A DNA stretch of 64,000 nt from Kribbella sp. CA-293567. GTDB lineage: Bacteria > Actinomycetota > Actinomycetes > Propionibacteriales > Kribbellaceae. A program made the position numbers and the translations under genes. Location of the stretch: contig NZ_CP114065.1 in assembly GCF_027627575.1 (NCBI RefSeq), positions 6,448,001-6,512,000 on the forward strand, in the 5' to 3' direction. The notes under the pieces were generated by a model. That model saw only the letters and a list, made by a program, of their open reading frames with translations. It did not search any database and was not told where the DNA came from. Of this stretch, positions 1-64,000 are shown one piece after another; the stretch's first letter is position 1, and each line of letters opens with the position of its first letter.

Positions 1-853
1 GGTTGGTCGTCGGACGCGGCGAGGAGGCGGCGTGCAGCAGCAGCTCGTACGTCGCCGGCGTGAGGTCGGCGAGCCGGTCGCCCAGCAGGGTCTTCAGACG
101 ACTCGACACCGGCAGCGGATCGTTCGGCGAGACGCCTTGCGGATGGCGCAGGATGGCTCGGCCGAGCTCCAGCGCCATGAACGGGTTGCCGGCGCTCGCG
201 GTGAAGATGCGGCGCGCGGTACGGACCGGGAGTGGACTGGAGAGCCTGTTGCGGAGCAGCGCCAGGACGTCGGCCTCGACAAGCGGCGGAACCTCGAGCT
301 GGAGCAGCGGCTCGGGGCAGGCCTCCGCCATCACCGGCAGGTCGCCGTCGGCCACCTGCTCGGTGGCGAGCATGTGGACGCCTTCGGTCAACCGTCGGGC
401 GCAGAAGGTCAGTACTTCGAGGCTGGACGGATCCACCCACTGGATGTCGTCCACGACCAGCAGCACCGGGCCGGAGGCCGCCAGGCGGCGCAGTACGTGC
501 AGTACGGCGAGGCGGACGGCCAGCTCGTCGCGGACGGTGTCGGGGGCGCTCGATTTGAGCAGCGCGACCTCCAGCGGCTGGCGGAGGTGGTCGGGCAGCA
601 CCTGCCAGGCGAGCTCGAGCTGGTTGGAGAGGAGGTCGAGGAGAGTGACATACGGCAGGCCCGCCTCGCTCTGGGAGGGCGCTGCACTCAGCACGCGGCA
701 GCCCGCCCGGGCGCGATCGGCGACCAGTGCCCGGCCGGTGGCGGACTTGCCGATCCCGGTCGGGCCGTAGAGCAGCACACTACCGCTGGTCTCGAGCTGC
801 TTCTTGGCACGCTCGACCAGGGTGGCTCGCCCCACCAGCTCGTCGTCAGTCAT
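1..853 (-). CDS. LuxR/LAL-type AAA ATPase regulator, N-terminal part (runs off window)
   Basis: The first 284 codons of an ATP-binding regulator are present; the 3' end lies outside the window. A P-loop GPTGIGKS is at residues 30-37 and a Walker B stretch VLLVVDD followed by IQWVD at about 130-141, the usual arrangement in large MalT/LAL-type regulators whose LuxR helix-turn-helix sits at the far C-terminus. That DNA-binding part is not visible, so an AAA protein of another class is possible. The ATG start at 851-853 begins the sequence MTDDELVGR, a typical LAL opening. It is separated by about 195 bp from the GntR regulator gene on the same strand, so the two are probably transcribed separately. 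Confidence 0.8.
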   Translation of the reverse strand, partial: MTDDELVGRATLVERAKKQLETSGSVLLYGPTGIGKSATGRALVADRARAGCRVLSAAPSQSEAGLPYVTLLDLLSNQLELAWQVLPDHLRQPLEVALLKSSAPDTVRDELAVRLAVLHVLRRLAASGPVLLVVDDIQWVDPSSLEVLTFCARRLTEGVHMLATEQVADGDLPVMAEACPEPLLQLEVPPLVEADVLALLRNRLSSPLPVRTARRIFTASAGNPFMALELGRAILRHPQGVSPNDPLPVSSRLKTLLGDRLADLTPATYELLLHAASSPRPTTN

Positions 854-1047
854 CGATCCACATTCTCCCCGAAGGATTACATTCGCCGACATCACAGTCG
901 AGTGCCAATGGACACGGCGAGTGTCACATATGGAGATCGTCCGGCCATCACCTCGTCACCTACCTCTTCTCCCGGGCGCGTCGCCCAGGATTGCTCATTT
1001 CAGCGGCGTGTCGGTCAAATCCCTCGATAGACCAGTGGGTGGACTGG

Positions 1048-1773
1048 TCAGCTCAGGAAAGCACGAAGTAGGGCGGCGCTGCCTGCGACGTGCTGGTGCA
1101 TGGCGGCGCGGGCCCCCGGCGCGTCGCCGGTCAGGATCGCCTCGACCACGGCCCGGTGCTGTTCGTCGGAGTGCACGATGTTGCGCTCGAGCAGCGGGAT
1201 CGCGTCGAGCAGCGCGTTCAGCCGCATCCGTACGTCGGCAACGGCCGAGGTCAGGGACGGCGAGCCGCTCAGCTCGGCGATCGCCAGGTGCAGCCGCGAG
1301 TCCATCCGGCGGTAGTCGGCGAGCTTGGCACCGGCCGAGTCGGCGAGCCGGCCGCGCAGGTGCTCGTGCTCCTCCGGACTCAACTGTCGGGACGCGGCAG
1401 CCTCGGCCGCGCCGACCTCCAGGGCGGCCCGCAGTACGAGCGCGTCGTCCAGGCCGTCGCCGAGCTCCCGGGCGATCCGTTTCGGCCCGATCCGGCGCGG
1501 CTTGGGCAGGCGCTCGTTGACGAACGTGCCGCCGTAGCGGCCACGGCGGGATTCGACGTACCCGGAGTCGGTGAGGACCTTGATCGCCTCGCGCAGGGTG
1601 ACCCGACTCACACTGAGCCGGGCCGCCAGGTCGCGCTCGGCGGGCAGCCGCTCTCCGGGCGCGACCACGCCGAGCTTGATCGCCTGCAGCAGCCGCTCGA
1701 CCGTCTCCTCGAACGGGTTGCCGGCCCGGACCGGCCGGAACACAGCCTCGTCCGCAGTCGCCACGCCTGCCAC
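1048..1773 (-). CDS. FadR-subfamily GntR transcriptional regulator
   Basis: This 241-residue protein has an N-terminal winged helix (about residues 20-85, with GERLPAERDLAARLSVSRVT) followed by an all-helical FCD ligand domain (about 90-235) with the acidic and histidine positions usual for metal-dependent FadR-type sensors. The GTG start at 1773 is preceded by a GGGGAGAG ribosome-binding site; a second GTG at 1764 is possible. It lies next to, and on the same strand as, the SDR/aldehyde dehydrogenase/ligase operon. By position it is the likely local regulator of amine catabolism, responding to a pathway intermediate; that role is inferred, the family assignment is not. Confidence 0.88.
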   Translation of the reverse strand: MAGVATADEAVFRPVRAGNPFEETVERLLQAIKLGVVAPGERLPAERDLAARLSVSRVTLREAIKVLTDSGYVESRRGRYGGTFVNERLPKPRRIGPKRIARELGDGLDDALVLRAALEVGAAEAAASRQLSPEEHEHLRGRLADSAGAKLADYRRMDSRLHLAIAELSGSPSLTSAVADVRMRLNALLDAIPLLERNIVHSDEQHRAVVEAILTGDAPGARAAMHQHVAGSAALLRAFLS

Positions 1774-1814
1774 CCGCTCTCCCCGTCGCCCCGCCTCTGG
1801 TACCTCCGGTCAGA

Positions 1815-2594
1815 CTAGATCGGAGTCACGTACGCGCCCGAGATTCCGCCGTCGACCAGGAACGTGTTGGCGGTGATGAAGGACGAGTCGTCGCTGGCCA
1901 GGAAGGCGACCGCGGCGGCGATCTCCTCGGGCTCGCCGAACCGGCCCATCGGCACGTGCACCATCCGGCGCTGGGCTCGCTCGGCATCGGAGGCGAAGAG
2001 CTCCTTCAGCAACGGGGTGTTGACCGGGCCCGGGCACAACGCGTTGACCCGGATGCCCTGCCGGGCGAACTCGACACCGAGTTCGCGGCTCATCGCCAGT
2101 ACGCCGCCCTTGGATGCGGAGTACGAGATCTGCGAGGTGGCGGCGCCCATCACCGCGACGAACGACGCGGTGTTGATGATCGAGCCCTTGCCCTGGCGCT
2201 GCATGTACGGGATGACGTGTTTGCAGCACAGGTAGACCGAGGTCAGGTTGACCTCCTGCACCCTGCGCCAGGCGTCCAGCCCGGTCTCCAGGATCGAGCC
2301 GTCGTCGGGCGGCGAGATGCCGGCGTTGTTGAACGCGATGTCGATGCTGCCGAAGGTGTCGTGGGCCTGCTGGAACAGGTTCGCGACGTCGGCGTCGCTG
2401 GTCACGTCGGTCTGCACGAACAGGCCGCCGACCTCGTCCGCGGTTGCCTTGCCGGCCGCCGGGTCGACGTCACCGATGACCACCTTGGCTCCCTCGGCCG
2501 CGAGCCGCCGGACGGAGGCCAGGCCGATGCCGCTGGCACCACCGGTCACCACCGCGACTCGTCCCACCAGCCGGGTCGCTTGTACGTCTGTCAT
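1815..2594 (-). CDS. SDR-family NAD(P)-dependent oxidoreductase
   Basis: A 259-residue classical short-chain dehydrogenase: cofactor motif TGGASGIG at 17-24, NNAG at 89-92, catalytic Ser144 and the YxxxK pair Tyr158/Lys162. I place the start at the ATG at 2592-2594 because GGGAGGA precedes it at good spacing; the frame is open upstream but that extension lacks SDR similarity. It is the last gene of the ligase-hydrolase-aldehyde dehydrogenase run, 16 bp after the aldehyde dehydrogenase. In that context it could oxidise the alcohol of a gamma-glutamylated amino alcohol to the aldehyde that the neighbouring dehydrogenase consumes. The substrate is an inference; members of this family oxidise many alcohols. 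Confidence 0.88.
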   Translation of the reverse strand: MTDVQATRLVGRVAVVTGGASGIGLASVRRLAAEGAKVVIGDVDPAAGKATADEVGGLFVQTDVTSDADVANLFQQAHDTFGSIDIAFNNAGISPPDDGSILETGLDAWRRVQEVNLTSVYLCCKHVIPYMQRQGKGSIINTASFVAVMGAATSQISYSASKGGVLAMSRELGVEFARQGIRVNALCPGPVNTPLLKELFASDAERAQRRMVHVPMGRFGEPEEIAAAVAFLASDDSSFITANTFLVDGGISGAYVTPI

Positions 2595-2610
2595 TTTCTG
2601 GTCCTCCCGA

Positions 2611-3960
2611 TCAGTCTTCGGCGATGAAGATGTTCTTGGTTTCGGTGAATGCGTCCAGCGCGTCCGGGCCGAGTTCACGGCCGAGCCCGGACTGCTTGTA
2701 GCCGCCGAACGGGGTCGAGTAGCGCACCGACGAGTGCGAGTTGACCGACAGGTTGCCCGCCTCGACCCCGCGGCCGACCCGCAGCGCGCGGCCGACGTCC
2801 CGGGTCCAGATCGACCCGGACAGCCCGTACTCCGAGTCGTTGGCGATCCTGAGCGCGTCGGCCTCGTTCTCGAACGGGACCACCGCCACCACCGGACCGA
2901 AGATCTCGTCGGTCAGCGCCGCCGACCCGGGCGGCGGCGTGATCACCGTCGGCGGGAACCAGAACCCCGGCCCCTCCGGCGCGGTACCGGCGAAGGCCAC
3001 GTCCTGCCCCGTGTACGCCGCCACCCTCTCGCGCTGCCGAGCCGAGATCAACGGCCCCATGTCGCTCGAAGGATCCGCCGGATCCCCCACCCGGAACCCC
3101 TTCACCGCAGGCTCCAGCAACTCCAGGAACCGCTCGTACGCCGACCGCTCGACCAGGATCCGCGACCGCGCACAGCAGTCCTGCCCCGCGTTGTCGAACA
3201 CCCCGGCCGGCGCCTGCGCGGCAGCCTTGGCCAGGTCGGAGTCGGCGAACACGATGTTCGCCGACTTGCCACCGAGCTCCAGCGTCACCCGCTTCACCTG
3301 GTCCGCGCAGCCGGCCATGATCTGCTTGCCCACCCCGGTCGAGCCGGTGAAGACCACCTTCCGTACCGCGGGATGCGTCACGAACCGCTGCCCGACGACG
3401 GCGCCGGCGCCCGGCACGATCTCCAGCACCCCCGGCGGCAGGCCGGCCTCCAGCGCCAGCTCGCCCAGCCGGATGGCGGTCAGCGGCGTCAGCTCGGCCG
3501 GCTTCAGGACCACCGTGTTGCCGGCGGCCAGCGCGGGGGCGAACCCCCAGCCGGCGATCGGCATCGGGAAGTTCCACGGCACGATGACGCCGACCACCCC
3601 GAGCGGCTCGTGGAAGGTGAGGTCGATGCCTCCGGCAACTGGTATCTGCCGGCCGAACAACCGCTCCGGGGCGGCCGAGTAGTAGGTGAGCACGTCCCGG
3701 ACGTTGCCCGCCTCCCAGCGGGCGTTGCCGATCGTGTGACCCGCGTTCTCCACCTCGATCCGGGCCAGGTTCTCCAGGTCGGCGTCGACCGCGTCGGCGA
3801 ACCGCCTGAGCAACCGGCCCCGGTCGGCCGGCGCCACCTGGCGCCAGGTCGTGAACGCCCGGGCAGCCCGCGCGATCGCGGCATCGGTGTCCTCGACCGA
3901 CGCGAGCTCGAGGCTCCGGACGACCTTCTCCGTCGCGGGGTTGATCACGTCGTACGTCAC
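2611..3960 (-). CDS. NAD(P)-dependent aldehyde dehydrogenase
   Basis: A 449-residue member of the aldehyde dehydrogenase superfamily, slightly shorter at the N-terminus than the usual 480-500. The expected landmarks are present: PWNFP near 128-132, GSTGVGKQI near 206-213, general base Glu228 in LELGGKSAN, and catalytic Cys262 in GQDCCARSR. Translation starts at a GTG whose four bases GTGA also hold the stop of the upstream amidotransferase gene, so the two are translationally coupled. Together with the ligase and hydrolase it should turn a gamma-glutamyl-aminoaldehyde into the acid, as PuuC-like enzymes do. The exact substrate cannot be read from the sequence. Confidence 0.92.
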
Positions 3961-4682
3961 CGGAGTGCTCTCCTTTTCTTGCCTTCAGCAACAAGTACGG
4001 CGAACAGCCGCAGGTCCTCGGGGTTCTCCTCGGGATGCCACTGCACGCCGAGCGCGAAACTCCGGCCGGTCACTTCCGCCGCCTCCACGGTGCCGTCACC
4101 GGCCCGGGCCGTCACCCGCAGACCGTCGGCGACGACGTCGAGCGCCTGGTGGTGGTAGCAGTGCACGGTCGTGGTTCCACCGAACAGTTCACTGGTCAGG
4201 GTGTCCGGCTCGATCTTCACCTCGGTCCGGCCGAAGATCGCCGGCGCGGGGCGATGCTGCTCGTGCGCGCCGGTGTCGGGCAGATGCTGCTGCAGAGTGC
4301 CGCCGAGGGTGACGTTGAGCATCTGCAGACCGCGGCAGACGGCCAGCAACGGGAGGTCGGCTTCGAGCGCCGCCGCGATCAGGACGGCTTCGTGCTCGTC
4401 ACGACCGGGCCGGGTGCCGACCGTCTCGGGATGCGGGGCAGCGCCGTACGAGGCGGGGTCGACGTCGCATCCACCGGCGATGACCAGGCCGTCGAGGACG
4501 TCCAGCACGGACGGGTCGGTGCCGACGGGCGGCAGCAGCAGCGGTACGCCGCCCGCCGTGGCCACGGCGTCCAGGTAGACGCGCGGCAGCAAGGCCGCCT
4601 CCCGCTCCCAGACTCCCCAGATGGTCGGCTCCAGATAGGTGGTGATGCCGATCCGCGGCCGGTCAGAGTCGTTCGAAACCAC
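3957..4682 (-). CDS. Class I glutamine amidotransferase-like gamma-glutamyl hydrolase (PuuD type)
   Basis: This 241-residue protein is of the peptidase C26/PuuD family, which hydrolyses gamma-glutamyl amides. It has the oxyanion region [13 protein letters not shown] (about 68-80), nucleophile Cys116 in [14 protein letters not shown] at 177-179, and the His216/Glu catalytic pair in GVQWHPEE. The GTG start at 4682 overlaps the end of the ligase gene by 20 bp and the stop overlaps the aldehyde dehydrogenase start by 4 bp, so it is in the middle of a tightly coupled operon. Its likely role is the last step, releasing glutamate from the gamma-glutamylated product (for example gamma-glutamyl-glycine). 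Confidence 0.88.
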
Positions 4683-6027
4683 GGATCCGCTCCCAGTCGG
4701 TGACGGCGGCGTCGTAGGCGGCCAGTTCCACCCGGGCCGCGTTGACGTAGTGCTCCACGACCTCGTCGCCGAACGCCTCGCGGGCGATCTTCGAGCCGGC
4801 GAACAACGCCGACGCCTCCCGCAGCGTGGTCGGGACGTGCGGCTTGCCGGAGGTGTAGGCGTTGCCCTCCAGCATCGGCTCCAGTGCGAGTTCGTTCTCG
4901 ATCCCGTGCAGGCCGGCCGCGATCAGCGCGGCGACCGCGAGGTACGGGTTGACGTCGCCGCCGGGCAGCCGGTTCTCCACCCGGAGCGACTCGCCGTGAC
5001 CGACCACGCGGAGCGAGCAGGTGCGGTTGTCCAGGCCCCAGGCGACGGCGGTCGGCGCGAAGCTGCCCGGTACGAACCGCTTGTAGGAGTTGATGTTCGG
5101 CGCGAGCAGGTAGGTGAACTCCTCCAGGCAGGCCAGCTGCCCGGCGATGAACTGCTCCATCAGCTCGGAGAAGCCGTGCTCGCGGTCGCCGGCCAGCACC
5201 GCCTCGCCGTCGTCGGACCGGAAGCTCAGATGGATGTGGCAGGAGTTGCCCTCCCGCTCGTCGAACTTCGCCATGAAGGTGAGGCTCTTGCCGTGCTTGA
5301 CCGCGATCTCCTTGGCCCCGGTCTTGTAGATCGAGTGGTTGTCGCAGGTCACCAGCGCTTCGTCGAACCGGAAGGCGATCTCCTGCTGACCGAGGTTGCA
5401 CTCGCCCTTGGCGGACTCGACGTACAGGCCGGCGCCCTCCATCGAGTTGCGGATGTCGCGCAGCAGCGGCTCGATCCGGGCGGTGCCGAGGAGTGAGTAG
5501 TCGACGTTGTACTGGTTGGCCGGGTCGAGGTCGCGGTAGCTCTTGGTCCAGGCCTGCTCGAAAGTGTCGTTGAAGACGATGAACTCGAGCTCGGTCCCGA
5601 CGTAGGCCTTGAGGCCCCGTTGGGCCAGCCGGTCGAGCTGAGCCCGGAGGATCTGCCGCGGCGACGCCGGCATCGGCGTCTGGTCGAGCCACTGGACGTC
5701 GCAGATCACCAGCGCGGTGCCTTCCAGCCAAGGCAGCAGCCGCAGGGTGTCGAGATCGGGGGCCATCAGCAGATCGCCGTACCCGCGCTCCCACGAGGAC
5801 ATCTCGTAGCCGTCGACGGTGTTCATGTCGACGTCGACGGCCAGCAGGTAGTTGCAGCCCTCGGTGCCGTGCCGGAGCACTTCCTCGACGAAGTACCGGC
5901 CGCCGCATCGCTTGCCCTGCAACCGGCCCTGCATGTCGGTGATCGCCACCAGCACGGTGTCGATCCGCCCGGCGCCGATCTGGTCCCGGAGCTCCTGCAC
6001 GGTCAGCTTGCCGGTACTCGAGGCCAC
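4663..6027 (-). CDS. Glutamine synthetase-like gamma-glutamyl-amine ligase (GlnA4/PuuA type)
   Basis: A 454-residue glutamine synthetase-fold protein with the metal/ATP signatures GTELEF (144-149), GECNLGQQEI (208-217) and NSCHIHLSF (261-269). It lacks the C-terminal adenylylation-site tyrosine context of housekeeping GlnA, which fits a catabolic gamma-glutamyl-polyamine or gamma-glutamyl-ethanolamide ligase. Streptomyces coelicolor GlnA4 is a described gamma-glutamylethanolamide synthetase, and the neighbouring ethanolamine-type permease makes that the better guess here; a polyamine substrate (PuuA, GlnA3) remains possible. The GTG start has AGGAG about 7 bp upstream. It is the first gene of the leftward operon and diverges from the permease gene across 94 bp. 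Confidence 0.88.
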   Translation of the reverse strand: MASSTGKLTVQELRDQIGAGRIDTVLVAITDMQGRLQGKRCGGRYFVEEVLRHGTEGCNYLLAVDVDMNTVDGYEMSSWERGYGDLLMAPDLDTLRLLPWLEGTALVICDVQWLDQTPMPASPRQILRAQLDRLAQRGLKAYVGTELEFIVFNDTFEQAWTKSYRDLDPANQYNVDYSLLGTARIEPLLRDIRNSMEGAGLYVESAKGECNLGQQEIAFRFDEALVTCDNHSIYKTGAKEIAVKHGKSLTFMAKFDEREGNSCHIHLSFRSDDGEAVLAGDREHGFSELMEQFIAGQLACLEEFTYLLAPNINSYKRFVPGSFAPTAVAWGLDNRTCSLRVVGHGESLRVENRLPGGDVNPYLAVAALIAAGLHGIENELALEPMLEGNAYTSGKPHVPTTLREASALFAGSKIAREAFGDEVVEHYVNAARVELAAYDAAVTDWERIRGFERL

Positions 6028-6046
6028 GGTCGCTCCTGGGTTTTAT

Positions 6047-6064
6047 TGGTATGCGGTCAGTCCA
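6047..6064. promoter_or_regulatory. Candidate operator in the ligase/permease divergent promoter
   Basis: The 94-bp gap between the two divergent genes holds an imperfect inverted repeat TGGnnTG-N4-CAnnCCA, with outer arms TGG and CCA, just where the two promoters must sit. A TTGACG follows at 6065-6070 as a possible -35 for the permease, but its -10 is weak. FadR-type GntR proteins bind TGGTnnnACCA-like sites, so this could be the target of the regulator encoded at 1048-1773. The site is short and inexact. Confidence 0.3.
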
Positions 6065-6121
6065 TTGACGCAACCCGGGGTCGCGATGTCAAGATGACCG
6101 AACACCCCCTGGGAGGCCCCG

Positions 6122-7561
6122 ATGAGCCAGAAGAAAGCCCGCGTCGACTACCAGCAGGTCGGCAAGGAGTATCTGGAGCAGCGGCAACTGAAACGTGGCG
6201 CGGCCGGCTGGGTGCTGCTGGCCGGGCTCGGCGTCGCCTACGTCATCTCCGGTGACTTCGCCGGCTGGAACTTCGGACTGGCCGAGGGCGGCTGGGGCGG
6301 GTTGCTGATCGCGACCGTGCTGATGGCCACGATGTACACCTGCATGGTGTTCGGGTTGGCCGAGCTGGCCTCCGCGATCCCGGTCGCCGGCGCGGGGTAC
6401 GGGTTCGCCCGGCGCGCGCTCGGGCCGCTCGGCGGGTTCGCCACCGGTACGGCGATCCTGATCGAGTACGCGATCGCGCCGGCCGCCATCGCCACCTTCA
6501 TCGGCGGCTACATCGAGGCGCTCGGGCTGTTCGGGCTGACGTCGAGCTGGCCGGTGTACCTGGGTTGCTACGTGGTCTTCGTCGGCATCCACCTGTACGG
6601 CGTGGGCGAGGCGCTGCGGCTGACGCTGGGCATCACCGCGGTCGCCGTCGTCGCGCTGGTGGTGTTCGTGGTCGCGATGGTGCCGAAGTTCGACGCGGAC
6701 AAGCTCTTCGACATCGTGCCGAACAACGCCGCCGGGGCCAGCGAGTTCATCCCGTTCGGGTACGCCGGGGTGCTGGCCGCGCTGGTCTACGGCATCTGGT
6801 TCTTCCTCGCGGTGGAAGGCGTTCCGCTGGCCGCCGAGGAGGCGCGCGACCCGCGCAAGGACATGCCCCGCGGCATCATCACCGCGATGCTGATCCTGCT
6901 CGTCTTCGCCGCTCTGATGCTCGTCTTCACCGCCGGTGGCGCGGGCTCGGCGGTCATCGCCGACTCGGACAACCCACTGCCGTTGGCGTTGCGTACCGCG
7001 TTCGGCGGCGAGACGTGGGTCGCCGACTTCGTCAACTACGTGGGCCTGGCCGGGCTGGTCGCCAGCTTCTTCTCCATCGTCTACGCCTACTCCCGGCAGC
7101 TCTTCGCGCTGTCCCGCGCGGGCTACCTCCCCCGCTTCCTCTCGGTCACCGGCAAGCGCAAGACGCCGTACCTCGCCCTGACCGTCCCCGGCCTGATCGG
7201 CTTCCTGCTGGCCGCGATCACCCAGGACGGCGCGCTGCTGATCAACATCGCCGTCTTCGGCGCCACCGTCTCGTACGTCCTGATGATGCTGGCCCACATC
7301 GTCCTCCGGGTCCGCGAACCAGGTCTCGAACGCCCCTACCGCACCCCCGGCGGCGTCGTCACCACCGGCGTCGCCCTGGCCCTGGCGATCACCGCCGTCA
7401 TCGCCACCTTCTTCGTCGACAAGTTCGCCGCCGCCATCACCGCCGGCATCTTCGTCGTCGCCCTCGCCTACTTCTGGTTCTACAGCCGCCACCACCTGGT
7501 CGCCTCGGCCCCCGAAGAAGAGTTCGCCGCCATCCAGCAGGCCGAGTCCGAGCTGTCCTGA
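6122..7561 (+). CDS. eat: APC-family ethanolamine-type permease
   Basis: A 479-residue integral membrane protein with about 12 hydrophobic segments, of the amino acid-polyamine-organocation superfamily. The N-terminal stretch GYVxSG-like region (AYVISGDFAGWNFGLAEGGWGG, given here in two parts around residue 40-60) and the following APVAGAGYGFARRALGP-like segment are characteristic of the ethanolamine permease group rather than the basic amino acid antiporters. It is transcribed away from the ligase operon from a shared 94-bp region. Unlike in Pseudomonas, no eutBC ammonia lyase genes accompany it here, so the imported amine would be processed by the gamma-glutamyl route. Substrate assignment rests on family resemblance. 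Confidence 0.82.
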   Translation: MSQKKARVDYQQVGKEYLEQRQLKRGAAGWVLLAGLGVAYVISGDFAGWNFGLAEGGWGGLLIATVLMATMYTCMVFGLAELASAIPVAGAGYGFARRALGPLGGFATGTAILIEYAIAPAAIATFIGGYIEALGLFGLTSSWPVYLGCYVVFVGIHLYGVGEALRLTLGITAVAVVALVVFVVAMVPKFDADKLFDIVPNNAAGASEFIPFGYAGVLAALVYGIWFFLAVEGVPLAAEEARDPRKDMPRGIITAMLILLVFAALMLVFTAGGAGSAVIADSDNPLPLALRTAFGGETWVADFVNYVGLAGLVASFFSIVYAYSRQLFALSRAGYLPRFLSVTGKRKTPYLALTVPGLIGFLLAAITQDGALLINIAVFGATVSYVLMMLAHIVLRVREPGLERPYRTPGGVVTTGVALALAITAVIATFFVDKFAAAITAGIFVVALAYFWFYSRHHLVASAPEEEFAAIQQAESELS

Positions 7562-7675
7562 CACTGCCTTGGCACTTTTCCGCCAGCGAACGGCTTTGCA
7601 GTTGCCGGAATGACGCTCAAAATCGGCTGATCCGGTCGCACCGCCCAGCGGCCAAAAATCTCGAGGAGCGCTGCT

Positions 7676-8617
7676 ATGCGATCTCTCAGCATTCGTCCCC
7701 GTGCCGTCGCCGTTCTGGTGGCCGGTACGGCGCTCGCGTTCAGTCCGCTCGGTGGTCAGGCCAACGCCAAGCTGCCGGTCGAACACCTGACGAACCCGTG
7801 CTACACCCCCGCCGGGACGACGTCGGCGCGAGGTGGCCAGGAGGCCGACCATCGGGAGATGTCGGCTGCCGAGCAGAAGGCGATCGACGCCAGGACGGCC
7901 GCTCTGGTGGCCGCCAAGCAGGCGCGGGGTCTCGCGCCGAAGGCCGGCAAGCTGGCTGCTGCCAACGTGCCGGTCTACATCCACGTCATGCGGAGCAGTT
8001 CCGGCGCCGGCGACGTGACCGCCACCCAGATCAGCCAGCAGATCGCCGAGCTGAACCAGAACTTCGCCGGTGGCGAGTCGTCGGCCGCCGCGAACACCGG
8101 CTTCACCTTCACCCTGGCCGGCACCTACCGGTACAACAACAACACCTGGCACCGCGACGGCCAGAGCACGACGTACCGGTCGCAGACCCGCAAGGGCGGC
8201 AAGAACGCGCTCAACATCTGGCTGGTCAACTTCTCCTACCTCGGGATCGCGACCTTCCCGTGGGACTACTCCAGCAACCCGTCGATCGACGGCGTCCGGG
8301 TGCAGTACAGCTCGCTGCCCGGCGGTTCGTCCGCCAACTTCAACCTCGGTAAGACCGCGACCCACGAGGCCGGCCACTGGTTCGGGCTCTACCACACCTT
8401 CCAGGGTGGCTGCACGAGTACGAACGACTCGGTCGCCGACACCCCGGCCCAGGGCAGCGCCAGCTCCGGCTGCCCGACCGGCCGCGACTCCTGCTCGCTG
8501 CCCGGCGTGGACCCGATCCGCAACTACATGGACTACTCCTACGACTCCTGCTACAACCAGTTCACCCCGGGCCAGAGCACCCGGATCTCGAACGCCTGGA
8601 CCGCGTACCGGGCGTGA
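7676..8617 (+). CDS. Secreted zinc metalloprotease, M43 (pappalysin/cytophagalysin) family
   Basis: This 313-residue protein begins with a signal peptide (basic MRSLSIRPR, hydrophobic core, cut near QANA at 28-31). The extended zinc site HEAGHWFGLYH lies at 230-240 (His230, Glu231, His234, His240) and a Met-turn NYMDYS at about 283-288, the metzincin pattern of peptidase family M43. Several cysteines between 246 and 292 probably form disulfides outside the cell. A GAGGAG ribosome-binding site precedes the ATG. The stop codon is immediately followed by the long hairpin at 8617-8784. Native substrates are unknown; M43 members degrade proteins such as gelatin or casein. Confidence 0.92.
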   Translation: MRSLSIRPRAVAVLVAGTALAFSPLGGQANAKLPVEHLTNPCYTPAGTTSARGGQEADHREMSAAEQKAIDARTAALVAAKQARGLAPKAGKLAAANVPVYIHVMRSSSGAGDVTATQISQQIAELNQNFAGGESSAAANTGFTFTLAGTYRYNNNTWHRDGQSTTYRSQTRKGGKNALNIWLVNFSYLGIATFPWDYSSNPSIDGVRVQYSSLPGGSSANFNLGKTATHEAGHWFGLYHTFQGGCTSTNDSVADTPAQGSASSGCPTGRDSCSLPGVDPIRNYMDYSYDSCYNQFTPGQSTRISNAWTAYRA

Positions 8618-8784
8618 AGGTCATGCCGGGCGGCTTCCTGCAGTCGCGAGGAGGTGCTCGGTGCGGTAGCTCGGCGTGCTGGAGTGAAGGCCTCGATGTT
8701 GTTCCATCGTGGCCTTTGCTCCAGTGCGGCGAGGTGCCGTGCCGAGCGCCCCGCAGCACGCAGGAAGCCGCCCGGCATGGCCTT
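8617..8784 (+). other. 168-nt near-continuous hairpin between protease and carboxypeptidase genes
   Basis: The two outer arms (8622-8640 and 8761-8779) are perfect 19-bp inverted copies, extending to 8617/8784 with one wobble. After an irregular internal loop (8642-8652 against 8751-8759), a second stem of about 40 bp pairs 8653-8692 with 8711-8750 with only two clear mismatches, and it is capped by a 5-bp stem (8694-8698/8705-8709) and a six-base loop. The imperfect positions are almost all G-U or U-G in the + strand RNA. It starts at the protease stop codon and ends 30 bp before the carboxypeptidase start. It may be a structured intergenic RNA, a terminator or a palindromic mobile element; no transposase is near. 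Confidence 0.85.
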
Positions 8785-8814
8785 GTGAGCCGCGGGCCGT
8801 CTAGAGTTCCCGCG

Positions 8815-9987
8815 ATGCGTGTCCTCCTGACGGCCTGCGCCACCGCGGTAGCCTCCACGGCTCTCGCGGTGACCGGTCCTCTTGCTGCGACCGCCGTCGG
8901 CCAGAGTGCTCGTACTCCGGTCGGCGGCGCTCAGCTGACCACGGAGCCGACGGTTGTCGCCGCTGGGGCGACGCCGCCGGCCGTGCAGGCGTCGGCGTAC
9001 GTGCTGGCCGACGTCGACACCGGCGACATCCTGGCGGCCAAGGCACCGCACGCCAAGCTGCGGCCGGCCAGCACGCTCAAGACCCTGACCGCGCTGGTGC
9101 TGCTGCCGCGGCTGAACAAGACCGACCAGGTGGTCGGCACCGACAAGGACGCCGGCATCATCGGCAGCAAGGTCGGCGTGTACCCCGGTCTGCGGTACTC
9201 GGTGGATCTGCTGTTCGAGGGGATGTTCCTGGCCTCGGGCAACGATGCGGTGAACGCGCTGGCCTGCCACGACGCGGGCGGCGTACCGGGGACCATCCAG
9301 CGGATGAACCAGCTGGCCGCGCAACTAGGGGCCCTGGACACCCATGTGACCGACCCGACCGGGCTGGACGCCGACGGGCAGTACTCGAGTGCGTACGACC
9401 TGGCCCTGTTCGCTCAGGCCGGGTTGAAGCGCCCGGACTTCGCGAAGTACGCGGCGACGAAGTACACGAACTTCCCGCTGGCGAAGAACGCCGGCAGCTA
9501 CCAGGTCGCCAACCAGAACAAGCTGCTCTTCAACTACGACGGCGCGCTCGGGGTGAAGACCGGCTACACGACGCTGGCCCGCAACACCTTCGTCGGCGCG
9601 GCCAGGCGGAACGGGCACACGCTCGTCGTCACCCTGCTGAACTCACCGCACGGCATCACTCAGGACGCCACCAAGCTGCTCGACTGGGGCTTCAAGTCGT
9701 ACGCCGCCCTGTCGCCGGTCGGCACCCTGGTCAAGCCCGCTGTCGCGGCACCGCCGAAGACCGCTCAAGGCGAGGGCCCGAACACCTCCAAGAAGTCCTC
9801 GGCCCTGCCACCTCGCCGCAACCGCGCTGCCCTCGCCGCGGCTGCCGTAGCCCAGTCGGTCGCCTACCGCGTCCCGAGCTGGGCCTACGCCCTCCCGCCC
9901 CTGCTACTCCTTCCCCTGTTCCTTCGTCGTCCGAAGGCGCTCAGGGCTCGAGCCAAGGCAGCAGCCAAAGCTCGACTGCAGAAGTAG
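8815..9987 (+). CDS. D-alanyl-D-alanine carboxypeptidase (penicillin-binding protein, S11)
   Basis: A 390-residue S11-family serine peptidase that trims the terminal D-Ala of peptidoglycan stem peptides. It has a signal peptide, then the catalytic tetrad STLK (Ser86, Lys89), SGN (141-143) and KTG (248-250). After a Ser/Pro-rich linker a C-terminal hydrophobic segment (VPSWAYALPPLLLLPLFL) followed by basic residues anchors the protein in the membrane. I chose the ATG at 8815 because the signal peptide begins there; the frame upstream runs through the hairpin and is not protein-like. The gene is convergent with the BrkB gene, with only 8 bp between the stops. Confidence 0.93.
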   Translation: MRVLLTACATAVASTALAVTGPLAATAVGQSARTPVGGAQLTTEPTVVAAGATPPAVQASAYVLADVDTGDILAAKAPHAKLRPASTLKTLTALVLLPRLNKTDQVVGTDKDAGIIGSKVGVYPGLRYSVDLLFEGMFLASGNDAVNALACHDAGGVPGTIQRMNQLAAQLGALDTHVTDPTGLDADGQYSSAYDLALFAQAGLKRPDFAKYAATKYTNFPLAKNAGSYQVANQNKLLFNYDGALGVKTGYTTLARNTFVGAARRNGHTLVVTLLNSPHGITQDATKLLDWGFKSYAALSPVGTLVKPAVAAPPKTAQGEGPNTSKKSSALPPRRNRAALAAAAVAQSVAYRVPSWAYALPPLLLLPLFLRRPKALRARAKAAAKARLQK

Positions 9988-9995
9988 TCGAGGAT

Positions 9996-11111
9996 CTAGC
10001 GTCTGAGGGAGCGGCCGGCTCGGGTCAGCTGGACTGCTATGGCTGTGGCGGTGGCGCCGAGGAGGGCGCCGGCGGCTACCGCGACGGTGTCGGCTTTGCG
10101 GGCCGGGATGGGAACGACCTTGTACTTCTTGCCGGGTGGGCCGGGGAGCAGCCCGTCGTCGCCCGGGAGGGCTGCTGTGCGGGCAGCTCTGCTGTAGGGG
10201 GCGGGCTCGGACTCGAACGGCATTGCGGCACGGGCGGCTTCTTCGGCTTCGCCGGTGTGCCAGCGGTGGTCGAGGGTGGCTTCCTTGGTCCAGGCGGCGA
10301 TCAGCATGATCACCCGGGTCATCAGATAGATCCAGACCAGCAGGGCGAGCGGCAGGGCCAGCGTCCCGTACGCCGCGTTGTTGCCGATCACGTTCTTCAC
10401 GTAGCCGTTGCCGAGTCGCTGGGCCAGGTAGAACACGATGCCGCCGGCCAGCGCGGCGATCAGCATCACCTTGCGCGGCAGGATGATCCGCGGCAGCGCG
10501 GTCTGCAGGTAGATGAACAGCAGGGCGCCGGCCGCGATCCCGACCACGATGCTGATCAGGTTGATCCCCCAGCGGGCCACCCAGGTGCCGTCCAGGCCGA
10601 TCCAGTCGATGATCTGGTCCGACAGGCCGACCAGCAGCGACGAGGCGCCGGTGGCGATCAGGCCGACCACACCGAGGCCGATCAGCGCGCCCAGGTCGGT
10701 GAGCTTCAGCTTCACCGCGTTGCCGGGCTGGTCGTCGAGCTCGTGCATGGAGCGGATCGAGGCGCGCAACGAGTCGATCCAGCCCAGACCGGTCAGCAGC
10801 AGCGAGGCGCCCGAGATCAACCCGATCGTGCCCGCGTTGCTGATCAGGCTGTCCAGGTCGATCTGGTTGCCCAGGCCGGGCAGGTTGGTCTTGATCGCTT
10901 CCTTGAGCCGGCCCACGTACTGATCGCTCAGCAGCCTGCCGGTCACCGCCGCGGCCAGCACGATCAGGGGGAACATCGACAGGAAGCCGAAGAAACTCGT
11001 TGCCCCGGCCAACCGGTTGCCGCGCCGGTCGCCGTACCGCTTCCACGCCCGCCACAACTGTGTCCGGCTGAAACGTGCCCAGACGGCTCCGGCCCGATCC
11101 TTGATCCCCAT
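9996..11111 (-). CDS. YihY/BrkB family inner membrane protein
   Basis: A 371-residue membrane protein with six to seven hydrophobic helices and the family opening GNRLAGATSFFGFLSMFPL near residues 30-48. The C-terminal 90 residues are basic and proline-rich and probably cytoplasmic. The frame is open further upstream, but the ATG at 11109-11111 has AGGAG at the right spacing and gives a normal N-terminus. Members of this family were once annotated as ribonuclease BN; their actual function (transport or envelope maintenance) is not settled. The gene follows the 2'-5' RNA ligase and trpS genes on the same strand with a 28-bp gap, so co-transcription is likely. Confidence 0.88.
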   Translation of the reverse strand: MGIKDRAGAVWARFSRTQLWRAWKRYGDRRGNRLAGATSFFGFLSMFPLIVLAAAVTGRLLSDQYVGRLKEAIKTNLPGLGNQIDLDSLISNAGTIGLISGASLLLTGLGWIDSLRASIRSMHELDDQPGNAVKLKLTDLGALIGLGVVGLIATGASSLLVGLSDQIIDWIGLDGTWVARWGINLISIVVGIAAGALLFIYLQTALPRIILPRKVMLIAALAGGIVFYLAQRLGNGYVKNVIGNNAAYGTLALPLALLVWIYLMTRVIMLIAAWTKEATLDHRWHTGEAEEAARAAMPFESEPAPYSRAARTAALPGDDGLLPGPPGKKYKVVPIPARKADTVAVAAGALLGATATAIAVQLTRAGRSLRR

Positions 11112-11139
11112 GTGACTCCTGTACCCCGGGTAAGAAGTC

Positions 11140-11652
11140 CTACCCTGCCAGGGGGAACGAGCGCTGCGGCCGCCACACGCCGTCGGCACCGTGCTCGTAC
11201 CGGCTGAAGGCGGTCACGTCGAAGGCGCAGTCGTACTCCGACAGTGCGTCGTAGGCCAGGTCGAGCGAGGCCTTGTCCAGATCGTGCGCCACCGTGACGT
11301 GCGGGTGGTACGGGAAGCGCAGCGCGACCTCCAGCGGCCCGGAGCGCACCTGGGACTGCAGCACCTCGCAGGACGAGATCCCCTCGGCCAGTGGCACGAA
11401 CACCACCGGTGAGATCGGCCGGAAGGTCGCCGTACCGCGCAGGCGGATCCGGAAGCTCGGGAACCGCGCCGCCACCTCGAGCAGGTGGTCGTCGACCAGA
11501 GCCAGGTCCTCGTCGGCCACGTCGGTCGGCGGCAGCAGCGTCACGTGCGTCGGAATCGACGTCGCCATCGGGTCGCCGAACTCCTCGCGGTACTTCTGCA
11601 GCTCGGTGCCGAAGGGTTCCGCGATCGGGATCGCCACACCGATCGTCGCCAT
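11140..11652 (-). CDS. 2'-5' RNA ligase/cyclic phosphodiesterase superfamily (2H) protein
   Basis: A 170-residue protein with the two HxTx motifs that define the 2H superfamily: HVTL at 36-39 and HVTV at 118-121. These proteins act on RNA 2'-5' bonds or 2',3'-cyclic phosphates, and the active site is formed by the two His-Thr pairs, both intact here. The gene lies between trpS and the BrkB gene on the same strand, 7 bp after the trpS stop; linkage with trpS is commonly seen in actinobacteria. The physiological RNA substrate cannot be inferred. Confidence 0.88.
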   Translation of the reverse strand: MATIGVAIPIAEPFGTELQKYREEFGDPMATSIPTHVTLLPPTDVADEDLALVDDHLLEVAARFPSFRIRLRGTATFRPISPVVFVPLAEGISSCEVLQSQVRSGPLEVALRFPYHPHVTVAHDLDKASLDLAYDALSEYDCAFDVTAFSRYEHGADGVWRPQRSFPLAG

Positions 11653-11659
11653 CGGGCGC

Positions 11660-12793
<1,134 letters not shown>

Positions 12794-12807
12794 TCATAGT
12801 GCCGAAA

Positions 12808-13833
12808 TTATGTGGTGGTGGGGTCGCCGTCGACGGCCTTCGCGAGCTGCGGGACCAGCTGGTCGAGCACGATCGGCAGGCTCAGGATCGAGACGAAGGT
12901 GGTGGCGCCGTACAGGTCGCTGTCGTAGTCCTCCTCGATGAAGACGTCGCGACCCTGCTTGCGGGCGTTCAGCGCCCTATAGACCTTGTCCTCCTTCAGC
13001 TTCGCCGTGCCGCCCTTGGTCGGGAACCAGACGATCGCCTGCTGGTCCAGCAGCGCGGCCTTCTCGGCGCTGATGTTGGCGCCGAACTTGTCCCCGATCG
13101 CCTTGTCCAGGTCGGCCGGCAGGACGAAGCCCAGGTCGGTCAGCAGCCGCGAGCGCGGGTCCTGGCTGCCGTAGATGAAGTAGCCCTCGTACGGCGACGC
13201 CATCAGCGCGGTCTTGCCCTTGAACTCCGGGTGCTCGGCGCGGACCTTCTCGAACCGGCCCTCGATCCCCTTCACCAGCTCGTCGGCCTCCTTGGGCTTG
13301 CCGACAGCCTGTCCCACGGTCCTGGTCACGTCCTGCCAGGCGACGCCGTAGTCCTGCGAGCCGGGCAGCTGCGCCACGGTGGGGGCGAGCGCGGTGAGCT
13401 TCTGGTAGTCGGCTGCGGTGATCCCGGCGTACAGGCCGATGATCAGATCGGGCCGCAGGGCGGCGATCTGCTCGAACTGGATGCCGTCCTTGTCCTTGAG
13501 TACCTGCGGTACGGCGCCGTCGCCGAGCTTCGCCTTGGCCCAGGGGAACAGCGCGCCCGGCTTGTCACCGAACCACTCGGTGGTCGCCACCGGCGTGACG
13601 CCGAGGGCGAGCAGTGCGTCCTGCTCGATCAGCCCGACGACGACGATCCGCTGCGGCGCCGACTTGATCTCGGCGGTGCCGAACTTGTTCTTGATCGACA
13701 CCGGGAAGGCGCCGGCGTCGGCCGAGGACTGCGTCCGCGCGGCCTCGTCCTCCTGGCCGCCGCCACCACAGGCGGTGAGGGCGAGCAACGGCAGAGCGGC
13801 CAGCAGCGCGAGCGGCCGGAGGATGGAGCGCAT
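12808..13833 (-). CDS. Iron-siderophore ABC transporter substrate-binding lipoprotein
   Basis: A 341-residue type III (FecB/FhuD-like) periplasmic-type binding protein. The N-terminus is a lipoprotein signal with lipobox LALTAC (Cys22) followed by a glycine/acidic linker; the rest shows the two-lobed pattern PQRIVVVG..EQDALLALGV near residue 60-80 and the helical backbone linker typical of the class. It should deliver ferric siderophore to a membrane permease, but no FecCD/FhuBG permease or ATPase gene is adjacent, so it must use components encoded elsewhere. An iron box 22 bp upstream of the start implies repression by a DtxR/IdeR-type protein when iron is sufficient. Confidence 0.9.
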   Translation of the reverse strand: MRSILRPLALLAALPLLALTACGGGGQEDEAARTQSSADAGAFPVSIKNKFGTAEIKSAPQRIVVVGLIEQDALLALGVTPVATTEWFGDKPGALFPWAKAKLGDGAVPQVLKDKDGIQFEQIAALRPDLIIGLYAGITAADYQKLTALAPTVAQLPGSQDYGVAWQDVTRTVGQAVGKPKEADELVKGIEGRFEKVRAEHPEFKGKTALMASPYEGYFIYGSQDPRSRLLTDLGFVLPADLDKAIGDKFGANISAEKAALLDQQAIVWFPTKGGTAKLKEDKVYRALNARKQGRDVFIEEDYDSDLYGATTFVSILSLPIVLDQLVPQLAKAVDGDPTTT

Positions 13834-13854
13834 CAGGGAACCTCACAGTCGGCA

Positions 13855-13873
13855 TTAGGTTGCCCTAACCTAA
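13855..13873 (-). promoter_or_regulatory. DtxR/IdeR-type iron box
   Basis: TTAGGTTGCCCTAACCTAA is a near-perfect 19-bp palindrome that matches the actinobacterial iron-box consensus TTAGGTTAGGCTAACCTAA at all arm positions. It is 22 bp upstream of the siderophore-binding protein start, so an iron-loaded repressor would block that promoter. Confidence 0.9.
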
Positions 13874-13900
13874 CTGACGACGCAGGAACCTGAAAGACAA

Positions 13901-13940
13901 GGTGGCCGTCAGCTCCTGGATCCAGGAGCTGACGGCCACC
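13901..13940. terminator. Perfect 40-bp palindrome, probable terminator of the ngc operon
   Basis: Positions 13901-13920 and 13921-13940 are exact inverted copies with no spacer (arms GGTGGCCGTCAGCTCCTGGA and its complement). It lies 15 bp past the stop of the last sugar permease gene; in the leftward transcript the stem is followed by TTGTCTTT, which is compatible with intrinsic termination. The iron box is only 27 bp away on the other side, so it also insulates the two units. Confidence 0.75.
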
Positions 13941-13955
13941 GACACCACGGACTGG

Positions 13956-14852
13956 TTACTTCACGCCACCGGCGGTCACCGAGACCTGCAACTGACGCTG
14001 GAAGATGATGTAGACCACCAGCACCGGCAGCACCGTGATCACCACGGCCGCGAACAGTGCCCCGAAGTCCACCGCATATCCGGCTTGCGACGCGAACGAG
14101 GCCATGCCCTGCGAGAGCACGTAGTTGTTCGAGTCGGTGTTCAGCGCCACCGGGAGCAGGAACTGGTTCCACAGTCCCAGGAAGTTGAAGATCGCGACCG
14201 ACGCCATTCCCGGCCGCGCCATCGGCAACATCACCGAGAAGAACGTGCGCCACTCGCCGGCCCCGTCGATCTGGGCCGCCTCGTAGATCTCCCCGGGCAG
14301 CGCCTTGAAGAAGCTGTGCAGGAAGAAGACGGTGAACGGCAGCGCGAACGCGACGTAGGTGACGATCAACCCTGGCAGGGTGTTCAGCAGCGACAGGTTC
14401 TTCAGCACGAAGAACAGCGGCACGATCGCCAGGAAGACCGGGAACGTCAGGCCGGCCAGCATCGAGTAGTAGATCAACCGGTTGCCGCGGAACGAGAACC
14501 GGGCCAGTACGTAGGCGCACATGGCGCCCAGCACCATCACCAGCACCAGCGCGGTGCCCACGACGACCACCGTGTTCGCGAAGTAGCGACCGATCCCCGC
14601 GGTGGTCCAGGCGTTGGCGTAGTTCTCGAATCGCAGCTTGCCCGGCAGCGCCAGGGGGTTGCCCAGGACCTCCTGCGACGACTTGAACGAGGACAGCACG
14701 GTCCAGACCAGCGGCAGGATCACCAGCAGCGACCACACGATCAGCGCGATGTGGGCGGCGGTGGCAACGCCCCTGCCCTCCCGGTACGGCTTTTCTGGCG
14801 CGCGGGACCCGGCCACGACATCGGCCCGGTCGGCGGCGGCGGTGGTGGTCAT
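13956..14852 (-). CDS. ngcG: Sugar ABC transporter permease, MalG type (NgcG-like)
   Basis: A 298-residue permease with six predicted membrane helices and the cytoplasmic EAA loop EIYEAAQIDGAGEWRTFFSV (about residue 195-214) that docks the ATPase. The C-terminus QLQVSVTAGGVK is typical of the MalG group. Its start overlaps the stop of the upstream permease gene by 4 bp. It is the last gene of the SIS-ngcE-ngcF-ngcG unit, with the 40-bp palindrome directly downstream. No ATPase gene is in the operon, as in Streptomyces ngc and das systems, where the shared ATPase MsiK energises several sugar transporters. Confidence 0.85.
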   Translation of the reverse strand: MTTTAAADRADVVAGSRAPEKPYREGRGVATAAHIALIVWSLLVILPLVWTVLSSFKSSQEVLGNPLALPGKLRFENYANAWTTAGIGRYFANTVVVVGTALVLVMVLGAMCAYVLARFSFRGNRLIYYSMLAGLTFPVFLAIVPLFFVLKNLSLLNTLPGLIVTYVAFALPFTVFFLHSFFKALPGEIYEAAQIDGAGEWRTFFSVMLPMARPGMASVAIFNFLGLWNQFLLPVALNTDSNNYVLSQGMASFASQAGYAVDFGALFAAVVITVLPVLVVYIIFQRQLQVSVTAGGVK

Positions 14853-15853
14853 CGGCGTCCCTTCGCTATCCGGTTGCTTCCGCCGGTCAGGGTGTTCACG
14901 GTGAAGACCAGCAGCGCGAACAGCATCGTCACCGCGGCCAGGATCACACCCATTGCCGTCGAGTAACCGAACTGGCCCTTGCTGAAGGCCGTGGTGAACA
15001 GTTGCTGGGGCATGACGAGGGTCGAGTTCTGCGGCCCGCCGCCGGGGTTCAGCGCCTGCATGTAGACGAACGCGTCGAGGGCGGCGATGCCCAGATAGAC
15101 GTACGCCGTCTGCACGTTGTCCCGGATCAGTGGCACCGTCAGGGACACAGCGGTCCGGAACCGGCCGGCGCCGTCGATCCGCGCCGCCTCGAACACCTCG
15201 GGGTCGATGCCCCGGATGGCGGCGATGAACAGCACCATGTAGAAGCCGACGAAGCCCCAGATCATCACGAACATGGAGGCCGGCATCGCGGTCCGCGCGT
15301 CCCCGAGCCAGGCGTAGTTCTCGAACTGCTCCAGCCCGATCTTCGACAGCACCGCGTCCAGCACGCCCGAGCCAGGGGTGAACACCTGGGCCCAGATCAG
15401 GCCGATCACGATCGCGGGGATCACGTACGGGAAGAACGAGACGATCCGGTAGAAGCCGGAGTTGCGCAGTCCCCGGACGGTGCCGGTGCCCGACCCGCCG
15501 ATGGTCACCAGTGTGGCCAGGGTGAGCGCCAGCAGGATCGTCACGATCGGCACGACGATCGCGAGCAGGACGTTGTTGCGTACGGCCTTGAGGAAGATGT
15601 CGTCGTTGAACAACTTCACGTAGTTGTCGAAGCCGACGAAGTTCATCCCCGCGCTGAACCCGGACCAGTCGGTCAGCGAGTAGTACAGCGCCTGGACGAA
15701 CGGCGAGACCACGAAGATCACGAAGACCGCCAGCGGCAGGCCGAGGAACACGACCATGAAGCTGACCCGGTCGAAGGTCAGCGGCCGGCGGCGCCGCCGA
15801 GCGGCGGACCCTTGGGGTCCGCCGCTCGGCACGACATCTGGCGTCATGGTCAC
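14849..15853 (-). CDS. ngcF: Sugar ABC transporter permease, MalF type (NgcF-like)
   Basis: A 334-residue inner-membrane permease with six predicted helices and an EAA loop EVFEAARIDGAGRFRTAVSL near residue 222-241. It begins with a proline/arginine-rich cytoplasmic stretch. ATGA overlaps link it to both neighbours (binding protein upstream, second permease downstream), giving strict translational coupling. With its partner it forms the channel for N-acetylglucosamine/chitobiose-type sugars, if the binding protein is indeed NgcE. Confidence 0.85.
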   Translation of the reverse strand: MTMTPDVVPSGGPQGSAARRRRRPLTFDRVSFMVVFLGLPLAVFVIFVVSPFVQALYYSLTDWSGFSAGMNFVGFDNYVKLFNDDIFLKAVRNNVLLAIVVPIVTILLALTLATLVTIGGSGTGTVRGLRNSGFYRIVSFFPYVIPAIVIGLIWAQVFTPGSGVLDAVLSKIGLEQFENYAWLGDARTAMPASMFVMIWGFVGFYMVLFIAAIRGIDPEVFEAARIDGAGRFRTAVSLTVPLIRDNVQTAYVYLGIAALDAFVYMQALNPGGGPQNSTLVMPQQLFTTAFSKGQFGYSTAMGVILAAVTMLFALLVFTVNTLTGGSNRIAKGRR

Positions 15854-17268
15854 TTGGTGACCGGAATCTTCTTGACGGAGCTGTCGTTCCGTACCTTGTC
15901 GGTGATCTGCTGCAGACCCTTGGTCAGGCCCGCCGCGTCCAGCTGGCCGGACAGGAACGAGTTCCAGACGACGAGCTGGTCGGTGTTCATGCCGTAGAGG
16001 CCGAAGACCTGGTAGTCGAAGATGTTGGTGCCGGCGGCATCCAGCATCGCGGTCTGCGACTGCAGCGCGGTCGAACCGAAGCCGTCCGCGGGCACCAGGC
16101 CCTTGACGATGGTCGGCGCCAGCCGGGTCTTGGCGAAGTTGGTCGCCGCGTCCTTGGACAGCATGGCCCGCAGCAGCTCCTTGCCGCCGGCAACGTTCTT
16201 GCCCTTGGCCGGGATGATGAACGGCTCACCGGCCGCGCTGCGCAGCGACTCGTACGGCAGCTTCGGGCTGTCGGTCAGCGTGGGCTCGGGGATGCCCTTC
16301 ATGTTGAAGCCGGCCTTGGTGGCCTTCTTCATCTCGTTCTCGATCCACGAACCCGAGGGGTAGAGGATGGCCTGCTGGTCGTTGCTCCACTTCGCCTGCG
16401 CGGCGGTGAACTGGGTGCCGGCGCCGCCGGGGACGAAGTAGCCGCTCTTGACCATGGTCTCCAGGGCCTTGAAGATGCCCTGGAACTGCGGCATCGACCA
16501 GCAGTTCTCCTTCAGGTTCTCCAGCGCCAGCCGGACCTCGTCGCCACCCTCCTTGATCGCGCCGTCTACGGCCATCGTGTGGTAGTAGGTGGCGGCTTCC
16601 TTGCCCCAGGCAAACAGGTACTTGCCCTTGGCCTTGGCCTTGGCGCCCAGGTCGAGCAGCGCGTCGTAGGTCTTCGGCGGCTCCCAGCCGTTCTCCTTGA
16701 ACAGGCTCTCGGAGTACCACAGGCCGTACAGCGTCAGCACGTAGTTCATCGCGACGAACTTGCCGTCGAAGGTGCCGGGGATCTTGGCGCCGGGGTACAG
16801 CGTGTCGGCGATCTTCGTGCCCTCGTAGTTGTTGGCCTCGAAGACGTCGTCCAGCGTGGTCAGCTGGTCCAGGATCGTGTTGAAGCCGATCTGGTTCGCG
16901 CCGGAGTTGTCGATCAGGTCCGGCGGGTTGCCACCGACGAAGCGCGGCTGCAGCTGCTGGGCGATCTGGGTGGACGGAGCGACCTTGAAGGTGGAGCCCG
17001 CGAACTTCTTCTGCGCGATCTCGGCCGCGAAGGTCACGTAGTCGTAGCCGTAGCCACCGTTGAAGATCACCGCGTCGACGGTGGCCTTGTCCGCCATCCC
17101 GAACGGGTTGTCGGCCGTCTTGTCGGCGCCACCACCACTGGAACCGCTGTCGTCGCTGCCGCTGCCGGCACAGGCCGCGAGAAGCGTGCTGCCGCCGGTG
17201 GCCAGCAGGGTGCCGACCGCCGCGCGCTGCAGGAACAGCCGCCGCGACAGGTTGTTGGGAGTACTCAT
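15850..17268 (-). CDS. ngcE: N-acetylglucosamine/chitobiose-type binding lipoprotein (NgcE-like)
   Basis: A 472-residue extracellular solute-binding protein of the family 1 class. The signal combines a twin-arginine motif SRRLFLQ (about 9-15) with a lipobox LLAAC, so it is probably Tat-exported and lipidated. The mature domain (VDAVIFNGGYGYDYVTFAAEI in two overlapping pieces around 65-85, then NGWEPPKTYDALL) resembles NgcE of Streptomyces. The ATG at 17266-17268 starts at MSTPNNLSRR; the frame stays open upstream but without a signal. It is 23 bp downstream of the SIS gene, hence one operon, and neighbours an N-acetylglucosamine kinase, which supports an amino-sugar ligand. Confidence 0.87.
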   Translation of the reverse strand: MSTPNNLSRRLFLQRAAVGTLLATGGSTLLAACAGSGSDDSGSSGGGADKTADNPFGMADKATVDAVIFNGGYGYDYVTFAAEIAQKKFAGSTFKVAPSTQIAQQLQPRFVGGNPPDLIDNSGANQIGFNTILDQLTTLDDVFEANNYEGTKIADTLYPGAKIPGTFDGKFVAMNYVLTLYGLWYSESLFKENGWEPPKTYDALLDLGAKAKAKGKYLFAWGKEAATYYHTMAVDGAIKEGGDEVRLALENLKENCWSMPQFQGIFKALETMVKSGYFVPGGAGTQFTAAQAKWSNDQQAILYPSGSWIENEMKKATKAGFNMKGIPEPTLTDSPKLPYESLRSAAGEPFIIPAKGKNVAGGKELLRAMLSKDAATNFAKTRLAPTIVKGLVPADGFGSTALQSQTAMLDAAGTNIFDYQVFGLYGMNTDQLVVWNSFLSGQLDAAGLTKGLQQITDKVRNDSSVKKIPVTK

Positions 17269-17291
17269 TGGTCCCGCCTTCCGAGAGTGTT

Positions 17292-18092
17292 TCAAGCAGT
17301 ACGCCGGATCCGGCCGGCGTACTGTGCTTCAAGGGCGTGGTTGTGGTCGTCGCCGCCCGGGATGTTCGCGGACAGGTAGACCGGTGGCGTCTCACCGGAC
17401 TCGGTCAGCCGGCGCAGAACCTCCGCGACCAGCATCTGCGCAATCAGCGCCGCAGTGATGGACGACACGGCGCAGACTTTGCCCCCATTGGGGAGATCCA
17501 GTACGGAATCGCCGTACGGAGCGTGGTTGTCGAGCACCACGTCGGCGAAATCGATCAGTTTCCTGCCCGACGGGTGCCGCGAGTCGACCCCGCTGGTGTG
17601 CTGCAGGGAGGTGATCGCGATCAGGGGGTGACCCTTCTCCTTCACCACCGAGGCGAGCTCGACGATCGAGCCGTTCACGCCGGAGTTGGAGGCGATCACG
17701 AACAGGTCGCCGGGGCGGGCGGCCGACAGTTCGTAGAGCTTCCGGGAGTACTGCGGGTCGCGCTCGAGCTCGCCGCCGCGCAACAGCTCGGGCGACTCAC
17801 CTCCGAGCAGCACCAGATCGCGCAGGGCGATCCGGTTGGTGGCGATCAGGCCGCCGGCGCGGCCGGCGATCTCCATCGCGAGCGCCTCGGAGTGACCGGA
17901 CCCGAAGGCCTGGATCACACCGTCGGCGCGCAGCGAGGCGGTGAACAGGTCCGCGGCCTGCTGGATCGGGCCGTCGATCTGGGCGGTGACCGCAGCCATG
18001 ATCGGGGTGAGCGCGTGAACAAAGGCCTGCGCGCTCAAACCACTGTCGTTCTTGCTTCCGGCCTGCTCGCTGCCGTCTGCCGTGCTGGCCAT
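17292..18092 (-). CDS. SIS-domain sugar-phosphate binding protein
   Basis: A 266-residue protein with a sugar isomerase (SIS) fold: helical N-terminus, then QAFGSGHSEALAMEIAGRAGG (split around residue 60-80) and IASNSGVNGSIVELA at about 137-151, the sugar-phosphate binding loops. Related proteins act on phosphorylated amino sugars or serve as sugar-phosphate sensors. It heads the ngcEFG operon on the leftward strand and is divergent from the N-acetylglucosamine kinase gene. The start at 18090-18092 gives MASTADGS; a longer frame exists. It could process GlcNAc-6-phosphate or lactyl-amino sugar phosphate; it lacks the length of a MurNAc-6-P etherase (about 300), so I leave the reaction open. 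Confidence 0.8.
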   Translation of the reverse strand: MASTADGSEQAGSKNDSGLSAQAFVHALTPIMAAVTAQIDGPIQQAADLFTASLRADGVIQAFGSGHSEALAMEIAGRAGGLIATNRIALRDLVLLGGESPELLRGGELERDPQYSRKLYELSAARPGDLFVIASNSGVNGSIVELASVVKEKGHPLIAITSLQHTSGVDSRHPSGRKLIDFADVVLDNHAPYGDSVLDLPNGGKVCAVSSITAALIAQMLVAEVLRRLTESGETPPVYLSANIPGGDDHNHALEAQYAGRIRRTA

Positions 18093-18301
18093 CAGCGGCC
18101 CCACCCCTCGACTAAATTGATCGCCGCGACACACCTGATGCCGACAAGTGCGCAAGTTTGCGGTTTGCTGGACAGAACTTTTCTCACCTGACAGCTAAAG
18201 TCAAGGCTCATCTCACTCTTCTTCCCAGATCGGGACCGTTGCGTGACCTTGTCTGTTGTTGTTCACGACTAGACTCTTTCGAGCAGTTTGGAGCATTGCT
18301 T
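18093..18301. promoter_or_regulatory. Divergent promoter region between the SIS-ngc operon and the kinase
   Basis: This 209-bp gap is AT-richer than its surroundings. It holds a small palindrome CGCAAGTTTGCG (18151-18162) and a TAGACT that could be a -10 for the kinase (around 18268-18275). I looked for the DasR consensus (ACTGGTC-TA-GACCAGT) and did not find it, so control by a DasR-type repressor is not supported here. Confidence 0.35.
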
Positions 18302-19339
18302 ATGTCGGTCGAACGCCCACTCACGCAACCAACGGATTCAGTGGTCCTGTTGCCGGCCGCCACGCTGGTCCTGGGCGGCGACCTCGGCGGCACCTCCACC
18401 CGGATCGTGATCTCCGACCACGAGGGCAACGTCATCGGCCGCGGAGCCGCGGCCGGCGGAAATCCGACCAGTCACCCGGCCACCGCCGCGGCGAACTTCG
18501 GTCAGGCCGTCCGGGCGGCACTGGAGGGCCTCGATCCGGCCGCCGTCCAGGCCGCCGTGATCGGTACGGCGGGCGGCTCGGCACTCGGCCGGCCGGACGT
18601 CAAAGCCCAGTTCGACGCCGCCTGGACCAGCGCCGGACTGACGGCCGAACCGCGGTTCATCGGCGACCTCGAGGTCGCGTTCGCCTCAGGCACGCCCGCG
18701 CCGGACGGCACGGTGGTGATCGCGGGCACCGGCAGCAACACGGGACTCGTCCGCAACAACGAGCTGGTCCGGACCGCGGGCGGTCACGGCTGGCTGCTCG
18801 GCGACGACGGCTCCGGCTTCTGGCTGGGCCGGGAGGCGATGCGCAGCGTGCTGCGCGGGATCGATCTGGGCGAGCCGCTCGGCGTCCTCGGCGAGGCGGT
18901 CGTACAGGCCGTCCTGCCGGACCGCGATCCGAGCGCCGGCGCGGAGCGTGAGGGCTACGATCTGCTCCGTGACGACCTGATCCGCACCGTGAACTCACGT
19001 CCACCGGTGCTGCTGGCCGAACTGGCCCGGCCGGTGGTGGCTGCCTACGACCAGAACGACAAGACCGCCCACGCCCTGGTGAAACGCGCAGCCGAACTGC
19101 TCATTGAAACCGTCAGCCGGCTGTGGACAACGTCGGACAACGGCCCGTTGGTCCTGGCCGGCAGTGTCGCGGGTGAATCGTCACCGGTCGGCCGGTTGCT
19201 GCGGCAAAGCATTCACGAGCACTTCGACGGCGAGGTGCTGACTGCCCGTGACGGGGTCGGTGGCGCGACCTGGCTGGCCCTCGGCGTCCTCGATCCCGCT
19301 CTGGCCACCCACTCCAACCACGCCCGCCTGGTCAGTTAG
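18302..19339 (+). CDS. N-acetylglucosamine kinase (BadF/BadG/BcrA/BcrD ATPase family)
   Basis: A 345-residue sugar kinase of the acetate/sugar kinase/Hsp70/actin fold. The phosphate-1 loop LGGDLGGTSTRIVI is near residue 22-35 and the adenosine/phosphate-2 segment IAGTGSNTGLV near 138-148, followed by GGHGWLLGDDGSGFWLG, a signature of the N-acetylglucosamine kinase group. It should phosphorylate GlcNAc entering through the divergent NgcEFG system. The ATG at 18302 starts MSVERPLTQ; the longer open frame upstream covers the intergenic region. A terminator hairpin follows. Confidence 0.87.
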   Translation: MSVERPLTQPTDSVVLLPAATLVLGGDLGGTSTRIVISDHEGNVIGRGAAAGGNPTSHPATAAANFGQAVRAALEGLDPAAVQAAVIGTAGGSALGRPDVKAQFDAAWTSAGLTAEPRFIGDLEVAFASGTPAPDGTVVIAGTGSNTGLVRNNELVRTAGGHGWLLGDDGSGFWLGREAMRSVLRGIDLGEPLGVLGEAVVQAVLPDRDPSAGAEREGYDLLRDDLIRTVNSRPPVLLAELARPVVAAYDQNDKTAHALVKRAAELLIETVSRLWTTSDNGPLVLAGSVAGESSPVGRLLRQSIHEHFDGEVLTARDGVGGATWLALGVLDPALATHSNHARLVS

Positions 19340-19352
19340 GCACCCCCGGTAC

Positions 19353-19385
19353 TACGGCCCGGTGGCTCTCCGTCACCGGGCCGTA
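19353..19385. terminator. Bidirectional terminator between the kinase and YCII genes
   Basis: A 12-bp perfect stem (19353-19364 with 19374-19385, TACGGCCCGGTG and its complement) with a 9-base loop, followed by CTGTTT. It lies in the 56-bp gap between two convergent genes and can serve both. Confidence 0.75.
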
Positions 19386-19395
19386 CTGTTTCCGG

Positions 19396-19773
19396 TCAGG
19401 TCGCGATCGGCCGCAGCTCGACCGCGAAGAACTGCGCCTCGGGGATCCGGGCGGCGATCTCCTCGGCCCGCTCCGCGCTGTCGACGTCGACGATGAAGAC
19501 GCCGGCCAGTTGCTCCTTCGCCTCGGAGTACGGGCCGTCGGTGGTGGCGCGGACTCCTTCGCGGACCCGGACCACCCTCGTCCGGTGCGGCGCGGCCAGC
19601 GGCTCGGCGGCAACCAGCTCGCCGCTGGCCGTGAGCTCGGCCAGCAGCTTCTCCAGTTGCTCCGCCAGCAGCTGCCTGGCCGGCGCGGGCAGCTTCTTCC
19701 CCTCCTCGGTGTGCAGGAAGGACGGATGTCCCCAGGTCACCGGATTGCTGTGGATGAGCAGCAGGTACTTCAT
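19396..19773 (-). CDS. YCII-related (DGPF) domain protein
   Basis: A 125-residue protein starting MKYLLLIHSNP with the family signature DGPYSEAKEQLAGVFIVDV (split from about residue 80 to 98). These small ferredoxin-fold proteins are common in actinobacteria, often beside ECF sigma factors; no sigma gene is here. A conserved catalytic pair (His/Asp) is proposed for YciI relatives but the function of this subgroup is unknown. It is divergent from the hydrolase gene (139 bp) and convergent with the kinase. Confidence 0.85.
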   Translation of the reverse strand: MKYLLLIHSNPVTWGHPSFLHTEEGKKLPAPARQLLAEQLEKLLAELTASGELVAAEPLAAPHRTRVVRVREGVRATTDGPYSEAKEQLAGVFIVDVDSAERAEEIAARIPEAQFFAVELRPIAT

Positions 19774-19912
19774 GGTGGTTCCTTTCGGTCGAGTGATCCT
19801 CGCAGCACAGGTCGGAGGTCCACCCGGGTTCTCGACATCGCGGAATGTCGAGCGGCGGCGCCCTGCCCCGACGTACCGGCTGATCCAGTCGACCGACCCT
19901 AAGGTGAGCGCC

Positions 19913-20740
19913 ATGAACGAGATCGACCTGCAGCTGAGCGACGGCCGGACCCTGCACGTGTACGACACCGGCCGGGGCGACGTACCGGTGCTGTGGAACC
20001 ACGGCACCCCCAACGTCGGTACGCCGCCGGAGCCGCTGTTCGAGGCGGCCGAGCGGCTCGGCCTGCGGTGGTTCTCCTTCGACCGGCCCGGGTACGGCGG
20101 TTCCACCGCGGCGCCCGGCCGGACGATCGGGTCGGTCGGGGCTGACGCCGGACAGGTGACCGATGCGCTGGGCTTCGATCGTTTCGCTGTGGCGGGCTAC
20201 TCGGGTGGCGGGTCCTACGCGCTGGGCAGCGCGGCGGTCCTGGGCGACCGGGTGCGGGCCGCGGTCACGCTCGCGGCGATCGCGCCGTACGGGGTGGCGG
20301 GGCTGGACTGGTTCGACGGGATGGTGCCGTCAGGGGTGGCGTCCCTGCGCGCCGCGGTGGGCGGGCGCGCGGTGAAGGCGGCGCACCAGGCGTCCGGCGT
20401 CGAGTACGACCCCGAGTTCACTCCTGCTGACTTCACGACGTTCGACGGTCCTTGGGGCTGGCTGGGCAAGGTCGCCGGTGCCGGACTCGACGCCGGGCCC
20501 GACGGCCTGATCGACGACGACCTCTCCTATGTCACGCCGTGGGGCTGTGACCCCGCCACGATCTCCGCGCCGGTACTGCTGCTGCACGGCGGTCAGGACG
20601 GGATCATCCCCAGCTCCCACGGCGACTGGCTGGCGGCGCACTGCCCTACCGCCGTACTGCGCAGCTTCCCGGCCGACAGTCACTTCACCATCGTCACCCA
20701 CGCAGAGTCGGGTCTGGAGTGGCTCCGTGCTCAGCTCTGA
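19913..20740 (+). CDS. Alpha/beta-hydrolase
   Basis: A 275-residue alpha/beta-fold hydrolase: oxyanion segment NHGTPN at 29-34, nucleophile elbow GYSGGG with Ser97, an acid in LLHGGQDGIIP, and catalytic His in DSHFTIV near residue 256. No lid or signal peptide distinguishes a substrate class; esterase, haloperoxidase-like or lactonase activity are all possible. The next gene, a protein kinase, starts 38 bp later on the same strand, which may be chance. Confidence 0.88.
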   Translation: MNEIDLQLSDGRTLHVYDTGRGDVPVLWNHGTPNVGTPPEPLFEAAERLGLRWFSFDRPGYGGSTAAPGRTIGSVGADAGQVTDALGFDRFAVAGYSGGGSYALGSAAVLGDRVRAAVTLAAIAPYGVAGLDWFDGMVPSGVASLRAAVGGRAVKAAHQASGVEYDPEFTPADFTTFDGPWGWLGKVAGAGLDAGPDGLIDDDLSYVTPWGCDPATISAPVLLLHGGQDGIIPSSHGDWLAAHCPTAVLRSFPADSHFTIVTHAESGLEWLRAQL

Positions 20741-20778
20741 ACGCTTGCGGTCGCTTCGGAGTGGGTACTGATTTACAG

Positions 20779-22071
20779 ATGAGGCCCCCTGGAGCTGCCA
20801 ACGTGCTGTTGGCCGAGCGCTACCGGCTCGGCGACCCCGTCGGTCGCGGCGGGATGGGAGTTGTCTATCGCGCCACGGACGAACTGCTGGGCCGTGACGT
20901 CGCGATCAAGCTGCTGCTGCCGGTACGGGAAAGTGTTGCGGCCGTGGAGCGGTTCCAGCGGGAGGCCAGGGCCGCGGCGATGATCTCTGATCCCCACGTC
21001 GTCGCGACCTACGATTTCGGCCCACACGGTGACGGCTACTTCCTCGCGATGGAACTGGTCGAGGGAACCAACGTCAGCGTCGAACTCAAGCTCCGGGGTC
21101 CGTTCGCGTCCGAGCGGGCACTGGCGATCGTGCGGCAGGCGGCTGCCGGGCTGGCCGCGGCTCACCGGCACGGCCTGATTCATCGCGACATCAAGCCGGC
21201 CAATCTGCTGCTCACCAAGGACGATCTGGTGAAGGTGGCCGACTTCGGCATCGTCAGGATTCTCGGGGACACCACCACGACGCTGACCGCGACCGGCCAG
21301 ATCGTCGGCACCAGCCACTACCTCGCGCCCGAGCGAGCCCTGGGCAAGCCGGCCGAGGCGGCCTCGGACGTGTACGCGCTCGGCTGCGTGCTCTACCAAC
21401 TGGTGACGGGTGAGCCGCCGTTCACGGCGGAAGACCCGGCCTCGGTGATGTACCAGCACGTTCAGAGCGAGGCGACCTCGCCGAGCGAGCTGCGACCTGA
21501 GCTCGCCGGGGACTTCGAGGCGTTGCTGTTCTGGATGCTGGCCAAGGATCCGGAAGCCCGCCCGACCGCCGAGCAGGTGGCTGCCGGAGCGACGGCCCCG
21601 CCGCTCACCCGTGCCGACGCGATCCTGCCACTGCCGGTACGCCGTCGCCCGTCGCGCAGGGTGCTCGCCGCGACCGCGGCTGGGCTGACACTTGCCGCCG
21701 CCGGCGCCGTGGGCATCCTGCTGGACGCGAACTCGGAGAAACTGCCCGCCACCAACGACCTGCGGCCATCAGTGCCCGCAGCCAGTGCTCCGGCACCCAC
21801 CAAGCCCGCCACCGTGTTGCCAAAGGCAACAACTTCCCGGTCGACCGGAGTGCTCGGCACCACCAGGGCCGCCACTCCTGACCGGTCGCTCCGCGCGAGC
21901 ACCAGGACCCAGGCACCGAAGGCCGTCCCCTCGGCGAAGCCGACGAAGACCGAGAAGACGAAGAAGCCGAAGCCCGCCAACACGAACGGGAACAACGGGA
22001 ACGGGAACACCGGCAACGGCAACGGCAACGGCAATGGCAACGCTGGGAACGGCAACAGCAAGAAGGGCTGA
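20779..22071 (+). CDS. Membrane-anchored Ser/Thr protein kinase (PknB-like catalytic domain)
   Basis: A 430-residue kinase: glycine loop GRGGMGVVYRA (22-32), ATP-binding Lys44, catalytic loop HRDIKPAN (135-142, Asp137), DFG (155-157), and activation-loop threonines around 165-178 followed by APE. A single membrane helix lies at about 295-315. The outside part has no PASTA or other folded domain; it is a Pro/Thr/Lys linker ending in an Asn-Gly repeat tail (about 25 residues of N-G units). I chose the ATG at 20779 (MRPPGAANVL). The extracellular tail may sense or bind the wall, but that is a guess. Confidence 0.9.
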   Translation: MRPPGAANVLLAERYRLGDPVGRGGMGVVYRATDELLGRDVAIKLLLPVRESVAAVERFQREARAAAMISDPHVVATYDFGPHGDGYFLAMELVEGTNVSVELKLRGPFASERALAIVRQAAAGLAAAHRHGLIHRDIKPANLLLTKDDLVKVADFGIVRILGDTTTTLTATGQIVGTSHYLAPERALGKPAEAASDVYALGCVLYQLVTGEPPFTAEDPASVMYQHVQSEATSPSELRPELAGDFEALLFWMLAKDPEARPTAEQVAAGATAPPLTRADAILPLPVRRRPSRRVLAATAAGLTLAAAGAVGILLDANSEKLPATNDLRPSVPAASAPAPTKPATVLPKATTSRSTGVLGTTRAATPDRSLRASTRTQAPKAVPSAKPTKTEKTKKPKPANTNGNNGNGNTGNGNGNGNGNAGNGNSKKG

Positions 22072-22085
22072 CCGGCAGCCGCTAG

Positions 22086-22898
22086 TTGGACCACGCTGAA
22101 AAGCACCACCGCCGGGCCCGCGCCGACCCTAGCCTGTGCCGCAGGTCGCATCCGCCGGATCTCGGCCGGCTCGTGGTCGCGCTCAGCGCGGTCCATCTCA
22201 CCAGCGCTCTGCGTCTGCTCGCGCTCACAGCCGCCACGGCAGTGCTCTGGATCTGGCAGCTCAACAAACTCGGGATCGGCGGCATCACGTCGGTACTGCT
22301 CTGGATCGTCGTCCTGCTCGGCCTGGTCCGGTCGGCGCCCGCGCCCCATGCCCATCGGGAGCTCGACCGCTCGGTCTACCGGCGGATGGCCGACGCGGAG
22401 CACGCCTGGCCGCAGTGGTCGGAGATGATCTACCGCAGCGAGCACGGCGCCGCTTCAGTGACGGCCCGCCGCGTACTGCGCTGGACCATCTACCGCAAGC
22501 TCGTCGGCCTGGACACCAGAACAGCGCTCGGCGGCCTCTACACCTCGCTGGCGCTCCGCCTCACCATCGGCTGCCTGCTCGCCGTCGGGGTCACCCCGAT
22601 CGTCCTGCCGTGGTCGTCGGGCACCGTCGTCCTGATGCTGACCTTCGGCCGGCAGACCTTCCAGTACTCCGCCGGGCCGAACCGGCCGTATTCCTGCCTG
22701 ACCTACTTCGTCGGCAGCCTGGTCGTGCTCAGCAGGCTGAAGATCCTGACCCCGACCCCCGTCGGGGACGTCCTAGTCGGTGCTGACGACGGCTTCGTCC
22801 CCGCTGACGCGATGCACCCGGACCCGGGCCACCCGGCGGCCGTCCATCTCCTTGACCGTGAGCTTGTAGCCGTCGACCGCGCCCTCGTCGCCGACTGA
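22086..22898 (+). CDS. Hypothetical membrane protein overlapping corC antisense
   Basis: A frame of up to 270 codons with strongly coding third positions between about 22180 and 22760. It predicts two N-terminal hydrophobic helices (around residues 35-80), a soluble stretch with YRRMADAEHAWPQWSEMIY, and one or two further helices (150-215). I do not recognise the family. The last 126 bp run antisense to the 3' end of the convergent CorC-like gene, so the final 42 residues may be read-through beyond an ancestral stop. The TTG at 22086 has no clear ribosome-binding site; GTG at 22173 is an alternative start. Confidence 0.55.
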   Translation: MDHAEKHHRRARADPSLCRRSHPPDLGRLVVALSAVHLTSALRLLALTAATAVLWIWQLNKLGIGGITSVLLWIVVLLGLVRSAPAPHAHRELDRSVYRRMADAEHAWPQWSEMIYRSEHGAASVTARRVLRWTIYRKLVGLDTRTALGGLYTSLALRLTIGCLLAVGVTPIVLPWSSGTVVLMLTFGRQTFQYSAGPNRPYSCLTYFVGSLVVLSRLKILTPTPVGDVLVGADDGFVPADAMHPDPGHPAAVHLLDRELVAVDRALVAD

Positions 22899-24077
22899 GG
22901 GCACCCGGCCCAGCTGGGCGGCCACGAAACCGGCCACCGTCTCGTACGGGCCGTCGGGCAGCTCGACGCCGGTCTCGTCGGCGAAGTCGTCCAGGTTGAG
23001 CAGGCCGTCCACCTCGACGTCACCGCTGCGCAGCCGGGTGGTCTCGGTGGACTCCTCGTCGTACTCGTCCTTGATGTCGCCGATCAGCTCCTCGACCAGG
23101 TCCTCGAGCGTGACGATGCCGGCGGTGCCGCCGTACTCGTCGAGCACGATCGCCAGGTGGGTGCTGCGCCGGCGCATCTCGGTCAGCGTCGGCAGCAGCT
23201 TCGCGGTGTCGGGCAGCATCAGCACCTCGCGGGCGAGGTCACCGACCCGGACCGACCGGCTGGCGACCGCGGGATCGAACAGGTCGCGGACGTGCACGAA
23301 GCCGACGATGTCGTCGGCCGAGCCGTTCATCACCGGGTAGCGCGAGTGCGGTCGCTCGGCGGCGAACTTCACCGCTTTGTACGCCGGCATCTCGGCGTCG
23401 ACGAAGTCCACCTCGGTCCGCGGCAGCATCAGTTCGCGCAACTGCCGGCTGCCGGCCTCGAAGACGTCGTCGACGATCCGGCGCTCCTCCTCGCCGAGCG
23501 ACTCGTGCGCGGAGACGATCTCGCGCAGCTCCTCGTCCGACATCACCTCGCGGTTCGCGTTCGGGTCACCGCCGAGCGCGCGGACCACCAGGTCGGTCGA
23601 GCGGGACAACAGCCAGATCACCGGCCGGGCACCGGAAGCGATCCGGTCGACCAGCGGCGCCAGACCGAGTGCGAACGTCTCGGCCCGCTGCAGCGCCAGC
23701 CGCTTGGCCGCGAGCTCGCCGAGCACGATCGAGACGTAGGAGATGGCCACGGTGATCAGCACCAGCGCGACGGTGTTCGCCACCGACTCGGGCAGGCCGA
23801 GATCCTGCAGGTGCGGTGACAGGCTGTCGGCCAGCGTCGCGCCACCGAAGGCGGCGGACAGGAAGCCCATCAGCGTCACGCCGATCTGCACGGCGGACAG
23901 GAAGCGGTTCGGGTTGGCGGCCACCTTGGCGACGATCTCGCCGCGCCGGCCGCGCTGGGAGATCGACTTGAGCTGGCTGTCCCGCAGGGAGACCAGCGCC
24001 ATCTCGGCGGCGGCGAAGACACCACCGATCAGCACGAAGACGAAGATCAGGACGATGTTGAGCAGGGTTTCGTTCAT
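22773..24077 (-). CDS. CorC/HlyC-type CNNM and CBS-domain membrane protein
   Basis: A 434-residue protein with an N-terminal DUF21/CNNM membrane domain (about 1-180, three to four helices, starting MNETLLNIVLIFVFVL), two CBS repeats (about 205-325, including VLDEYGGTAGIVTLEDLVEEL in part) and a C-terminal CorC_HlyC domain (about 340-425). These proteins are linked to divalent cation (Mg2+/Co2+) efflux or homeostasis; the older name hemolysin is misleading. Only one such gene is seen here, although actinobacteria often carry two in tandem. Its 3' end overlaps the convergent hypothetical gene. Confidence 0.92.
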   Translation of the reverse strand: MNETLLNIVLIFVFVLIGGVFAAAEMALVSLRDSQLKSISQRGRRGEIVAKVAANPNRFLSAVQIGVTLMGFLSAAFGGATLADSLSPHLQDLGLPESVANTVALVLITVAISYVSIVLGELAAKRLALQRAETFALGLAPLVDRIASGARPVIWLLSRSTDLVVRALGGDPNANREVMSDEELREIVSAHESLGEEERRIVDDVFEAGSRQLRELMLPRTEVDFVDAEMPAYKAVKFAAERPHSRYPVMNGSADDIVGFVHVRDLFDPAVASRSVRVGDLAREVLMLPDTAKLLPTLTEMRRRSTHLAIVLDEYGGTAGIVTLEDLVEELIGDIKDEYDEESTETTRLRSGDVEVDGLLNLDDFADETGVELPDGPYETVAGFVAAQLGRVPSVGDEGAVDGYKLTVKEMDGRRVARVRVHRVSGDEAVVSTD

Positions 24078-24138
24078 GAGCTGGGGGTTCCTAGCGCCCT
24101 CTCCGCGTAGACAGGAGAGGACGCGACCTTAGGGCGAC

Positions 24139-24217
24139 GTCCATCGATCAAGAGTACCGGTGGCGGGTCCATCGATGCATGTTTGAAATTGTTGGTTTAC
24201 GATGGTTGATGAATGAG
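24139..24217 (+). promoter_or_regulatory. galT promoter/operator region with direct repeats
   Basis: An exact 10-bp direct repeat GTCCATCGAT occurs at 24139-24148 and 24167-24176, 28 bp apart start to start. It is followed by an AT-rich run with TACGAT (24198-24203) as a possible -10. Direct or tandem sites are usual for DeoR-family repressors, and a DeoR gene lies 3.4 kb downstream of galTK. Confidence 0.4.
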
Positions 24218-24254
24218 AGTGTCGATTCTCGGCCCTGGAGCGGAAGGTCGGACC

Positions 24255-25304
24255 ATGAACACCACTGCACGCGGTGCGCGCCGGACGGACACCACCTTGT
24301 CCGACGGCCGGCAACTGATCTACTACGACCCGGCCGACGCGCCGGTCCGGGTCCCGCTCGAGGACACCCGGGGCCTGCCGGCGCCGAAGCCGCTGGCCGA
24401 GTTCCGGACCGATCCGCTGACCGGTGACACGATCACCTTCGCCACCCACCGCAACACCCGGACCTACCTGCCGCCGGCCGACCAGTGCCCGCTGGATGCC
24501 AGCCGGCCGGGCAACGCCACCGAGATCCCGGACCACGACTACAACGTGGCCGTCTTCGAGAACCGGTTCCCGTCGTTCTCCGGCCCGGGCCGGTGCGAGG
24601 TGGTCTGCTTCACCAGCGACCACACCAAGTCCTTCACCCAGTTGTCCCAGGGCCAGGCCCGGCTGGTGGTCGAGGCCTGGGCCGACCGGACCGCGGAGCT
24701 GAGCTCCCGGCCCGACATCGAGTACGTCTTCGCCTTCGAGAACCGCGGCCGCGAGATCGGCGTCACGCTGAGCCACCCGCACGGCCAGATCTACGGCTAC
24801 CCGTTCCTGCCGCCGCGGATCCAGACCCTGATGGCGCGCGCCCGGGAGTACCAGGAAGTTGCCGGAAGCAACCTCTTTGCCGACGTCCTGGCCGCCGAGC
24901 GCAAGGACGGCCGCCGGGTGGTCGCGGAGAACGCGAACTGGACCGCGTTCGTGCCGCAGGCCGCGCGCTGGCCGGTCGAGGTACACCTCTACCCGCACCG
25001 CCAGGTGGCCGGCATCTCCGACCTGACCACGGAGGAGCGGGACGACTTCGCCCAGCTGTACCTCGACGTACTGGGCCGTTTCGACGGTCTGTACGGCGAG
25101 GACCTGCCCTACATCGCCGCCTGGCACCCGGCGCCGGTCCGGGTCGATCGCGAGCTGGGCTACCTGCACCTGGAGCTGTTGTCGATCCGGCGGGCCCAGG
25201 ACAAGATCAAGTACCTGGCCGGCTCGGAGTCCGGGATGGGTGCCTTCATCTCCGACACCCTGCCCGAGGATGTCGCCGAGATGCTGCGGAAGGTTGGCTC
25301 ATGA
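24255..25304 (+). CDS. galT: Galactose-1-phosphate uridylyltransferase
   Basis: A 349-residue GalT of the Leloir pathway, exchanging UMP between UDP-glucose and galactose-1-phosphate. The active-site motif HPHGQIYGYPF lies at 174-184, with His176 as the uridylylated nucleophile. I prefer the ATG at 24255 (MNTTARGA) because GGAAGG precedes it by 7 bp; an in-frame ATG at 24213 is also open but lacks a site. The stop overlaps galK (ATGA). No galE follows; the epimerase must be encoded elsewhere. Confidence 0.93.
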   Translation: MNTTARGARRTDTTLSDGRQLIYYDPADAPVRVPLEDTRGLPAPKPLAEFRTDPLTGDTITFATHRNTRTYLPPADQCPLDASRPGNATEIPDHDYNVAVFENRFPSFSGPGRCEVVCFTSDHTKSFTQLSQGQARLVVEAWADRTAELSSRPDIEYVFAFENRGREIGVTLSHPHGQIYGYPFLPPRIQTLMARAREYQEVAGSNLFADVLAAERKDGRRVVAENANWTAFVPQAARWPVEVHLYPHRQVAGISDLTTEERDDFAQLYLDVLGRFDGLYGEDLPYIAAWHPAPVRVDRELGYLHLELLSIRRAQDKIKYLAGSESGMGAFISDTLPEDVAEMLRKVGS

Positions 25305-26431
25305 GCAAGTTCGTGGAGGTCTTCGGCGTTCCGGCCGACGGGGTGTGGCGCGCGCCCGGCCGGGTCAACCTGATCGGCGAGCACACCGACTACAACGACG
25401 GTCTGGTGCTGCCGATCGCGCTGCCGAACCAGATCACGGTCACCGCCTCGGCCCGGACCGACGGGGTGGTCGCGGTGGCGTCCTCCGGCCAGGACGGGAT
25501 CATCACCTTCGAGCTGGACTCGCTGGCTCCCGGCTCGGTGGCGGACTGGGCCGCCTACCCGGCCGGCGCGGCCTGGGTGCTGCTGAAGGACGGCTACGAG
25601 ATCGGCGGGGCGAACCTGCTCGTCGAGTCCGACCTGCCGTCCGGCGCCGGGTTGTCGTCGTCCGCCGCCCTGCTCTGCGCGACCGCCGTCGCCCTGCTCG
25701 GCCTGCGTGACCTCGACGTCGATCCGGCCGAGGTCGCCCGGCTCGCTCAGCGCGCCGAGAACCAGTACGTCGGGGCGCCGGTCGGTCTGATGGACCAGAT
25801 GGCGTCGATGTGCTGCACGGCCGGCCACGCCCTGTACTTCGACATCCGCGCGATGTCGACCGACCAGATCCCCTTCGACCCCGCGGCCGACGACCTCGCC
25901 TTGCTGGTGATCGACGTGAAGGCACCGCACCGGCACGTGGACGGCGAGTACGCCGCCCGCCGGAAGTCCTGCGAGCAAGCCGCGGCCGAACTCGGCGTAC
26001 CGGCGCTGCGGTCGATCGCCCCCGAGGACCTGGACGATGCTTTGGGCCGGCTGTCCGACGACGTCGCGCGCCGCCGCGTCCGGCACGTGGTGACCGAGAT
26101 CCGCCGGGTAGAGGACACGATCGCCCTCCTGCGCGCTGGCCGCTTGCGCGACGTCGGCCCGCTCTTCACCGCCTCGCACGCCTCGCTGCGCGACGACTTC
26201 GAGATCACCGTTCCCGAACTGGACGTGGCCGTGGACACGGCGCTGGCCGCCGGTGCCCTCGGCGCCCGGATGACAGGCGGCGGCTTCGGCGGCTGCATCG
26301 TCGCCCTGGTCGAGGCTTCGGCGACCAACGAGGTGCTGGCTGCCATCGAAAAGGCCTTCTCGAAAGAGGGCTTCACCAAGCCGACCTCCCTGGACGCCAC
26401 CCCCTCAGCAGGCGCCTCCCGCGTCTCGTAG
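25301..26431 (+). CDS. galK: Galactokinase
   Basis: A 376-residue GHMP kinase that phosphorylates galactose at C1. All three motifs are present: GRVNLIGEHTDYNDG (about 18-32), LPSGAGLSSSAAL (about 113-125) and GARMTGGGFGGCIVAL near residue 324-339. It overlaps galT by 4 bp, so expression is coupled. Its stop (26429-26431) directly abuts the stop of the convergent MFS gene, leaving no room for a separate terminator. Confidence 0.96.
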   Translation: MSKFVEVFGVPADGVWRAPGRVNLIGEHTDYNDGLVLPIALPNQITVTASARTDGVVAVASSGQDGIITFELDSLAPGSVADWAAYPAGAAWVLLKDGYEIGGANLLVESDLPSGAGLSSSAALLCATAVALLGLRDLDVDPAEVARLAQRAENQYVGAPVGLMDQMASMCCTAGHALYFDIRAMSTDQIPFDPAADDLALLVIDVKAPHRHVDGEYAARRKSCEQAAAELGVPALRSIAPEDLDDALGRLSDDVARRRVRHVVTEIRRVEDTIALLRAGRLRDVGPLFTASHASLRDDFEITVPELDVAVDTALAAGALGARMTGGGFGGCIVALVEASATNEVLAAIEKAFSKEGFTKPTSLDATPSAGASRVS

Positions 26432-27643
26432 TCAGCAGGTCGCCAGTTCTCTGCGGATGGTGGGGGCGAAACAGAGGGTGGCGATCAGCTGCAGGACGCC
26501 CATGGCTATGTAGGGGAACGTCAGGGTGGTGCTGTGGGCCAGGAGGCCGGCACCTACCGCACCCAGTGGGGCGGCGCAGAAGCCGACCATGCGGTAGACC
26601 GAGGTGACTCGGCCCAGGAGTGCGGGCGGGACGAGGCGTTGGCGCAGGGTGATCGTCACGACGTTCCACCACGTACCGGCCAGGCCGAGGACGATCACGG
26701 CGATCGCCACCACGACGAGGTTGGTGGCGAAGCCGAAGACGATGATCATCAGGCCCGAGACGAGCGACGAGCCGATCACGCTGACCACCATCGGCGTGCG
26801 CTTGGACCAGCGTGGGGCCAGCAGGCCGCCCGCTATGCCACCGACGGCGTACGTCGCGACCAGCCAGCCGAAACCGGCCTCCGGCAGGTCCAGCACCTCC
26901 AGGACGTAGAGCACGAGGATGGCGATGATGCCGGTGCCGACCGCGTTCAGGACCAGCAGGAGCAGGCAGAGCGAGCGCAGCAGTTTGTGCTGCCACAGGT
27001 AGGTCAGGCCCTCTTTGAGCTCGCGGCCCAGGTGACGGTCGGCGGCCGGCTGCTGGGGTGGGGTGGCGTGCCTGATCGACCAGACCAGGATCGCGGCGAC
27101 GGCGAAGGAGACGGCGTCGACGACGATCGGGAGGCCGCGGTCGATGACGAAGAGCGCGGCGCCGACAGGCGGGCCGATCAGGCTGGCGAGCAGCAGCAAC
27201 GAGACCTGCTGGTAGCCGTTGGCGCGTTCCAGGGCCTCGCCGGCGACCAGGTCCGGCACGATCACGGAGGCGGCGTTGTCGAAGAACGGCGCCAGCAGTC
27301 CGAGGGCGAAGCCGGCGATCAGCAGGATCGGGATGTTCGCGACGTCGGCGATGATCAAGGCGGCGAGGATGCCGGCCAGCACGGCGCGGAGCGCGTCGAC
27401 GATCCACATCGTCGACGTACGCCGCCAGCGGTCGACCATCACCCCGGAGACCAGGCCCAGCAGCAGCCAGCCCGCGCCGGCCACCGCCTCGCTGAGCGAG
27501 ACGATCCGCGGGTCCCGGGTGAAGGACGCCGCCAGCAGCGGCAGTGCCCCGAAGGTGATGCCGTCGCCGATGAACGAGACCGCTCCGGCACACCAGACGA
27601 CCCAGAACGGTCGTCCCAGGGGCGCCGTACCGGTCCGGGTCAC
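26432..27643 (-). CDS. MFS transporter (DHA/enterobactin-exporter-like)
   Basis: A 403-residue major facilitator with about 12 helices, including the loop-2 type motif after helix 2 (GVMVDRWRRTSTMWIVD, about 62-78) that marks drug/siderophore exporters rather than sugar importers. Translation starts at a GTG that overlaps the DeoR stop (GTGA), so the pair is co-expressed. Proximity to galTK could suggest sugar efflux or uptake, but the sequence looks more like an exporter of small molecules; the substrate is unknown. Confidence 0.85.
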   Translation of the reverse strand: MTRTGTAPLGRPFWVVWCAGAVSFIGDGITFGALPLLAASFTRDPRIVSLSEAVAGAGWLLLGLVSGVMVDRWRRTSTMWIVDALRAVLAGILAALIIADVANIPILLIAGFALGLLAPFFDNAASVIVPDLVAGEALERANGYQQVSLLLLASLIGPPVGAALFVIDRGLPIVVDAVSFAVAAILVWSIRHATPPQQPAADRHLGRELKEGLTYLWQHKLLRSLCLLLLVLNAVGTGIIAILVLYVLEVLDLPEAGFGWLVATYAVGGIAGGLLAPRWSKRTPMVVSVIGSSLVSGLMIIVFGFATNLVVVAIAVIVLGLAGTWWNVVTITLRQRLVPPALLGRVTSVYRMVGFCAAPLGAVGAGLLAHSTTLTFPYIAMGVLQLIATLCFAPTIRRELATC

Positions 27644-28455
27644 GAAGCGATTATGAGTTCACTGCCTGTCTCGCGCATGGCTTTTCTGGCCGGCTGCGGC
27701 AGTCCGGCGTCGGTCACCACCACCTGGACGTCCGACCAGGTGGCGAAGGTGCTCAGGCCGACCGTGCCCCACTTGGTGTGGTCGGCGACCAGGATCACCT
27801 CGCGGCTGGCGGCGATGAAGGAGCGGTTCGTCTCCGCCTCCATCAGGTTCGGGGTGCTCAGCCCGTGGTGCGCGTCGACGCCGTGGGCGCCGAGGAACAG
27901 CAGGTCCAGATGCAGCGACTGCAGGGCGGCGGTGGCGATCGGCCCGACCAGGGCGTCGGACGGGGTCCGGATGCCGCCGATCAGCACGACAGTGCGGTCG
28001 GAGCGGCCGTTGCCGTGGAAGACGTCGGCGATCCGGGCCGAGTTGGTGACGACGGTGAGGTTCTCCACCCGCAGCAACTGCCGGGCCAGCGCGTACGTCG
28101 TCGTACCGGCGCCGATCCCGATCGCGCTGTCCGGCCGCACCCGGCCGGCCGCCTCGATCGCGATCGACTGCTTGGCCGCGGACTCCTGGGTCAGCTTGGC
28201 GTCGAAGCCCGGCTCGTGCGCGCTGCGCAGGCCGACCGACGTGGCGCCGCCGTGCACCTTGTGCAGCAGGCCGCTGGAGTCGAGGGCGTCCAGGTCGCGC
28301 CGGATCGTCATGTCGGAGACGCCGAAGCGCTCGACCAGTTCGGCCACCGTGATCGCGCCGCGGCTGTTGACCTCGGCAACGATCGTGGCCTGCCGCTGGG
28401 CGGCGAGCTGGCCGCCCCGGCCGCGGGACGGTTCGGCTGCTCCGGTGACGTTCAC
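27640..28455 (-). CDS. DeoR-family transcriptional regulator
   Basis: A 271-residue repressor with the DeoR helix-turn-helix near residues 25-75 (ITVAELVERFGVSDMTIRRD, DeoR signature followed by LDALDSSGLLHKVHGG) and a sugar-phosphate-binding DeoRC domain with IGIGAGTTTYALA near 110-122. It starts at GTG 28455 and is coupled to the MFS gene. Family members sense phosphorylated sugars, so it plausibly controls the galTK genes that converge on it as well as its partner transporter; this is inference from position. Confidence 0.88.
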   Translation of the reverse strand: MNVTGAAEPSRGRGGQLAAQRQATIVAEVNSRGAITVAELVERFGVSDMTIRRDLDALDSSGLLHKVHGGATSVGLRSAHEPGFDAKLTQESAAKQSIAIEAAGRVRPDSAIGIGAGTTTYALARQLLRVENLTVVTNSARIADVFHGNGRSDRTVVLIGGIRTPSDALVGPIATAALQSLHLDLLFLGAHGVDAHHGLSTPNLMEAETNRSFIAASREVILVADHTKWGTVGLSTFATWSDVQVVVTDAGLPQPARKAMRETGSELIIAS

Positions 28456-28564
28456 AGCGACAGCCTAAGGTCTGGACCCCCGATCGCAGGCGGAATGTGC
28501 TGGTTTAGGTGCCGCGGGACCGAAATAGGATTGCCGCCACGGTCACCGCTTGTCAGGCTGAACC

Positions 28565-29689
28565 ATGCGCTTCCCCGAGGACGTCCCGACGCTGACCGCC
28601 GACGCCGTCACCCTGCGTGCTCACACGGTCTCGGACATCGAGGCGGCGTACGACGCCTGCCAGGACGCCGAGATGCAGCGCTGGACCACGATCCCGGTGC
28701 CCTACGAGCGGCAGCACGCCGAGCAGTACCTGACCGAGTTCATCCCGGCCGCCTGGCGCGACGGCAAGTCGTGGGCCTGGGCGATCGAGTACGACGGCCG
28801 CTACGCGGGCACCATCGACCTGCGTCCCCAGGACGGCAACCTCGGCGAGGTCGGTTTCGCGGTGGCGCCCTGGGCCCGGGGCAACGGCGTGATGACCGGG
28901 GCGTTGCGGCTGGCCGTGCGGCACGCGTTCGAGCAGGGCTGGGACCGGGTGGTCTGGCGTGCGTACGTCGGCAACTGGGGCTCGCGCCGGGTGGCGTGGA
29001 AGTGCGGCTTCCGGAACCTGGTCACGATTCCAGCCGGTGGCCTGCAGCGCGGTGTCCGCCAGGACGAGTGGGTCGCGTCGATCGCTCGGGACGACGAGCC
29101 GGAGGCCCAGGGCAACTGGTGGCAGGTGCCGGTGATCGAGACCGATCGGCTCCGGCTGCGGCCGTTTCGCAGTACTGACGCGAAGCGGATCGCCGAGGCC
29201 TGCGACGACGTACGGACTCAGGAGTGGCTGGCCGGACTGCCGCAGCCGTACCAGCTGTCCGACGCCGAAGGTTTCATCGAGAGCCGGCCGGCGAACTCGG
29301 CCGGCGGCGAGGGTGTCTCCTGGGCGATCGCCGATCCGGAGACCGACGAGCTGCTCGGCTGTGTCAGTGTCTTCGATCTGCAGAACCGGATCGACTCGAC
29401 GATGGGCGAGATCGGCTACTGGGCCCACCCCGACGCTCGCGGCCGGGGCGTGATGTCCGGCGCGGTGCGCGGCGCGATCGGCCACGCCTTCACCCCGATC
29501 GCCGACGGTGGCCTCGGCCGCCGCCGGCTGGTGCTGTTCGCTGCCGAGGGCAACACCGCGTCCCAGCGCGTTGCCGAGGTCAACGGCTTCACCCGCACCG
29601 GCCGCGAGCGCGCGGCCTCGCCGGGACGCGACGGCGTGTTCCGCGACCTGCACTGCTTCGACCTGCTGGGCACCGACCCACGACCGTGA
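28565..29689 (+). CDS. Tandem GNAT acetyltransferase (two RimJ/RimL-type domains)
   Basis: A 374-residue protein built of two GNAT domains of the RimJ/RimL type. The first (about 10-175) has the acetyl-CoA segment VGFAVAPWARGNGVMTGAL near 95-113; the second (about 190-370) repeats it as IGYWAHPDARGRGVMSGAV near 281-299. Both keep the R/Q-x-x-G-x-G/A-like loop, so both may bind acetyl-CoA. Acceptors could be N-terminal amines, ribosomal proteins or small molecules. It is followed after 92 bp by another GNAT gene. Confidence 0.87.
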   Translation: MRFPEDVPTLTADAVTLRAHTVSDIEAAYDACQDAEMQRWTTIPVPYERQHAEQYLTEFIPAAWRDGKSWAWAIEYDGRYAGTIDLRPQDGNLGEVGFAVAPWARGNGVMTGALRLAVRHAFEQGWDRVVWRAYVGNWGSRRVAWKCGFRNLVTIPAGGLQRGVRQDEWVASIARDDEPEAQGNWWQVPVIETDRLRLRPFRSTDAKRIAEACDDVRTQEWLAGLPQPYQLSDAEGFIESRPANSAGGEGVSWAIADPETDELLGCVSVFDLQNRIDSTMGEIGYWAHPDARGRGVMSGAVRGAIGHAFTPIADGGLGRRRLVLFAAEGNTASQRVAEVNGFTRTGRERAASPGRDGVFRDLHCFDLLGTDPRP

Positions 29690-29697
29690 AAAGTCGT

Positions 29698-29767
29698 TCC
29701 CGAAGGGGAAGAATCCGGGTTTTCGCGACCAGTTGGTGACAGCCGACACATCTTCCCCTCGCCGGGA
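29698..29767 (+). other. Hairpin in the leader between two GNAT genes
   Basis: TCCCG-A-AGGGGAAGA (29698-29712) pairs with TCTTCCCCT-CGC-CGGGA (29751-29767) around a 38-base loop. It lies between the tandem GNAT stop and the next GNAT start, so it may end the first transcript or modulate the second; its 3' arm contains the presumed ribosome-binding site GGGAGAG. Confidence 0.45.
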
Positions 29768-29781
29768 GAGCTTCTGACTGA

Positions 29782-30453
29782 TTGAATCGACTGGTGAGAG
29801 ATCGTGAGGAACTCGTCCGCCGCTGGCAGGCCGGGTGGTCTGTATCGCGGGGCTGGACCACAGTCGAGGATGACAACGACGGGATCCTGACCGTCCGCGC
29901 GGGTGAGGGGAACCGCGCGATGGAGTACGTCGTCCTGGACGCCGACGACAAACCCGAGCGCGTCGAGCGCGCGGCCGAGCTGGCCATCGCGGCGGGGAGC
30001 GAGCGCGGCGCCGGCTGGGTCACGCTCGCCACCGACGACCGGGAGGCGCGGATCGAGCAGCTGGAGGATCTCGGGCTGGAGGTGCAGCGCGACCAGGACT
30101 GGCTGATGACGATCCAGCTGTCCGAGCAGCCCGCGCTCAAGCTGAACGAGCGCTACGCGCTGCACACCGAGCTCGAGGACGACCTGATCATCACCCGCGC
30201 CACGCTGCACGGCGGAGTGGTCTCGAGCGGCCGGATGGCCGTGGTCGGGCAGGACGCCGTCGCCGACCGGATCGAGACCGATCCGGCGCACCGGCGCCGT
30301 GGTCTGGGTAGTGCCGTGATGGCCTCGCTGGTGGAGACGGCTGCCGCCCAGGGAGCCAAGCGCGGCATCCTGATCGCCTCGATCGACGGCCTGCGGCTCT
30401 ACCGCAGCCTCGGCTGGAAGGTCGTCGCCGACATCGTCATCGCTCGATCCTGA
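29782..30453 (+). CDS. GNAT-family N-acetyltransferase
   Basis: A 223-residue protein whose C-terminal half carries a GNAT fold with the acetyl-CoA loop DPAHRRRGLGSAVM (about 170-183) and the strand-helix LYRSLGWKVVADIV at the end. The N-terminal half (about 1-110) looks like a second, degenerate GNAT lobe without the loop. The TTG at 29782 follows GGGAGAG by about 12 bases; GTG at 29794 is an alternative. Substrate unknown. Confidence 0.8.
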   Translation: MNRLVRDREELVRRWQAGWSVSRGWTTVEDDNDGILTVRAGEGNRAMEYVVLDADDKPERVERAAELAIAAGSERGAGWVTLATDDREARIEQLEDLGLEVQRDQDWLMTIQLSEQPALKLNERYALHTELEDDLIITRATLHGGVVSSGRMAVVGQDAVADRIETDPAHRRRGLGSAVMASLVETAAAQGAKRGILIASIDGLRLYRSLGWKVVADIVIARS

Positions 30454-30602
30454 CCCGGGCCCGGTCGTAAAAGGTTCGTCAATGCGGGGGTGAGGTATGC
30501 CCCAAGGGGTCGTGGTCGGCGATCGGATCCGCTAGCGTCCGTGCCGCAACGACCTGGGGATCACGGGGATCGACGCAGGACGACGAGAGGCTTTTCAGCT
30601 CC

Positions 30603-31487
30603 ATGAACGACGCACCGAACGATCCCTTCCACGCTGAGCAGCAGCCGCCGCGCTCGCACGGACGCCGTAAGCAGCAGCGTGGAGTGGCAGGCCCGATCCT
30701 CGGTGCCCTGACCGTGCTCGGACTGCTGGCCGGAACGGGCTGGTACCTGACGCACGACGACACGAAGACGACCAGCCAGGACCAGCCGCTGACGGTCCGG
30801 AGCAGCACCACCACCGACGAGTCCATGGTGACGCCGTCGGACGACGTCAGCAGCCCGGCGGCAACGCCGACACCTACCCCGAAGCCGACCCCGACGCCGA
30901 CGGCCACTCCCTCCGCGACGCCTTCGAAGACGCCGAAGGCCACGCCGACGCCGACGCGGTCGAAGACCAGCCAGCCGAGCCGCGAGGGCACCCGCTCCCC
31001 CAAGCCGTCGACGAAGCCGTCCCCCAAGCCGAGCAGTACTTCGACGCCGCGGCCGAGCTCCGAGCCGCCGTCGACCAAGCCGCCGGCACCGACCGGTGGC
31101 GCCGAGGCGCAGGTGCTGCAGCTGACGAACAACGAGCGCGCCAAGAACGGTTGTGGCGCGCTGCGGACCAACAGCGCGCTGACCAAGGCCGCCGACCTGC
31201 ACGCGACCGACATGGTGGTCCGGCACTACTTCGACCACACCAGCCTGGACGGCCGCTCGCCGTTCGCCCGGATGAAGGCCGCCGGGTTCAAGGGTGGCGC
31301 GATGGCCGAGAACATCGCCGTCGGCTACAAGAGCGCGGCCGCCGTGGTGGACGGCTGGATGAAGAGCGAGGGCCACCGCAAGAACATCCTGAACTGCGAC
31401 TACACGATGATCGGCATCGGCTACGACGCCGGCCAGGTCAAGCCCGACTGGGGCAACGGCTCGTGGGTCCAGAACTTCGGCGGCTGA
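30603..31487 (+). CDS. Membrane-anchored CAP (SCP/PR1) domain protein, copy 1
   Basis: A 294-residue protein: short basic cytoplasmic start, one membrane helix near residues 32-48, a Pro/Thr/Lys spacer of more than 100 residues, and a C-terminal CAP domain (about 168-294). The CAP landmarks are intact: ERAKNGCGALR, the HATDMV..HYFDHTS segment supplying one His, ENIAVGY with the Glu, and GHRKNILNC with the second His. Bacterial CAP proteins of this YkwD type are surface proteins of uncertain activity. First of three paralogues in a row. The domain shares a run of 24 identical bases with copy 2. Confidence 0.87.
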   Translation: MNDAPNDPFHAEQQPPRSHGRRKQQRGVAGPILGALTVLGLLAGTGWYLTHDDTKTTSQDQPLTVRSSTTTDESMVTPSDDVSSPAATPTPTPKPTPTPTATPSATPSKTPKATPTPTRSKTSQPSREGTRSPKPSTKPSPKPSSTSTPRPSSEPPSTKPPAPTGGAEAQVLQLTNNERAKNGCGALRTNSALTKAADLHATDMVVRHYFDHTSLDGRSPFARMKAAGFKGGAMAENIAVGYKSAAAVVDGWMKSEGHRKNILNCDYTMIGIGYDAGQVKPDWGNGSWVQNFGG

Positions 31488-31492
31488 GCCTG

Positions 31493-31513
31493 GCTCCGGC
31501 CGGGTGCCGGAGC
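31493..31513 (+). terminator. Short hairpin after CAP copy 1
   Basis: An 8-bp perfect stem GCTCCGGC/GCCGGAGC with a 5-base loop, 6 bp after the stop codon of the first CAP gene. No U-run follows. Confidence 0.5.
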
Positions 31514-31673
31514 GAATCTAAGGGATTCGTTAAGACGTTTGTTTGAACCGTAACGGTGGCCGCAGGGGTCGGTTAAGGTCACTGTTCGGTCACCAGGGGG
31601 GCCTGGCAACGAACACGCACGGAGAACGACGGACTTCCGGTAGTACGACGAACTGAAGAGGACTCGCCCACCC

Positions 31674-32660
31674 ATGACGGACTCGCCTACCCCTGGGCGG
31701 CACCGCAGCAGGAAAGCACCCCGACGCAGAGGCCTGATCGGCCCGATCGTCAGCGCCCTGTCCGTGCTGCTCGCCATCGGACCTGTGGTCTGGGTGATCT
31801 CGGCCCGGGACGGTTCCGCCGTTGCGCAGGACGACACGAAGGTCCTGAACGTTGCCGAGGACAACTCCGGCCCGGCCGCCGTCGAAGGCGCCAGCACCGG
31901 TCCCGGCAAGCCCAAGGTCACTGTCACCAAGACCCTGCCGAACGGCCTGACCACCACCATCACCCCGACCGGTACGCCGGCCCTGGGGTCGGCCGAGTCG
32001 ACCTCCGCCGCCGCCCGTACGCCGACCGCGCCCGGCGCACCGTCGGCAGTGCTCACCACCGGCCCGGCCGGTGGGGTCGAGACGGTCACTATCACGCCGA
32101 GCGGCCCGCCGCGGACCGTCAACGGTCACGGCCGGCCGGTCCACAAGCCGACCGCGTCGAAGCCGACCACCCCGACCGCTCCGACGAAGACGCCGACCAA
32201 GACCCCGACCACCGAGCCGACGCCGGACGACCCTCCGCCGCCGCCTCCGGGTGGTGGCGGCACCAACGCGCAGGAGCGCGACGTGCTCGACCTCACCAAC
32301 CAGGCGCGCCGCAGCCAGGGCTGCCGCCCGCTGCAACTGAACGACAGCCTGGTCGAGGCCGCCGGCTCGCACGCCTCCGACATGGTTCGCCGGCACTACC
32401 TGGACCACACCAATCCGGACGGCGAGAGCGCGGGCGACCGGATGGCCAAGGCGGGCTGGCGCGGCAGTGGCTGGGGCGAGAACATCGCGGCCGGCTACAG
32501 CAGCCCGCAAAAGGTCTTCAACGCCTGGATGAACAGTGACGGGCACCGCAAGAACATCCTGAACTGCAGGTTCACCAAGATCGGCATCGGGTTCGACCCG
32601 GGCCAGGTCAAACCCGAATGGGGACCTGGCAGCTGGGTGCAGAACTTCGGTCGCGACTGA
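31674..32660 (+). CDS. Membrane-anchored CAP (SCP/PR1) domain protein, copy 2
   Basis: A 328-residue paralogue with the same plan as copy 1: basic N-terminus, a membrane helix near 25-42, a long Thr/Pro-rich spacer ending in a Pro-Gly run (PPPPPPGGGG type), and a CAP domain at about 200-328 with HASDMVRRHYLDHTNPDG, GENIAAGY and GHRKNILNC intact. Two cysteines (QGCRPL and ILNC) are shared with copy 1 and probably pair. It has its own 186-bp upstream region, so it may be separately transcribed. Confidence 0.87.
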   Translation: MTDSPTPGRHRSRKAPRRRGLIGPIVSALSVLLAIGPVVWVISARDGSAVAQDDTKVLNVAEDNSGPAAVEGASTGPGKPKVTVTKTLPNGLTTTITPTGTPALGSAESTSAAARTPTAPGAPSAVLTTGPAGGVETVTITPSGPPRTVNGHGRPVHKPTASKPTTPTAPTKTPTKTPTTEPTPDDPPPPPPGGGGTNAQERDVLDLTNQARRSQGCRPLQLNDSLVEAAGSHASDMVRRHYLDHTNPDGESAGDRMAKAGWRGSGWGENIAAGYSSPQKVFNAWMNSDGHRKNILNCRFTKIGIGFDPGQVKPEWGPGSWVQNFGRD

Positions 32661-32707
32661 CCGCCGTACCGCAGCAGCCGGCTTGACCGCAGGACCCACA
32701 CCGGTAA

Positions 32708-32764
32708 GGCGTTGTCCGTTGTCCACCGAGTTCGCCACAGGCACTGTGGCGAACCGACAACGCC
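32708..32764 (+). terminator. Long interrupted hairpin between CAP copies 2 and 3
   Basis: GGCGTTGTC (32708-32716) pairs with GACAACGCC (32756-32764), and inside it GTTCGCCACAG (32730-32740) pairs perfectly with CTGTGGCGAAC (32744-32754) across a 3-base loop. It is probably a terminator or a structured leader; no U-run follows. Confidence 0.5.
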
Positions 32765-32886
32765 TGTCCGGTTGGCCGCCGAACACGACGGGTAGATCCG
32801 TTGTGCCATGCCATCGGGCGCACCCCACGGCGCCGCGGTGAGACGAACGAGGCACGTCTTGAACCGTGAAGGGAACACGCACTGAC

Positions 32887-33798
32887 ATGTCAACGCGATC
32901 AGCCGCCGGCCGGCGGCGGCGCAGTACCCGATCGGCCCGGCCGCGGTCCCGCGTCCGGCGCACCGTGGTCGCGATCGGTTCCGTCCTGCTGGTGATCACG
33001 CCGATCTCCTGGATCCTGCTCCACCAGCCACAGACCGGCCAGGCCGAGGCCTCGGTGCCCTACGTCACCCGCGACGACGACACCTATCTCGAGGCGTCCA
33101 CCACCCCGATCGCGGCAGTCCCGTCGGCACCGGGCAGCACGCCCACCACCGCATCACCCACCGGTACGCCGAAGCCGAGCGCGACGCCGACCCCGACCGG
33201 CTCCCCGAGCGTCCCGGGCTCGGCCCCGTCGGCAACGCCCACGAGCGGTCCCACCACGGCGCCGACCGCCGGGCCCACGAACGAGCCGACCGCCGGCCCG
33301 TCCGGCAGCCCGGGCACCACCTCGACCCCGCAGGACCCGGCCTCCCAGACCCCGGACCCGACCCACTCGCCGAGCAGCACCCCCTCCAGTTCGCCGACCA
33401 CGACCACGACGACCCCGCCGCCACCCACCGACGACGGCAGCATGTCGGGTGCCGAGGTGGAGTTGTTCACGCTGGTCGACAACGCGCGGACCGAGCGTGG
33501 CTGCGCGCCGTTGAGACGGGACAGCGGTCTCACCGGCGGGGCCCGGGGCGAAGCCGCCGACCGGGCGAGGACCGGCGACCTGTCCTCCGGTGGTTCGTCG
33601 GGCGCGTCCACGGGCGGCCGGAACATGACCGCGAAGACTGCTTTCGACCGGCTGATGAGCTCGAACTCGAGGACGGTTCTCAACTGCGGACTGGACCAGC
33701 TCGGCGTCGGCCAGGCCAGGGCGGAGTACTGCACGACGCAGGTGCTGGTCTGTCTCAGCACCGCCTGGCGGTACGCCTGGGTGGTTGACTTCAAGTAG
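32887..33798 (+). CDS. Degenerate CAP-like membrane-anchored protein, copy 3
   Basis: A 303-residue protein of the same architecture (basic start, helix near 25-45, very long Ser/Thr/Pro spacer of about 140 residues) but with a shortened C-terminal domain. The opening ELFTLVDNARTERGCAPLR and the end NSRTVLNCGLDQLGVG..WVVDF align with copies 1 and 2, whereas the central block carrying both His residues and the ENIA glutamate is missing or replaced by a Gly/Ser-rich stretch. It therefore looks like a CAP pseudo-domain. Start chosen at ATG 32887 (MSTRSAAG); an upstream GTG at 32866 is open. Confidence 0.75.
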   Translation: MSTRSAAGRRRRSTRSARPRSRVRRTVVAIGSVLLVITPISWILLHQPQTGQAEASVPYVTRDDDTYLEASTTPIAAVPSAPGSTPTTASPTGTPKPSATPTPTGSPSVPGSAPSATPTSGPTTAPTAGPTNEPTAGPSGSPGTTSTPQDPASQTPDPTHSPSSTPSSSPTTTTTTPPPPTDDGSMSGAEVELFTLVDNARTERGCAPLRRDSGLTGGARGEAADRARTGDLSSGGSSGASTGGRNMTAKTAFDRLMSSNSRTVLNCGLDQLGVGQARAEYCTTQVLVCLSTAWRYAWVVDFK

Positions 33799-33939
33799 TC
33801 GCGCGGTGACCCACGACGACGGCTCGCGGATCGCCGGCCGCCGTGGTGACCGCCGGAGTGGGACGATGGACGAAGGTGCTTGAGTCGGCTCCGGCGGCGG
33901 GGTTAGCTTGAGCCTCCACCCACCCTGCGGGAGGCCGGA

Positions 33940-34200
33940 ATGTACGGCGAGCGCGACGATCTCGATCCGGCCCGGCCTGCGTTGTTCGGCATCCCGCCGG
34001 ACGCCGTCGCCGACGAACGCCCCGATCCGCGGCCCGAGGACGCCCGCCGGATCGGGTTGAGCCGGCACACCGAGGAGGGCGCGGTGGTCTTCTTCGCCTC
34101 CTCGCTGAACCGGGCCAAGCCCGGGCACAAGATGATGGCCTGGCTGCTGTTGCTGACCTATTCGGCCCCGGTGCTCTACATCCTGCTGACGCTGATCTGA
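33940..34200 (+). CDS. Small C-tail membrane protein of unknown function
   Basis: An 86-residue protein: an acidic/proline-rich soluble part (residues 1-60) and one C-terminal hydrophobic helix (about 66-86, MMAWLLLLTYSAPVLYILL), so it is probably tail-anchored. GGGAGG lies about 6 bp before the ATG. I do not recognise the family. The segment RRIGLSRHTEEGAVVFFAS is the best conserved-looking part. It stands alone between the CAP genes and the lamin-tail gene. Confidence 0.7.
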   Translation: MYGERDDLDPARPALFGIPPDAVADERPDPRPEDARRIGLSRHTEEGAVVFFASSLNRAKPGHKMMAWLLLLTYSAPVLYILLTLI

Positions 34201-34218
34201 ACCGGAGCCCGCCAGCCC

Positions 34219-34247
34219 TTGACGGACACGGAGGGTGACAATAACGT
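34219..34247 (+). promoter_or_regulatory. Promoter of the lamin-tail gene
   Basis: TTGACG (34219-34224), a 17-bp spacer and TAACGT (34242-34247) fit the housekeeping sigma pattern of actinobacteria. Transcription would start near 34254, directly ahead of two hairpins. Confidence 0.55.
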
Positions 34248-34254
34248 ACGACCC

Positions 34255-34307
34255 GCCGGGGGGAAGCCGGCAGTCAGCAGTTCACCGGGCCGGGGGGAAA
34301 TCGGCCC
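34255..34307 (+). other. Twin-hairpin leader with GGGGAA loops
   Basis: Two short stems follow the predicted start: GCCGG/CCGGC (34255-34259/34267-34271) with loop GGGGAAG, and GGGCCG/CGGCCC (34287-34292/34302-34307) with loop GGGGGAAAT. They fill most of a roughly 72-base leader in front of the lamin-tail gene. I could not match them to a known riboswitch class. Confidence 0.45.
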
Positions 34308-34325
34308 ACAGCCGGAGGGAATTCC

Positions 34326-34793
34326 ATGTTCGTACGACGCTTCAGCCTGCCCGTCGCCGCCGTCGCGACCGCACTCACCGCCATCGTCGGCCTCGCCGCG
34401 CCGCTGCCCGCCGCGGCGGCGAGCACGATCGTCCTGTCGGGGATCCAGTACGACGCGCCGGGCAAGGACACCCGGACCAACGCGCACCTCAACACCGAGT
34501 TCTTCACCATCCGCAACCTGAGCACCCGGCCGATCAACCTGACCGGTTTCATGGTCAAGGACGTCGCCAACCACACCTTCGTCTTCCCGCGCGGCTATGT
34601 GCTGCAGGGCCGGACGACCGCGATCATCCGCACCGGCCGGAACCGCAACACCGCGGTCACCCTGTACTGGAACCAGGGCAACTACGTCTGGAACAACACC
34701 GGTGACACCGCCCGTTTCCTGACCCCGGCCGGGAAGGTCTTCGACACCTGCTCCTACAAGGCGATGACCGGCCGCTCGCGAGTTGCCTGCTAG
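34326..34793 (+). CDS. Secreted lamin-tail-like domain protein
   Basis: A 155-residue secreted protein with a signal peptide cut near AAAAS (about residue 32) followed by a single lamin-tail (LTD) immunoglobulin-like domain: IVLSGIQYDAPGKDT, NTEFFTIRNLSTRPINLTGF, and the end ARFLTPAGKVFDTCSY. Bacterial LTD proteins are surface or secreted modules, often attached to nucleases; here the domain stands alone. Two C-terminal cysteines (142 and 155) may pair. Its TAG stop shares the CTAG tetranucleotide with the stop of the convergent M1 peptidase gene. Confidence 0.83.
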   Translation: MFVRRFSLPVAAVATALTAIVGLAAPLPAAAASTIVLSGIQYDAPGKDTRTNAHLNTEFFTIRNLSTRPINLTGFMVKDVANHTFVFPRGYVLQGRTTAIIRTGRNRNTAVTLYWNQGNYVWNNTGDTARFLTPAGKVFDTCSYKAMTGRSRVAC

Positions 34794-36127
34794 GAAAGCT
34801 GGTGTGAGCTCCAGAAGGGCGCCAGGTCCTTCGGGGTGGCGGCCTCGGCGGCCGACTTGAAGTCGCCGGGGGTGGAGACGCCGTACCAGTGGGACGTGGC
34901 GTAGTCCTTCATCAGCTTCGCCATCGCGGGAGTGCCGATGTAGCGCTGCAGGTCGTGCAGCAGGCAGGCGCCGTAGGTGTAGACGTAACGGCCCCAGTTG
35001 GCGCCGTACCGCTTCCAGAACGCCATGTCGTTGGTGATCCGGGCATCGAGCCGCCCGGGCCAGCAGCCGGGTTGCGAGTCACCTCCGTGCAGGTCGGTGG
35101 AGTAGACGGCGAAGGACTCGTCCAGCCAGGGATCGGCGTACTCGTTGTTGCCGACGATCCCGTACCACCACTGGTGTGCCAGCTCGTGCACGACCGGGCC
35201 TTCCTGTCCCGGTGGCGCGATGAGCAGCACGAAGCCCGGATACTCCATCCCGCTGAACGAGAGCCACTTGTCGTTCAGCACCAGGTCGACCTCGCCGTAC
35301 GGGTACTTGCCGAACCGCCGGCCGAGGTCGTCGATCGCTGCCATTGCCTTGGTCCGCGCATCGGCGACAGCGGCCGGCGTCACCGTGCCGGTCCACCAGG
35401 TACGGATCTTCACCCCACCCGGTGAGGTCAGCACGGACTGCTGGAAGACACCGACCGCGAAGGCGAAGTCCCTGACCTGCTTGGCCGTACTGGTCGCCGT
35501 GACCGTTCCGCCCCGGCGGATCGCCGAGGTCACGCCGGTCGCCGGCACCTGCAGGGCAGCCGGATGCTCCAGCCGTACGGCGAAGTCGGCGGCGAGCGTG
35601 TAGTAGCTCTCACCGATGCCGAGATCCGGTTCGAGATGCCATCCGGCCTGGTCGCGTACGGCCAGTACCGGAAGCGCGTTGCCGAAGAAGCTGTAGGCGC
35701 CGGCCCGCCCGAACCGCTCCAACCGCGCCGGCGCCGTCATCACCAGGTCGAACCCGATCGCCGAATGCTTGCCTGGGGCAAGCACTTGATCGAGCGTCAC
35801 CTTCACTGCCGTGCAGTTCACTGTCGGCGTACCCGGCGTCCCACCCTCGAACCGGCTCACCTTCACCGGCGAGGCGCAGCCGTCCCAGGCGTTCCCCCAC
35901 AGACGCAGGTAGATCTCGGCCAGCGGCTCACCGGTCGTGTTGGTGAAGGCGATGCGTTCGCGGCCCGACCAGGTCCGCCCGGTCGCGTCGGCGGCCAGCT
36001 GGACGTCGTACTGCGCCGCGCCGGGGCCGCGCACATCCTTGCCTGTAGCAACTTTCGCGGTCGCGCCGGGCAGTGCCGTCGCAGCCAGCAGGAGACAGCC
36101 GACCAGGAGGACGACGATGCGGCGCAC
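34790..36127 (-). CDS. Secreted M1-family metallopeptidase
   Basis: A 445-residue gluzincin with a signal peptide (cut near residue 20-25). The zinc site HELAHQWW is at 314-321, with the third ligand Glu337 in WLDESFAVY; FSGMEYPG (291-298) replaces the GAMEN exopeptidase motif. At about half the length of full aminopeptidase N it lacks the C-terminal helical domain, like other short actinobacterial M1 proteins. Start is GTG at 36127. It is probably an extracellular peptidase of unknown specificity. Confidence 0.9.
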   Translation of the reverse strand: MRRIVVLLVGCLLLAATALPGATAKVATGKDVRGPGAAQYDVQLAADATGRTWSGRERIAFTNTTGEPLAEIYLRLWGNAWDGCASPVKVSRFEGGTPGTPTVNCTAVKVTLDQVLAPGKHSAIGFDLVMTAPARLERFGRAGAYSFFGNALPVLAVRDQAGWHLEPDLGIGESYYTLAADFAVRLEHPAALQVPATGVTSAIRRGGTVTATSTAKQVRDFAFAVGVFQQSVLTSPGGVKIRTWWTGTVTPAAVADARTKAMAAIDDLGRRFGKYPYGEVDLVLNDKWLSFSGMEYPGFVLLIAPPGQEGPVVHELAHQWWYGIVGNNEYADPWLDESFAVYSTDLHGGDSQPGCWPGRLDARITNDMAFWKRYGANWGRYVYTYGACLLHDLQRYIGTPAMAKLMKDYATSHWYGVSTPGDFKSAAEAATPKDLAPFWSSHQLS

Positions 36128-36159
36128 GGAGACTCCCCGGGTTCGTGGAGTCTCCGACG

Positions 36160-37023
36160 CTAACGGCCGTCAGGAGCGGGGTCAGTGCCTTCGGGAAGCC
36201 AATCGTGTACCAAGATCTCATCGCCGACCGTGACAGTGCCCGGTGTCAGGACGGCTGCTTTCATGCCGAAGCTCACGCCGCCGCCGTAGTCGGGCTGCCG
36301 CCGGTACTTCGCCAGCGACCGGGTCGGCTCGGGCCCGCGCTTCTCCCCTGTCGCCTGGTCCACCGTCGGGACCGCGCACCGGATGGCGCGAGCGGCGTAG
36401 CCGATCTCGAGCCCGCCGGCCGACGCACGCAGTACGCGATCCTCGGTGTGTGCCTCCGGCCAGCCGGTGACCACCAGGTTCGGACGGAAGCGATCCATCG
36501 GGATCGGCTCGGCGCCGGTTTCGACGATGCGCTCGTTGAGGCAGTCGAGCGAGGACAGCGACGTGACCAGCAGTGCGTGGGCGTCGCCGAAGCCGGTCGA
36601 TCCTTGATGCACACCCCAACTCGGCCGCTCGTGCTCCGGCGTCGTCCGGACCAGGGCGACCGGGCGGCCGAGCTGCTCGGAGAACCACTCGTCGGCGGCC
36701 GGATCCTGCACCACGCCGGCCCCGAACCACTTCGCGAACAGGCTCACGTCGCGGCGCTTGCCGTCGTACGCGACCGGTACTTCGAGAGTGTCGGCGCCCT
36801 CGGTGGACAGCCGGAGCCCGTCGCCACCGGCCAGCACCTCGGCGCGCAGCCGTGCCATCGCGGGCACCGTGCGCTGACTGAGGAAGGTGCCGTCGGGGTT
36901 GACCAGCATGAACGCGCGGTCGTGCCGCAGGCCGGTCGCGGTCACCTCGGCGTGCTCGACGGAGACGCCGGTGAGACCCTTCACCGGGTAGTACCTCAGC
37001 GCGGCGATGCTGGCAGCAGACAC
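36160..37023 (-). CDS. MOSC domain-containing protein
   Basis: A 287-residue protein with an N-terminal MOSC beta-barrel domain (ALRYYPVKGLTGVSVEHAEV near 8-27, GLRHDRAFMLV near 31-41) and a C-terminal MOSC domain (about 125-280, with DRFRPNLVV near 177-185). MOSC proteins handle sulfur bound to molybdenum cofactor, for example mARC-type reductases or sulfurases. No ferredoxin domain is fused. Start GTG 37021-37023. It stands alone between two unrelated leftward genes. Confidence 0.88.
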   Translation of the reverse strand: MSAASIAALRYYPVKGLTGVSVEHAEVTATGLRHDRAFMLVNPDGTFLSQRTVPAMARLRAEVLAGGDGLRLSTEGADTLEVPVAYDGKRRDVSLFAKWFGAGVVQDPAADEWFSEQLGRPVALVRTTPEHERPSWGVHQGSTGFGDAHALLVTSLSSLDCLNERIVETGAEPIPMDRFRPNLVVTGWPEAHTEDRVLRASAGGLEIGYAARAIRCAVPTVDQATGEKRGPEPTRSLAKYRRQPDYGGGVSFGMKAAVLTPGTVTVGDEILVHDWLPEGTDPAPDGR

Positions 37024-37089
37024 GCGCTCAAGCTACCGGTCCCCGAGCTCTCCCGGCTTCACCTTCCGGGCAAAGCTGACACTGTTTTG

Positions 37090-37896
37090 TCAGCGGCCGA
37101 ACGTGCCTGCCGGGGCGGCCGGCGAGGCGAAACCTTCGGCGTCCGTCAGTGCTGCGGCCTTGCCCGCGAGCTCGGCCAGCGGCAGCACCTCGTACGGCGG
37201 TTGCGCCCGTCGGCCGGACGGCGTCAGCTCCGGCAGCAGCTGGGGCGAACCGACCAGCACCACGTTCCCGAAACCCTTGCCGCGCAGTACCTTGCGCTCG
37301 GCCAGGACCACACCGTCGCCGAGACCGTCGCGCAGGGTCGCGGCGACCCGGCGGACGAAGCCCAGACCGGCGGTGCCGTCGATGAGGTTGAAGACCAGTA
37401 CGCCGGCGGGCCGCAGGATCCGGGCGCAGTGGGCGACGAACTCGGCGGTGACCAGGTTGGCCGGCACGGCCTCGCGGACGAAGGCGTCGACGATCACGAC
37501 ATCGGTGGAGTCCTCGTACAGACCCGGCATCCCCTCCCGGCCGGTCACGCCACGGACCTTGATCCCGGCGCGCTTCGGCAACGGCAGCGCCTCCCGCACG
37601 AACTCCGTCAGCTCCTCGTCCGGCTCGAGCACGATCTGCCGCGAACGGGGACGGGTGACCGCGACGTACCGGGCCAGGGTCAGCCCGGCGCCGCCGACGT
37701 GCACCACGGAGATCGGTTGTTTGCGGGGGGCCACCAGGTCGAGCACGTCCCCGATCCGGCGGACGTACTCGAACCCGAGGTGGGTGGGGTCGGCGAGGTC
37801 GACCTGCGACTGCAGCGACCCGTCGACCCGGAGGACGAACGTCCCGTCCGCCTCGGCCTCGACGGTCGCCGTACCACTGGCTACCTTGCGTTCCAC
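37090..37896 (-). CDS. Spermidine synthase-like methyltransferase-fold protein
   Basis: A 268-residue Rossmann-fold protein resembling polyamine aminopropyltransferases: VVHVGGAGLTLARYVA (about 64-79) is the SAM-type glycine loop, IVLEPDEELTEFVRE the acidic ribose-binding region, and VVIVDAFVREAVPANL the Asp-containing catalytic strand. The N-terminal beta domain of true spermidine synthases is short and the GGG motif is altered (GGA), so activity may differ. The start is a GTG at 37894-37896. Confidence 0.8.
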   Translation of the reverse strand: MERKVASGTATVEAEADGTFVLRVDGSLQSQVDLADPTHLGFEYVRRIGDVLDLVAPRKQPISVVHVGGAGLTLARYVAVTRPRSRQIVLEPDEELTEFVREALPLPKRAGIKVRGVTGREGMPGLYEDSTDVVIVDAFVREAVPANLVTAEFVAHCARILRPAGVLVFNLIDGTAGLGFVRRVAATLRDGLGDGVVLAERKVLRGKGFGNVVLVGSPQLLPELTPSGRRAQPPYEVLPLAELAGKAAALTDAEGFASPAAPAGTFGR

Positions 37897-37918
37897 CCCG
37901 TCATCTTGTCAGCAGGCG

Positions 37919-39058
37919 CTACTTCGACTCCGCCTCGGCTGCGACGGCGACGTCGGGGTTGTCGGAGAACACCCCGTCGACCCCCGCGGCGCGGAAGGCG
38001 TTGATCTCACCGAACAGGTTGCCCGCGTCCGCCGGAACGGCCGAGCTGTCGAAGTCCGCCGGCAGGAAGTTGTTCTCGACCCGGAAGGTGTACGGGTGCA
38101 CGACCAGGCCGGCCCGGTGGGCGTCGCGGACCAGGGCGGTCGGCCGACCGAGCTTGCCGGTGGCGTCGAGCGGGATGACCTGGTCCTTGGCCGGACCGAC
38201 CCCGTCGGCGTACTTCGCGACCTCGCGCAGCCCCGTGGCCGAGACGACATCGGCGTACGTGCGCTTGTCACCGTTCACCACGAAGTCGTACGGCGCTCCG
38301 GACGCGCTGGTCAGCTGGACCAGCGGAACCCGCAACTGCTGGTCGAGCGCCTTCAGGTTGGCGACCTCGAAGGACTGGACGAAGACCTTCGCGCCCGGGT
38401 GGTTGAGGCCGTTGCGGGTGAGTGTCTTGACCAGCTCGGGCTCGAGGGCGAGGCCCTGCTGCTGGAAGTAGGTCGGGTGCTTGGTCTCCGGGTAGATCCC
38501 GATCGGCCGGCGAAGCTCCCGCGACAGCCGCCGGCTGAGGTCGATGACCTCCTGCAGGGTCGGGACCTGGTAGCGCCCGTCGAAGACCGTGTTCTGCTGC
38601 CGGAGCGCCGGAATCCGCTCCTTCGCCCGCAGCGTCTTCAGCTCCTTCAGGGTGAAGTCCTCGGTGAACCAGCCGGTCAGCGGCGATCCGTCGAGCAGCT
38701 TGGTCTTCTTCCGGGCGGCGAACTCCGGGTGCGCGGCGACGTCCGTCGTACCGCCGATCTCGGGCTCGTGCCGGGCCACCAGCACGCGGTCCTTGGTGGT
38801 CACCAGATCGGGCTCGATGTAGTCGGCGCCCATCCGGGCGGCCAGCTCGTACGCCGCCAGCGTGTGCTCCGGGCGGTACCCGGAGGCACCCCGGTGGCCG
38901 ACGACGACGAAGTCGTCGGGCTTGTTCGCCACCACCGCGGCCGGCTGGGCCGAGGGCGAGTGGGACGGGGCGGACACCTGCGGGACCAGGACCGCGGCGG
39001 CGACGGCCAGCGCGGAGGCAGTGGCCGGGACGAAGCGGCGGGGCAGCACCGAAACCAT
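37919..39058 (-). CDS. Secreted glycerophosphodiester phosphodiesterase
   Basis: A 379-residue GDPD with an N-terminal signal segment (to about residue 35). The catalytic face is visible in VVGHRGASGYRPEHTLAAY (about 52-70), with Glu and His of HRG..PEHT, then the metal ligands in YIEPDLVTTKD (about 80-90) and ARHEPE. It cleaves glycerophosphodiesters to glycerol-3-phosphate and alcohol, so it can scavenge phosphate or glycerol from lipids outside the cell. It is divergent from mdh (175 bp). Confidence 0.92.
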   Translation of the reverse strand: MVSVLPRRFVPATASALAVAAAVLVPQVSAPSHSPSAQPAAVVANKPDDFVVVGHRGASGYRPEHTLAAYELAARMGADYIEPDLVTTKDRVLVARHEPEIGGTTDVAAHPEFAARKKTKLLDGSPLTGWFTEDFTLKELKTLRAKERIPALRQQNTVFDGRYQVPTLQEVIDLSRRLSRELRRPIGIYPETKHPTYFQQQGLALEPELVKTLTRNGLNHPGAKVFVQSFEVANLKALDQQLRVPLVQLTSASGAPYDFVVNGDKRTYADVVSATGLREVAKYADGVGPAKDQVIPLDATGKLGRPTALVRDAHRAGLVVHPYTFRVENNFLPADFDSSAVPADAGNLFGEINAFRAAGVDGVFSDNPDVAVAAEAESK

Positions 39059-39233
39059 CGAAGTTTCTCCTTACAAGTCAGGGACTGTGCACACCATCGG
39101 GGCGGCGGAAGGCGGGACGGCGTCCGGGTGATGAACGGGTGGTGTGGATCACCTGACCCACCGTCGCCCGGGCGGGCCGGACTTGCTAGCGTCCGAAGGG
39201 AGTCCGTCGTTCGAATTCCCCAAGGAGCGTGTC

Positions 39234-40226
39234 GTGAGCAAATCACCCGTCAAGGTGGCCGTTACCGGTGCTGCCGGTCAGATCGGATACAGCCTGCTGT
39301 TCCGGATCGCGAGCGGCGCGCTGCTCGGGCCGGACACGCCGGTCGAGCTGCGGCTGCTGGAGATCACCCCGGCGCTGAAGGCGCTCGAGGGGGTCGTGAT
39401 GGAGCTCGACGACAGCGCCTTCCCGACGCTCGCCTCGGTCGAGATCGGCGACGACCCGAACGTGATCTTCGACGGCGCCAACGTCGCGCTGCTGGTGGGC
39501 GCGCGGCCGCGGACCAAGGGGATGGAGCGCGGCGACCTGCTCGAGGCCAACGGCGCGATCTTCACCGTCCAGGGCAAGGCGCTGAACGAGCACGCCGCCG
39601 ACGACATCCGGATCACCGTGACCGGCAACCCGGCCAACACCAACGCGCTGATCGCCCGCAGCAACGCGCCGGACATCCCGGCCGAGCGCTTCTCCGCGCT
39701 GACCCGGCTGGACCACAACCGGGCGCTGGCGCAGCTGGCCCGGAAGACCGGCACGCACGTCACCGACCTGAAGAAGCTGACCATCTGGGGCAACCACAGC
39801 GCCACCCAGTACCCGGACATCTTCCACGCGGAGGTGGCCGGGAAGAACGCCGCCGAGGTCGTCAACGACCAGACCTGGCTGGAGAACGACTTCATCCCGA
39901 CCGTGCAGAAGCGCGGCGCGGCGATCATCGAGGCCCGCGGCGCCTCCTCGGCCGCCTCGGCCGCGGCGGCCACCGTCGACCACGCGCGCGACTGGCTGCG
40001 CGGCTCGGCCGAGGGCGACTGGCTCTCGATGGCGGTCGTCTCCGACGGCTCGTACGACGTCCCGGAGGGCCTGATCTCGTCCTTCCCGGTGACCACCAAG
40101 GACGGCGACTACGAGATCGTCCAGGGCCTCGAGATCAACGAGTTCTCCCGCGCCCGGATCGACGCCAGCACCAAGGAGCTCGGCGAGGAGCGCGACGCCG
40201 TCCAGGCCCTCGGCCTGCTCGGCTGA
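39234..40226 (+). CDS. mdh: Malate dehydrogenase
   Basis: A 330-residue NAD-dependent malate dehydrogenase of the cytosolic-like (group 2) type: nucleotide loop [12 protein letters not shown] (11-22), substrate arginines in [12 protein letters not shown] (90-101), proton-relay His188 in [11 protein letters not shown]. The GTG at 39234 has AAGGAG 8 bp upstream; an open frame further upstream is not coding. A TAGCGT at 39187-39192 may be its -10. A strong terminator follows the stop. A 50-bp copy of its 3' end is found 4 kb downstream at 44088-44137. Confidence 0.97.
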
Positions 40227-40245
40227 TCTTCGCAGGCAAGACCTG

Positions 40246-40291
40246 CAAAACCCCCGGGATGCTTCGAACTGCTCCCGGGGGTTTTGTTTTT
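40246..40291 (+). terminator. Intrinsic terminator of mdh
   Basis: A 14-bp perfect stem (40246-40259 with 40273-40286, CAAAACCCCCGGGA and its complement) with a 13-base loop and a following T5 run: a textbook Rho-independent terminator starting 20 bp after the mdh stop. Confidence 0.92.
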
Positions 40292-40566
40292 GCCGGTCGG
40301 CGGACGGTAGGCACGGACGGTCACGATCCGAACTCATGACAGCACACAGGGTGATAGATCCGGATATCCTCGGACACTGCCGGCAGCGATGGCGGCGCCC
40401 GGCTATTACGCACTAATTGTTGGCCGATGAATTCCGAAACTGCAACAAGCAGCAATCGGCACCGCTTTGTTTGACGGCCAACACGGTACCGCCGTAACGT
40501 CCAGTTTCGCGTCGATGGTGGGGCCCCGGACGCCTATCCTGTTCGACAGACCGAAAGGTGAAACCT
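40292..40566 (+). promoter_or_regulatory. Non-coding leader of the peptide/ABC/M50 cassette with promoter
   Basis: This 275-bp stretch has no convincing gene and is clearly less GC-rich than its surroundings. TTGACG (40471-40476), an 18-bp spacer and TAACGT (40495-40500) form a plausible promoter about 65 bp before the peptide gene. GTTGGCC and GGCCAAC near 40423 and 40476 could pair and would cover the -35. A TATCCT near 40535 is an alternative -10. Confidence 0.5.
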
Positions 40567-40830
40567 GTGACAAACGCCGCCCTTTACCTGACCTCCGGTG
40601 CGATGAGTTTGCAATCGCGACTGGGCCGATCGCTTGAGTCCGCTCGCACGAACCAGACCCCGATGCGCTGGGTCTGGATCATCCTGATCGGCGTCCTCGT
40701 GATCGCCGCAGCCGCCGGCTTCATCTACTGCCGGGCTCGCGGGTTCGACGGCTTCACCGGCCACATCGAGGCCGTCAAGGGACCCGGCGGCTTCAAGATC
40801 GGTGTCAAGATCGGTTGCTACAAGGGCTAG
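40567..40830 (+). CDS. Small single-helix membrane peptide, candidate precursor peptide
   Basis: An 87-residue product from the GTG at 40567, chosen because AAAGGTG lies just before it; an earlier GTG at 40558 would add three residues but sits inside that site. Residues 1-34 are polar and basic (cytoplasmic), 35-54 are a hydrophobic helix starting at RWVWIILIGVLVI, and 55-87 form a Gly/Lys-rich tail with Cys55 and Cys84, ending GGFKIGVKIGCYKG. I do not recognise the family. Leading an operon with an ABC exporter and an M50 intramembrane protease, it could be a substrate that is cut within the helix and released. A regulatory or structural membrane subunit is the alternative. Confidence 0.7.
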   Translation: MTNAALYLTSGAMSLQSRLGRSLESARTNQTPMRWVWIILIGVLVIAAAAGFIYCRARGFDGFTGHIEAVKGPGGFKIGVKIGCYKG

Positions 40831-40918
40831 TCCGGACCCTGCCGGTCAATTCGACCCATTAAATCTGGCCAAGAAAATCATATTCTTTCGGAATTGATTT
40901 CCTGACGAGAGGAACTGC

Positions 40919-41731
40919 ATGAAAACGCCCGAGCCGTTGGCGGTCCGTGGATTGACGAAGAAGTTCGGCGGGCAGCGCGCGGTAGACGATGTCTCGTTCA
41001 CCGTGCCGACCGGATCGATCGTCGGCCTGCTGGGCCCCAACGGCTCGGGTAAGTCCACCACCCTGCACTGCATCACCGGCTTCCACCGGGTGACGGCTGG
41101 TGAGGTGCTGATCAACGGCCTTCCGCACGACACCCCGGCCGCCAAGAACGAGTTCGGCTTCTTCCCCGACGATCTTCCGGTGCCGGAGTCGCTGACCGCG
41201 GACGAGACGCTGGCCCTGCACCGCCGGCTTCGGCCGCTGTTCGATCTCGAGTTCGCCGAGGCGCTGACCGAGACAGTCGGATTGCTGGCACACCGCAAGA
41301 AGTTCGTCGGTGACTACTCGCACGGCATGCGCCGCAAGCTGCAACTCGTACTGGCGCTGGCGCACCATCCGCGTTTGCTGATCCTGGACGAACCGCTGCG
41401 CGGCCTCGACCCGGAGGCCGGGGCCTTGATGAGTTCGGTGATCGCGCAGTTCGCGGGATCCGGCGGCGCCGTCCTGATTGCCACCCACGACCTGTACGCG
41501 GCCGAGCGGACCTGCGACGAGGTCTGCATCCTGTCCGACGGCAAGCTCGCCGCGAGCGGCCGACCGGCCGACATCGTGACCCGGACCGGAACCGCCGACC
41601 TCGCGGACGCCTTCGTAGCGGTGACCGGCCTGACCACCAGCGTCGCGGCCGCCGAGGCTGCGGTCGCCGAACTTCTCCGCACCCACCGAGCGGGCCAAGA
41701 GGCCCGGCCCGCCACTCACCTCCAGGGATAA
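40919..41731 (+). CDS. ABC transporter ATP-binding protein of the peptide/M50 cassette
   Basis: A 270-residue ATPase: Walker A GPNGSGKST (39-47), signature YSHGMRRKLQL (133-143, a non-canonical LSGG), Walker B LLILDEPLRGLD (153-164) and H-loop ATHD (188-191). It looks like the ABC-2 exporter type (bacitracin or YxlF/CcmA-like). The ATG at 40919 follows GAGAGGAAC. It starts 88 bp after the small peptide, across an AT-rich gap, and should pair with the polytopic protein encoded at 42005-43483. Confidence 0.92.
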   Translation: MKTPEPLAVRGLTKKFGGQRAVDDVSFTVPTGSIVGLLGPNGSGKSTTLHCITGFHRVTAGEVLINGLPHDTPAAKNEFGFFPDDLPVPESLTADETLALHRRLRPLFDLEFAEALTETVGLLAHRKKFVGDYSHGMRRKLQLVLALAHHPRLLILDEPLRGLDPEAGALMSSVIAQFAGSGGAVLIATHDLYAAERTCDEVCILSDGKLAASGRPADIVTRTGTADLADAFVAVTGLTTSVAAAEAAVAELLRTHRAGQEARPATHLQG

Positions 41732-41735
41732 CGTC

Positions 41736-42008
41736 ATGAAAAGCCTCGGTAGAGCCGTTCCCACCGCCGCCGTCCTGATCGTCGTCGTGGCGATCGCCCT
41801 ACTCGGCTGGGGACTCGTCTCCGGCAACGACCTGCACGTTCCGCTGTTCCTGGACGTCGACTCGGAACAGAAGGCCGGCGGCGAACCGCAGACCACGCTG
41901 TCCTTCTCGCCGATCGGTCCACTGCTCGGCCTCGTCATCCTCAGTCTGCTGCTGTGGCCGGTGTTTCGGGCCCGGTCCCGGGCAACCGCCGACGGTGACG
42001 ACAGTTGA
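41736..42008 (+). CDS. Small two-helix membrane protein
   Basis: A 90-residue protein with two hydrophobic helices (about 8-28 and 58-77) flanking an outside loop of about 30 residues (GNDLHVPLFLDVDSEQKAGG). It is of unknown family. The gene starts 4 bp after the ATPase stop and its TGA overlaps the TTG start of the permease gene, so it is a built-in part of the operon, possibly an accessory subunit of the exporter. Confidence 0.78.
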   Translation: MKSLGRAVPTAAVLIVVVAIALLGWGLVSGNDLHVPLFLDVDSEQKAGGEPQTTLSFSPIGPLLGLVILSLLLWPVFRARSRATADGDDS

Positions 42009-43483
42009 GCGTCCCGGTGGCGCACCCGGCCGCGGCCTTTCCCTCGACGGCGCGGGTGCTGTTGACCGTCCAGCTACTCACCCTGCGGCTCTGGTTCAAC
42101 GACCTCGGCCGGTCCCTGCACTCGCGCGCTCAGGCCTGGGTGCTGGTCGGCGCCTTCGGTGCGGCCATCGCCGGGTTCACCGTCTGGAGTTCCCTGCAGA
42201 GCGCGCGTCAGCTTGGCGTCAGCGACCTGACGGGCGCCGAGACGACCTACAGTGCCATCACTTTCACGGTTCCGGCTCTGACCACCCTGATGGTCGGTCT
42301 CTACGTGCCTTCGCGCACGCTGGTGACCGAGATCCTCTCCGTGATGCCGGTCACCGACGGTGCCGTCCGCGCGGCGGTCAGAGCCATGACGGGCACCATC
42401 GGCGGGTTCGCTGGGGCGGTCCTGTTGGCACCCCTGTGGGCACCGGTCCTGATCGCCCGCGGCCTGGACGGGGCACCTGTGGTCGCCAGCCTGTTCTGGC
42501 TCGGCCTGGGCGGCGTCCTGATCGCTCTCGCCCTCGAGGCCGCGCTCTCGCTGGGGTATCGCACCGTCTTTCGGATGGGGACGATCTTCTCCCGTGGACT
42601 GGCGGCTTTGTCGGCCGCGGTACTGCTCGCCTTGGCCTTCGCGGATGCGATGCCCATGAACGGCAACATCCCGGGTGGGCTCCATCAGACCTTCACCGCC
42701 GGTCTGGTCGACTTCGCCGAGAGCGGCACCGCATTCGCCCCGGCGACCTCCGCGTTACTGCTTCCAGTGCTTGCCGTCGCCGTCCTGTGGGCCTGCGGCC
42801 GGTCGCCGGAACTGGACTCCGGCAACTCCCTGCACCTGCCGCAGTGGCTGTCGGCCGGCGCCGCCAGCACTCCGGTTCGGCTGGAACTGCTTCAGATCCT
42901 TCGGTATCCGCCGAACGCGATGTTGCTCGTCTTCGTCAACGGCATAGCGGTTCTCGCCGCTGTCTTCATGCTGCGATCGGCGCAGGACGAGTTCGGACTC
43001 GGGGTCATCGTGCTGACGATGGTCAGCGCCTGGGCGGTCGGCGCCTACGGCCCGACCCGGCGGCACCACTGGATCTATCGCACCACCGAGCATCCCTACG
43101 CCTGGATCCGGCCGAAGCTGGTCGCAGTTGGTGCGGTCTGGGTGCTGTTGATCAGCGTGCACGGCGGTTGGCTGGTTCTGCTGACGAACTGGACGCTGCG
43201 CGACCTGGGCCTACTGCTCCCCACCTTGCTGATCGAGTTGATCGTGGCGGCGGCCGTCGGCGTCCTGCTGCCGGTCGGCCGGGACACCTCGATTTCCGGC
43301 GCGATGTCCGATGCCCTCGCCCTGGCCCTCCTGCTCGCCGTCACCTCGGGCCTGCAGAGCCTGCTGTCCCAGGTCGGCTCGGTGACCTCGATCCTGGCTG
43401 TGCAGGCGGTGGCACTGATCACGGCGTTCGGCTTCTTGCTGTTCGTCGCGCGGAGATCCACCCGACTCGACCTCGCTCCATGA
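42005..43483 (+). CDS. Polytopic ABC-2-like permease of the peptide/M50 cassette
   Basis: A 492-residue membrane protein with about 12 hydrophobic segments in two halves separated by a soluble stretch near residues 265-300 (GRSPELDSGNSLHLPQWL). I see no specific family signature, but length and linkage to the ATPase fit the membrane half of an ABC exporter. Translation starts at TTG inside TTGA, overlapping the preceding stop; the stop overlaps the ATG of the M50 gene. Such chained overlaps imply fixed stoichiometry. Confidence 0.8.
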   Translation: MSVPVAHPAAAFPSTARVLLTVQLLTLRLWFNDLGRSLHSRAQAWVLVGAFGAAIAGFTVWSSLQSARQLGVSDLTGAETTYSAITFTVPALTTLMVGLYVPSRTLVTEILSVMPVTDGAVRAAVRAMTGTIGGFAGAVLLAPLWAPVLIARGLDGAPVVASLFWLGLGGVLIALALEAALSLGYRTVFRMGTIFSRGLAALSAAVLLALAFADAMPMNGNIPGGLHQTFTAGLVDFAESGTAFAPATSALLLPVLAVAVLWACGRSPELDSGNSLHLPQWLSAGAASTPVRLELLQILRYPPNAMLLVFVNGIAVLAAVFMLRSAQDEFGLGVIVLTMVSAWAVGAYGPTRRHHWIYRTTEHPYAWIRPKLVAVGAVWVLLISVHGGWLVLLTNWTLRDLGLLLPTLLIELIVAAAVGVLLPVGRDTSISGAMSDALALALLLAVTSGLQSLLSQVGSVTSILAVQAVALITAFGFLLFVARRSTRLDLAP

Positions 43484-44040
43484 CCAACGCCTCAGGCCTG
43501 GGTGGCAGACGTCCGGCCGCCCTGTCCCCGGGCCTGGTCGCACCGGTGGTCGCCATTCTCCGGGCTGCGGTCCGGCCGGTGACCGCGGTGGCGACGTTCA
43601 CCCTGGGAGTCGCGGGGATCGCCGGCCTGCTGGCCGGCGACCTGCGTACCCCTTTGGTTGCCGCCTGCCACCTTGTTCTGGTCGTCGGGATCTCTCTCGT
43701 CGCGCACGAGTCCGCCCACATCCTGCTCCTGCGGTCACCCCGCGACCGGCGTGTCGCGGGAGTCGTGCACGGATCGTGGACTCAGGTCTGGGTCGAGTGC
43801 CCGCAACTGTCTCGGCGCTGGGCAATCGCCGTCGCGACCGCCGGGCCGGTCATGGGCGCGCTCAGCTGCTACGCCTTGACCTTCACCGGACTGAGAACGC
43901 CGATCTGCTGGGCAGTGGCAGTCGTCCACTTGGCGAACCTGCTGCCGTTCGTCGGCGACGGGAAGGTTGTGCTCGTCAACTGTCTCAGCGCTCTGATCCG
44001 CCAGCCGCGCCGGTCGGCCACTGACGCCGAAGGCGCGTAG
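43480..44040 (+). CDS. Intramembrane M50-type (site-2-like) zinc metalloprotease
   Basis: A 186-residue membrane protein with about four helices. HESAH (76-80) in SLVAHESAHILLL supplies the zinc-binding HExxH inside a helix, and NLLPFVGDGK (153-162) matches the N-P-x-x-DG second half of the M50/S2P active site. It is shorter than RseP and has no PDZ domain. It starts in an ATGA overlap with the permease and ends the cassette at a perfect palindrome. The likely task is cleaving a membrane-spanning substrate, with the 87-residue operon leader product the natural candidate. Confidence 0.82.
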   Translation: MTNASGLGGRRPAALSPGLVAPVVAILRAAVRPVTAVATFTLGVAGIAGLLAGDLRTPLVAACHLVLVVGISLVAHESAHILLLRSPRDRRVAGVVHGSWTQVWVECPQLSRRWAIAVATAGPVMGALSCYALTFTGLRTPICWAVAVVHLANLLPFVGDGKVVLVNCLSALIRQPRRSATDAEGA

Positions 44041-44062
44041 TACGGACGCGTCCGTACTACGC
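44035..44062. terminator. Perfect 28-bp palindrome at the cassette end
   Basis: A spacerless palindrome (arms GCGTAGTACGGACG and complement) that contains the TAG stop of the M50 gene. It may be the operon terminator; a protein-binding or recombination site is also possible because the mdh relic begins 26 bp further on. Confidence 0.55.
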
Positions 44063-44087
44063 CGGCGTCAGTTGGAGATGATCAGGT

Positions 44088-44137
44088 CGACGGCTCGTAC
44101 GACGTCCCGGAGGGCCTGATCTCGTCCTGCTCGGCTG
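44088..44137 (+). pseudogene. Relic of the mdh 3' end
   Basis: Positions 44088-44128 are identical over 41 bp to mdh 40043-40083 and are joined directly to a copy of 40217-40225, the last codons before the mdh stop. The join falls at a CCT shared by 40081-40083 and 40214-40216, so 133 bp were lost at a 3-bp microhomology. The fragment is in the same direction as mdh, lacks its stop codon and is not translated. It ends 7 bp before the stop of the convergent glycosyltransferase gene. Confidence 0.93.
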
Positions 44138-44143
44138 CCCCCT

Positions 44144-46234
44144 TCAGGTCCGGTCAAGGAAGGACGACAGCGCCTCGACGGCGCGCCGCTCGTCGCCGGG
44201 GCTCTCGATCACCGGCAGCAACCGGCTGCCCTCGACCTCGTCGAGCAGAGCGGGATCGGTCACGAACAACTGACCCTGGTAGTCCTTCAGCAGTTCCCGC
44301 GTCACCGGCCAGCCCGGTCCGTCGAGTTCCGGGCCGTGGATCACGACCGCATGCTTGATCCCGGCCGAGTCCAGGAACCTCAGGTCCCTGGTGAACCCGT
44401 CGGTCGAACCCGCCCCGAGGATCGCCCGGCCGGACTCGAACAGCACATGGCTGACGTGGCCGGCCAGATAGTCACCCAGCTCCACCCGCCAGCCGGTCTT
44501 CGTCCCGTACTCCGCCTCGGTGGCCGTGCGATCCGCCGAGAGCGGGGCCGACTCGGCCACGGCGCGCCACTGGACCTGGAACGACTCGGCCTGGAACTCG
44601 GGCCGGTGACTCTCGATCGCGCGCGCCCAGCTCGTCGCCCGGCCCGCGGTGTTCATCGGGCCGATCAGCACCCGTGGCTGGACCGGCGGCCGCTCGACGA
44701 GCTCCAGTTCCCGGCCCAGCAGCTCGCCGTACAGCTTGCGCAGTTCGGCGGCCTGGCCTTCCCACGACACCTCCAGCTGGAACTCCGGCCGGCTCGCCTG
44801 TTCGCGGTACGGCGCCGGGTCGGCCAGGACCTTGCGGACCTTGTCGGCCAGGTCGGCCGGGTCCTCCACCGCGAAGGCCTCGCCGATCCCGGTCCGCTCG
44901 ACGAACTCGGTCAGGCTGGGCATGTCGCTGGTGATCACCGGCAGCCCGGCGAAGATGTACTCGAAGACCTTGTTGGGCAGCGCCATCTCGTGGCTCGGGT
45001 AGCGCAGGATCGGGATCAGGCCGATGTCCGCGGTCCGCAGGAACGCGACCACCTCCTCCGGTCCGACCGGGTCGAGGTAGTGCACCCGCTCGGTGACGCC
45101 GAGGGAGGCCGCCAGCTTGCGCAGTTCGCGGACCGGCCCGATGTCGATCGACGGGACGCAGACCACCGCGAGGTGCACGTCCGGCAGCATCGGCAGCGCC
45201 TGTACCGCGGTCTCGACGCCGCGGGCCCTGGTGACGCCGCCGCTGTAGACGATCAGCGGCACCTCCGCGGCCAGGCCGGTCCGGCTCCGCAGGTCCGGCA
45301 CCTCGACCGCGGTCTCCGACCGGCTCGGCGTGTTGAAGATGACCGTCGGTTCGCGGTCCAGTTTGTACCGCTGGTGCAGCGTGCGGGCGATCGCCGGGCT
45401 GACCGTGATCACCCGCTCGGCGGCACCGATGTACTCCCGCTCGTGCCCCGCCCAGGCCGAGATGAAGCGCGGCGTGCGGGCGTCGTACCGGGAGAGACCG
45501 GCGACGTACTCGTGGGCGTCGTAGACGACCTTCAGGTCGCGGCCGCGGAGCTTGGCGCGGCCGGCCGCGCGGGCCGCCACCCCGACCAGATGCATGTCGT
45601 GGGCGTGCAGGACGTCGGGGGCCAGTTCGTCGAGGACCTGACCGAAGATCTGCTCGTAGTCGTAGGCCTCGGGGACCACCGACCGCCACCGCGACAGCCG
45701 CTGGGTCCGGGCCACGCGGGCGTCGTACCAGGCCCAGGTCTTGGCGAACCAGGTGTGCTGATTTCCGGCGAAACGGCTGTGCAGCCGTATCCGGGTGCCG
45801 GCCAGTCGCAGCATCCGCTGCCTGACGCCACGGTCGAGGACGCCCAACCGGTACCGGACCGGGCCCGACCTCTTGGCCTGCCGGGCGGCCAGCGCCTGCC
45901 CGGATTCGGCCTTCAGGTCGGCCTGGCGGGCGGCGATCCAGGCACTGCGGGCCAGCACTTCGGCCCTGGTCTGCTGACCGAGCAGCGGCAGTCGGCGGGC
46001 CCGGCGGCGAGCGCGGCGGCGGGCCCGGTCTTCCCGGAGCGGGAACGCGCCGGGCAGTCTCGCCATCACCGTGCTGCCGTCCAGGCAGTTGAGGGACAGG
46101 ACGCCGTTCGGAGCCACCCCGAGCAGCGTCACCCGTACGCCGGTGCGGGCGATCGCGATGGCTTCTTTCAGCACTCTGCTGTCGTTCTCGATGCCATTGG
46201 CGACCATCATCACGACATGTTGTGCAGTGGTCAC
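44144..46234 (-). CDS. Glycosyltransferase, family 4-like (large)
   Basis: A 696-residue GT-B-fold protein. The middle holds the usual group 1 features: VVYDAHEYVAGLSRYD, a nucleotide-sugar lobe from PLIVYSGGVTRARG to a EX7E-like segment FEYIFAGLPVITSDMPSL. The N-terminus (HVVMMVANGIENDSRVLKEA) is the acceptor lobe start; an Arg/Ala-rich insert (about 55-150) and a C-terminal 200-residue extension (after RVLIGPMNTAGRATSW) make it longer than usual. I chose GTG 46232-46234 with GAGGGA upstream; the open frame before it is not coding. Acceptor and sugar unknown; a cell-surface polysaccharide role is likely. Confidence 0.85.
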   Translation of the reverse strand: MTTAQHVVMMVANGIENDSRVLKEAIAIARTGVRVTLLGVAPNGVLSLNCLDGSTVMARLPGAFPLREDRARRRARRRARRLPLLGQQTRAEVLARSAWIAARQADLKAESGQALAARQAKRSGPVRYRLGVLDRGVRQRMLRLAGTRIRLHSRFAGNQHTWFAKTWAWYDARVARTQRLSRWRSVVPEAYDYEQIFGQVLDELAPDVLHAHDMHLVGVAARAAGRAKLRGRDLKVVYDAHEYVAGLSRYDARTPRFISAWAGHEREYIGAAERVITVSPAIARTLHQRYKLDREPTVIFNTPSRSETAVEVPDLRSRTGLAAEVPLIVYSGGVTRARGVETAVQALPMLPDVHLAVVCVPSIDIGPVRELRKLAASLGVTERVHYLDPVGPEEVVAFLRTADIGLIPILRYPSHEMALPNKVFEYIFAGLPVITSDMPSLTEFVERTGIGEAFAVEDPADLADKVRKVLADPAPYREQASRPEFQLEVSWEGQAAELRKLYGELLGRELELVERPPVQPRVLIGPMNTAGRATSWARAIESHRPEFQAESFQVQWRAVAESAPLSADRTATEAEYGTKTGWRVELGDYLAGHVSHVLFESGRAILGAGSTDGFTRDLRFLDSAGIKHAVVIHGPELDGPGWPVTRELLKDYQGQLFVTDPALLDEVEGSRLLPVIESPGDERRAVEALSSFLDRT

Positions 46235-46579
46235 GGAGTCCCTCGAGTTCGGCGGTCTGTTGACCAGTCGGTGTCTTAGCGGTCCAGACCGGTTCCCGGT
46301 CATACTACGTAGATGCCTGGGAGACCCTCGGGGTTGCCGATTTGTGCCACACAATCGAGACCTGAGTGCCGCCCGCGAGGAATTCGATCGTGATCGAACC
46401 GTGCTCGCGTACTACTAGGACGCGACCAAGCGGCTCCGAGGTTGCATCTGGTCCGGACCGGAATCGGCGAGGTCCCGGAATCGCCATGCCGACTCCGGAA
46501 CCTGCGCGGTACGTAGCGGAACTCAGAACTGTTGCTTGCCGGTCCCTGATTTGCAGGAAGCTGCAACGAGACCGGTCGG
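46235..46579. other. 345-bp gap without a convincing gene
   Basis: Base composition and third-position use are less biased than in the neighbours. One imperfect hairpin is visible (CGCGAG 46374-46379 with CTCGCG 46404-46409, inner stem TTCGATC 46383-46389 with GATCGAA 46392-46398). A 60-codon leftward frame at 46305-46487 exists but lacks high-GC third positions, so I do not call it. It probably holds the glycosyltransferase promoter and decayed sequence. Confidence 0.4.
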
Positions 46580-46849
46580 CTAGTTGGGGATGATCAGGCC
46601 GAGCAGCGCGACCGCGGCGCCGACGCCGGCGAGCAGGACGATGTCGAACATCCGGCCGCGGACCCGGAGCAGGCCGGCCGCGTTGTCACTGAGGCTGACC
46701 CGCAGCAGGGCCGCGAGCAGGACGCCGCCGGCGAAGATCAGGATGCCGTTGCGCCAGTCGTGGAAGGTGAGGGTGATCAGCCCGGCGACCGCGACCAGTC
46801 CGGACAGTGCCAGCGGCCACTCGCTGCGCCGCTCGGCCTCGCCGGCCAT
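46580..46849 (-). CDS. DUF3017 membrane protein
   Basis: An 89-residue protein with three hydrophobic helices, matching the small actinobacterial DUF3017 family that is encoded beside folD. Its ATG shares one base with the folD stop (TGATG), so it is translated after folD. Function is unknown; the steady linkage suggests co-expression rather than a shared pathway. Confidence 0.85.
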   Translation of the reverse strand: MAGEAERRSEWPLALSGLVAVAGLITLTFHDWRNGILIFAGGVLLAALLRVSLSDNAAGLLRVRGRMFDIVLLAGVGAAVALLGLIIPN

Positions 46850-47715
46850 CAGTCGGTCGCGACCGACAGGGCAGCCTCGGCCGCCTCGACGACGTTGGTG
46901 AGCAGCATCGCGCGGGTCATCGGGCCGATGCCGCCGGGCATCGGGGCGATCCAGGCCGCGACTTCGCGGGCCGCGTCCTCAACGTCGCCGACGATCTTGC
47001 CCTCGGCGTTGCGGCTGGTGCCCACGTCGAGCAGGACGGCGCCCGGCTTGACCATGTCGGCCGTGATCAGCCCGGCCGAGCCGGCCGCGGCGATCACGAT
47101 GTCGCCGGTCCGGACGACGGCGGCCAGGTCCTTGGTGCCGGTGTGGCACTGGGTGACGGTCGCGTTCTCCGAGCGCCGGGTGAACAGCAGACCCATCGGG
47201 CGGCCCGCCGTGACACCGCGGCCGACGACGACCACGTGAGCGCCGGCGATCGGTACGTCGTACCGGCGGAGGATCTCGACGCAGCCCTTGGGCGTGCACG
47301 GCAACGGACCGTCCTGACCGAGCACGAGCTTGCCGAGGCTCATCGGGTGCAGTCCGTCGGCGTCCTTGTCCGGGTCGATCAGACCGAGGATCTCGTTGGT
47401 GTCGACGTGCTTGGGCAGCGGCAGCTGGACGATGAAGCCGGTGCAGTCCGGGTTCTCGTTGAGCTCGCGGACCTTGGCCGCGATCTGGTCCTGCGTCGCG
47501 GTGGCGGGCAGCTCGACCTGGATCGAGGAGATCCCGACCGCCGCGCAGTCGCGGTGCTTGCCGGCCACGTAGGCCCGGCTGCCCGGGTCGTCGCCGACCA
47601 GGATCGTGCCGAGCCCGGGCACGACGCCCTGCTCGGCGAGCTTTGCCACCCGGACCGCCAGCTCGCTCTTGATCGCCGCCGCGGTCGCTTTTCCGTCCAG
47701 AATCTCCGCCGTCAC
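46849..47715 (-). CDS. folD: Methylenetetrahydrofolate dehydrogenase/cyclohydrolase
   Basis: A 288-residue bifunctional FolD, interconverting 5,10-methylene- and 10-formyl-tetrahydrofolate. The catalytic YVAGKHRDC (Tyr49..Lys53) and [13 protein letters not shown] are intact, as is the cofactor region [14 protein letters not shown]. Start is GTG 47713-47715 ([10 protein letters not shown]); the open frame beyond it runs into the TetR promoter. It supplies one-carbon units, partly for purH and purN nearby. Confidence 0.96.
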
Positions 47716-47766
47716 AACACCGGAGTCTGCCAGGCCGGGGCGCGGAAGCGTGAACTGGCGCACAAT

Positions 47767-47803
47767 CCTGACCGATCGGTTGAAAACTGGCCGAGCGGTC
47801 AGG
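47767..47803. promoter_or_regulatory. Candidate TetR operator in the folD/TetR divergent region
   Basis: CCTGACCG (47767-47774) and CGGTCAGG (47796-47803) are exact inverted arms, and the left arm overlaps a 10-bp palindrome ACCGATCGGT (47771-47780). They lie 13-49 bp before the TetR start, the usual place for autoregulation. Confidence 0.55.
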
Positions 47804-47815
47804 ATGATGGGGCCC

Positions 47816-48430
47816 ATGGCAACCACAGCGGTCCGGGACCGCACCCGGCGCGAGATCGTCCAGCAGGCGATGGCGTTGTTCCAGGCCAACGGCTACGCGG
47901 CGACCTCACTGCAGGACATCGCCACCGCGGCCGGCTGCTCCAAGGCGACCGTGCTCTACCACTTCAACGGCAAGGCCGCGGTCCTCGCGGCGGTGCTGGA
48001 GCCGTCGCACGCCGCGCTGGTGAGCCTGCTCGACGAGGTCGGCCGGCTGCCCGCCGCCGAGGCCCAGCAACTGGCGATCAAGCGGTTCGTCGAGGTCGCC
48101 GTCCAGTTCCGCGGAGTGATCAGCGTCCTGCAGGACGTGCTGCCGAAGATCGAGGAGATGCCCGAGTTCACCGAACTGATCAGCAAAGGCATCCAGCTCA
48201 CCGTGATCATGGCCGGCGGCCCCGACGACCAGCTCGAGATCGACCTCGCCCAGTTCGCCGTCAACGGCCTGCTCGGCGAGTGCCGGCATCCGGGCGAGCG
48301 CACCGACGCGGAACTCCAGGCGCTGTGCGACACGGCTCTGCGGCGCCTGCTCCGCCCACCGACAGCCCCTCGCAGTACCAGTAGTACGTCTTCCCTGCCA
48401 GCCCACACCAGTGAAACGGACGCTCTCTGA
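47816..48430 (+). CDS. TetR-family transcriptional regulator
   Basis: A 204-residue repressor with an N-terminal helix-turn-helix (about 10-55: [20 protein letters not shown], then [15 protein letters not shown]) and an alpha-helical ligand domain. A Ser/Thr-rich tail ends it. Its stop overlaps the start of the MMPL transporter gene (TGATG), so it most likely controls that exporter and itself through the palindromes just upstream. Confidence 0.9.
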
Positions 48431-50592
48431 TGGCCAACCTCCTGTACCGGCTCGGCCGGTTCTCCTACCAGCGGCGCCGGCTCGTCGCGGCGATCTGGAC
48501 CTTCGTCCTGGTCGCGCTCGGCGTCGGCGCGCTGACGCTCGGCGGGTCGACCTCGAACACCTTCTCGATCCCCGGCACCGAGTCGCAGCGAGCCCTGGAC
48601 GCACTGTCGAAGGACCTGCCGTCCGCCAGCGGGGCTTCCGCGTCGGTGGTTGTGAAGGCGCCCGAGGGCAAGACGCTGATGGACCCGGCGGTGAAGGCCG
48701 CGGTCGGCGCGACGGTGACGCAGGTCGCCAAGGTGCCGGAGGTGATCGCCGCCATCGATCCCTTCACCAGCAAGGCGATCAGCCCCGACGGCAGGACGGG
48801 TCTGATCAGCGTCCAGTTCGACAAGGCCGCCGACGAGTTGTCGAAGGACAGCACCGAGGCGTACGACAACCTGAAGTCGCTCAGTACGGGTGACCTGCAG
48901 GTGGTGCCGGGTGGGCAGGTGGTCGGCGGACCACCGGAGATCGGCTCCACCGAGGCGATCGGCGTCGCGGTCGCGGCCGTCGTACTGGTGGTGACGTTCG
49001 GCTCGCTGGTCGCGGCCGGGATGACTCTGCTGACCGCGCTGCTCGGCGTACTGGCCGGGATGGCCGGGCTGTTCATCGTCACCTCGTTCACCGAGGTCTC
49101 CTCGACCGCCCCGATCCTGGCACTGATGCTCGGACTCGCGGTCGGGATCGACTATGCGTTGTTCATCAGCTCGCGGCACCGGTCGCAGCTGGCGGCGGGG
49201 ATGGACGAGGAGGAGTCGGTGGCGCGGGCGACCGCGACCGCCGGGTCGGCCGTGACGTTCGCCGGGGCGACCGTGGTGATCGCGCTGGCCGGGTTGAGCG
49301 TGGTCGGCGTTCCGTTCCTGACCGCGATGGGCCTGGCCGCGGCGGCGACCGTGCTGACCGCGGTACTGGTGGCTCTGACGCTGCTGCCGGCTCTGCTCGG
49401 CTTCATGGGCCGCAAGGTACTGCCGCGCAAGCTCCGCAAGACCGCCGCCGCTCCCGCGGTCGAGGGCTTCGGCTTCCGCTGGGCCCGGTTCGTGACCCGG
49501 TTCCGTATCCCGATCGTTGCCGTCGGCATCATTGGTCTCGGGGTCCTGGCGATCCCGACGCAGGACATGCGGCTCGCGCTGCCCGACGGCGCGACGGCCG
49601 CGGCCGGTACCAACCAGCGCGTCGCCTACGACCTGTCCGCGGAGGCCTTCGGTCCTGGCTCCAACGGGCCGCTGGTGGTGGTGGTGAAGAGCGACAGCGC
49701 CGCGACCTCGGCCGCGCTGGTCGGGCAGGTCAGCGCCAAGGCCAAGGGGCTCGCGGACGTGGTCGCCGTTCAGCCCGGCCCGGCGAGCAAGGACGGCTCG
49801 ACCCAGCTGGTCAGCGTGATCCCGAAGAGCGGGCCGGCCTCCCAGGAGACCGCCGACCTGGTGAAGAACCTGCGCGACACCGTCCGGCCGCTGGAGACCG
49901 GTGGCAGCACGATCTCGATCACCGGTAACACCGCCATCGGCGTCGACGTGTCGAACAAGCTGACCGCCGCGCTGCCGGTCTACCTGCTGATCGTGATCGG
50001 GCTGTCGTTCCTGCTGTTGCTGCTGGCGTTCCGGTCGATCCTGGTTCCGCTGAAGGCGACGCTGGGCTTCCTGCTGACCATCGGCGCCACCTTCGGCATC
50101 ACCGTCGCGGTCTTCCAGAACGGCTGGGGCGCGTCGCTGTTCGGCGTCGACTCCCCCGGACCGCTGGTCAGCTTCCTGCCGATCATCATGATGGGCATCC
50201 TGTTCGGGCTGGCGATGGACTACGAGGTGTTCATCGTCTCCCGGGTCCGGGAGGAGTTCGTGCACGGCAAGCACGCGACCGAGGCGACCATCCAGGGCGT
50301 CGGTCACGGCGCCCGGGTGGTGACGGCGGCCGCGCTGATCATGGCCGCGGTGTTCGCCGGCTTCATCCTGGTGCACGACCCGATCATCAAGACGATCGGC
50401 TTCGGGCTGACCGTCGGCGTGCTGATCGACGCCTTCGTGGTCCGGATGGCGATCGTGCCGGCGGTGCTGTCACTGCTCGGTGACCGCGCCTGGGCCTTCC
50501 CGAAGTGGCTGGACCGGATCACCCCGAAGGTCGACATCGAGGGCGACTCGCTGCAGACCCCGAAGGAGCAGCACCTGGTCACCGCCGACTGA
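48430..50592 (+). CDS. MMPL-family RND transporter
   Basis: A 720-residue exporter with the 12-helix MMPL plan: helix 1 near 20-40, a soluble loop, helices 2-6, a second soluble loop (about 375-510), helices 8-12. The proton-relay signatures GLAVGIDYALFISSRHR (about 235-251) and GLAMDYEVFIVSRVREE (about 593-609) each carry the Asp-Tyr pair. Relatives export lipids or drugs; with its own TetR partner a drug or fatty-acid-like ligand is plausible. No lipid biosynthesis genes are adjacent. Confidence 0.92.
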   Translation: MANLLYRLGRFSYQRRRLVAAIWTFVLVALGVGALTLGGSTSNTFSIPGTESQRALDALSKDLPSASGASASVVVKAPEGKTLMDPAVKAAVGATVTQVAKVPEVIAAIDPFTSKAISPDGRTGLISVQFDKAADELSKDSTEAYDNLKSLSTGDLQVVPGGQVVGGPPEIGSTEAIGVAVAAVVLVVTFGSLVAAGMTLLTALLGVLAGMAGLFIVTSFTEVSSTAPILALMLGLAVGIDYALFISSRHRSQLAAGMDEEESVARATATAGSAVTFAGATVVIALAGLSVVGVPFLTAMGLAAAATVLTAVLVALTLLPALLGFMGRKVLPRKLRKTAAAPAVEGFGFRWARFVTRFRIPIVAVGIIGLGVLAIPTQDMRLALPDGATAAAGTNQRVAYDLSAEAFGPGSNGPLVVVVKSDSAATSAALVGQVSAKAKGLADVVAVQPGPASKDGSTQLVSVIPKSGPASQETADLVKNLRDTVRPLETGGSTISITGNTAIGVDVSNKLTAALPVYLLIVIGLSFLLLLLAFRSILVPLKATLGFLLTIGATFGITVAVFQNGWGASLFGVDSPGPLVSFLPIIMMGILFGLAMDYEVFIVSRVREEFVHGKHATEATIQGVGHGARVVTAAALIMAAVFAGFILVHDPIIKTIGFGLTVGVLIDAFVVRMAIVPAVLSLLGDRAWAFPKWLDRITPKVDIEGDSLQTPKEQHLVTAD

Positions 50593-50609
50593 CCGGAATG
50601 ACGGCGGGC

Positions 50610-50646
50610 TTGTCGCGGTTGAGTCGGATAGTTTATTCTTGAACTA
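50610..50646 (+). promoter_or_regulatory. Pirin promoter with overlapping palindrome
   Basis: TTGTCG (50610-50615), 18 bp, TATTCT (50634-50639) could be the promoter. The -10 lies inside TAGTT-N8-AACTA (50629-50646), a site of the kind bound by MarR-type repressors. Confidence 0.45.
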
Positions 50647-50666
50647 CCTCGACCAAGGAGCCGAAC

Positions 50667-51653
50667 ATGCCCGCCGTCACCGTCAGCGACATCACCGTTC
50701 TGCCGCGCGTCCACCAGCCCGACCCGGCCGTCGCCCGGGAGCGGGCAGTGCGCTCGGTGACCACGGCACCGACCGGCTACGAGGGCGAAGGCTTCCCGGT
50801 CCGCCGGGCGTTCGCCGGCGTGGACATGAAGGACCTCGACCCGTTCATCCACATGGACCAGATGGGCGAGGTCGAGTACGCGCCGGGCGAGCCCAAGGGC
50901 ACTCCGTGGCACCCGCACCGCGGCTTCGAGACCGTCACCTACATGCTCGACGGGATCATGGAGCACCAGGACTCCCAGGGTGGTGGCGGTGTCATCTCCA
51001 ACGGCGACACCCAGTGGATGACCGCCGGCAGCGGCCTGCTGCACATCGAGACGCCGCCGGAGCACCTGGTGCTGAGCGGCGGGCTCTTCCACGGCGTACA
51101 GCTGTGGGTGAACCTGCCCAGGGCGCAGAAGTGGGCGGCACCGAAGTACCAGGACATCCGTGGCGGTGACTCGGCACTGCTGTCGACCGCCGACGGCGGC
51201 GCGCTGATCCGGGTGATCGCGGGCTCTGTCGACGGGCACGAAGGTCCCGGTTCGACGAACACCCCGATCGCCCTGGTGCACGCCACCGTCAGCCCCGGCG
51301 CCGAACTGGTGCTGCCGTGGCAGCCGGACTACAACGCGCTCGTCTACGTGCTCGCCGGCCAGGGCACCGTCGGCGCCGACCGCCGCCCGATCCGCAAGGG
51401 CCAGCTCGCCGTGTTCGGCCCGGGCGACACCATCCGTACGTCGGCCGCGCTCACCCAGCCGTCGGCCGAGCCGAACCTCGACGTCATCGTCCTCGGCGGC
51501 CGCCCGATCCGGGAGCCGATCGCGATGGCCGGCCCCTTCGTGATGAACACCCGCGAGGAGGTCGTGCAGGCCTTCGAGGACTTCCAGGCCGGCAAGCTCG
51601 GCACCATCCCCGCCGTCCACGGCCTCGGCACGGACCTGCACGAGTCCAACTGA
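50667..51653 (+). CDS. Pirin family protein
   Basis: A 328-residue bicupin. The N-terminal cupin keeps the metal ligands HPHRGFETVTY (about 71-81: His71, His73) and a further His/Glu pair in HIETPPEH; the C-terminal cupin is degenerate. Bacterial pirins are Fe-dependent, some with quercetinase activity, others bind pyruvate dehydrogenase. Function here is open. AAGGAG precedes the ATG. It converges on the chitinase gene with a shared terminator. Confidence 0.92.
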   Translation: MPAVTVSDITVLPRVHQPDPAVARERAVRSVTTAPTGYEGEGFPVRRAFAGVDMKDLDPFIHMDQMGEVEYAPGEPKGTPWHPHRGFETVTYMLDGIMEHQDSQGGGGVISNGDTQWMTAGSGLLHIETPPEHLVLSGGLFHGVQLWVNLPRAQKWAAPKYQDIRGGDSALLSTADGGALIRVIAGSVDGHEGPGSTNTPIALVHATVSPGAELVLPWQPDYNALVYVLAGQGTVGADRRPIRKGQLAVFGPGDTIRTSAALTQPSAEPNLDVIVLGGRPIREPIAMAGPFVMNTREEVVQAFEDFQAGKLGTIPAVHGLGTDLHESN

Positions 51654-51667
51654 GCTCAGACAAGCAC

Positions 51668-51703
51668 AAACCGGCCCGGCGCTGATCGCGCCGGGCCGGT
51701 TTT
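51668..51703. terminator. Bidirectional terminator between pirin and chitinase genes
   Basis: A 15-bp perfect stem (51668-51682 with 51688-51702, AAACCGGCCCGGCGC and complement), 5-base loop, with T-runs on both outer sides. Confidence 0.9.
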
Positions 51704-51719
51704 CGTTGCTGGGTTGGGG

Positions 51720-52997
51720 TTACCGCAGGTTGCGGTGCAGGGCGGTGATCAGCTCGCCGTTGGAGGTGTCGCCGTCCAGCGACCAGATCATCGCGCCCCC
51801 GAGGTTGCGCTTCGAGATGTACTGCGCCTTGCGCTTCATCTCGATCGGGTCGTCCCAGGTCCAGAAGGTGGTGCCGTCGAACAGCCAGGCGTGGCCGGCC
51901 TTGGCGTCGCGGTGCACGGTGAAGGTGCTCGCCTTGGCCTTCAGGATCCGGTAGTCCTCGTAGCCGGCCTCGTACGTCGCCGGCGCCGGACCGGTGGCGG
52001 GCTGGAACAGCCCGTTGTTCGCGTTCGTCACTCCGGTCCAGCCGCGGCTGTAGAACGGAACGCCCATCACCAGCTTGTTCTTCGGGGCGCCGCGCTTCAG
52101 GTAGTGGTCGATCGTCACCTGTGAGCTGAACTCGGCGGCCGACGGGTCACCCTTCGGGCCGTCGATCGCGGACTGCTGGTTCGTCACCGGGTCCCACGCG
52201 CCGTGGTAGTCGTAGCCCTGGGTGGTGACGAAGGTCAGGTCCTTGAAGACCTTCTTCACCTCGAAGCCGCGGTCGATCTGGACCGGGTCGGCCGGCAGGA
52301 ACGCGGTCAGGTTGTAGCGGCCGCGGAACGGCCAGGACGAGCGGTCCAGCTGCTTGCGGTACTCGTGCACCAGACCGGTGAAGTTCTCCCGGTCCTCCGG
52401 GCGGATCACGTTGCCCGGGTTGCCCTCGCTGGCCGGCCACTCCCAGTCCAGGTCGATGCCGTCGAAGACACCCTTGGCCGCGCCGGCCGGTGCACCCGGC
52501 AGGTTGCCCTTGATCCACAGGTCGAGGCAGGACTTGACGCTCGCGGCGCGGTTCGCCGGGAGCGCCGCGTCGGAGAAGTACTTCGAGCCGGTCCAGCCGC
52601 CGAGCGAGATGCTGATCCGCAGCTTCGGGTACTTCTGCTTCAGCTGCTTGAGCTGGTTCAGGTTGCCGGACAGCGGCTGACCGGCGACGTCGGCCTTGCC
52701 GTTGACGCTCTGCTCGGCGGTGAACGGCCGCTGGTAGTCGGCCCACGGGTCGCTGCTGATGCAGAGGCCCTTGTCGTCCAGGAAGCCGAACGCGTAGTTC
52801 AGGTGGGTGAGTTTGGCGGCCGTTCCGTTCTTGACCAGGTCACTGACCAGGAAGTTGCGGTCGTAGCCGCTCCACTGGGTGTAGTAACCGACAACACGCT
52901 TCTGACTGTGGGCCTCGGCGGGCGCAGCGGTCAGTCCCAGCGGGACGACGACCGTGGCTGCGACCAGCAGCGCGAGACTCCGACGTTTCACCGACAT
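51720..52997 (-). CDS. Secreted chitinase, glycoside hydrolase family 18
   Basis: A 425-residue GH18 enzyme with a signal peptide ending near AEAHS (about 26-31). The catalytic strand DGIDLDWEWP (179-188) has Glu186 as acid, and SLGGW near 131-135 is the second family motif. An insertion between strands 7 and 8 (GVPFYSRGW region) suggests a processive, ChiA-like cleft. No carbohydrate-binding module is attached. Released GlcNAc oligomers could feed the NgcEFG/NagK system 35 kb away. Start chosen at ATG 52997. Confidence 0.93.
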   Translation of the reverse strand: MSVKRRSLALLVAATVVVPLGLTAAPAEAHSQKRVVGYYTQWSGYDRNFLVSDLVKNGTAAKLTHLNYAFGFLDDKGLCISSDPWADYQRPFTAEQSVNGKADVAGQPLSGNLNQLKQLKQKYPKLRISISLGGWTGSKYFSDAALPANRAASVKSCLDLWIKGNLPGAPAGAAKGVFDGIDLDWEWPASEGNPGNVIRPEDRENFTGLVHEYRKQLDRSSWPFRGRYNLTAFLPADPVQIDRGFEVKKVFKDLTFVTTQGYDYHGAWDPVTNQQSAIDGPKGDPSAAEFSSQVTIDHYLKRGAPKNKLVMGVPFYSRGWTGVTNANNGLFQPATGPAPATYEAGYEDYRILKAKASTFTVHRDAKAGHAWLFDGTTFWTWDDPIEMKRKAQYISKRNLGGAMIWSLDGDTSNGELITALHRNLR

Positions 52998-53036
52998 GCT
53001 TCTCCCCAACGGGCGGGTGGAGGGACAGAATGCCTC

Positions 53037-53066
53037 ACCATAGGTCCGGCCTACTTATTTAGGCAA
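53037..53066 (-). promoter_or_regulatory. Putative chitinase promoter
   Basis: On the minus strand TTGCCT (53061-53066), an 18-bp spacer and TATGGT (53037-53042) lie 40 bp before the chitinase start in a locally AT-rich stretch. Confidence 0.4.
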
Positions 53067-53148
53067 CGTCTCTAATGAAAGCATTTTGCTCCTCTTCCGC
53101 CCGCTGAGGGAGCGTTTTCTTACCCCATTCCCTGGAGGAACTCGGGGA

Positions 53149-54708
53149 TCAGTGGAAGAAGTGCCGCGTCCCGGTGAAGTACATCGTGACGCCGGCCTTG
53201 GTGGCTGCCTCGATCGCCTGGTCGTCGCGGATCGAGCCACCCGGCTGCACCACTGCCTTCACGCCGGCCTCGAGCAGGACCTCCAGGCCGTCCGGGAACG
53301 GGAAGAAGGCGTCGGAGGCGGCTACCGAGCCGGTCGCGCGCTCCGCCGCGCGGGAGACGGCCAGCCGGCAGGAGTCGACGCGGTTGACCTGCCCCATGCC
53401 GACACCGACAGAGGCGCCGTCGGCGGCGAGCAGGATCGCGTTGGACTTGACCGCGCGACAGGCCTTCCAGGCGAAGGCCAGGTCGGCCAGCACCTCGTCG
53501 GAAGCGGCTTCGCCGGCGGCCAGCGTCCACTTGGCCGGGTTGTCGCCCTCGGCCTGGAACACATCCTTCGCCTGCATCAGCAGCCCGCCGCTGATCGCGC
53601 GGATCTCGACCGGCTGGCCGGCCTCGTCCGGACCGCAGACCAGCACCCGGATGTTCTTCTTGGCCTGCAGGATCTCGACCGCGCCGTCCTCGTACGCCGG
53701 AGCGACCAGCACCTCGGTGAAGATCTCCGCGACCTGCTTGGCCAGCTCGACCGAGACCGGCCGGTTGGTGGCGATCACGCCGCCGTACGCCGAGACCGGG
53801 TCGCACTCGTGCGCCCGCCGGTGCGCCTCCGCGATGTCGTTGCCGATCGCGATGCCGCACGGGTTCGCGTGCTTGATGATCGCGACGGCGGGCTCGGCGA
53901 AGTCGTACGCCGTCCGCCGGGCCGCGTCGGCGTCGACGTAGTTGTTGTAGGACATCTCCTTGCCGTGCAGCTGCTCGGCCGAGGCCAGCCCCTTGCGGCC
54001 GTTGCCGTAGAGGGCGGCCAGCTGGTGCGGGTTCTCGCCGTAGCGCAGGACGGCCTTCTTGTCCCAGGTCGCGCCGACCCAGGCCGGGAAGCCCGCGCCC
54101 TCGCTGCTGTCGGTGAGCACGTTGCCCATCCAGGAGGCGACGGCCACGTCGTACTCCGCGGTGTGCACGAACGCCGCGGCGGCGAGCTTCTTGCGCTCGG
54201 CCAGCGAGAAGCCGCCCTCGTCGAGCACCGTGTAGACATCGGCGTACTGCTCCGGGGAGGTCACCACGGCCACGTTCGCGTGGTTCTTGGCCGCGCCGCG
54301 GACCATCGACGGACCGCCGATGTCGATCTGCTCGACGCACTCGTCGACCGAGGCACCGGACGCGACCGTCTCGCTGAACGGGTACAGGTTGCTGACCAGC
54401 AGGTCGAACGGCTCGACCCGCATCTCGGCCAGCTGCTCGACGTGGTCGGACTTGCGGACGTCGGCCAGCAGCCCGGCGTGCACCTTCGGGTGCAGCGTCT
54501 TGACCCGGCCGTCGAGGCACTCCGGGAAGCCGGTCAGCTCCTCGACCTTGGTGACCGGTACGCCGGCCGCCGCGATCCGGCCGGCGGTGGAACCGGTCGA
54601 CACGATCTGCACACCCGCTGCGGACAGCGCCTGCGCGAGCTCCTCCAGACCGGTCTTGTCGTAGACGCTGATCAGCGCCCGGCGGATCGGCCTGCGGTCG
54701 GTGCTCAC
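53149..54708 (-). CDS. purH: Bifunctional AICAR transformylase/IMP cyclohydrolase
   Basis: A 519-residue PurH, performing the last two steps of IMP synthesis. The N-terminal cyclohydrolase domain (about 1-195; [20 protein letters not shown]) and the transformylase domain (about 200-519) with KHANPCG (about 262-268) are both complete. The GTG start overlaps the purN stop by 4 bp (GTGA), so the two enzymes, both users of 10-formyl-THF, are coupled. Confidence 0.97.
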
Positions 54709-55337
54709 TTCGTGGTGACCTTTCGTCCGGTGATGGTCCAGCCGTCGCGGACCAGCCGGCCGACCCACTCCACCAACTGGCGGCGCTCGACCTCCTTGAT
54801 CCGCTCCGTCAGGGTGTCTTCGGTGTCGTCGTCGGCGACCGGTACGACGACCTGGCCGATGATCGGCCCGGTGTCGACGCCGCCGTCGACGAAGAACAGG
54901 GTCGCGCCGGCCACCTTGACGCCGTACTCCAGGGCGTCACGCGGTCCGTGGATGCCGGGGAAGGCCGGCAGCAGCGCGTTGTGGGTGTTGATGTAGCGGT
55001 CCCCGAAAGCGGCCAGGAAGTCGTCACCGACCAGCTTGAGGAACCCTGCCGAGACGACCAGCGCGGGCTCGTACTGCGCGACGGAAGCCGTCAGCGCGCG
55101 ATCCCAGTCGGCCCGCTCGGGGTAGTCCTTGACCTTGTGCACGAACGTCGGCACCCCGGCCGCCGCGGCCCGGTCGAGCCCGGCGATCCCGTCGCGGTCC
55201 GCGCCGACGGCCACCACCTGGGCGCCGTACGCCGGATCGGCGCACGCGTCGAGCAGGGCCTGCAGGTTCGAGCCGGAACCCGAGATGAGCACGACGACGC
55301 GTGCGGGCTCGGGCGTGGGCGCAACCGGATCTGTCAC
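54705..55337 (-). CDS. purN: Phosphoribosylglycinamide formyltransferase
   Basis: A 210-residue GAR transformylase. The phosphate-binding loop [10 protein letters not shown] (about 21-30) and the catalytic segment [13 protein letters not shown] with the downstream GVDTGPII are present. The usual Pro after the catalytic His is Asn here (NTHNALLP versus NTHPALLP), a small deviation next to the active site. I chose GTG 55335-55337 (VTDPVAPT). Confidence 0.95.
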
Positions 55338-55397
55338 TTGGCAAACCCTATCGTCCACCCCCGCCCCGACCCGCATCCGGTCGAACCGGGCAGGCTC

Positions 55398-56642
55398 TCA
55401 GACGGTCGGCTGCGGGCGCCTGGCCGCGATCACTGCAGCGGTGATCGCCGCTCCGATCGCCATCGCGGCGACCAGTACGCCGGCGGCCGGCACCGCGGCG
55501 GGTACGCCGACCTCGGCCATCCGTCCCGGCCCGGCGGCGCCGCCGGAAACCAGCATCAGGATGAGCAGCACGATCCCGGCCAGCAGAGCCGCGATGGCGC
55601 CCCGCAGAGCGAAGGCATCCCAGCCCAGCACGTCCGAGTCCTCCGCTGTCAGCCCCCGCCGGGCAACCACCAGCCCGGCCATCGCACCGGCCGCCAGTGG
55701 CACCAGCGCGGTCAGGATGAGCAGGTACGTCGGAGTTGCGCCGTCAGCAGGTACTGCGGCCAGCAGCGGCAGCGCGGGCAGGTTGCCGACGTCCACCCCG
55801 GTCGGGGCGATCGTCGTACCGACTCCTAGCTGGAATCCGGGTCCGGCGAGGAAGGCCACGGCGTACAGGATCACGTTGGGCAGTAGTGCCAGACAGATGG
55901 CGAAGAGGACCACTGAGCCGACCACACCGGCATCCAGCAGCTCCAGCATGGAGGTGACGCGGGAGAAGTGCACTGCCAGCAGTACGGCGTACAGGAGGGT
56001 TGCGGTGGCGACGATGGTCAATACTGCGGCGGCAGCGGCAGGGACCACGTCACGGAGACCCTGTGGCGTTGCGTCGGCGATGTCCTCTGCAGCCCCGGAC
56101 TCGACCAGTATCCCGGCGGTGCCCGCTATGAGCGCCAGAGTGGCGGCACCCAGGAAGGCTGTCACCGGTGAGACCTTCACCGCTCCGTCGGAGGCCAGCA
56201 GGGCGATGATGAGCGCACCCAGGCCGTACGTGCCGGCGAGCACGCCGGCGGCTACTGCAAGATCCTTGGTCTCGTCTGCTCCGCTTACGCGCGCAGTGAA
56301 CCGCCCGCCGCGGTACAGGCACCAGGCGAAGAACAAAGTCAGGCCGAGCGGAGCAAGAGTGAGCCTGGCGTCGCCAAGCGTGGCGCCGGCCTTGTGGGCG
56401 ACCAGCCAGACAGTGGCACCGGCCCGGACCGCGCCGGACGCTCCACCGAAGGCCGCGGCCAGCCAACCGATCACCGCTACCGCGGCGCACGTCATCAGCC
56501 CGGTGAGCAGACAGGCGCCTGCTCCGATCACCGCCGAGACGATCACCGGCTTGGTCGGTGCGGTGGCGTCGGGCTGGGCGGGCCCGGGCGCCTGGTGAGA
56601 TCCGCCGTCACGGGCGCCCGGACGGCTCAGCATGTCGGTCAT
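55398..56642 (-). CDS. DUF6350 (PerM-like) polytopic membrane protein
   Basis: A 414-residue membrane protein with about ten hydrophobic helices and a short disordered N-terminus. Its place directly upstream of purN and its features match the actinobacterial DUF6350 family, whose mycobacterial relative PerM is linked to cell division under stress. There is a 60-bp gap to purN, so it may be co-transcribed. Confidence 0.8.
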   Translation of the reverse strand: MTDMLSRPGARDGGSHQAPGPAQPDATAPTKPVIVSAVIGAGACLLTGLMTCAAVAVIGWLAAAFGGASGAVRAGATVWLVAHKAGATLGDARLTLAPLGLTLFFAWCLYRGGRFTARVSGADETKDLAVAAGVLAGTYGLGALIIALLASDGAVKVSPVTAFLGAATLALIAGTAGILVESGAAEDIADATPQGLRDVVPAAAAAVLTIVATATLLYAVLLAVHFSRVTSMLELLDAGVVGSVVLFAICLALLPNVILYAVAFLAGPGFQLGVGTTIAPTGVDVGNLPALPLLAAVPADGATPTYLLILTALVPLAAGAMAGLVVARRGLTAEDSDVLGWDAFALRGAIAALLAGIVLLILMLVSGGAAGPGRMAEVGVPAAVPAAGVLVAAMAIGAAITAAVIAARRPQPTV

Positions 56643-56787
56643 CTGACTCCATCGTCACTCGTCGCCCGGACGCGGCTCGTTCTGACACGCCGGATATGGA
56701 AGACTTCGGCCCTGCTTGCTCCCTGTGGACAGAGATGACGGGCCACCGGGTACCGTCGGGTGGAATCAGTCTGGAGGTCAAGAACTA

Positions 56788-58128
56788 GTGACCGGTTCCC
56801 ACCGTTCCTCGCGGGGCGGCGGTCGTGCTGCCGCCCGGGAGGCACGCCGTCAGCAGTCTCGTCGACGGAACCAGATCATCGGCGCCGGCGCGGCTGTGCT
56901 GGTCCTCGTCGGTGGCGGTGGCATCGCGGCCGTGAACGCCTTCGGTGGCGACGATTCCGCCGGTGACAACGCCAGGTCTGGCAACCAGGACGACAAGTCC
57001 GGCGGCAACGGCCCAGGCCTGCTCGGCGACGCCAAGGTGCTGATCGACGGTACGGCGGCCAAGCAACTCGCCCCGGCCGGCGGCGCCTGGGCAGTCGCGA
57101 GCACCGACAACGGCAGCAACGCCCCCGACAGGTCCTTCGTCTGCCAGTCCCAGCGCTTCGCCGACCCGGCCGGGATCCGCACCTGGATCCGCAACTTCCG
57201 CAACCCGTCGACCAAGGACACCGCGGTCCAGTACGTCGAGGTCTCCAACGACGAGGCCGCCGCGGGCAAGGCGTACAGCACGATCACCGGCTGGCTCAGC
57301 GCCTGCAACACCCCGCAGATCCGGCTGATCTCCAGCTACACGACCAGCGGCCTGGGCAGCAAGGGCGTGGTGGCCGTCTTCGGCCAGCCCGGCCCGAAGA
57401 CCAACAAGTACCGCACGGTCAGCGTGAGCACGGCGGGCCAGACGACGATGGTGGTGGAGTACGACACCGTCGGCAAGACCCCGCCCAAGCCGGACACCCT
57501 GATCGCGACCGCCGGCGCCGGCCTGAAGCGGATCTGCGACGAGGCCAAGTGCACGACCGGTACGCCGGTCGCCAAGCCCGTCCTGCTGCCGACCACCGAG
57601 CCGGCCGGTTTCATGGCCCCGATCGACCTGCCGGTGCTGCCGAGCATCGACAAGCCCTGGGTCAGCACCACCAGCACCACCCCCAAGGGCACCGGTTGCG
57701 ACAAGCTCGACCTGAAGAAGGCGAAGGCCAGGGCCACCCGGGCGCAGACGTACGTCGTACCGGAGGCCAAGGTGCCACCCGAGTTCGGGCTGGACACGAT
57801 GGTGGCCGCCTTCGCGAGCCCGGCCGCGGCGGGCAGTTTCGTCGGCGACCTGCGCAAGGCCGTCGACAACTGCAAGAAGACCACCTCCAACGCGACCGTG
57901 CGGCCGACCGGCGAGATCGCCGTCGGCAACAGCGTCAAGGGCGAGAGCTGGCGGGTCTCCTACGACACCGGCGGCGGCAAGATCTTCACCTACCGGATCG
58001 GGATCGCGGCGGCCGGCTCCCGCGCCGTCTACGCGCTCTACCCGGTCCTGGAGAAGCTGGACATCACCAACGAGGCCTTCAACGAGGTGCTCACCCGCGC
58101 CGCGGAACGCTCGGCCGCCTACAAGTAG
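56788..58128 (+). CDS. Membrane-anchored extracellular protein of unknown function
   Basis: A 446-residue protein: Arg/Ser-rich cytoplasmic start (1-28), one membrane helix (about 30-52), then two outside domains of about 170 residues each (roughly 85-250 and 290-440) with similar patterns (for example VCQSQRFADPAGIRTWIRNF and VVPEAKVPPEFGLDTMVAAF), each with a cysteine pair. They resemble sensor-like extracellular domains such as that of mycobacterial PknH, but I cannot assign the family. GTG 56788 has GGAGG 11 bp upstream. Terminated by a shared hairpin with sucD. Confidence 0.75.
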   Translation: MTGSHRSSRGGGRAAAREARRQQSRRRNQIIGAGAAVLVLVGGGGIAAVNAFGGDDSAGDNARSGNQDDKSGGNGPGLLGDAKVLIDGTAAKQLAPAGGAWAVASTDNGSNAPDRSFVCQSQRFADPAGIRTWIRNFRNPSTKDTAVQYVEVSNDEAAAGKAYSTITGWLSACNTPQIRLISSYTTSGLGSKGVVAVFGQPGPKTNKYRTVSVSTAGQTTMVVEYDTVGKTPPKPDTLIATAGAGLKRICDEAKCTTGTPVAKPVLLPTTEPAGFMAPIDLPVLPSIDKPWVSTTSTTPKGTGCDKLDLKKAKARATRAQTYVVPEAKVPPEFGLDTMVAAFASPAAAGSFVGDLRKAVDNCKKTTSNATVRPTGEIAVGNSVKGESWRVSYDTGGGKIFTYRIGIAAAGSRAVYALYPVLEKLDITNEAFNEVLTRAAERSAAYK

Positions 58129-58145
58129 ACGGCGAAACCCAACGC

Positions 58146-58177
58146 AACGGCCCCCGAGGATCACCTCGGGGGCCGTT
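58146..58177. terminator. Bidirectional terminator before sucD
   Basis: A 14-bp perfect stem (58146-58159 with 58164-58177, AACGGCCCCCGAGG and complement) and a 4-base loop in the gap between two convergent genes. Confidence 0.88.
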
Positions 58178-58190
58178 CCTTGCGGTGCTG

Positions 58191-59081
58191 CTACTTGTTC
58201 AGGTCCTGCATGATCGCGCGCATCAGGTTGGCGGTCTCGGTCGGGGTCTTGCCGACCTTGACGCCGACGGCCTCGAGGGCCTCCTGCTTGGCGGCGGCCG
58301 TCCCGGAGGAGCCGGAGACGATGGCGCCGGCGTGGCCCATCGTCTTGCCCTCGGGGGCGGTGAAACCGGCCACGTAGCCGACGACCGGCTTGGTGACGTT
58401 GTCCTTGATGAACGCCGCCGCCCGCTCCTCGGCGTCGCCGCCGATCTCGCCGATCATCACGATCGCGTCGGTGTCCGGGTCGTCCTGGAACGCCTGCAGC
58501 GCGTCGATGTGCGTCGTCCCGACGATCGGGTCGCCACCGATCCCAATCGCGGTGGAGAAGCCGAAGTCGCTCAGCTCGTACATCATCTGGTAGGTCAGCG
58601 TGCCCGACTTGGAGACCAGGCCGATCCGGCCGGCGCCGGCGATGCTGGCCGGGATGATGCCCGCGTTGGACTCGCCGGGGGTGATGATGCCCGGGCAGTT
58701 CGGCCCGATGATCCGGGTGGTGCCGGAGGCCTGCGCGGCGGCGAAGAACGCGGCGGTGTCGTGCACCGGCACGCCCTCGGTGATCACCACGACCAGCGGC
58801 ATCCCGGCCTCGATCGCCTCGAGGACGGCGTCCTTGGTGAACTTCGGCGGCACGAAGATGACCGACACGTCGGCGCCGGTCTCCTTGATCGCGTCCGCGA
58901 CGGAGCCGAAGACCGCGACGGACTTGCCGTCGATGTCGACCGACTGGCCGGCCTTGCGCGGGTTCACGCCGCCGACGATATTGGTGCCGGAGGCAAGCAT
59001 CCGGGTGGTGTGCTTGGTGCCTTCCGAGCCGGTCATGCCCTGGACGACGACCTTGCTGTCCTTGGTCAGGAAGATAGACAT
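58191..59081 (-). CDS. sucD: Succinate--CoA ligase subunit alpha
   Basis: A 296-residue alpha subunit of succinyl-CoA synthetase (TCA cycle). CoA-binding [11 protein letters not shown] near 15-25 and the phospho-histidine region [17 protein letters not shown] (about 251-267, His252) are intact. It starts 13 bp after the sucC stop, one operon. Confidence 0.97.
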
Positions 59082-59094
59082 TTCAGCTTTTCCC

Positions 59095-60285
59095 TTACTT
59101 CGCTGCCAGCTCGGCGGCCCGCTTGGCGGCGCCGTCCATCGTGTCGACCCGCTCGAGTCCGGCCAGCCCGGCCTCGTCGAGGATGCGGCGGCCCTCCTCG
59201 GCGTTGTTGCCGTCCAGCCGGACGACCAGCGGCTTGTTCACGGCCTCGCCGCGGGCGGCGAGCAGCTCGAACGCCTGGACGATGCCGTTCGCGACCGCGT
59301 CACAGGCGGTGATGCCGCCGAAGACGTTCACGAAGACGCTCTTCACCTGGGTGTCGGAGATGATGATCTCCAGCCCGTTCGCCATCACCTCGGCGGACGC
59401 GCCGCCACCGATGTCGAGGAAGTTGGCCGGCTTGACGCCACCACTGTTGCCGTCCGAGAAGGCCTCACCGGCGTACGCGACCACGTCGAGGGTCGACATG
59501 ACCAGGCCCGCGCCGTTGCCGATGATGCCGACGGAGCCGTCGAGCTTCACGTAGTTGAGGCCCTTGGCCTTGGCCGCGGCCTCCAGCGGGTCCTCGGCCG
59601 ACGAGTCGGCGTAGTCCGCGAACTCCGGGTGCCGGAAGTCGGCGTTCTCGTCCAGCGAGACCTTGCCGTCCAGCGCCTCGACGTTGCCGTCCTTGAGCTT
59701 GACCAGCGGGTTGACCTCGACCAGGGTCGCGTCCTCGGCCAGGAAGACCTGGTAGAGCTTCACGATCTCCGGCGCGACCGCGTCGATGATGTCGGCCGGG
59801 TAGCCGGCCGAGGTGGCGATCTCCCGGGCCTTGGCCTCGTCGACACCGGTGGCCGGGTCGATCGAGATCTTGGCGACCGCGTCGGGGTTGGTGTGCGCGA
59901 CCTCTTCGATCTCCATCCCGCCGGCGGCCGACGCGATGCAGAGGTAGTTGCGGTTCGCGCGGTCGATCAGGAAGGAGAAGTAGTACTCCTCGGCGATCGC
60001 CGCGGCCGGAACGATGTTCAGCGTCTTGACGATGTGACCCTTGATGTCGAGACCAAGGATGTCGCGGGCGCGCGCTTCGGCCTCGTCCGGGTTGGCGGCG
60101 ATCTTGACGCCACCCGCCTTGCCGCGGCCGCCGGTCAGCACCTGGGCCTTCACGACCACCGTGCCGCCACCGAGCTTCTCGGCCGCCGCGCGAGCTTCCT
60201 CGGGCGTGTGGACGACTTCACCCACCGTCGTCCGTACGCCGTGCTTGGCGAAGACACTCTTCGCCTGGTACTCCATCAAGTCCAC
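59095..60285 (-). CDS. sucC: Succinate--CoA ligase subunit beta
   Basis: A 396-residue beta subunit with an ATP-grasp domain (about 1-235; [16 protein letters not shown] near 47-62) and a C-terminal ligase CoA domain ([31 protein letters not shown]-like [13 protein letters not shown]). I chose the GTG at 60283-60285 (VDLMEYQAK), the usual actinobacterial start, with AGGGA upstream; ATG at 60276 is three codons further in. Confidence 0.96.
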
Positions 60286-60481
60286 GGTCGTGGTCCCTCT
60301 CTCGCCTGTTCGGGTCTCGCGTTTCCGAGTCAGTCCGCGGCAGGCTGCGGTGCAGAGGGCACGGTCGCCGGCGCGTTCCGTCGCGCTGAGACTAGCCACC
60401 TCCGTACCCCGCGCGACAGCCGGGGTACGGGCTGAGACGACTGTCACAGTCGTCTTGCCCTCACGTGAAAGGCTGGATGCC

Positions 60482-62119
60482 ATGACAGAACAAGCGACCA
60501 GACCAGCTGACGACTGGTGGCGTAGTGCCGTCGTCTACCAGGTTTACCCCCGGTCGTTCGCGGACGCGGACGGTGACGGCACGGGTGACGTGAACGGGAT
60601 CCGGGCCCGGCTGCCCTATCTGGCCGAACTGGGCATCGACGCGATCTGGATCAGCCCGTGGTACCCCTCGCCGCTGCTCGACGGCGGGTACGACGTGGCC
60701 GACTACCGCGACATCAACCCGGAGTTCGGCACCCTGGCCGACGCCGACGCGCTGATCGCCGAGGCACACGCGCTGGGTATCCGGCTGCTGATCGACCTGG
60801 TGCCGAACCACTGCTCCTGGGAGCACCCGGCGTTCAAGGCGGCGCTGGCCGCGGGCAAGGGGTCGCCCGAGCGTGACCTGTTCTGGTTCCGCGACGGCAA
60901 GGAGGGTGGCCTGCCGCCGACCAACTGGCCGGCCGCGTTCGGCGGTGGCGCCTGGCAGCAGATCGAGGACGGCCAGTGGTACCTGCACATGTTCGACATC
61001 TCCCAGCCGGACTGGAACTGGGACCACCCGAAGGTGATCGAGGAGTTCGACTCGATCCTGCGGTTCTGGTTCGACCGGGGCATCGACGGCTTCCGGATCG
61101 ACGTCGCCGACTCGATGGCCAAGGACGCCTCACTGCCCGACGTACCGCTGCAGGACGGTGAGCCGACCCGCGACAAGTACGTCGGCAACCCGTTCTACGA
61201 CCAGCCAGGCGTGCACGCCATCCACCAGCGCTGGCGGGCGATCGCCGACGAGTACGCCGACACCCCGCAGGGGCCGCGGGTGTTCGTCGCCGAGGCCTGG
61301 CTGTCCCCGGCCGAGCGGCTGGCGCAGTACGTCCGGCCGAACGAGCTGCACTCCGCCTTCAACTTCGACGTACTGCGGGCCGCGTGGAACGCGAAGGAGC
61401 TGCGGCAGGTCATCGACTACACCACTGACAGCCTGTGGGCGGTGGGTGCGCCGGCGACCTGGGTGCTGAGCAACCACGACACCATCAGGCATCGCACGCG
61501 ATACGGGCGGGATCAGCAGCACGCGCTGGAGCAGGCGGGCGTAGTACCGGTTGACCTGGCGCTCGGGCTCCGCCGGGCCAGGGCTGCTGCTCTGCTGGAG
61601 CTGGCGCTGCCTGGCGGCGCGTACATCTACCAAGGCGACGAGCTGGGCCTGCCGGAGGTCGAGGACCTTCCGGAGGACGTGCTGGACGATCCCACCTGGG
61701 AGCGGTCCGGCCACACCGTGCGTGGCCGCGACGGCTGCCGGGTGCCGATCCCGTGGAGCGGCAGCGAGCCGCCGTACGGGTTCGGTAGTGGCGACGGGCA
61801 GCCGTGGCTGCCGCAGCCGGCCGACTGGGCGCCGCTGACGGCTGAGGCCCAGGCAACCGACGCCGACAGCCATCTCGCCCTCTACAAGGCGGCACTGCGC
61901 ATCCGCCGCGAGCAGGAGGCACTAGGCGAGGGCCGGCTCGCCTGGGACACCGACGCACCGGACGGCGTCCTGTCGTTCACCCGCGACCCGGGCTTCCGCT
62001 GCGTGGTGAACATCAGCGAGGAGCCGCTCGACCTGCCGGCGGGCGAAGTACTGCTCGCCAGCGAGCCGCTGACCGACGGCAAACTGCCGGTCGACGCCAC
62101 TGTCTGGCTGAAGGTCTGA
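60482..62119 (+). CDS. Alpha-glucosidase, glycoside hydrolase family 13
   Basis: A 545-residue intracellular GH13 enzyme of the oligo-1,6/alpha-1,4-glucosidase kind. Conserved regions: DLVPNH (105-110), GFRIDVAD with nucleophile Asp207, FVAEAW with acid Glu271, and SNHD with Asp333. [20 protein letters not shown] (in part) near 17-36 carries the Ca-like site of MalL enzymes. No signal peptide, so it acts on imported oligosaccharides, fitting the ABC sugar permease genes that follow on the opposite strand. Confidence 0.93.
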
Positions 62120-62135
62120 CTCTGACGCGGCAGTG

Positions 62136-62171
62136 ACGAAAGGCCGGACCCTGGCGGGTCCGGCCTTTCGT
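62136..62171. terminator. Bidirectional terminator after the alpha-glucosidase
   Basis: A 16-bp perfect stem (62136-62151 with 62156-62171, ACGAAAGGCCGGACCC and complement) with a 4-base loop; it lies between the glucosidase stop and the stop of the microprotein gene. Confidence 0.9.
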
Positions 62172-62173
62172 TC

Positions 62174-62317
62174 TCAGCGCTTGTCGCGATCGCGCCGGTC
62201 CCGCTCCTCGCGGTCCCGACGATCCTGCTCGTCCCGGATCCGACGGTCCTGCTCCTCGCGGTCCCGGCGGTCCCGGTCTTCCTGGTCGCGCTTGTTCCTG
62301 TTGTCTCCGTAGCTCAC
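62174..62317 (-). CDS. Highly charged 47-residue microprotein, predicted single alpha-helix
   Basis: A GTG-started frame of 47 codons with a near-perfect Shine-Dalgarno GGAGGTG just upstream and a terminator at its end. After MSYGDNRNK the product is almost only Arg, Asp, Glu and Gln in short repeats (for example DRRDREEQDRR and IRDEQDRRDREERD), the composition of stable single alpha-helices or charged coiled coils. No hydrophobic core. It is 49 bp downstream of the sugar permease stop, possibly the last gene of that operon. I do not know a family; a repeat-driven frame without function is the alternative, but the strong ribosome site argues against it. Confidence 0.7.
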   Translation of the reverse strand: MSYGDNRNKRDQEDRDRRDREEQDRRIRDEQDRRDREERDRRDRDKR

Positions 62318-62366
62318 TTCACACCTCCAGCGGCTGAGCCACCGACCCTACGCCGGTCGAAACCGC

Positions 62367-63248
62367 CTACTTCACGCCGCCCGCGGTCAGACCGGCGACG
62401 ATGCGGCGCTGGAACGCCAGTACCGCGATCAGCAGCGGGATGGTGACGACCACCCCGGCCGCCATCTGGGTCCCGAACGGCTGGTCGAAGCCGGAGATGC
62501 CGGTGAACTTGGAGATCGCCACGTTCGCCGTCTGCACCTCCTTCTTGTTCACCATGCTCAGCGCGATCAGGAACTCGTTCCAGGCCGCGATGAAGGTGAT
62601 GATCGCCGTGGTGAACACACCGGGCGCGGCCAGCGGCAGGATGATCTTGCGGAACGCCTGGGCCGGCGTACAGCCGTCCACCATCGCCGCCTGCTCCAGT
62701 TCCCGCGGCATCTGCCGGAAGAACGTGGTCAGCGTCCACACCGCCAGCGGCAGCGCGAACGACAGGCTGGGCACGATCATCGCCTGGTAGGTGTTGATCC
62801 ACTTGATGTCGATGAACAGCTTGAGCAGCGGGATCACCAGCGAGATGCCGGGGAACATCGAGGTGGTGATGATGATCGCCAGCACGACGTTCTTGAACCG
62901 GAACTCCAGCCGGGCCAGCGTGTAGGCGGCGACCAGCCCCACGATCAGGGTCAGGATCGTCGTCACCCCGGCCACGATCAGGCTGTTCAGCAGGGCCCGG
63001 CCGAAGCCGACGCCCGGCCCGAACACGGCCTGCAGGTTGTCCAGCGACCACGGCGACGGCAGCAGCCCGTTGTCGAACTGGTCGAGCGGCCGGCGGAACG
63101 CCGACACGATCATCCAGTAGAACGGCGCCAGGCAGTACAGGACGATGATCCCCACACCCAGCAGTGGCAGGTACTTGCGCCACGGGCTGGCCTCGGCCGC
63201 CTTGAGGTCGATCTTCTCCGGCACGTCGGTCTTCACTGCAGTGCTCAT
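62367..63248 (-). CDS. Sugar ABC transporter permease, MalG type
   Basis: A 293-residue permease with six helices and an EAA loop near residue 190-210 (ELEQAAMVDGCTPAQAFRKI, C-terminal QRRIVAGLTAGGVK). The start overlaps the upstream permease gene (ATGA). With a GH13 alpha-glucosidase next door it probably imports alpha-glucosides or maltodextrins. No ATPase gene is in view; MsiK-type sharing is likely. Confidence 0.9.
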   Translation of the reverse strand: MSTAVKTDVPEKIDLKAAEASPWRKYLPLLGVGIIVLYCLAPFYWMIVSAFRRPLDQFDNGLLPSPWSLDNLQAVFGPGVGFGRALLNSLIVAGVTTILTLIVGLVAAYTLARLEFRFKNVVLAIIITTSMFPGISLVIPLLKLFIDIKWINTYQAMIVPSLSFALPLAVWTLTTFFRQMPRELEQAAMVDGCTPAQAFRKIILPLAAPGVFTTAIITFIAAWNEFLIALSMVNKKEVQTANVAISKFTGISGFDQPFGTQMAAGVVVTIPLLIAVLAFQRRIVAGLTAGGVK

Positions 63249-64000
63249 CCGACACCACTCCCTGACCCACCGGCGGAACCGGCGATCCCGATCGTCGTCG
63301 CACCGGGAGGCGCACTGTCCCGATTCTTGCGGCGCTTGCCGTTGGACTTCTTCTTCTGCACGGCGTCACCGAGCACATCGGCGCCGAGCAGTCGCACGAA
63401 CACGTAGGCCACCAGAGCGACGTACAGGAACAGGATCGTCGCGTACGCCGCCGCCGGTCCGTACCTGGTGTTCGACGCCTCGTCGTAGGCCAGCATCGAC
63501 AGCGTCTCGACCGAGGTCTTGTTCGGTCCGACCAGAACGTACGGCAGGTCGAAGATCCGCAGCGTGTCGAGAATGCGGAACAGGACGGCGACCAGCAGGG
63601 CCGGCTTGACCAGCGGCAACGTGATCCGGGTGAACGTCTGCCACGGGGTCGCGCCGTCCACCTTCGCGGCCTCGTACACGTCGCCGGGGATCGTCTGCAG
63701 GCCCGCCAGCACCAGCAGCCCGATGAACGGTGCCGTCTTCCAGGTATCCGCCACGATGACCGACAGGACCGACTGCCAGCCCTCCGTGGACCACAGGATC
63801 TGCTGGCCGAGCAACGCGTTGGCCGCGCCGTCGGCCTGGAAGATCCACTTCCACAGCAGGGCCGAGACCACGGTCGGGATGGCCCACGGCACCAGGATGC
63901 TGGCCCGGACCAGGCCGCGGCCCTTGAACGCCTTGTGCATCACCAGGGCCATCGCCACTCCCAGCACCGTCTCCAGCGCGACACAGGTGATGGTGAAGAA
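63245..64000 (-). CDS. Sugar ABC transporter permease, MalF type, C-terminal part
   Basis: The last 251 codons of a permease whose start lies beyond the window. Five hydrophobic helices and the EAA loop DVYEAAKVDGATPWQTFTRI are visible. The tail is unusual for the family: after the last helix about 45 residues of Lys/Arg-rich then Gly/Ser-rich sequence (KKKSNGKRRKNRD, then GSAGGSGSGVG). Coupled to the MalG-type gene by a 4-bp overlap. Confidence 0.88.
   Translation of the reverse strand, partial: FFTITCVALETVLGVAMALVMHKAFKGRGLVRASILVPWAIPTVVSALLWKWIFQADGAANALLGQQILWSTEGWQSVLSVIVADTWKTAPFIGLLVLAGLQTIPGDVYEAAKVDGATPWQTFTRITLPLVKPALLVAVLFRILDTLRIFDLPYVLVGPNKTSVETLSMLAYDEASNTRYGPAAAYATILFLYVALVAYVFVRLLGADVLGDAVQKKKSNGKRRKNRDSAPPGATTIGIAGSAGGSGSGVG

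What the first reader, a model, noticed from the sequence alone, without database searches (positions are those of the whole stretch)
40471..44062. Compact peptide/ABC exporter/M50 protease cassette without a modification enzyme
Seen: five genes, the last three with chained stop/start overlaps, in the order single-helix 87-residue peptide, ABC ATPase, 2-TM protein, 492-residue permease, and a 186-residue membrane protease with HESAH and NLLPFVGDG. Known: M50 proteases next to ABC exporters and a small precursor occur in the Bacillus yydFGHIJ epipeptide locus, which also has a radical SAM enzyme. Inference: this cassette may make and export a peptide cut out of the membrane by the M50 protease, with Cys55/Cys84 of the Gly/Lys-rich tail forming a disulfide. 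No modification gene is present, so it would be a new, modification-free variant. A stress-sensing or immunity module is the alternative.
Basis: partly seen in the sequence, partly recalled or inferred. Interest (0 to 1): 0.85.

Follow-up and report, generated by a model that had tools for sequence, protein, structure and literature searches.

The report
Divergent TMcin-type bacteriocin gene cassette
Five adjacent genes look like a distant version of the recently described TMcin system, which makes a small membrane-spanning peptide, trims it inside the membrane and exports it to punch holes in rival bacteria.

Summary
The five genes are there as described. Gene for gene they match the published TMcin bacteriocin cluster (PMC12328743, PMC13252029): a one-helix precursor with two conserved cysteines (tmcA), ABC ATPase (tmcB), permease (tmcC), two-helix escort (tmcE) and S2P-type membrane protease (tmcP). 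An HMM of 43 actinobacterial TmcA ORFs recognises published TMcin-G1905 at 70 bits; 38 of the 43 loci examined carry all five genes. The window belongs to a separate, rarely seen lineage (window, L060, L136), all in order A-B-E-C-P. Its TmcP (43.5 bits) and TmcB (best of 151 matches in its genome) are clearly related to the known family. Its TmcA, TmcC and TmcE are at or below the limit of detection by sequence, and its Cys-Cys loop is longer (29 against 24-26 residues). A 47-bp copy of the 3' part of mdh follows the cassette and sister genomes lack the cassette, so it was probably acquired. Verdict: divergent variant of a known kind. No activity was tested.

The parts
40567..40830 (+). tmcA-like precursor, 87 aa (GTG). 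Leader about residues 1-33, membrane helix about 35-55, C-terminal beta-hairpin with Cys55 and Cys84. The cleavage site is inferred from alignment with published TMcin-G1905.
   Evidence: W35, C55, C84 invariant in 16 rows; predicted helix 33-57, strands 62-72 and 75-85; mean pLDDT 69, pTM 0.41; weak by sequence alone
40919..41731 (+). tmcB-like ABC ATPase, 270 aa
   Evidence: Pfam ABC_tran E 2.3e-26; best of 151 matches to a TmcB profile in its genome, 152.8 bits, next 121.6
41736..42008 (+). tmcE-like two-helix membrane protein, 90 aa (proposed escort)
   Evidence: two hydrophobic segments; same protein in L060 and L136; end-to-end but weak profile alignment to the other TmcE
42005..43483 (+). 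tmcC-like permease, 492 aa (TTG start)
   Evidence: 37% identical to L060; 429-column profile alignment to known-type TmcC, above 60 of 60 shuffles, though a direct HMM score is only -0.8 bits
43480..44040 (+). tmcP-like S2P-type intramembrane protease, 186 aa
   Evidence: 43.5 bits to the known-type TmcP HMM, 0 of 1000 shuffles as high; H76, E77, H80, H150, P156, D160, G161 invariant in 17 rows; top Foldseek PDB match is site-2 protease 3b4r
44088..44134 (+). 47-bp copy of the 3' part of mdh (source 40043-40089), probable scar of the event that brought the cassette
   Evidence: 96% identical over 47 nt; first 41 nt identical

Best explanation
A TMcin-type bacteriocin cassette of a divergent lineage. 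TmcA is inserted in the producer's membrane with its N-terminus inside. Cys55 and Cys84 pair outside, closing a two-stranded hairpin against the helix. TmcP, helped by the two-helix TmcE, cuts off the leader just before the Trp at the start of the helix. The TmcB/TmcC ABC transporter pulls the helix-plus-hairpin peptide (about 54 residues) out of the membrane, and the secreted peptides insert in Gram-positive neighbours and assemble into a beta-barrel pore ringed by helices. Shown here: the genes, their co-conservation, the invariant active-site and Cys residues. Shown by others, for TMcin-G1905 only: processing, disulfide, export, escort and pores. Inferred for this locus: every functional step.
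For: Published TMcin-G1905 scores 70.2 bits against an HMM of 43 actinobacterial TmcA ORFs, so those loci are TMcin clusters. All five proteins of an S. epidermidis plasmid cluster (order B-C-E-P-A) match the same HMMs (59 to 229 bits). The window has the same five gene kinds. TmcP 43.5 bits and TmcB 157.6 bits against HMMs built without it, 0 of 1000 shuffles each. TmcB is the best of 151 ATPase matches in its genome. Profile against profile: TmcP probability 97.9, TmcC 54.1 over 429 columns, neither reached by 60 shuffles. In a TmcB tree the 17 cassette ATPases lie on one side of a branch against 11 other ATPases of the genome, support 99/98. W35, C55, C84 invariant in 16 TmcA. Predicted TmcA: helix then hairpin, as published for TMcin.
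Against: Window TmcA alone is near noise: 8.8 bits, 26 of 2000 block shuffles as high, and an 8-row TmcA profile did not bring it up in its own genome at E <= 10. TmcE 1.3 bits (171 of 1000 shuffles as high) and TmcC -0.8 bits (4 of 1000) by direct HMM; profile comparison of TmcA reached by 1 of 60 shuffles. Window TmcP misses the DUF3267 cut-off. A first ATPase tree with poorer outgroups put this lineage with outgroup ATPases, not with the known TmcB; the second tree is unrooted and would also allow that. The TmcA model used known-type rows in its alignment, so it is not independent.
Confidence: 0.82

Rival explanations
1. Same biosynthetic logic, different job: the cassette makes and exports a membrane-derived peptide that acts as a signal or on the producer's own envelope, not as a pore-forming bacteriocin.
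For: TmcA of this lineage has a longer Cys-Cys loop (29 against 24-26 residues) and a helix shorter by about 3-4 residues in alignment, so the pore geometry may not carry over. No activity is known for it.
Against: Same gene set and same conserved TmcA residues as a class with shown pore activity; the predicted hairpin is kept.
Confidence: 0.1
2. Convergence: an exporter, an S2P protease and a single-helix peptide were put together independently and only resemble TMcin.
For: TmcA, TmcE and TmcC are at the limit of detection; the first ATPase tree separates the lineage from known TmcB.
Against: TmcP homology is clear, TmcB is the best in the genome, TmcC aligns over 429 columns, and the two-helix protein is present as well.
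Confidence: 0.08
3. A stress-sensing or immunity module in which the protease cuts a single-helix regulator.
For: S2P proteases often cut single-helix regulators (general knowledge).
Against: No sigma factor or DNA-binding gene among the five genes; the peptide is present in 13 of 13 protease-plus-ABC loci and its conserved part is the outside tail with paired Cys, unlike a cytoplasmic regulator.
Confidence: 0.03

Closest known systems
TMcin class, TMcin-G1905 of Staphylococcus aureus plasmid pCT545 (PMC12328743, PMC13252029)
   Same: Same five gene kinds (A, B, C, E, P); one-helix precursor with Trp at the helix start and two conserved Cys; FTG motif after the first Cys; HExxH...DG protease; two-helix partner; no radical SAM enzyme.
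   Different: Gene order A-B-E-C-P instead of B-C-E-P-A; no DsbA gene among the five (absent from non-staphylococcal clusters too, per PMC13252029); Tyr before the first Cys instead of Trp; longer Cys-Cys loop; TmcA, TmcC and TmcE barely detectable by sequence.
Actinobacterial TMcin clusters found here (e.g. L071 Cutibacterium avidum, L078 Streptomyces pyxinae, L103 Pseudarthrobacter siccitolerans)
   Same: Same five genes on one strand.
   Different: Order A-B-C-E-P in the 37 single-copy complete loci; Cys span 24-26.
   Same: Membrane metalloprotease, ABC exporter and small precursor side by side (passage on EpeP seen in PMC10885120; gene content recalled).
   Different: Has a radical SAM epimerase (recalled) and, as far as recalled, a soluble precursor; no sequence comparison was made here.

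Membership tests
TMcin | Precursor with a single membrane helix | tested here: met
   One hydrophobic segment 35-53; predicted helix 33-57
TMcin | Two universally conserved Cys closing a C-terminal two-stranded loop at the helix end | tested here: met
   C55 and C84 invariant in 16 rows; predicted strands 62-72 and 75-85. The disulfide itself was not testable.
TMcin | Helix flanked by two highly conserved Trp | tested here: inconclusive
   W35 kept; the second is Tyr54. Both TmcA copies of L092, otherwise of the known type, also have Tyr there (2 of 43 ORFs). The paper calls them conserved, not universal.
TMcin | TmcA sequence homology | tested here: inconclusive
   8.8 bits, 26 of 2000 block shuffles as high; not retrieved in a whole-genome search
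TMcin | S2P/DUF3267-type protease TmcP with HExxH and distal Asp | tested here: met
   43.5 bits, 0 of 1000 shuffles; residues invariant in 17 rows; 3b4r top PDB match, E 0.03, probability 1.00. The Pfam DUF3267 cut-off is not reached.
TMcin | ABC transporter TmcB and TmcC, one permease chain of about 12 helices | tested here: met
   TmcB clear; TmcC present with 11 hydrophobic peaks, homology supported only profile to profile
TMcin | Two-helix escort TmcE in the operon | tested here: met
   Two-helix protein in the operon in all three members of this lineage; sequence homology to known TmcE not shown (171 of 1000 shuffles as high)
TMcin | Secreted, leader-free product with pore-forming activity | not testable with these tools
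   needs the bench
Epipeptide (yyd/epe) | Radical SAM epimerase gene in the cluster | tested here: not met
   None of the five gene products has a radical SAM match in Pfam at E <= 1

The most novel reading that the evidence does not exclude
A second, anciently separated branch of membrane-born pore-forming peptides: same five-part machinery as TMcin, but with a shorter helix and a longer hairpin, hence a pore of different geometry, and with an order (A-B-E-C-P) in which escort and permease have changed places.
Probability: 0.5. Interest if true: 0.6.

Novelty: new variant of a known kind. Interest (0 to 1): 0.45.

Why it matters
TMcins are a very new class with only a staphylococcal example worked out in the two papers seen. 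A lineage this distant shows which parts cannot change (one helix, Trp at its start, two Cys, FTG/FSG, the protease active site) and offers a natural variant of pore geometry and of the escort-protease pair. The 43 loci also place TMcin clusters in skin Cutibacterium species, Streptomyces, Arthrobacter, Glycomyces and others, and one locus (L017) fuses the protease to a PqqD domain, the fold that binds leaders in many RiPP pathways, which makes leader recognition testable.

Tried and rejected
Tried without result. Single-sequence search for protease, permease and peptide in 147 relatives: apart from the window's own genome only two weak protease hits, one real (G099) and one false (G069). Protease against viral contigs: 14 pattern matches, none confirmed. 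Window peptide and window permease against plasmids: no match. Known-type TmcA against phages: no match. RNA fold of the tmcA-tmcB gap: no better than shuffles (z -0.16). Promoter and terminator scan of 40227-40930: none found.

Rejected or discounted. L018 and L019: protease-like hits without a cassette. The eight protease hits L059 and L061-L067 have no cassette; the one checked, L059, is an ordinary Peptidase_M50. L058 is cut by its contig end. Of 83 genomes with a hit I read 4 known ones and the next 18 by E-value; the weaker rest was not examined. Weak hits G981, G956, G454 (= L018) and G021 were not taken as members; G981, G956 and G021 were not followed up. In one search the L060 protease and permease were given out of frame, so their scores there are void; frames were mended. 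In one search L060 TmcP was cut at residue 135. Avidumicin (Cutibacterium avidum, J. Antibiot. 2023) could be a product of such a cassette since C. avidum ATCC 25577 carries one (L071), but the paper is not held; only its reference line was seen.

Papers. PMC13252029: abstract, introduction, results, discussion, methods and figure legends read, reference list not read through. PMC12328743: outline, passages, sections 9 and 10; its Fig. 3 tree and source data not seen, so I cannot say whether this lineage is already in it. PMC10885120: passages. PMC11943950 and PMC12960600: one reference line each. The others: search listing only. Searches for earlier description.
Full report
Observation. The ATPase has a strong Pfam match; the peptide, the 2-TM protein and the permease have none over the cut-off, and the protease only sub-threshold DUF3267 and M50 matches.

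Relatives. Two-row and five-row protease profiles then found more: in 394 genomes of the class 6 had a match at E <= 0.001, in 391 of the order 83. I read 4 known genomes and the next 18 regions by E-value. Nine of those 18 hold the cassette (L050-L057, L060; L055 damaged, L054 cut at its contig start), eight are proteases without a cassette, one is cut by its contig end. Counting L009, L015, L016 and L017, 13 of 13 loci with protease and ABC genes together also carry a small one-helix ORF with the Cys pattern. In L017 that ORF scores only 6.0 bits to the family.

A scan of 84,980 species genomes with an alignment of eight peptides gave 43 loci. Five genes are present in 38 of 43 by HMM (37 in order A-B-C-E-P, one with tmcA doubled); two lack a detected E, one a detected P, one shows A alone and one nothing (the last two are at contig ends). 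Among the 38, L070 has its peptide cut by a stop and L069 is cut by its contig start. This scan was made from the peptide side, so it cannot show loci without the peptide. Of the 43 TmcA ORFs (42 loci), 42 have two Cys in the tail, 24-26 residues apart, 39 have FTG, 41 have Trp before the first Cys.

Identification. A paper search led to the TMcin preprint, and from it to the TMcin paper. The published clusters consist of the same five genes. The mature TMcin-G1905 printed in PMC12328743 scores 70.2 bits, E 5e-24 against the HMM of the 43 ORFs, and the five proteins of S. epidermidis pHOB2 score 68.5 (A), 229 (B), 227 (C), 78 (E) and 59 (P) bits. So the loci are TMcin clusters.

How near is the window? 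Much less near: 8.8 (A), 158 (B), -0.8 (C), 1.3 (E) and 43.5 (P) bits against the same HMMs. Controls: for P and B 0 of 1000 block-shuffled copies score as high, for C 4, for E 171; for A 26 of 2000. An eight-row TmcA profile does not find window TmcA in its own genome at E <= 10. Two relatives of its own lineage, L060 (G618) and L136 (G1061, same genus), have the same order A-B-E-C-P and TmcA 50% identical to the window's (42 of 80 for L136). With window plus L060 as a two-row profile against the known type, TmcP aligns with probability 97.9, TmcC with 54.1 over 429 columns, TmcE end to end at 6.7 and TmcA at 21.2; shuffles reach the real score in 0, 0, 0 and 1 of 60. The window ATPase is the best of 151 matches to a TmcB profile in its genome (152.8 bits, next 121.6). 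ATPase trees disagree in part: with poor outgroups the lineage groups with outgroup ATPases; with 11 ATPases of the own genome all 17 cassette ATPases lie on one side of a branch (99/98), though the tree is unrooted and the known type is also set apart by its own branch (100/98). I conclude common descent is likely for P and B, supported for C, and inferred from place and pattern for A and E.

Anatomy. In 16 aligned TmcA, Trp35, Cys55 and Cys84 are invariant; FTG is nearly so (L136 has FSG). In 17 aligned TmcP, H76, E77, H80, P123, H150, P156, D160 and G161 are invariant. The TmcP model (pLDDT 84, pTM 0.74) has site-2 protease 3b4r as its first PDB match by Foldseek (E 0.03, probability 1.00; no match at E <= 0.001) and S2P structures RseP, SpoIVFB and 3b4r among the first rows of the second look (Z 9.7, 8.2, 7.9; an unrelated designed helical protein also reaches 8.2). 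The TmcA model (pLDDT 69, pTM 0.41) is a helix and a two-stranded hairpin; its alignment held known-type rows. The Cys-Cys span is 29 in all three members of this lineage.

Mechanism. For TMcin-G1905 others showed by mutation that TmcP removes the leader, that TmcE is needed for it, that TmcBC exports, and that the disulfide is needed for killing (PMC13252029); pores of large conductance and uptake of 40-kDa polymers were shown in PMC12328743. I infer the same sequence of events here. By alignment the cut would fall just before Trp35. No DsbA gene is among the five genes; PMC13252029 says non-staphylococcal clusters lack it too.

Origin. The cassette was not found in the sampled relatives of the genus: searches of 147 relatives with permease and peptide found only the window's genome. 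All 31 genomes of the genus searched have mdh. In eight of them read downstream of mdh none shows cassette DNA by blastn; in L127 and L130 mdh is followed within about 90 and 150 bp by the flank that lies beyond the cassette here, and in L125 by the glycosyltransferase-like ORF. After the cassette lies a 47-bp copy of the 3' part of mdh (96%, 41 nt perfect). This fits acquisition by an event that copied part of mdh. L060 also has a 47-nt imperfect direct repeat (77%) on both sides of its cassette.

Host. Its order also holds the Cutibacterium, Tessaracoccus and Aeromicrobium genomes found here (matching contig lengths), and its genus has genomes of 7.4-9.7 Mb, which suggests Kribbella; this is inference.

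Novelty. The class is known since 2025. In the passages seen, PMC12328743 reports homologs in Bacillota and Actinomycetota and three gene arrangements, which I could not see. Whether the A-B-E-C-P lineage is among them is open. Papers naming TMcin in the library: two of relevance among seven listed.

Noticed in passing
L017:6688-7581 (+): TmcP-like protease fused to an N-terminal PqqD domain (PF05402, E 7.9e-9), in the order A-P-B-C-E with a TmcA-like ORF of four Cys in the tail. PqqD domains bind leaders in many RiPP pathways (general knowledge), so the protease may hold the TmcA leader itself.
   Followed up: partly
window 44088-44134 and L060 5942-5988 / 9311-9357: Direct repeats of 47 nt at the ends of the cassette in two members of the lineage: in the window a copy of part of mdh, in L060 an imperfect repeat.
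   Followed up: partly
L071, L074, L075, L076: TMcin-type cassettes in Cutibacterium avidum ATCC 25577, C. namnetense, C. porci (protease not detected as intact) and a Cutibacterium MAG.
   Followed up: no
L092:5359-5619 and 5854-6201: Two tmcA copies in tandem before tmcB in Paractinoplanes maris, both with Tyr instead of Trp before the first Cys.
   Followed up: no
L055 / L070, L090: Damaged cassettes: L070 (Tessaracoccus bendigoensis) has its peptide ORF cut by a stop and tmcE in pieces; L090 (Kocuria) has ATPase and permease in pieces.
   Followed up: no
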